Positions 1 through 19,106 of a DNA stretch of 19,106 bases are shown one piece after another. Both the position numbers and the translations under genes were made by a program. Source of the DNA: Bacteroidales bacterium (GTDB lineage: Bacteria; Bacteroidota; Bacteroidia; Bacteroidales; UBA932); the NCBI GenBank assembly GCA_017614795.1, contig JAGABD010000072.1, forward strand, positions 1 through 19,106. The letters are read 5' to 3'. A model generated the notes under the pieces. That model made no database searches. It was not told where the DNA came from and saw only the letters and a list, made by a program, of their open reading frames with translations. Each line of letters opens with the position of its first letter. Positions within the stretch are counted from its first letter, which is position 1.

Positions 1-665
1 TCTGGAGGCGCGTCGGCGGAGTCTCCGCCGCCGACGGCGGGGCGGCATCAAGCTCTTCGGTCGGTCTCGTCGCGGCGTTGCGTATTCCCGGCGTCCGCGA
101 GGTGCTCGTCGGCTTTTTCGCCTACTGCGCGCTCGAGACCACCGCGGGGTTGTGGGCCGGCAGCTATCTCGTTCTGCACCGCCACATGGCGGAAGCCGCC
201 GCCGCCGGGTATACTTCGCTCGTTTTCGTCGGGATCACCGCCGGACGATTTTTGAGCGGATTGATCTCGGACCGGTTCGGCGACCGCAACATGATCCGCG
301 GCGGGCTGGCGCTGACCGGAGCAGGGATCCTGCTGTTGCTGCTGCCCGGAATGCCGCTTCGTGCGGCGTTGATCGCGCTGGCGCTCGTCGGGTTGGGGTG
401 TGCTCCGGTCTATCCGGCGATCATTCACGGCACGCCGCGCAACTTCGGGGCAGGCTCTTCGCAGGCGGTCATCGGCATTCAGATGGCGGCGGCCTACGTC
501 GGTTCGACGGTGATGCCGCCGCTGTTCGGCTTCCTTGCCCGACACTCCGGGGTGCGTCTCTATCCGTGGTATCTCCTGGTTTTCGGCGTGACGATCCTCC
601 TGGCGCTGGAGCGCATGAACCGGATCGTCGACAGTACCGAAATCACTTCCGAGCCTGCGCCTTGA
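1..665 (+). CDS. MFS transporter, C-terminal part (5' end outside window)
   Basis: The frame is open from base 3 with no upstream stop, so the N-terminal half lies off the left edge; a TTG at 78 should not be taken as the start. About six hydrophobic segments are visible, in order around the motifs ALETTAGLWAGSYL, YTSLVFVGITAGRFLSGLISDRFGD, LALTGAGILLLLLPG, AALIALALVGLGCAPVYPAI, QAVIGIQMAAAYVGSTVMPPLFG and YPWYLLVFGVTILLAL. The GRFLSGLISDRFGDR stretch is a typical MFS cytoplasmic-loop signature between transmembrane helices. The substrate cannot be told; the resemblance is to sugar- or drug-type inner-membrane MFS carriers. Its end overlaps the end of the convergent DUF2059 gene by 23 bp. Isoleucine codons are ATC/ATT only and arginine is almost all CGN, unlike the Bacteroidales genes further right, which use ATA and AGG freely. 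The segment may be foreign or mis-joined. Confidence 0.85.
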   Translation, partial: WRRVGGVSAADGGAASSSSVGLVAALRIPGVREVLVGFFAYCALETTAGLWAGSYLVLHRHMAEAAAAGYTSLVFVGITAGRFLSGLISDRFGDRNMIRGGLALTGAGILLLLLPGMPLRAALIALALVGLGCAPVYPAIIHGTPRNFGAGSSQAVIGIQMAAAYVGSTVMPPLFGFLARHSGVRLYPWYLLVFGVTILLALERMNRIVDSTEITSEPAP

Positions 666-1074
666 CCGTCGCCTTGGCGCGGCGTTCGAGCAATTCGGCG
701 AAGGCCGGTATCAGCTTTTCCTCGACGGCGACGGATTTTCTGCCGAGTTCCGACGAATAGAAGCGCGCAAGCTCCCGAAGTTCGGCTTCGCTGTATTCGG
801 CGGTGTAGAGCTTCACGAGGTCGTCCTTGAGTGCCTCGAAGCCGAAGGTGTCGCGGTAGAATTTGGCGAGCGCTTCGCGGTGTTCGGCGTATTCCGGTGC
901 GGCGGCGAGCTGTTTTTCGAGCATCAGCTTGCAGTGGCGCTCCAGAAGTTCCGGCGTTCCCTTGGCGCGGAGGTACTCCAACGCCGCTTCGTCGTGCGAA
1001 GAAGCGATTTCGGCGGCGCCGAGCAGAGATGCCGCGACGAGCGCCATGACGAGCGAAAACGGTTTGAACGACAT
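643..1074 (-). CDS. Secreted DUF2059-domain protein
   Basis: 143 residues. The N-terminus has a Lys near the start followed by a hydrophobic stretch ending in small residues (LVAASLLGAAEIASS), a Sec signal peptide with likely cleavage near residues 20-26, so the product should be periplasmic or secreted. The mature part is helical. Residues about 70-130 (FYRDTFGFEALKDDLVKLY, then AELRELARFYSSELGRK) match the DUF2059 pattern: an acidic/aromatic helical repeat in which a TF..EEL..LY..F...EL..L..FY.S..G motif is usual. The biochemical role of DUF2059 is unknown. It lies 16 bp downstream of the RNase R-type fragment on the same strand, so the two were probably one operon, and it converges with the MFS gene. 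It belongs to the left-hand segment that looks different from the rest of the window. Confidence 0.75.
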   Translation of the reverse strand: MSFKPFSLVMALVAASLLGAAEIASSHDEAALEYLRAKGTPELLERHCKLMLEKQLAAAPEYAEHREALAKFYRDTFGFEALKDDLVKLYTAEYSEAELRELARFYSSELGRKSVAVEEKLIPAFAELLERRAKATVKAQARK

Positions 1075-1090
1075 TTTCGGTATTCCTTGC

Positions 1091-1468
1091 TTATCTTCCC
1101 GACGGCACGAAGATCGCGCTGCCGCGGGCGAAGTCGATCCGCGCGAGACGCAGATAGATGTAGTCGCCGGGCTTGTAACTGAGTTTGCCGCGTTCGGCGT
1201 ATATGCCCTGACGGTTGCGGAACATCCCCTGCCGCAGCTGTTCCATCGGCACGAAGCCGTAGAGACCGAGTTCTCCGATGTCGACCTGCAGTCCGGCGTT
1301 CACGACCTTGACGATCACGCCTTCGTACAGATTGGCGGCGCCGGCTTCCATCTGCTCCTCCAAATAACGCAGTTTGAGCCGGTCGTTCGCCGCGTAGGGC
1401 AAAGGGCCGTGGCACGTCCCACAAGGGGAGCCTGCCCCGGCATTGCCCGGCCCGAAAGGCCTTCGCAC
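1091..1468 (-). CDS. C-terminal S1-domain fragment of an RNase R/RNase II-type exoribonuclease, 5' truncated
   Basis: The real homology starts near residue 26 of the open frame (ANDRLKLRYLEEQ). This resembles the helix that leads out of the RNB catalytic domain of RNase R (VacB), and is followed by an S1 RNA-binding domain (LYEGVIVKVVNAGLQVDI, GLYGFVPMEQL, YKPGDYIYLRLARIDFARG). The whole catalytic RNB region and the cold-shock domains expected of a family of 600-800 residues are missing. The first 25 codons are not protein homology at all: they are the reverse complement of the repeat at 1390-1461. The frame ends upstream at the same TGA (1478-1480) that terminates the flavoprotein gene. So this is a gene remnant, cut either by a rearrangement at the repeat or by a faulty assembly join. 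Translation from the Met at 1468 is possible but would give only an RNA-binding stub. The DUF2059 gene follows closely downstream. Confidence 0.65.
   Translation of the reverse strand: MRRPFGPGNAGAGSPCGTCHGPLPYAANDRLKLRYLEEQMEAGAANLYEGVIVKVVNAGLQVDIGELGLYGFVPMEQLRQGMFRNRQGIYAERGKLSYKPGDYIYLRLARIDFARGSAIFVPSGR
1390..1461. repeat. Palindromic structured repeat, copy A
   Basis: This stretch matches 3995-4068 in blocks: CCGCGT, one mismatch, then GGGCAAAGGGCCGT; GTCCC[A/G]CAAGGGGAG; and CCGGCATTGCCCG, followed by a CCCG...AGGCC tail. Within it GGGCAA (1397-1402) can pair with TTGCCC (1443-1448), GCCG with CGGC inside that, then GGCA (1411-1414) with TGCC (1433-1436), with CCC-ACAA-GGG at the tip. 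Copy A lies between the end of the flavoprotein gene and the truncated RNase R-type gene, and supplies the false N-terminus of that fragment. No transposase or target duplication is visible beside it. It could be a REP/MITE-like element or a mobile palindromic insert. Confidence 0.75.
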
Positions 1469-1477
1469 GGATGCCCT

Positions 1478-2917
1478 TCATAAAGTGCTGGCGACGGAAA
1501 GGCCGGCGAGGGAGCCGGTGCAGAAGGCGGTCTGGAGGTTGTAGCCGCCGGTGTCGCAGTCGAGGTCGAGAAGTTCGCCGCAGAAATACAGACCCGGCAC
1601 GAGGCGCGATTCGAGCGTCTTGCGAAGGACTTCGTCCAGCGAAACGCCGCCCGCAGTAACCACGGCGCGCTCGTATCCGACATAGCCTTCTATCTTGAAC
1701 TGCCAGTCCTTCAGGCATTTCGCAATCGTAGGCAGGTTCACCCAAACCTTGGTATCGGTTCTGCCGCGTCGCTCCAGCGTGATTATGTCCGGATTGCAGG
1801 CGGTAAAGCCCGGAATGAGGTCCCAGGGCATCAGCTTGCCGAGAAGAATTCGGCATTTCTCCTTTTCGTGCAGTCGCTTGCTGCGGGGGTCGCGGTCTAC
1901 TTCAGCCCAAAGAGCTTTCACGTTGGCTGTAAGTTCATCAAGAGGCACTGCCGGCTTCAGATCCAGCGACAGTTCCACGCGGGAGCCGTTCATCAGGGCC
2001 TTGACGGCCTTGCGGCTCAGTTGGAAGCCGATGGGGCCTTCGATTCCGCCGTCGGTAAAGTCAAGGTCGCCGAACTCGTTGCCGGCCTCCGAGCTCTCGA
2101 TAATCAGGCGCAATCCCACATTCTTCAGTTTCACCCCGTTAAGTTTCTCGCCAAGCTCGCTCAACGGCAGCGAACGCTGGCGGATAAATCGCTGGCTATC
2201 AGCGACTTGAGCCAATCCTTCTGTGCCGTTTCCAGGGTAGAAGGAATCGCTTAAAGTACTGTCGTTCAATGAGTTGGCCGCCAGGGTAATTTTATAGCCG
2301 CGCGGGACCAGGGCAGTGAGCGAAGGAAAAAGCGGGGTGACGTGGTGGCCGAGGGACTCGGCAAAGCGGTAGCCGTCGCCGGTGGAGCCGGTATTCGGGT
2401 AGGACAGCCCTCCGGTAGCGAGAATCAGTCGCCTGCAGGTCCAAACTCCCCCGTTATCGAGCTCGATCCTGAATCCGCCGTCAGCCGCAGCCACCGAAGC
2501 GACCGAAGCCTCCGTTTCTATCTTCACGCCAAGCCCGTTGCAGGCTCGCACGAGTGCATCCACCACGTCGGAGGCGCGGTGCGACGAAGGAAAAGCGCGG
2601 TCTCCCCTCTCCACGACGGTCGGCATCCCGGCGTCTTCGAAGAACTTCAAGCAATCCTCGGGAGAGAAGTTGTAGAAAGCGGGACGCAGGAAATCGGCCT
2701 TGCTTCGGATATGGGCGGAGAATTCGTTCCAGGCCTTTATGTTGCTGAAATTGCAGCGGCCTTTGCCCGTGATCATTATTTTTCTGGCGGGACGGGGCAT
2801 CTTCTCGAGCACCGTAACCTGAGCGGGCGAACCGTCTGCTACGAGCTTAGACGCCGCGGACCAGGCCGCCATCAGGCCGGAGGCCCCTCCACCTATTATA
2901 ATAATGTCGGATTTCAT
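1478..2917 (-). CDS. BaiN/RdsA-family NAD(P)/FAD-dependent oxidoreductase (HI0933 type)
   Basis: 479 residues from the ATG at 2917. The N-terminus MKSDIIIIGGGASGLMAAW is a Rossmann beta-alpha-beta fold with GGGASG at residues 9-14 for FAD. It is followed by the family-typical KMPRPARKIMITGKGRCNFSN block (about residues 38-60), LILATGGLSYPNTGSTGDGYRFAESLGH (about 165-195), and a C-terminal VTAGGVSLDEV...GLYFCGELLDLDCDTGGYNLQTAFCTG that closes the FAD site. Length and motif order match the HI0933/TIGR00275 family, cytosolic flavoproteins of largely unknown substrate; BaiN is the bile-acid reductase namesake, but this does not show bile-acid activity here. An in-frame Met at 2941 would begin inside the SRP RNA and adds residues not expected in the family, so 2917 is preferred. 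There is no promoter between it and the SRP RNA gene immediately upstream. Confidence 0.9.
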   Translation of the reverse strand: MKSDIIIIGGGASGLMAAWSAASKLVADGSPAQVTVLEKMPRPARKIMITGKGRCNFSNIKAWNEFSAHIRSKADFLRPAFYNFSPEDCLKFFEDAGMPTVVERGDRAFPSSHRASDVVDALVRACNGLGVKIETEASVASVAAADGGFRIELDNGGVWTCRRLILATGGLSYPNTGSTGDGYRFAESLGHHVTPLFPSLTALVPRGYKITLAANSLNDSTLSDSFYPGNGTEGLAQVADSQRFIRQRSLPLSELGEKLNGVKLKNVGLRLIIESSEAGNEFGDLDFTDGGIEGPIGFQLSRKAVKALMNGSRVELSLDLKPAVPLDELTANVKALWAEVDRDPRSKRLHEKEKCRILLGKLMPWDLIPGFTACNPDIITLERRGRTDTKVWVNLPTIAKCLKDWQFKIEGYVGYERAVVTAGGVSLDEVLRKTLESRLVPGLYFCGELLDLDCDTGGYNLQTAFCTGSLAGLSVASTL

Positions 2918-2919
2918 AC

Positions 2920-2933
2920 GAAAAATGGGAAAG
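2920..2933 (-). terminator. 3' end of SRP RNA with T-run
   Basis: The 3' arm CTTTCCC of the terminal SRP RNA helix is directly followed on the minus strand by ATTTTT. This could act as an intrinsic terminator using the SRP rod as the hairpin. The flavoprotein start codon is only a few bases further on, so some read-through is needed if no other promoter serves that gene. Confidence 0.4.
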
Positions 2934-3023
2934 CTTAGCACATCGCACCGCTACAACCTCTTACCCTTGCTGCATTCCTGCCCTGGGGGAGTTGGGAGGG
3001 AGCTGGTCGTGTACGACTTTCCC
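2927..3023 (-). ncRNA. ffs: Signal recognition particle RNA (small, 4.5S-like)
   Basis: On the minus strand the Ffh-binding hallmark is present at 2985-2968: CAGG, then GCA-GGAA-TGC (a GGAA tetraloop on a short stem), then AGCA. This is the symmetric/asymmetric internal-loop arrangement of domain IV. The ends pair: GGGAAAG at 3023-3017 with CTTTCCC at 2933-2927, giving a rod of about 97 nt, the normal size for small bacterial SRP RNAs. A TAnnTTTG promoter element lies 4 bp upstream of the 5' G, and a run of five T follows the 3' arm. The RNA binds Ffh to target nascent inner-membrane proteins. The 5' and 3' ends are inferred from pairing and may be off by a few bases. Confidence 0.92.
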
Positions 3024-3027
3024 ACTG

Positions 3028-3056
3028 CAAATATACAAAGATTTTGATAAATGCAA
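3028..3056 (-). promoter_or_regulatory. Bacteroidetes-type promoter of the SRP RNA
   Basis: The minus strand reads TATATTTG (3035-3028), a perfect TAnnTTTG -7 element, with a TTG at 3056-3054, 18 bp further upstream, as a -33 element. The predicted start at about 3023 coincides with the G that opens the SRP RNA terminal helix. Confidence 0.7.
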
Positions 3057-3061
3057 GGCGA

Positions 3062-3535
3062 CTAGATGCTGTCGAAGATGAGCGGCAGGATGTCGTCGAC
3101 TTTGTCGAACTTCCAGATGATGCCGTCTCCAACCATTATGACTGACATCGGATGGCCGTGCTTCGCCTGATACTGCGCCATGACCTGACGGCAGGCTCCG
3201 CAGGGAGTCGCGGGAGATTTTGCGAGACGTCCCATCACTCCGCCGGCCAGCGCGAGGCTTTCCATCGCCTTGTCGGGATATGTGGCTCCGGCGGCGAACA
3301 TCGCGGTGCGCTCGGCGCAGAGGCCCGAGGGGAACGCGGCGTTCTCCTGGTTCGCCCCCTTGACGATCACTCCGTTGCTCAGGCGTACCGCCGCGCCCAC
3401 GTTGAAGTGGGAATACGGGGCGTAGGAACCGCTCATCGCTTCGATGGCGGCCTTTGCAAGTTCGTGGTCCTTGGGTTCGAGTTCGTCGAGGGATTTATAT
3501 TCGTGGAACGAAATTTTTATCTCTTTCTCGGTCAT
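3062..3535 (-). CDS. cdd: Cytidine deaminase
   Basis: 157 residues. This is a zinc-dependent cytidine/deoxycytidine deaminase of pyrimidine salvage, converting cytidine to uridine in the cytosol. The catalytic signature is complete: CAER at residues 73-76 (Cys73 zinc ligand, Glu75 proton shuttle) and PCGACRQV at 111-118 (Cys112 and Cys115 zinc ligands). NVGAAV (45-50) and the substrate-binding GANQENAAFPSGLCAERTA are typical of the homotetrameric CDD type, with three cysteine ligands. An N-terminal extension of about 25 residues precedes the usual core, as is common in Bacteroidetes. The ATG at 3535 lies about 20 bp downstream of a TAnnTTTG element (3563-3556). It is divergent from mnmA, and the SRP RNA lies downstream on the same strand. 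Confidence 0.95.
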   Translation of the reverse strand: MTEKEIKISFHEYKSLDELEPKDHELAKAAIEAMSGSYAPYSHFNVGAAVRLSNGVIVKGANQENAAFPSGLCAERTAMFAAGATYPDKAMESLALAGGVMGRLAKSPATPCGACRQVMAQYQAKHGHPMSVIMVGDGIIWKFDKVDDILPLIFDSI

Positions 3536-3555
3536 AATAGTGTTATTACAGCCCT

Positions 3556-3582
3556 CAAATATACGAATTTTCCTTAAATTTG
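3556..3582. promoter_or_regulatory. Overlapping divergent promoters of cdd and mnmA
   Basis: Minus strand: TATATTTG at 3563-3556, facing cdd. Plus strand: TAAATTTG at 3575-3582, facing mnmA. Both fit TAnnTTTG. Only 11 bp separate them, so the cdd -7 element lies in the spacer of the mnmA promoter and polymerase could hardly bind both at once. Neither has an obvious TTG at -33. The mnmA -7 element ends 6 bp before its ATG. Confidence 0.5.
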
Positions 3583-3588
3583 CGAACT

Positions 3589-5067
3589 ATGAAGATATGC
3601 GTAGGCCTTTCAGGAGGCGTGGACTCCAGCGTCGCCGCCCTGCTTCTCAAACAGCAGGGTTACGATGTCTTCGCGATGTTCATGCAGAACTGGCACGATG
3701 CCGACGCTACGCTTCACGGGGACTGCGAGTGGGAGGAGGACAAGTTCGTAGCCGAGATGGTCGCCCGCAAACTCGAAATCCCTTTCTATTTCATCGACCT
3801 CAGCAAGCAGTACCGCCAGCGCGTCGTGGACTATATGTTTGATGAATATGCCCGCGGACGCACCCCCAATCCCGATGTCCTTTGCAACCGCGAGATCAAG
3901 TTCGACGCCTTCCTGGCCGCCGCCAGGCGCATGGGCGCCGACATGGTTGCGACTGGGCACTACTGCAGGGTGGAGGCTCTTGGCCCTCAGCCCTCCGCGT
4001 TGGGCAAAGGGCCGTCTGGAGTCCCGCAAGGGGAGCTCCAAGCCGGCATTGCCCGTCCCGGAGAGGCCCACGCCGCGGGCCAATCGCCTCTCTACCGCAT
4101 TCTCGAGGGCGTGGATCCGGGCAAGGACCAGAGTTATTTTCTGTGCCAGTTGAGCCAGGAGCAACTGTCGCAGGCGATGTTCCCGATTGGAGGGTTGATG
4201 AAGAGCGAGGTGCGCAGGATAGCCAAGGAGGCGGACCTTCCGTCGGCGGACAAGAAAGATTCGCAGGGAATATGCTTTGTGGGCAAGGTGGACCTTCCGA
4301 CATTCCTGAAGCAGAAGCTCGAAAGCCGGGAAGGCGATGTGATAGAGGTATACGATGCGTTCTATGCAGAGAATCCCCTGTACCAGAAGCAGGTAGAAAT
4401 AGTCAAGAGCCTGCTCAAGGACGGTTACAAGGGCGAAGTCCCTATGATTTCGCATTATATTTCCGAGGACAAGTGCACTCCGGTCGACGACGCCCATCCG
4501 TTCGAAGAAAAAAAGGTTGCGGAGCTGGAAGACGAGGCGCTCGCAACGCTTGCCTCCCCCATCGATTATTCGGGCATTCAATTCGAGACCGAAACATATC
4601 GCAGCGGCCACAAGCACGTTCGCAAAACACGCTGGAAATCAAATCCTTACGGAGTAATCGCGGGCAAGCACGAGGGAGCTCAGTTCTATACCATCGGCCA
4701 GCGGAAGGGCCTGAACATCGGCGGCCACAAGGATTCCATCTTCGTCATTGCAACGGACACCGTTGCCAACCGCATCTATGTAGGCGAAGGGCATACCCAT
4801 AAGGGGCTTTCGCGGCTCTGCCTGCACATTGCGGAGGACGAAATCCACTGGATCCGGCCGGACCTGGAGATAAAGCCGGGCGAAACCCGCCGTTACCGCG
4901 TGAGGATACGCTACCGCCAGCCTCTTCAGGATGCCACCCTGCTGCGCCGCGAAGACGGCCTTTACATATTGTTCGACCAGCCCCAGAGGGGCATCAGCCC
5001 GGGCCAGTTCGCGGTATGGTATGCCACCGACGGCGAGATGCTTGGCAGCGGACCAATACAGAAATAG
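3589..5067 (+). CDS. mnmA: tRNA-specific 2-thiouridylase MnmA with lineage and repeat insertions
   Basis: 492 residues from the ATG at 3589; a TTG at 3580 lies in the promoter and is rejected. MnmA activates U34 of Glu/Gln/Lys tRNAs with ATP and inserts sulfur. Visible are the PP-loop SGGVDSS at residues 8-14, NPDVLCNREIKF with catalytic Cys99, ATGHY, DQSYFLCQLS, KKDSQGICF with the second catalytic Cys229, YTIGQRKGLNIGG, and the C-terminal beta-barrel region (RIRYRQPLQ...GISPGQFAVWY). The family is usually about 360-390 residues; two insertions explain the excess. Residues about 131-165 are encoded largely by the palindromic repeat at 3995-4068. Residues about 255-357 form a long charged insert where E. 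coli has a short loop. The frame stays open through both and all catalytic residues are present, so the enzyme is probably active. The stop abuts the next ATG. Confidence 0.95.
   Translation: MKICVGLSGGVDSSVAALLLKQQGYDVFAMFMQNWHDADATLHGDCEWEEDKFVAEMVARKLEIPFYFIDLSKQYRQRVVDYMFDEYARGRTPNPDVLCNREIKFDAFLAAARRMGADMVATGHYCRVEALGPQPSALGKGPSGVPQGELQAGIARPGEAHAAGQSPLYRILEGVDPGKDQSYFLCQLSQEQLSQAMFPIGGLMKSEVRRIAKEADLPSADKKDSQGICFVGKVDLPTFLKQKLESREGDVIEVYDAFYAENPLYQKQVEIVKSLLKDGYKGEVPMISHYISEDKCTPVDDAHPFEEKKVAELEDEALATLASPIDYSGIQFETETYRSGHKHVRKTRWKSNPYGVIAGKHEGAQFYTIGQRKGLNIGGHKDSIFVIATDTVANRIYVGEGHTHKGLSRLCLHIAEDEIHWIRPDLEIKPGETRRYRVRIRYRQPLQDATLLRREDGLYILFDQPQRGISPGQFAVWYATDGEMLGSGPIQK
3995..4068. repeat. 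Palindromic structured repeat, copy B, inside mnmA
   Basis: Second copy of the element at 1390-1461. GGGCAA (4002-4007) pairs with TTGCCC (4049-4054), GCCG with CGGC, and TGGAG (4017-4021) with CTCCA (4036-4040), with CCC-GCAA-GGG at the tip, a GNRA loop. The central arm differs in sequence from copy A (GGCA/TGCC) but is still self-complementary, which argues for selection on structure. It is translated as part of an extra segment of MnmA rich in Gly, Pro and Ala. Confidence 0.75.
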
Positions 5068-6609
5068 ATGTTCGAGTTTGAAATATGCGTTCCTCTCTCG
5101 CGAGAGCCCAGGCTTCGGGAAATCGAGGCCAAGGCCGCGGGCTGCAAGTGGGTGCTGAAAAAACGCAGCATCGACGCCCGCAAGGAACCCGTCTGGCGCT
5201 ATCGCTACGAAGCCTATGCGCCGGGAGAATATGTCGAGCCGCAACTCCCTGAATATAAAGATGTTGCAAATGCCCAACCAGTTATCGTGGTGGGTGCCGG
5301 CCCGGCCGGAATGTTCGCAGCCCTTAAGCTCCTTTCGCTGGGCGTAAAACCTGTCATTCTCGAGCGTGGAAAGAACGTCCACGAGCGCAAGATCGATATG
5401 GCGAAACTCTCCCGCGAAGGAATCGTGAATCCCGAGTCGAACTACTGTTTCGGCGAAGGCGGCGCGGGCGCGTTTTCGGACGGAAAACTCTATACCCGTT
5501 CTTCCAAACGCGGCGACATAAGCGAAGTGCTGCTGCAGTTGGTAGCGTTCGGCGCATCGAGCGCCATTCTCACCGATGCGCACCCTCATACCGGTTCCGA
5601 CAAACTCCCCACCGTAGTGGAGAACATCCGCAACTGCATTGTCAGCCACGGCGGCGAGTATCATTTCGGGGCGAAGGTGGTCGACATCAAGGGAGAAAAG
5701 GGCGATTTCGAAGTGGTTGCTGCCGACGGCAGGTCCTGGCACGGCGCCAGCGTAATCCTCGCCACAGGCCATTCTGCAAGGGATATTTACGAGATGCTGG
5801 ACCGCAAGGGCGCCGCCCTCGAAGCAAAGGGTTTCGCTCTGGGTGTGCGCGTCGAGCATCCGCAGGAAAAGATAAACTGGTCGCAGTATCACGGGATGTG
5901 GAAACCCGGAATGCCCGCCGCCGAATACTCCTTCGTGGAGCAGCAGGACGGACGCGGCGTGTTCAGTTTCTGCATGTGCCCGGGAGGCATCCTGGTGCCA
6001 TCTTCGACCGAGCCCGGCACTGTCGTGCTGAACGGAATGTCCAACTCCGCCCGCAGCGGCAAGTTCGCCAACGCCGGAGTCGTGGTGCAAATCGAGCCCG
6101 AGGATGTCCCCGGAGACGGTCCTTTCAAACTTCTGGACTGGCAGAGAGACGTGGAGCGCAAGATGTTCGAGTTCTGCGCTTCGGCCCGCGACGCCAAAGA
6201 CGCCCCGAAGGACCTCCCTTCCAACCTTATGGCGGCTCCCGCACAGCGCATGGAGGACTTCTGCCTCGGGCGCATCAGCAAGAAAATGCCCGAAACCAGC
6301 TATTTCCCCGGCGTCATTTCCGCTCCCCTTCACGAACTTCTGCCGCCAATCGTGGCGGACAGGCTCCGCAAAGTGTTTCCGCGGGTAAAAATCCGCAATT
6401 ATTACACCAATGCGGCGCTTCTGCTGGGTGTCGAAAGCAGAACTTCGTCGCCAATTCGCATTCCGCGCGATGATATTTCGCTGGAATATGTATCTTTGCA
6501 AGGTATTTATCCCTGCGGAGAAGGCGCGGGATATTCAGGAGGCATAGTTTCTTCGGCCATCGACGGCATCAGATGCGCGGAAGCGGCCTCACAGGCAATG
6601 AACAAATAA
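5068..6609 (+). CDS. COG2509-type NAD(P)/FAD-dependent dehydrogenase
   Basis: 513 residues. An N-terminal domain of about 70 residues (with RYRYEAY, typical of this family) precedes the FAD-binding Rossmann motif VIVVGAGPAGMFAALKLL, with GAGPAG at residues 76-81 and ERG at the end of beta-2. Further family marks are NYCFGEGGAGAFSDGKLYTR (about 125-145), VILATGHSARDIYEML, FALGVRVEHPQ, and a C-terminal IYPCGEGAGYSGGIVSSAIDGI that contacts the flavin. This is the cytosolic uncharacterised FAD-dependent dehydrogenase family COG2509; the substrate is unknown. The ATG directly follows the mnmA stop codon, so the two are co-transcribed and probably translationally coupled. This does not by itself prove a role in tRNA thiolation. 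Confidence 0.9.
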   Translation: MFEFEICVPLSREPRLREIEAKAAGCKWVLKKRSIDARKEPVWRYRYEAYAPGEYVEPQLPEYKDVANAQPVIVVGAGPAGMFAALKLLSLGVKPVILERGKNVHERKIDMAKLSREGIVNPESNYCFGEGGAGAFSDGKLYTRSSKRGDISEVLLQLVAFGASSAILTDAHPHTGSDKLPTVVENIRNCIVSHGGEYHFGAKVVDIKGEKGDFEVVAADGRSWHGASVILATGHSARDIYEMLDRKGAALEAKGFALGVRVEHPQEKINWSQYHGMWKPGMPAAEYSFVEQQDGRGVFSFCMCPGGILVPSSTEPGTVVLNGMSNSARSGKFANAGVVVQIEPEDVPGDGPFKLLDWQRDVERKMFEFCASARDAKDAPKDLPSNLMAAPAQRMEDFCLGRISKKMPETSYFPGVISAPLHELLPPIVADRLRKVFPRVKIRNYYTNAALLLGVESRTSSPIRIPRDDISLEYVSLQGIYPCGEGAGYSGGIVSSAIDGIRCAEAASQAMNK

Positions 6610-6622
6610 TTATTATTCAGAT

Positions 6623-7054
6623 ATGAAAAAAGCATTAGTTATTCTGAGCGTCATCGCGACAGCGATATCTCTCACAAGCTGCCATCTCGAGGGCGCTACC
6701 ACCCACACCGAAGATTACACCATCGAGCCCACAGCATGGATCGAGAATCAGGGAGCACTTGCTTCTGACACGTATTACTACATCTCCTGCGAAGCCGACT
6801 TCATCACAAAGTCTGTCTGCGAAGATGGTACAGTGAACGCTTATTTGTGGCTGAGCGGAACCAAGACTTGGACTCCCCTTCCCTATGTAACTCTGTATAT
6901 GGTTTCTCAAGGAATGGGTTCCGTACCTGTTGCAGAGAACGTTCGCTTCGAGTATGCTCCCGGTGAAATCACTTTCATCATCCAGGATATGAACGGAAGC
7001 CTTCCCGTTCCTATGGTGGAACCGCTTACTTTCCGCGTAACTACTACGAGGTAA
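6623..7054 (+). CDS. Small predicted outer-membrane lipoprotein, family unknown
   Basis: 143 residues. MKKALVILSVIATAISLTSC is a signal peptide with lipobox LTSC, so Cys20 would be lipidated after cleavage by signal peptidase II. The next residues are HLEG rather than a strongly acidic stretch. The mature part is beta-rich with many Tyr, Trp and Thr and no recognised catalytic motif. The pattern (segment EDGTVNAYLWL, then TPLPYVTLY, then EYAPGEITFII, ending in a strand TFRVTTTR) is reminiscent of small Bacteroidetes lipoproteins of about 150-200 residues; this is from memory and not certain. It starts 13 bp after the COG2509 gene and converges on tsaD with only 2 bp between stops. It is less GC-rich than its neighbours. 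Function unknown. Confidence 0.8.
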   Translation: MKKALVILSVIATAISLTSCHLEGATTHTEDYTIEPTAWIENQGALASDTYYYISCEADFITKSVCEDGTVNAYLWLSGTKTWTPLPYVTLYMVSQGMGSVPVAENVRFEYAPGEITFIIQDMNGSLPVPMVEPLTFRVTTTR

Positions 7055-7056
7055 TT

Positions 7057-8079
7057 CTAAAAATCTGCCATCCGGGAAACCGGGGCTACATCAAGAGAAC
7101 AGCTTTCGCCGGCGAGGTAGTGATACCAGCCGGCGATTGCTATCATAGCGGCATTGTCGGTGGTGAACTTGAATTCCGGCAGATAGACGTTCCAGCCGCG
7201 TTTGGCGCCTTCCTCGAGCATACGGGCGCGCAGTCCCGAGTTGGCCGACACTCCCCCGCCGATTGCTATTTCGCGTATGCCCGTCTGGCGCGCGGCCTTC
7301 ACGAGCTTGTCCATCAATATGTCGATGAGCGTCTTCTGGAACGAAGCGCAGATGTCTTCCTTGTTCTTCTCCATAAAGTCCGGGTCCTTTGCAATTTCGT
7401 CGCGAACGAAGTAAAGGAGAGAAGTCTTTATGCCGCTGAAGCTGTAGTCCAGCCCGGGAATATGGGGCTTCGCGAACTTGAATCGCGAAGGGTCTCCCTG
7501 CTTTGCGAGGCGGTCGATCACAGGACCTCCGGGATAGCCCAGGCCAAGCATCTTCGAGCACTTGTCGAAAGCCTCTCCAACCGCATCGTCTATGGTCTGC
7601 CCCAGAATCTCATATTCGAGGGGCGAAGAGACCTTGACTATCTGAGAATTGCCTCCTGAAACCAGAAGGCAGAGATAAGGGAACGAAGGCTGGCGCACTT
7701 CCTTGCCCGGTTCTTTCACGAAACCTGCCAGGAGATGCCCCTGAAGGTGGTTGACCATTACGATGGGAATGCCAAGGGAGATGCCCAGGGCCTTGGCGAA
7801 GGAGGTTCCCACCAGCAGCGAGCCGAGAAGGCCCGGGCCTCTGGTGAAAGCGATGGCCGAGAGTTCGGACGCGGCTACGCCTGCGCGGGAAAGGGCCTCG
7901 CTAACAACGGGCACGATGTTGAGTTCGTGAGCCCTCGACGCAAGTTCGGGCACCACTCCTCCATATGCCTTGTGCACGTCCTGGCTGGCGATTACGTTGG
8001 AAAGAAGCCACCCGTCCTTGATGACGGCGGCCGAAGTATCGTCGCAGGAAGACTCTATTCCCAATATGATATCCGACAT
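7057..8079 (-). CDS. tsaD: tRNA N6-adenosine threonylcarbamoyltransferase TsaD
   Basis: 340 residues, the normal length. TsaD transfers the threonylcarbamoyl group from TC-AMP to A37 of ANN-decoding tRNAs, acting with TsaB and TsaE. Visible are ILGIESSCDDTSAAV at the N-terminus (ASKHA fold, phosphate 1 motif), GGVVPELASRAHE, FTRGPGLLGSLLVG, metal-binding NHLQGH (HLQGH in place of the E. coli HMEGH, which keeps both His), LLVSGGNSQIV, DDAVGEAFDK, GGPVIDRLA, and IAIGGGVSANSGLR and TDNAAMIA near the C-terminus. It is transcribed divergently from tamB, an arrangement common in Bacteroidetes. A TAAATTTG element lies 40 bp upstream (8127-8120). Essential in most bacteria. Confidence 0.97.
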   Translation of the reverse strand: MSDIILGIESSCDDTSAAVIKDGWLLSNVIASQDVHKAYGGVVPELASRAHELNIVPVVSEALSRAGVAASELSAIAFTRGPGLLGSLLVGTSFAKALGISLGIPIVMVNHLQGHLLAGFVKEPGKEVRQPSFPYLCLLVSGGNSQIVKVSSPLEYEILGQTIDDAVGEAFDKCSKMLGLGYPGGPVIDRLAKQGDPSRFKFAKPHIPGLDYSFSGIKTSLLYFVRDEIAKDPDFMEKNKEDICASFQKTLIDILMDKLVKAARQTGIREIAIGGGVSANSGLRARMLEEGAKRGWNVYLPEFKFTTDNAAMIAIAGWYHYLAGESCSLDVAPVSRMADF

Positions 8080-8119
8080 TTCCTTGTTCTTTGTGCGTCT
8101 TTCTGGAAGAAAGAACGCG

Positions 8120-8147
8120 CAAATTTAGCGATTTATTTCTATTTTTG
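8120..8147. promoter_or_regulatory. Divergent -7 promoter elements of tsaD and the tamB cluster
   Basis: The minus strand carries TAAATTTG (8127-8120) facing tsaD; the plus strand carries TATTTTTG (8140-8147) facing tamB. Both match TAnnTTTG. No clear -33 TTG is seen for either, so strength is uncertain. The region between the genes is AT-rich in contrast to the flanking coding DNA. Confidence 0.5.
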
Positions 8148-8183
8148 TAGATTGTATAAATACGCACTTATCATTTTGTAGCT

Positions 8184-11100
8184 ATAAAAAGGGCAGGTGA
8201 CATAGGAGTAAGGGTATTCGGCGCGATTATCGTGCTGCTTGCGGCGCTGCTTATCGCGGTGCAGACCCCTACCGTGCAGAAGCTGATAGCTTCCGCCGCC
8301 CTATCGTCCATCGAAAAGAAGATAGACGGCAAAGTGAGCGTGGGAGGCGTCGTGCTGGAATCGGCCAACAGCTTCCTTCTGAGGGATGTAGTCATCCTCG
8401 ACGACGGGCCGCAGCGCATGGCCGACACCGTTTTCACCGCATCGAGGATAGCAGGCACCATTTCCGGCGCAAGCCTTTTCGGCAGCGGCGGCATCAGGCT
8501 CTCCCGTCTGGAGATCACCGATGCGATGGCCCATTACATCTATGAGGACGACAAGATTCTCCGCAGCAATTTCGAACGCATAATCTCCGCGCAGAAGCGC
8601 GCCGAAAAAGAGGCGAAAGCAGCCACCCTCGGCCAGCCTATTCCCCGCAACGCCGAAGACAGCCTCGCCGCGATAGTCAAGGCGGACGATTTCCGCGCCG
8701 ACAAGGTGATAATCAAGGGCCTGCGCTTCATTATGCACGATCCTTACAAGGAGCGCCCGATGAGGGGCCCGAACGCCATAAACTATTCCGACCTCGATGC
8801 GCGGGGAGATCTGGAAATCAGCGACGTGCGGCTCAACAACGGCTATTTCCAGGCGGTTCTAGACAACGCCGTTCTCAGCGAGAAATGCGGCTACAGCGTC
8901 AAGAGCGTCAGCGCTCGCGTGAAGGTCGGCCACGGAAAGGCTACCGTGGAGAAGATCCGCTTCGACGACGGATTCTCCAAGGTAAACGCTCCCCTGTATT
9001 CTATGACCAGCACCTGCGACACCGCATACCGCAACTACACCCATATGGTGAGGATGAAGGCGTCCGTCGACAAGTCCCACATATCCACGAAGACGATTTC
9101 CGCTTTCGGACTGGGGGTCCTCAGCGGCAACAACATCGCTCTTGATGTGGACGGAGTCGCGATGGAGGGATTCTGCAACGACTTCAAGGTCACCAGGTTC
9201 AAGGCACGCGAAAGCAAGAGCGGAGCCAGGATGGACCTCAGGGGCACCGTCACGGGTATCACCGACACCAAGAACATACTGGTCAACCTGCGCGCGGACA
9301 ACCTCAGCTTCACCACCGAAGGCGCGGCCAGACTTGCCGCGAGCCTGAAGAAGGGGCGGCAGAAACCCGACTGGGGCAAGTACGCTCCCGGCACGACCTT
9401 CAATTTCAAGGGCCATGTAAAGGGCCCTCTCAACAGGATACACGCCGACGGCAAGGTCAGTTCCGGCATCGGAAAACTGATGGCGAACATAGACCTGCGC
9501 AACCTTGTCGATTCCGGCCGTCCCACGGAAATCGGCGGCACGCTGAACACCGACGGACTTGACGTGGGCAAGATAATCGCCAACGACAAGATCGGCCAGG
9601 CGACCGTCAATGCCGGATTCCATGCCGTGCTGAACGGAGAGGCCACATCGGTCACCGTGGATTCGCTTATGGTGGACAAACTGAACCTGCTGGGCTACGA
9701 CTATACCGGCATCGCCGCCAACGGAGAATTCTCGGGCAGCGATTTCGACGGCAAGATAATCTGCGCCGACCCCAACCTCAATTTCCTCTTCCAGGGCACC
9801 TTCAACCTCTCCCCGAAGACTGGAAACTCCCTGTATAAGTTCTATGCGAACATAGGCTATGCCGACCTCCAGGCGATGAATCTCGACAAGAGGGGCACCT
9901 CCAAGCTCTCGATGACGGTCGCGTCGAACTTTATGAAGATGGAAGACGGCGACCTGCTGGGCGACATCGGAATCAGGGACCTGACGGTGGAGAACGACGC
10001 CGGACGCAGATACATCGGCGACATCTCCATAGGCTCCCACTCCAACGACAACATCAACCGCATCCAGCTGGAATCCGACTTCCTCGACGCAGGATATGTG
10101 GGAAGCGGCAACATAGCGGGCATCCTGGACGACATACAGACCATCACGACCCGCAGGGAACTCCCTTCCCTTTATTCGCGCAACAGCGAGGACAAGGGAC
10201 GCGTGGGGCGCAGCTACGACCTCGACGTGGATTTCCACGACACGCGCGACCTGCTGTCCTTCCTGCAGCCCGGCCTCTACATAGCCGATTCCACCAGGCT
10301 GGAACTTGGCATCGACCGCAACGGGGAACTTCGCGGAACGCTGAATTCGCCCCGCGTCGCAATGCGCAAGAACTATATCAAGGGAATGGCGTTCACCTTC
10401 GACAACCTCGGCGGCAGCCTTAACGCGACGATGCTTGGTAACGAGATGCAGGTGGGTCCCCTGGCCCTGAAAGACGCCGCCCTCACGGTGTTCGGCGACC
10501 ACGACGACTTCTTCCTGAGTTTCCACTACGACAGCCGCGAGGATACCAACGATATGGGCGAAGTCTATCTCGCTGGAAACATCTTCCGCGACGCAAGCGA
10601 CACCCTCGTGCTGATGGCCAATCCCCTCTCGTCCTATATGCAGTTCGACGGCGAGCAGTGGGACATCTCCGAATCCACCATCAGCGTACGCTCGCGCCAG
10701 GCGCGCTTCAAAGGCTTCAGGCTGTATAACGGCAGCCAGAACATCTCCATCGACGGAGGCGTGGCCCTTAACCGCAAGGACACTCTCAGCGTGGGCATAA
10801 ACGGCGTCAACCTCGGCATACTGAACTACTTCACGAACAGCAACTACGACTTCGGAGGCCTGACTTCAGGAAAGGCCGTGGTCACTTCGCCGGTGCAGGG
10901 CAAACTGCGCGCGCTCGTGAACGTCGCCTGCGATTCACTGCAGGTCAGCGGAGAGCAGGCCGGAAGCATGAAGCTCGCCGCGGTATGGGACGCCGGCAGC
11001 GGCAAGACCAACGTCTACCTGCGCAACATCGCCGACGGGCACGACGCTCTCAACGCCAAGGGAACATACTACATCGACAGCCGTCAGCTCGACCTCACCG

Positions 11101-12785
11101 CGAACCTCGACAATATGAACCTCGTGGTGCTCTTCCCCTTCGTCTCGAAGTATCTCGACGACATCCGGGGAGGCATCAGCGGCGAGATCACGGCAAGCGG
11201 CCCCATCGACAGCCTTTCGCTCGCAAGCCGCGACGCAGTGGTGCAGGACGCCCGTCTCGTCATAGGTTATACCGGCGTGGGATACAGCTTCAATGGTCCT
11301 TTCCATCTTGCCAACGACGGCATCTTCTTCGACACTATGGAGATAAAGGACCGCAAGGGCGGCAACGGCACCATCGACGGAGGCATTCGCTTCGACCATA
11401 CGCGCAATACCGAGCTCGATGCGAGGCTTAACCTCCGCAACCTCGAGATAATCGACACCAAGCCCGGCACCGGAAACATCTACGGCAACCTATTCGCCGC
11501 GGGAACCGTGAATGTCAGCGGTCCGCCCGAGGCGATTGTGGTGGAAGCCGACCTGCGCACCGCCAAATCCGGCACCGTTCACGTGCGGCTGGGCAGCGCG
11601 AGCGCCGAGACCAATACCGACTTGCTGAGCTTCACCAGCCACGAAAAACGCGTGGACGACCCTTACCAGGCGATGCTCAAGACGCTCGAAGAGGAGCTGG
11701 AGCAGCAGAAGATCGAGACGAAGGGTGATTTCATCGCCAGATGCCGCATTACCGCCACGCCCGAATTCACCGCGGTGCTGGAACTCGACAATACGGGCGA
11801 CAACGTGCTCTCGGCAAGCGGCCTCGGTACCATCACGGCCAACATCCGTCCCGCCACCAAGCAATACGAGCTCCGCGGCGACTACAACATCACTTCCGGC
11901 AAATACCATTTCGCCATCCCGGGCATACTCCACAAGGAGTTCTATATCAACAGCGGCAGTTCGCTCAAGTTCAACGGCGACCCGATGGACAGCGAGATGG
12001 ACGTGCGTGCCACCCATTCGCTGCGCACCTCGCTCAGCAGGCTCATCGCCGATACCACCTCGGTTTCCACCAGGCGCACAGTCAACTGCGGCATCGAGAT
12101 TTACGACAAACTGCTTGAGCCCAAGCTCCGCTTCAGCATAGACGTGCCGGACCTCGATCCCGCAACCAAATCGCTGGTGGACGCGGCAATCAATACCGAA
12201 GACAAGGTGCAGAAGCAGTTCCTCGCCCTGCTCATTGCGGGTTCGTTCATTTCCAGCGAGCAGAACGGCGTCTCCGACAACAGCAACCTGCTCTACTCCA
12301 ACGTCAGCGACATAATGTCCAAGCAGCTCAGCAACATCCTGTACAAGCTCGACATTCCCGTCGACCTCGGCCTTGGCTACCAGCAGAACACCAGGGGCGA
12401 CAACCTCTACGACGTGTCGGTGAGCACCGAACTCTTCAACAACCGCGTGGTCGTTTACGGCTCCGTGGGCAACAGGGAGTACAGCAACACCACCGCCGGC
12501 AACAACGCCAGCGACATGGTCGGCGACCTCGATATAGACGTCAAACTCGACAAGGCCGGCAGACTGCGTCTGAATATGTTCTCGCACTCGGCCGACGACT
12601 ATACAAACTATCTCGACAACTCGCAGCGCAACGGCGCCGGCATTACATACCAGAAGGAATTCGGCACCTGGAAGGGATTCTTCCGCAGCATCTTCACGAG
12701 CAAGAAGAAGCGCCGCGAAAAAGCCCGCGAGTTGGCCGCCAACCCGCCGCAGCAGAACAGCCTTGAAATTACCGTGAATGAGTAG
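8184..12785 (+). CDS. tamB: TamB/DUF490-family translocation and assembly protein
   Basis: About 1533 residues from a putative ATA start at 8184. The protein has a single N-terminal inner-membrane anchor followed by a very long beta-rich body predicted to span the periplasm (AsmA/TamB superfamily, bridge-like lipid transfer and outer-membrane assembly). The anchor reads KRAGDIGVRVFGAIIVLLAALLIAVQTPTVQKLI, with positive charges before the hydrophobic stretch and the family-typical QTP.VQ after it. The C-terminal DUF490 region shows ELRGDYNITSGKYHFAI, a conserved LLIAGSFIS segment, and LYDVSVSTELFNNRVVVYGSVGNREY, then a basic tail (SKKKRREKARE). No ATG, GTG or TTG occurs in frame between the stop at 8157 and the GTG at 8232; that GTG would lose half the anchor. 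It overlaps the next gene by 8 bp. It heads the rightward cluster and is divergent from tsaD. Confidence 0.9.
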   Translation: MKRAGDIGVRVFGAIIVLLAALLIAVQTPTVQKLIASAALSSIEKKIDGKVSVGGVVLESANSFLLRDVVILDDGPQRMADTVFTASRIAGTISGASLFGSGGIRLSRLEITDAMAHYIYEDDKILRSNFERIISAQKRAEKEAKAATLGQPIPRNAEDSLAAIVKADDFRADKVIIKGLRFIMHDPYKERPMRGPNAINYSDLDARGDLEISDVRLNNGYFQAVLDNAVLSEKCGYSVKSVSARVKVGHGKATVEKIRFDDGFSKVNAPLYSMTSTCDTAYRNYTHMVRMKASVDKSHISTKTISAFGLGVLSGNNIALDVDGVAMEGFCNDFKVTRFKARESKSGARMDLRGTVTGITDTKNILVNLRADNLSFTTEGAARLAASLKKGRQKPDWGKYAPGTTFNFKGHVKGPLNRIHADGKVSSGIGKLMANIDLRNLVDSGRPTEIGGTLNTDGLDVGKIIANDKIGQATVNAGFHAVLNGEATSVTVDSLMVDKLNLLGYDYTGIAANGEFSGSDFDGKIICADPNLNFLFQGTFNLSPKTGNSLYKFYANIGYADLQAMNLDKRGTSKLSMTVASNFMKMEDGDLLGDIGIRDLTVENDAGRRYIGDISIGSHSNDNINRIQLESDFLDAGYVGSGNIAGILDDIQTITTRRELPSLYSRNSEDKGRVGRSYDLDVDFHDTRDLLSFLQPGLYIADSTRLELGIDRNGELRGTLNSPRVAMRKNYIKGMAFTFDNLGGSLNATMLGNEMQVGPLALKDAALTVFGDHDDFFLSFHYDSREDTNDMGEVYLAGNIFRDASDTLVLMANPLSSYMQFDGEQWDISESTISVRSRQARFKGFRLYNGSQNISIDGGVALNRKDTLSVGINGVNLGILNYFTNSNYDFGGLTSGKAVVTSPVQGKLRALVNVACDSLQVSGEQAGSMKLAAVWDAGSGKTNVYLRNIADGHDALNAKGTYYIDSRQLDLTANLDNMNLVVLFPFVSKYLDDIRGGISGEITASGPIDSLSLASRDAVVQDARLVIGYTGVGYSFNGPFHLANDGIFFDTMEIKDRKGGNGTIDGGIRFDHTRNTELDARLNLRNLEIIDTKPGTGNIYGNLFAAGTVNVSGPPEAIVVEADLRTAKSGTVHVRLGSASAETNTDLLSFTSHEKRVDDPYQAMLKTLEEELEQQKIETKGDFIARCRITATPEFTAVLELDNTGDNVLSASGLGTITANIRPATKQYELRGDYNITSGKYHFAIPGILHKEFYINSGSSLKFNGDPMDSEMDVRATHSLRTSLSRLIADTTSVSTRRTVNCGIEIYDKLLEPKLRFSIDVPDLDPATKSLVDAAINTEDKVQKQFLALLIAGSFISSEQNGVSDNSNLLYSNVSDIMSKQLSNILYKLDIPVDLGLGYQQNTRGDNLYDVSVSTELFNNRVVVYGSVGNREYSNTTAGNNASDMVGDLDIDVKLDKAGRLRLNMFSHSADDYTNYLDNSQRNGAGITYQKEFGTWKGFFRSIFTSKKKRREKARELAANPPQQNSLEITVNE

Positions 12786-13485
12786 ATATAAACTGTACCT
12801 GATACCTTCCCCCATCGCCGAAGGCGACCCCGCAGGAACCATCCCCGCGGATACCCTGGCGTGCCTGCGCGGCCTTAAGGTCTTCGTGGTGGAGGAAATT
12901 CGCACCGCCCGCAGATATCTTTCCGCGGCGGGCCTTAAAGGACATATCGAGGAACTGGAATTCCACACACTGAACGAGCACAGCTCCCCTGCCGAGGTGC
13001 AGGCCCTGCTGCCTCTTCTGGAGCGTTCGGACGTTGGACTCGTCTCGGAGGCCGGACTTCCCGCGGTGGCCGATCCCGGCGCGGCGCTCGTGGCCCTCTG
13101 CCAGGAAAAAGGCATCGACGTGGTGCCCCTCGTAGGGCCTTCTTCCCTTATGCTCGCGCTGATGGCTTCGGGGCTCGACGGCCAGAGTTTCGCTTTCCGG
13201 GGATATCTCCCTGCAAAAACAGATGAACGCCGGCAGGCCCTGCGCAACGTGGAGAAATGCTCCGCGCAGCTGCGTCAGACGCAGATTTTCATAGAGACGC
13301 CCTATCGCAACGATTCGCTCCTCGCCGATATGCTGCAGACTCTCTCCCCCGCCACAAGGCTCTGCATAGCCGCGGGCATAGGTTCGCCGGACGCGTTCAT
13401 ACGCACGGCAAGCATAGCAAAATGGATAAAGGGCGTGCCTGCAATCGGCAAAAGGCCCTGCGTATTTTTGATTCTCGCGAAATGA
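12778..13485 (+). CDS. RsmI-like SAM-dependent methyltransferase (tetrapyrrole methylase fold)
   Basis: 235 residues. Motifs are LYLIPSPIAEGD at the N-terminus, VFVVEEIRTARRYL (about 40-55), VGLVSEAGLPAVADPGAALV (about 86-105, equivalent to the SDAGTP.ISDPG loop of RsmI), VVPLVGPSSLMLALMASGL (SAM-binding region) and FAFRGYLPAK. RsmI 2'-O-methylates C1402 of 16S rRNA. This protein is about 45 residues shorter than E. coli RsmI, mainly in the C-terminal part, and has SEAGLPA rather than SDAGTP. The target could therefore be different; shorter paralogues of this kind occur in Bacteroidetes beside or instead of RsmI. The ATG overlaps the tamB stop (ATGAGTAG) and the stop overlaps the mtaB start, implying translational coupling. 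Confidence 0.85.
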   Translation: MSRYKLYLIPSPIAEGDPAGTIPADTLACLRGLKVFVVEEIRTARRYLSAAGLKGHIEELEFHTLNEHSSPAEVQALLPLLERSDVGLVSEAGLPAVADPGAALVALCQEKGIDVVPLVGPSSLMLALMASGLDGQSFAFRGYLPAKTDERRQALRNVEKCSAQLRQTQIFIETPYRNDSLLADMLQTLSPATRLCIAAGIGSPDAFIRTASIAKWIKGVPAIGKRPCVFLILAK

Positions 13486-14726
13486 AGATAGCGTTCGTCA
13501 CACTCGGCTGCAAGCTCAACTACGCTGAGACCTCCACCTATGAAAGGGGTTTCCGCGCCGCCGGGCTCGATGTCGTGGGGTGGCGGGAGAAGGCCGACGT
13601 CTATCTGGTGAACACCTGCACCGTAACGGAGACGGCAAATGCCAAGAGCCGGAGCGAGATTCGCAAGCTGCACCGCATCAACCCTGCGGCGCAAATAGTC
13701 GTGACCGGCTGCTACGCCCAGATGAAACCGGACGAAGTCGCAGCCATCGAAGGCGTCGCCAGGGTGTTCCTGTCGGACGAAAAGGCGGCTGTCGTGCCCG
13801 AGACGCTTAAGTTGTTGAAAATCAACAATAGTTTATCTGCAAAGGAACTATCGGTATTTCCTGCTTACTCAAGCGGAGAAAGGACAAGATCCTTCCTGAA
13901 AGTGCAGGACGGGTGCGACAACTTCTGCGCTTACTGCACAGTGCCGTACGCCAGGGGCAGGAGCCGCAACATTCCGATTTGCGAGGCGGTCAGAATGGCA
14001 GAGGAAATTGCGTCGCAAGGGGTGAAGGAAATAGTGCTGACCGGCGTGAATACGGGCGATTTCGGCAAGACCACGGGAGAATCGTTCCTGGACCTGCTGA
14101 AGGCCCTGAACGGTGTGGAAGGCATAGAAAGATACAGGATTTCGAGCATAGAGCCTAACCTTCTGACGGAGGAAACCGTGGACTGGATTGCCTCGGGAAC
14201 AAAGTTCCAGCCCCATTTCCATATTCCGCTGCAAACCGGCTGCGACGAACTACTGAAACGTATGGGAAGGCGCTATACGACGGCTGAATTTGCAGACAAA
14301 CTGCAGATGATACGGGGCAAAATGGAGCGCCCGGGAGCCGAGAAAGTATTCTTCGGCATCGACGTTATGGTCGGTCTGCCTGGAGAAACGCCGGAGCTGT
14401 TCCAAGAGACCTGCGGGTTTTTGGAGACGATACGTCCCGCTTTCATACATATATTCCCCTATTCCAAACGTCCCGGCACGAGGGCGGCGGAAATGCCCGA
14501 TCAAGTGCCAGAAAGCATCAAGAAAGAGCGCGTGGCTACGCTGGAAGCGCTCTGCGACAGGCTTCATGCCGAGTTTGTGGAGGCCAACCGGGGAATTCCC
14601 GCCAAAGTTCTTTGGGAGAGCAAGGAGAAGGACGGGACTATGGGCGGATACACGGGCAACTACATAAGGATTACACGGCCTTACGATGCCGCATTGTCGG
14701 GCCGAATAACAGAGATAAAGATATGA
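13482..14726 (+). CDS. mtaB: tRNA (t6A37-C2)-methylthiotransferase MtaB
   Basis: 414 residues. A radical-SAM methylthiotransferase that converts t6A37 to ms2t6A37 with two [4Fe-4S] clusters. The N-terminal UPF0004 domain has Cys10 (LGCKLNYAET), Cys46 (NTCTVTE) and Cys77 (TGCYAQ). The radical SAM motif is DGCDNFCAYC, with Cys145, Cys149 and Cys152, followed by YARGRSRN. LTGVNTGDFG and RISSIEPN, then HIPLQTGCD and FFGIDVMVGLPGET complete the barrel. A short C-terminal part takes the place of a full TRAM domain. The start at 13482 is chosen because MKIAFVTLGCKLN is the canonical N-terminus; the open frame extends upstream to 13257 only as a shadow of the methyltransferase gene. It overlaps neighbours at both ends by ATGA. 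It acts on the product of TsaD, encoded about 5 kb away. Confidence 0.95.
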   Translation: MKIAFVTLGCKLNYAETSTYERGFRAAGLDVVGWREKADVYLVNTCTVTETANAKSRSEIRKLHRINPAAQIVVTGCYAQMKPDEVAAIEGVARVFLSDEKAAVVPETLKLLKINNSLSAKELSVFPAYSSGERTRSFLKVQDGCDNFCAYCTVPYARGRSRNIPICEAVRMAEEIASQGVKEIVLTGVNTGDFGKTTGESFLDLLKALNGVEGIERYRISSIEPNLLTEETVDWIASGTKFQPHFHIPLQTGCDELLKRMGRRYTTAEFADKLQMIRGKMERPGAEKVFFGIDVMVGLPGETPELFQETCGFLETIRPAFIHIFPYSKRPGTRAAEMPDQVPESIKKERVATLEALCDRLHAEFVEANRGIPAKVLWESKEKDGTMGGYTGNYIRITRPYDAALSGRITEIKI

Positions 14727-15586
14727 GCGTGAGACTTACTTTCCTTGGCACGGGAACATCGAACGGAGTGCCTTTCATAGCGTGCAACTGCCCGGTCTGC
14801 AGTTCGCAGGATCCCCGCGACAAACGTCTGCGGGCGTCCGTGCTCGTGGAGTGGGACGGCATAAGCATAGTGGTGGACGCAGGGCCTGATTTCCGCCAGC
14901 AGATGTTGCGGGCGAACGTGCGGCACCTCGACGCAATCCTTCTCACACACAACCACAAGGACCATACTGGAGGCCTGGACGACACTCGCGGCTTCAATCT
15001 CGCCGAAATGAAGCCCGTCAACATCTACTGCGAGAAGTATGTCGAAGATACGCTTCGCAGGGAGTTCGCGTACGCTTTCGCGGAGCCACGCTACCCAGGT
15101 TCGCCGGAATGGCATCTGCATAACATCGACGGTCATACCCCATTCCTGGTGCACTCCAACGAGGGGGAAGCGACGCTTCGCTGGGAATCGGGCGTTGGAT
15201 ACCATTACGAGAAGCCCGAGGGCAAGGAAGTGCTTGCGCCGGTGGAGGTGGTTCCCATCCAGGGCTGGCATCTCAAGGAGAAGAAGATATCGGTCCTCGG
15301 TTTCCGCTTCGGCCCCATTGCCTATCTCACCGATATGAACTGTATCGACGACGCCGAAATAGAAAAGCTGAAGGGCGTGGAGGTAGTCACCATCAACTGC
15401 GTGAAGATAGCGCCCCACCGCTCGCACTTCTCGCTCGCCGAAGCCCTCGACTTCTTCAAGAAAGTCGGCGCCAGGCAAAGCTACATCACGCATCTCTCGC
15501 ATCTTCTCCCCTGCCACGAGGAGTTCGCAAAGATGCTTCCGCAAGGAGTATTTCCCGCCTACGACGGGCTTACGATAGAAGTTTGA
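14723..15586 (+). CDS. PhnP-like MBL-fold metallo-hydrolase
   Basis: 287 residues. The metallo-beta-lactamase signature LLTHNHKDHTGG gives His76, His78, Asp80 and His81 as dinuclear metal ligands. The N-terminus FLGTGTSNGVPFIACNCPVCSSQDPRDKRLR, with Cys21, Cys23 and Cys26, resembles the structural zinc site of the PhnP cyclic phosphodiesterase branch, and GLDDTRGFN after the metal motif fits the same branch. Later metal ligands are likely in GPIAYLTDMNCIDD and HLSHLLPCHEE. Such proteins hydrolyse cyclic phosphodiesters; no phosphonate (phn) genes are nearby, so a phosphonate role is not supported. The start at 14723 overlaps the mtaB stop (ATATGA); the frame upstream of it is a shadow. Confidence 0.9.
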   Translation: MSVRLTFLGTGTSNGVPFIACNCPVCSSQDPRDKRLRASVLVEWDGISIVVDAGPDFRQQMLRANVRHLDAILLTHNHKDHTGGLDDTRGFNLAEMKPVNIYCEKYVEDTLRREFAYAFAEPRYPGSPEWHLHNIDGHTPFLVHSNEGEATLRWESGVGYHYEKPEGKEVLAPVEVVPIQGWHLKEKKISVLGFRFGPIAYLTDMNCIDDAEIEKLKGVEVVTINCVKIAPHRSHFSLAEALDFFKKVGARQSYITHLSHLLPCHEEFAKMLPQGVFPAYDGLTIEV

Positions 15587-15624
15587 AACAAAGTGTAACA
15601 GAAAACCACTGAAAAAACTGTAAA

Positions 15625-16254
15625 ATGAAAGAAAACTATTCAAAAACATTCGTGTGTCTGGCGGCCCTGTTCGTGGTCTGCTTCATCACATCCAACCTCT
15701 TCGCCACAAAGGTGTTCGCCCTCGGGCCCTTCACCCTGCCTGCGGCGGTAATCATCTTCCCGATTTCCTACATCCTGAACGACTGTTTCACGGAGGTCTG
15801 GGGCTACCGCAAGGCGATGACTGTAATCTGGCTGGGCTTCGCGCTCAACGCTTTCGTGGCGCTTATGGGACAGTTTGCCGTATGGCTCCCCGGCGCCGAC
15901 TTCTGGGCCGGCGGCGACCACTTCGACTATGTGTTCCGTATGGCGCCCCGCGTGGTTATCGCTTCGCTGCTTGCATTCCTTGTCGGCTCCACTGTCAACG
16001 CATTGATAATGAAGACGATGAAAGAGGTCGACGGAGACCGCCGGTTCGGCGTGCGGGCCATTCTCTCCTCCATCGCCGGAGAGTTCGCCGACTCCCTCAT
16101 CTTTATGCCAATTGTCTTCCTCGGCACCCCCTGGCGCACCCTCGCCCTGATGATGCTGGTGCAGGTAAGCTTCAAGGTTCTTTACGAAATAATCATTCTC
16201 CCCGTTACCTCCGTCGTGGTACGCAAACTCAAGAAATATGAAAGCACGAAATAA
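15625..16254 (+). CDS. Queuosine precursor transporter (YhhQ/VUT/DUF165 family)
   Basis: 209 residues with about six transmembrane segments, including [82 protein letters not shown] and [22 protein letters not shown]. The motif [18 protein letters not shown], an acidic pair after the second helix, and [14 protein letters not shown] are family marks. The family imports 7-deazaguanines such as preQ0/preQ1 across the inner membrane. The gene overlaps queF by 17 bp, which strongly supports this substrate. It is the only gene in the cluster with an upstream gap (38 bp). No convincing preQ1 riboswitch is visible there. Confidence 0.92.
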
Positions 16255-16696
16255 AGAAGGGCTTCAGGCCCTCGGACAGAAGTCCAACATCAGCTGCGAG
16301 TACAATCCCTCGCTGCTCGAGACATTCACCAACCTGCACCCCGACAACGACTATTGGGTGCGCTTCAACTGCCCCGAGTTCACCACTCTCTGCCCGATCA
16401 CGGGCCAGCCGGACTTCGCGGAGATACGCATCAGCTACATCCCCGACGTGAAGATGGTTGAAAGCAAGAGCCTCAAGCTCTACCTGTTCGGATTCCGCAA
16501 CCACGGCGACTTCCACGAGGACTGCGTGAACACCATTATGAAGGATCTCATAGCCCTGATGGATCCCAAATACATCGAGGTGACCGGCATCTTCACTCCC
16601 CGCGGAGGCATAAGCATCTGGCCTTACGCCAATTACGGCCGGAAGGGCACGAAATACGAGAAGCTCGCGGAACAGCGTTTCGCAACTCACGAATAG
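16238..16696 (+). CDS. queF: NADPH-dependent preQ0 reductase (7-cyano-7-deazaguanine reductase)
   Basis: 152 residues, the short unimodular QueF type. It reduces the nitrile of preQ0 to preQ1, a four-electron reduction using two NADPH, for queuosine made at tRNA position 34. The catalytic Cys52 is in [11 protein letters not shown], which also holds Asp59. The QueF motif [21 protein letters not shown] (residues 75-95) contains the NADPH-binding ESKS and the substrate-binding His93-Glu94. The start at 16238 overlaps the transporter gene; the 6-bp gap to recQ suggests continued co-transcription. Pairing with an importer points to use of preQ0 taken up from outside, or to joint control of salvage and synthesis. 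Confidence 0.96.
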
Positions 16697-16702
16697 GTTC
16701 GT

Positions 16703-18553
16703 ATGACAGCGCTCGAGACACTGAAACAGTACTGGGGCTACGACTCGTTCAGGCCGATGCAGGAGGAAATCGTGCAGGCGGCTCTGAACGGCGAGGACGT
16801 GCTCGCCATCCTGCCCACGGGAGGAGGCAAGAGCGTCTGTTTCCAGGTCCCGGCGCTGATGACGGACGGTCTCGCGCTTGTCGTCACTCCCCTGATCGCC
16901 CTGATGAAGGACCAGGTGGAGAATCTCGCCGCCAAGGGCATCCGCGCCCTTGCGATACATACGGGAATGAGCCGCCATCAGGTGGATCTCGCGCTCAACA
17001 ATGCGGCCTACGGCGACTACAAGTTCCTGTACGTATCGCCCGAAAGGCTCGGCACGGAGCTGTTCGAATCTTATCTTGACGTCCTGAATATCAATTACCT
17101 GGTAATCGACGAGGCCCATTGCATCTCGCAGTGGGGATACGATTTCCGCCCGGACTACCTGCTCATAGGAGAGCTCCGCAAGAGGGTGTCCGCGCCGGTC
17201 ATCGCCCTTACCGCGACCGCCACCCCGAAAGTGGCGGAAGACATAATGGAGAAGCTGGCATTCAGCAAGCCGCTGCTGCTCAAGAGCGGATTCGAGAGGC
17301 CCAACCTCAGCTATATCGTCCGCGGATGCGAGGACAAGACGGGGCAGCTTCTGGACATCTGCCGCGCTGTGAAAGGCAGCGGAATCGTGTACCAGCGCAG
17401 CCGCAAAGGTTGCGAACAGACCGCGGCCCTGCTGTGCCAGGAAGGCATCGAGGCTTCCTTCTACCACGCCGGGCTGGGCAGCGAAACACGCTCGCAGAGG
17501 CAGGCGGCCTGGAAGAAGGGCGACATCCGGGTGATGGTTTGCACCAACGCCTTCGGAATGGGCATCGACAAGCCGGACGTGCGTTTCGTCGTGCACACCG
17601 ACCTTCCGGACAGCCCCGAGGCATATTTCCAGGAGGCCGGACGCGCGGGACGCGACGGAAAACGCTCCTACGCCATCCTCCTCTGGTGCCCCGCCGACGT
17701 GCGCAGGGCACGGCAGCTCGTCACGGCTTCCTTCCCCTCCCTCGAATTCATCGCCCAGGTATACCAGTATCTTCACGCCTTCTACAAGATTCCTTACAAT
17801 GTCGGCGAAAACCGCCTTCTGAAATTCAAGCTGGAGGAGTTCTGCAAGGAGTACAGGCTCAACCGTGCCAACGTCCACAATGCGCTTGTCTATCTCGAAA
17901 GGACCGGACACATCACTTATGCCGCCGATATGGAGATATCTACCCAGGTGCAGATAGCGGCCGACCGCCAGGAGCTTTACCACGCGTCCCTCCCCGACGA
18001 AGCGATGTACCCCCTCCTGGAATACCTGATGCGCCATTTCCCGGGGATATTCTCCTTCCCCGTGCCGATAGACGAAGATGCGGCGGCCCTCGCCATAGGA
18101 ACCACGGTTCCGATGCTCCGCCAGCTGCTCTACGGACTTGCCATAGAGCATATAATCCGCTACATCCCCGGCGCTTGCAGCGACGTCATACTGCTGCGGC
18201 ACGACAGATGGATGCCCGGCGACCTCGACCTCCAGCCCGCCAAATACGACATGCTCAGGGAGAGGGCCGGCGAAAGGACCGAAGCCATCATCCGATACGC
18301 CACCGAAACCGACGAATGCCGTCCGAAGTTCCTGCTCGCCTGGTTCGGGCAGACCGACAGCGAGCCCTGCGGCCAGTGCGACGTATGCCGCGCCCGGAAA
18401 GCCTCCAGACACGACAAAGCGGCCCTTGAGGCATTCCTGAAGGCGAATCCCGGCGCCACGCTCGAGCAGGTGAAAGCCTTCGTCGCCGACCCGGCGAACA
18501 AGTTCGGGCCCGGCGCGATGGAGATTTACCGCCGCATTCTGGACGGCGAATAA
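16703..18553 (+). CDS. recQ: RecQ-family ATP-dependent DNA helicase with C-terminal zinc cluster
   Basis: 616 residues; a 3'-5' DNA helicase of recombination and replication-fork repair. Visible are motif 0 (YDSFRPMQEEIV), Walker A PTGGGKS (to residue 44), DEAH at 136-139 within VIDEAHCISQWGYDFRPDY (the RecQ aromatic-rich loop follows), TATATP (motif III), then lobe 2 with FYHAGL, NAFGMGIDKPDVRFV and QEAGRAGRDG. After it, about residues 350-535 contain a winged-helix-like part (LKFKLEEFCKEYRLNRANVHNALVYLE). The zinc cluster Cys539, Cys556, Cys559 and Cys562 comes only then, followed by a tail of 54 residues; no clear HRDC domain is seen. E. coli RecQ has its zinc site at residues 380-403, directly after lobe 2. 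The 3'-most gene of the cluster; no strong terminator is seen before pckA. Confidence 0.93.
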   Translation: MTALETLKQYWGYDSFRPMQEEIVQAALNGEDVLAILPTGGGKSVCFQVPALMTDGLALVVTPLIALMKDQVENLAAKGIRALAIHTGMSRHQVDLALNNAAYGDYKFLYVSPERLGTELFESYLDVLNINYLVIDEAHCISQWGYDFRPDYLLIGELRKRVSAPVIALTATATPKVAEDIMEKLAFSKPLLLKSGFERPNLSYIVRGCEDKTGQLLDICRAVKGSGIVYQRSRKGCEQTAALLCQEGIEASFYHAGLGSETRSQRQAAWKKGDIRVMVCTNAFGMGIDKPDVRFVVHTDLPDSPEAYFQEAGRAGRDGKRSYAILLWCPADVRRARQLVTASFPSLEFIAQVYQYLHAFYKIPYNVGENRLLKFKLEEFCKEYRLNRANVHNALVYLERTGHITYAADMEISTQVQIAADRQELYHASLPDEAMYPLLEYLMRHFPGIFSFPVPIDEDAAALAIGTTVPMLRQLLYGLAIEHIIRYIPGACSDVILLRHDRWMPGDLDLQPAKYDMLRERAGERTEAIIRYATETDECRPKFLLAWFGQTDSEPCGQCDVCRARKASRHDKAALEAFLKANPGATLEQVKAFVADPANKFGPGAMEIYRRILDGE

Positions 18554-18581
18554 AATCACAACAAATTGTTAGTGCTTACTA

Positions 18582-18612
18582 TTGACAAGTAGTCAAATTT
18601 ATGTTAAATTTG
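18582..18612 (+). promoter_or_regulatory. pckA promoter with overlapping inverted repeat
   Basis: TTG at 18582-18584 and TAAATTTG at 18605-18612 are separated by 20 bp, an excellent match to the Bacteroidetes sigma-A promoter. The -33 TTG is part of a perfect inverted repeat TTGAC-N5-GTCAA (18582-18596), a candidate operator. The predicted leader is about 42 nt. Confidence 0.7.
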
Positions 18613-18661
18613 TCTGCTTGAAAAAGCTGTTTGGAAAAGTCAAAAACATCTAAATAACGCT

Positions 18662-19106
18662 ATGGATAAAAAAGTTCTTGCCAAATATGGCATTACAGGC
18701 GTAAAGGAAGTTCTCTATAACCCTACGCTTGAAGTACTCTACAACGAAGAAACCAAACCCGGTCTCGAAGGCTTCGACAAAGGAGTCGTGACCGAGCTCG
18801 GCGCAATCAACGTAATGACCGGCGTCTACACCGGACGCTCTCCCAAGGACAAATACATCGTGATGGACAAGAACTCCAGGAACACCGTATGGTGGAACAC
18901 TCCGGAGTATCCCAACGACAACCACGAGATGTCCGAGAAGGTCTGGAAGGCCGTCAAGAAGCTCGCCCGGAAGCAGCTCAGCGGCAAGCGCCTCTTCGTG
19001 GTCGACGGATTCTGCGGCACCCACACCGACACCCGCATGAAGGTCCGCTTCATCATGGAGGTAGCATGGCAGGCCCACTTCGTGACCAACATGTTCATCC
19101 GTCCCA
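18662..19106 (+). CDS. pckA: Phosphoenolpyruvate carboxykinase (ATP), N-terminal part (3' end outside window)
   Basis: 148 codons are present, starting [21 protein letters not shown]; the rest lies beyond the right edge (family length about 530-540). [15 protein letters not shown] around residues 53-67 is the conserved ATP-PEPCK substrate-binding segment, with its Arg contacting oxaloacetate. [39 protein letters not shown] matches the region before the kinase motifs. In gut Bacteroidales this cytosolic enzyme usually runs towards oxaloacetate, fixing CO2 and making ATP on the way to succinate. It is separated from recQ by 108 bp with a promoter of its own, so it is an independent transcription unit. 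Confidence 0.95.

Follow-up and report, generated by a model that had tools for sequence, protein, structure and literature searches.

The stretch of DNA analysed here (the window: 19,106 nucleotides, GenBank assembly GCA_017614795.1, contig JAGABD010000072.1, a Bacteroidales bacterium) carries two similar palindromic repeats, one inside a tRNA-modification gene and one beside a flavoprotein gene. The question is what kind of element this is, and how its arms come to differ between copies while each arm still pairs with its partner. We propose that both repeats are copies of a palindromic DNA element some 70 nt long, non-autonomous and probably selfish, which occurs in a narrow range of Bacteroidales and whose arms are altered and whose orientation is inverted by template switching; we give this reading a probability of roughly 0.7.

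Two copies of a palindromic element in the window

The features concerned are listed in Table 1. The two copies share four sequence blocks in the same order, as a sequence-only reading of this DNA had pointed out, and a two-block pattern matches the window exactly twice, with no match in any of 200 dinucleotide shuffles. When up to 3 mismatches are allowed, the tip block GTCCCNCAAGGGGAG has 3 matches against 2.44 expected, which is chance level, and only its two exact matches represent the element. Copy A is matched by model R1 at 1388-1455 (69.8 bits), while blastn against other copies gives an extent of 1390-1461 or beyond; copy B is matched at 3993-4061 (79.5 bits). A third, weak R1 match in the window is copy B read in reverse, leaving two real copies. 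Copy A is outside the HI0933-like gene, beyond its 3' end, whereas copy B is an in-frame part of mnmA, which scores over the cut-offs of both NCBIfam PRK00143 and trmU, and it encodes the peptide PSALGKGPSGVPQGELQAGIARPG; this gene context had been missed in the sequence-only reading.

Table 1. Features of the window that bear on the palindromic element
Feature	Positions	Strand	Remarks
Copy A, palindromic element	1388..1461	+	outer stem GGGCAA 1397-1402 / TTGCCC 1443-1448
HI0933-like flavoprotein gene, 3' end facing copy A	1478..2941	-	PF03486, E 1.7e-79
mnmA, tRNA 2-thiouridine(34) synthase, 492 aa, host of copy B	3589..5067	+	Pfam tRNA_Me_trans domains
Possible flanking inverted repeat of copy B, left arm TTGGCCCTC	3980..3988	+	8/9 complementary to 4075-4083
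Copy B, palindromic element	3993..4068	+	outer stem GGGCAA 4002-4007 / TTGCCC 4049-4054
Possible flanking inverted repeat of copy B, right arm GCGGGCCAA	4075..4083	+	pairs with 3980-3988

Each core had been said to fold as one long imperfect hairpin. Copy B does so on either strand (-47.5 and -48.5 kcal/mol, z -3.88 and -3.00), but copy A on the minus strand only (-42.3 kcal/mol, z -1.53), the plus-strand minimum being a branched alternative (-39.2 kcal/mol, z -1.29). The fold of copy A by itself is not clearly above chance, and the claim of compensatory changes therefore cannot stand on these two copies and stands on the family. At curated score Rfam gives no match at either copy; its sole match in the window is the Bacteroidales small SRP RNA (Bacteroidales_small_SRP, 2923-3030, minus strand). 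The main part of the window can be assigned to Bacteroidales, and the closest genome found (G013, via locus L044, MAG RGIG8152) is 84.7% identical across 1469-5999.

A dispersed family in Bacteroidales

The exact pattern GGGCAAAGGGCC-(20 to 50)-GGCATTGCCC, searched in a collection of 84,980 genomes, matched 69 stretches, 63 of which were judged real by eye and fall in 15 Bacteroidales/Bacteroidia MAGs; the six judged to be chance come from cyanobacteria (2) and from Cytophagales, Rhodobacterales, Thermoplasmata and a Bacteroidetes scaffold (1 each). Rumen, reticulum or omasum is mentioned in the titles of 6 of the 15 carrier MAGs, and four further carriers have RUG names, which we take to denote a rumen series. 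A covariance model built on 49 distinct copies finds 1-30 copies per genome across the 15 carriers, counts that are lower bounds with 150 first-look candidates scored per genome. Wider but shallow searches, each including the reference genome, found the element in 3 of 61 genomes from G004's genus (83 candidates scored per genome), 1 of 249 from G013's family (20 candidates) and 1 of 296 from G004's phylum (17 candidates), together adding one carrier, G055; with so few first-look candidates scored, these negatives are weak and the copy numbers are lower bounds. The exact pattern had no match among viral contigs (viral_contigs), and plasmids and phages gave none at an E limit of 1e-5.

Copies from the same genome but different genes are slightly more similar to each other than copies differing in both (0.775 vs 0.749), and orthologous copies are more similar still (0.821), neither difference being reached in any of 500 permutations. 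This excess indicates that inheritance and within-genome spread or conversion are both at work. At loci L164, L170, L162, L169 and L160, two to three copies, some of them degenerate, are clustered within about 50-300 bases, and at L200 and L203 of G011 direct repeats with a spacing of about 51 nt adjoin element copies. A search of the literature on in-frame palindromic elements, Bacteroidales and Cryptobacteroides included, gave no account of the family, and it is solely for this reason that we call the element undescribed.

The element lies in frame within ordinary protein genes

For G006, 21 of the 22 model-counted copies were examined and all 21 lie in long open frames, a raw count in which coding density is not factored in. 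Nineteen of the 20 host ORFs match Pfam, among them families of the class I tRNA synthetase, MetK, TruA, PurL, PurM, MutL, MurB, UvrD, AroB, DapF and RsmE type; for one copy the ORF scanned was the second-longest (MurB, 366 aa), the longest (367 aa) being on the opposite strand. Across genomes the copies occupy at least a score of unrelated genes. Hosts over the NCBIfam cut-off are FolC (L004, L025), MurF (L014, L047), IleS (L171), PurL (L177), MnmA (the window) and MetK (L018), the HemW-like gene of L068 staying below it (169 vs 205). The gene of L043, L056, L067 and L199 matches MsrA and has its insert behind the MsrA domain.

The length of the insert can be read from MetK and IleS. Between fixed anchors, MetK genes measure 81-84 nt without and 156 or 159 nt with the insert, and IleS genes 78-84 and 156 nt, a net gain of 72-78 nt. 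None of the loci examined offers a close empty site, the empty MetK and IleS genes being about 20-30% diverged, and the ends of the insert are therefore uncertain by a few bases and a target-site duplication is unreadable. A shorter filled form of 123 nt in the IleS gene of G004 (L219), which lacks the outer parts and the flanking repeat, is perhaps a deletion derivative. At the MetK loop of G024 (L104) there is an unrelated in-frame insert.

In mnmA of the window the insert stands between HYCR and YRI of the protein. A homologue that is 84% identical (P0002) has no insert at this site, and two others (P0015, P0018) carry an element peptide read from the opposite strand. All six frames of the element are in fact read, five of them in family-supported ORFs of G006 and the sixth in FolC of L004; none of the six is closed in 74 of 115 copies, compared with 18% of dinucleotide shuffles. 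Because copies lie within protein genes in both orientations and in all six frames, the RNA element that had been offered as one possible identity finds no support. A structure model of the window MnmA (mean pLDDT 65.3) has low values per ten residues, 28-39, over residues 131-180, the insert region, which faintly hints that the insert may form a disordered loop; values are low elsewhere too (31-39 at 221-240).

The TruA loop that takes the element holds other palindromic inserts in related genomes (L239-L253), for example CGTCATTCCCGGCTTGACCGGGAATC (L251) and GTCATTTCGAGCGAAGTCGAGAAATC (L253), all of them in frame; several unrelated palindromic inserts at a single loop suggest that such loops are hot.

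Covariation of the stems

Covariation was measured on 74 model matches (73 distinct sequences). In this alignment, whose fitting to the model favours structure, 95.7% of stem cells pair versus 76.6% in shuffles, and the covariation score is 0.464 versus 0.132 (sd 0.010), a value equalled in none of 500 shuffles. When partners are slid by 1-3 columns, pairing drops to 31-43%. Both-sided changes occur in 13 of the 15 stem pairs. Alignment A2 consists of exact-pattern copies only, so that its invariant blocks are imposed; A3 is not so limited, but is fitted to the model. Compensatory change is thus borne out at the level of the family. The many dispersed, covarying copies that the sequence-only reading had proposed to look for exist in the 15 carrier MAGs, and the outcomes named as adverse, a repeat limited to two copies or arms that do not pair, were not encountered (63 stretches, 95.7% of cells paired).

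What this covariation means is a separate matter. Stem cells with both-sided changes number 172, against 9 one-sided standard pairs and 47 unpaired cells, these being counts of related sequences and not of events. That one-sided states are so scarce points to a transfer of changes between the arms and not to gradual compensation. It had been argued that pairing kept while sequence changes reveals a fold that is maintained; the stems are indeed kept, but the large excess of both-sided cells weakens the argument, since template switching would produce such an excess even in the absence of selection (PMC8794818, PMC8604942).

Flanking inverted repeats and opposite orientations

Many copies are enclosed by a second, locus-specific inverted repeat (score 9-17). 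Counted as one copy per site it is present at 25 of 45, compared with 2.6% in controls; it is present in 32 of 64 copies and, in a larger set, in 34 of 74, compared with 1.9% and 1.6% when flanks are randomly re-paired. The set of 64 was taken after the chance stretches L009, L026, L059, L061, L064 and L069 and three contig-edge copies had been dropped. At the same threshold, 59 of 115 copies lack it. In the window, the possible repeat around copy B has a score of 7, under the threshold of 9, with arms 4 and 13 nt away, distances similar to those at stronger copies; no flanking inverted repeat was found at copy A, where the score of 5 is at background level.

The arms at MetK are host codons (x-I-R-x and M-P-Y-L), in which 8-11 of 12 bases are complementary in 6 filled genes and 3-9 (mean 5.6) in 16 empty ones, a comparison that sets L104 apart (other insert, 3/12) and in which one empty row (L126) was anchored at the wrong residues. 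At IleS the scores are 10-13 for the filled genes L158, L171 and L198, but 4-8 for fourteen empty genes and 4 for L219, the short filled form. As the filled genes are mutually closest relatives, arms formed before the insert cannot be told from arms formed after it, and the empty MetK and IleS genes are too diverged for the order of the two steps to be read.

Orthologous copies can be oppositely oriented. Among 107 orthologous copy pairs between genomes, which are not independent events, 82 have the same and 25 the opposite orientation, no pair being in both lists. Every one of the 25 opposite pairs, which we group into 13 sites, has one flank or both no more than 12 nt from the same point, and nine of the pairs show offsets that are exactly equal and opposite. 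In FolC (L004 vs L025) the 8-nt margins are 88% and 100% identical on the same side, against a background of 40%, and in IleS (L041 vs L052) 88% and 88%, against 36%. These two sites show the bases between element and arm inverted together with the element, and the outer flanks exchanged, which places the breakpoints within the arms. One margin moves with the element in some pairs of the MsrA-matching gene. The margins of the HemW-like, MetK, MurF and L049/L050 pairs stay and do not move with the element, so that separate insertions are possible there. The FolC pair L004 and L025 further differs in that arms and margins are kept around an inner core of a different subtype, as if it had been replaced. 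All inversions seen are between species.

Proposed mechanism and rival explanations

In the scheme we favour, ordinary protein genes would harbour the element, in loops, in linkers or at their ends, and it would not be removed. With the frame kept and the element tending to be free of stops in six frames, either orientation could be translated into 20-35 extra residues, probably tolerated as a disordered loop, and the element would probably be selfish. Its hairpin and the short locus-specific inverted repeats in the genes would offer arms for a template switch during DNA synthesis. Such switching would copy changes from arm to arm, giving apparent compensatory changes with few intermediates; it would render the flanking host codons complementary; and it would invert the segment in place. 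Covariation with few intermediates, complementary flanks and inversion might then all come from one process. For coding DNA, PMC8604942 reports that arms are homogenised and the spacer is inverted when synthesis switches templates between short inverted repeats, and PMC8794818 reports that template switching yields both-sided changes in hairpins. What we see are the traces to be expected of the process, not the process itself, and it does not explain dispersal to new sites.

Dispersal could be due to a Y1 transposase (RAYT or IS200-type) mobilising a REP/MITE-like element in trans, with pairing selected through binding of the enzyme, an explanation we regard as possible but doubtful. The sequence-only reading had named such a gene as supporting evidence, and PF01797 is indeed found in 14 of the 15 carriers; it is likewise found in 10 of 15 genomes without an element match, and as a marker of carriers a Y1 transposase was rejected as not specific. 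At a distance of about 1 kb from copies there are two Y1-like frames (G002:C69:5896-6075, over the cut-off, and G001:C10:1617-1841, below it), but two near neighbours among many Y1 genes may be chance. The GTAG tag that the accessible text of PMC3733652 gives for RAYT-linked REPs is missing in nearly all copies, the outer bases containing it at two left ends and one right end among 115. An unlikely alternative dispenses with a transposase altogether: through ectopic template switching or conversion, the palindrome would pass copies of itself between hairpins, settle in quasi-palindromic codons of essential genes, have its arms homogenised and flip in place. One locus could then alternate between two unrelated in-frame loop peptides, and the FolC core of a different subtype would be a core replaced by such copying.

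The opposite orientations could instead be separate insertions into the same hot loop, the flanking repeats being target hairpins that existed beforehand. We think this rather unlikely, although it fits the pairs whose margins stay put (HemW-like, MetK, MurF, L049/L050) and the unrelated palindromic inserts in one TruA loop of related genomes; against it stand the FolC and IleS margins inverted with the element at identities well above background, the exactly equal and opposite offsets in 9 of 25 pairs, and the empty IleS genes without such a repeat (4-8 vs 10-13). Selection on a folded RNA or DNA form, as in a regulatory or processing hairpin, would account for stems kept across copies with many pair types, but we hold it to be improbable in view of copies in the middle of the coding regions of unrelated genes, on either strand and in any frame, the missing Rfam match and the scarcity of one-sided intermediates. 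Harm might be expected from an insert within essential enzymes, which would speak for its removal or skipping as an intron, an intein or by translational bypass. A removed insert would not need the frame, and the frame kept in 21 of 21 G006 copies, together with the lengths in multiples of three in MetK and IleS, counts so clearly against removal that we consider it very improbable. An assembly artefact has in its favour that the left 1.39 kb of the window is foreign-looking and joins exactly at copy A; with the same family at orthologous places in 15 MAGs of several projects, we give it hardly any credence.

Relation to known repeats

To our knowledge, in-frame palindromes in essential genes are known mainly from Rickettsiales. 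The present family shows the phenomenon in a different phylum, where orthologous sites, filled as well as empty, are numerous and both orientations and all six frames are in use. Two old questions can thereby be put to the test: by what route such elements spread when no transposase is evident, and whether hairpins with compensatory changes reflect selection on the fold or mere template switching. Caution is also due, as a dispersed hairpin that covaries is not by itself proof of RNA function, and family-specific inserts can mislead the annotation of housekeeping proteins.

Invertons depend on site-specific recombinases acting at recurring sites. Like invertons and intragenic invertons, the segment in FolC and IleS is intragenic and inverted between repeats, with breakpoints in the arms, as judged between genomes; unlike theirs, the arms of the element are specific to each site, which argues against a common recombinase recognition site.

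In the available text of PMC10969869, the rickettsial RPE is a dispersed palindrome of about 150 bp that is inserted in frame into metabolic genes unrelated to each other and is translated. Our element resembles it in lying in frame in unrelated genes (open in 21 of 21 G006 copies, with Pfam matches for 19 of 20 ORFs, and MnmA in the window) and in being palindromic and dispersed within one genome (1-30 copies) with a covarying stem, a likeness of description. It differs from this Rickettsia element, as far as that text describes it, in being found in Bacteroidales/Bacteroidia MAGs, in its size of about 70 nt, in being read in six frames, in its opposite orthologous orientations and in its locus-specific flanking repeats. 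CGTC-tagged REPs are likewise short palindromes with intragenic units and no dedicated transposase, occurring in Bacteroidetes among other phyla, and their tag is common to the RPE of R. conorii (PMC3733652, available part). The element, too, is a short intragenic palindrome without an evident transposase, but neither consensus strand has a 5' CGTC before the stem, CCCGTC standing at the 3' foot of both strands, and its two-part stem is longer than the 8-9 bp of these REPs, with a loop of 4-5 nt, as theirs, in most copies. With the REPs of the GTAG/RAYT type it has in common dispersed single-strand hairpins and Y1 genes in most carriers; it lacks their tag at the hairpin foot (at most 3 of 115 copies) and lies within genes, whereas they are described in the same part of PMC3733652 as lying mostly between genes. 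Owing to a phylum and size unlike those of RPE, and to GTAG and CGTC tags that are absent or unclear, we file the element as neither RPE nor REP.

Other comparisons are partial. MITEs are marked by terminal inverted repeats and a target-site duplication; the element is palindromic throughout, and the loci examined offer no close empty site at which a duplication could be read. Arm homogenisation and spacer inversion recall template-switched inverted repeats (PMC8604942), and perfect inverted repeats within coding genes, with both arms encoding conserved residues, are reported in PMC6649704; in the available parts of these sources, such repeats in coding DNA are not dispersed, unlike the element. 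PARCEL repeats and enterobacterial RU elements are, like it, palindromic or mobile repeats coding within genes, but in the accessible portions of PMC2996958 and PMC2759123 PARCELs form tandem arrays of 25-residue units in ORFs that have no function assigned to them, and RU units are 103-168 bp long and largely intergenic.

The left end of the contig and a second repeat family

Positions 1-1387 of the window have a higher G+C content (0.68 in the first 500 bases) and contain MFS, DUF2059 and S1-domain ORFs. Five related genomes, each searched with 40 first-look candidates, have no listed match to this part. Of the 120 homologues listed for the MFS protein, the best of them 60% identical, those with a label come from Clostridia, Victivallaceae and others, none from Bacteroidales. 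At the place of copy A, G013 has an element that is turned round, and next to it an ORF that is presumably a sodium-proton antiporter gene. The contig may be chimeric, with its join at copy A, or the left part of the window may be foreign; copy A is complete, but its left neighbourhood is not to be trusted.

A second repeat family is represented at 2176-2284 of the window by a unit of about 109 nt with the ends CTGGCGG/CCGCCAG, in frame in the HI0933-like gene. It occurs at at least nine more places in G013, most of them not clearly coding, and at L284 it lies in frame in a FolC-like gene.
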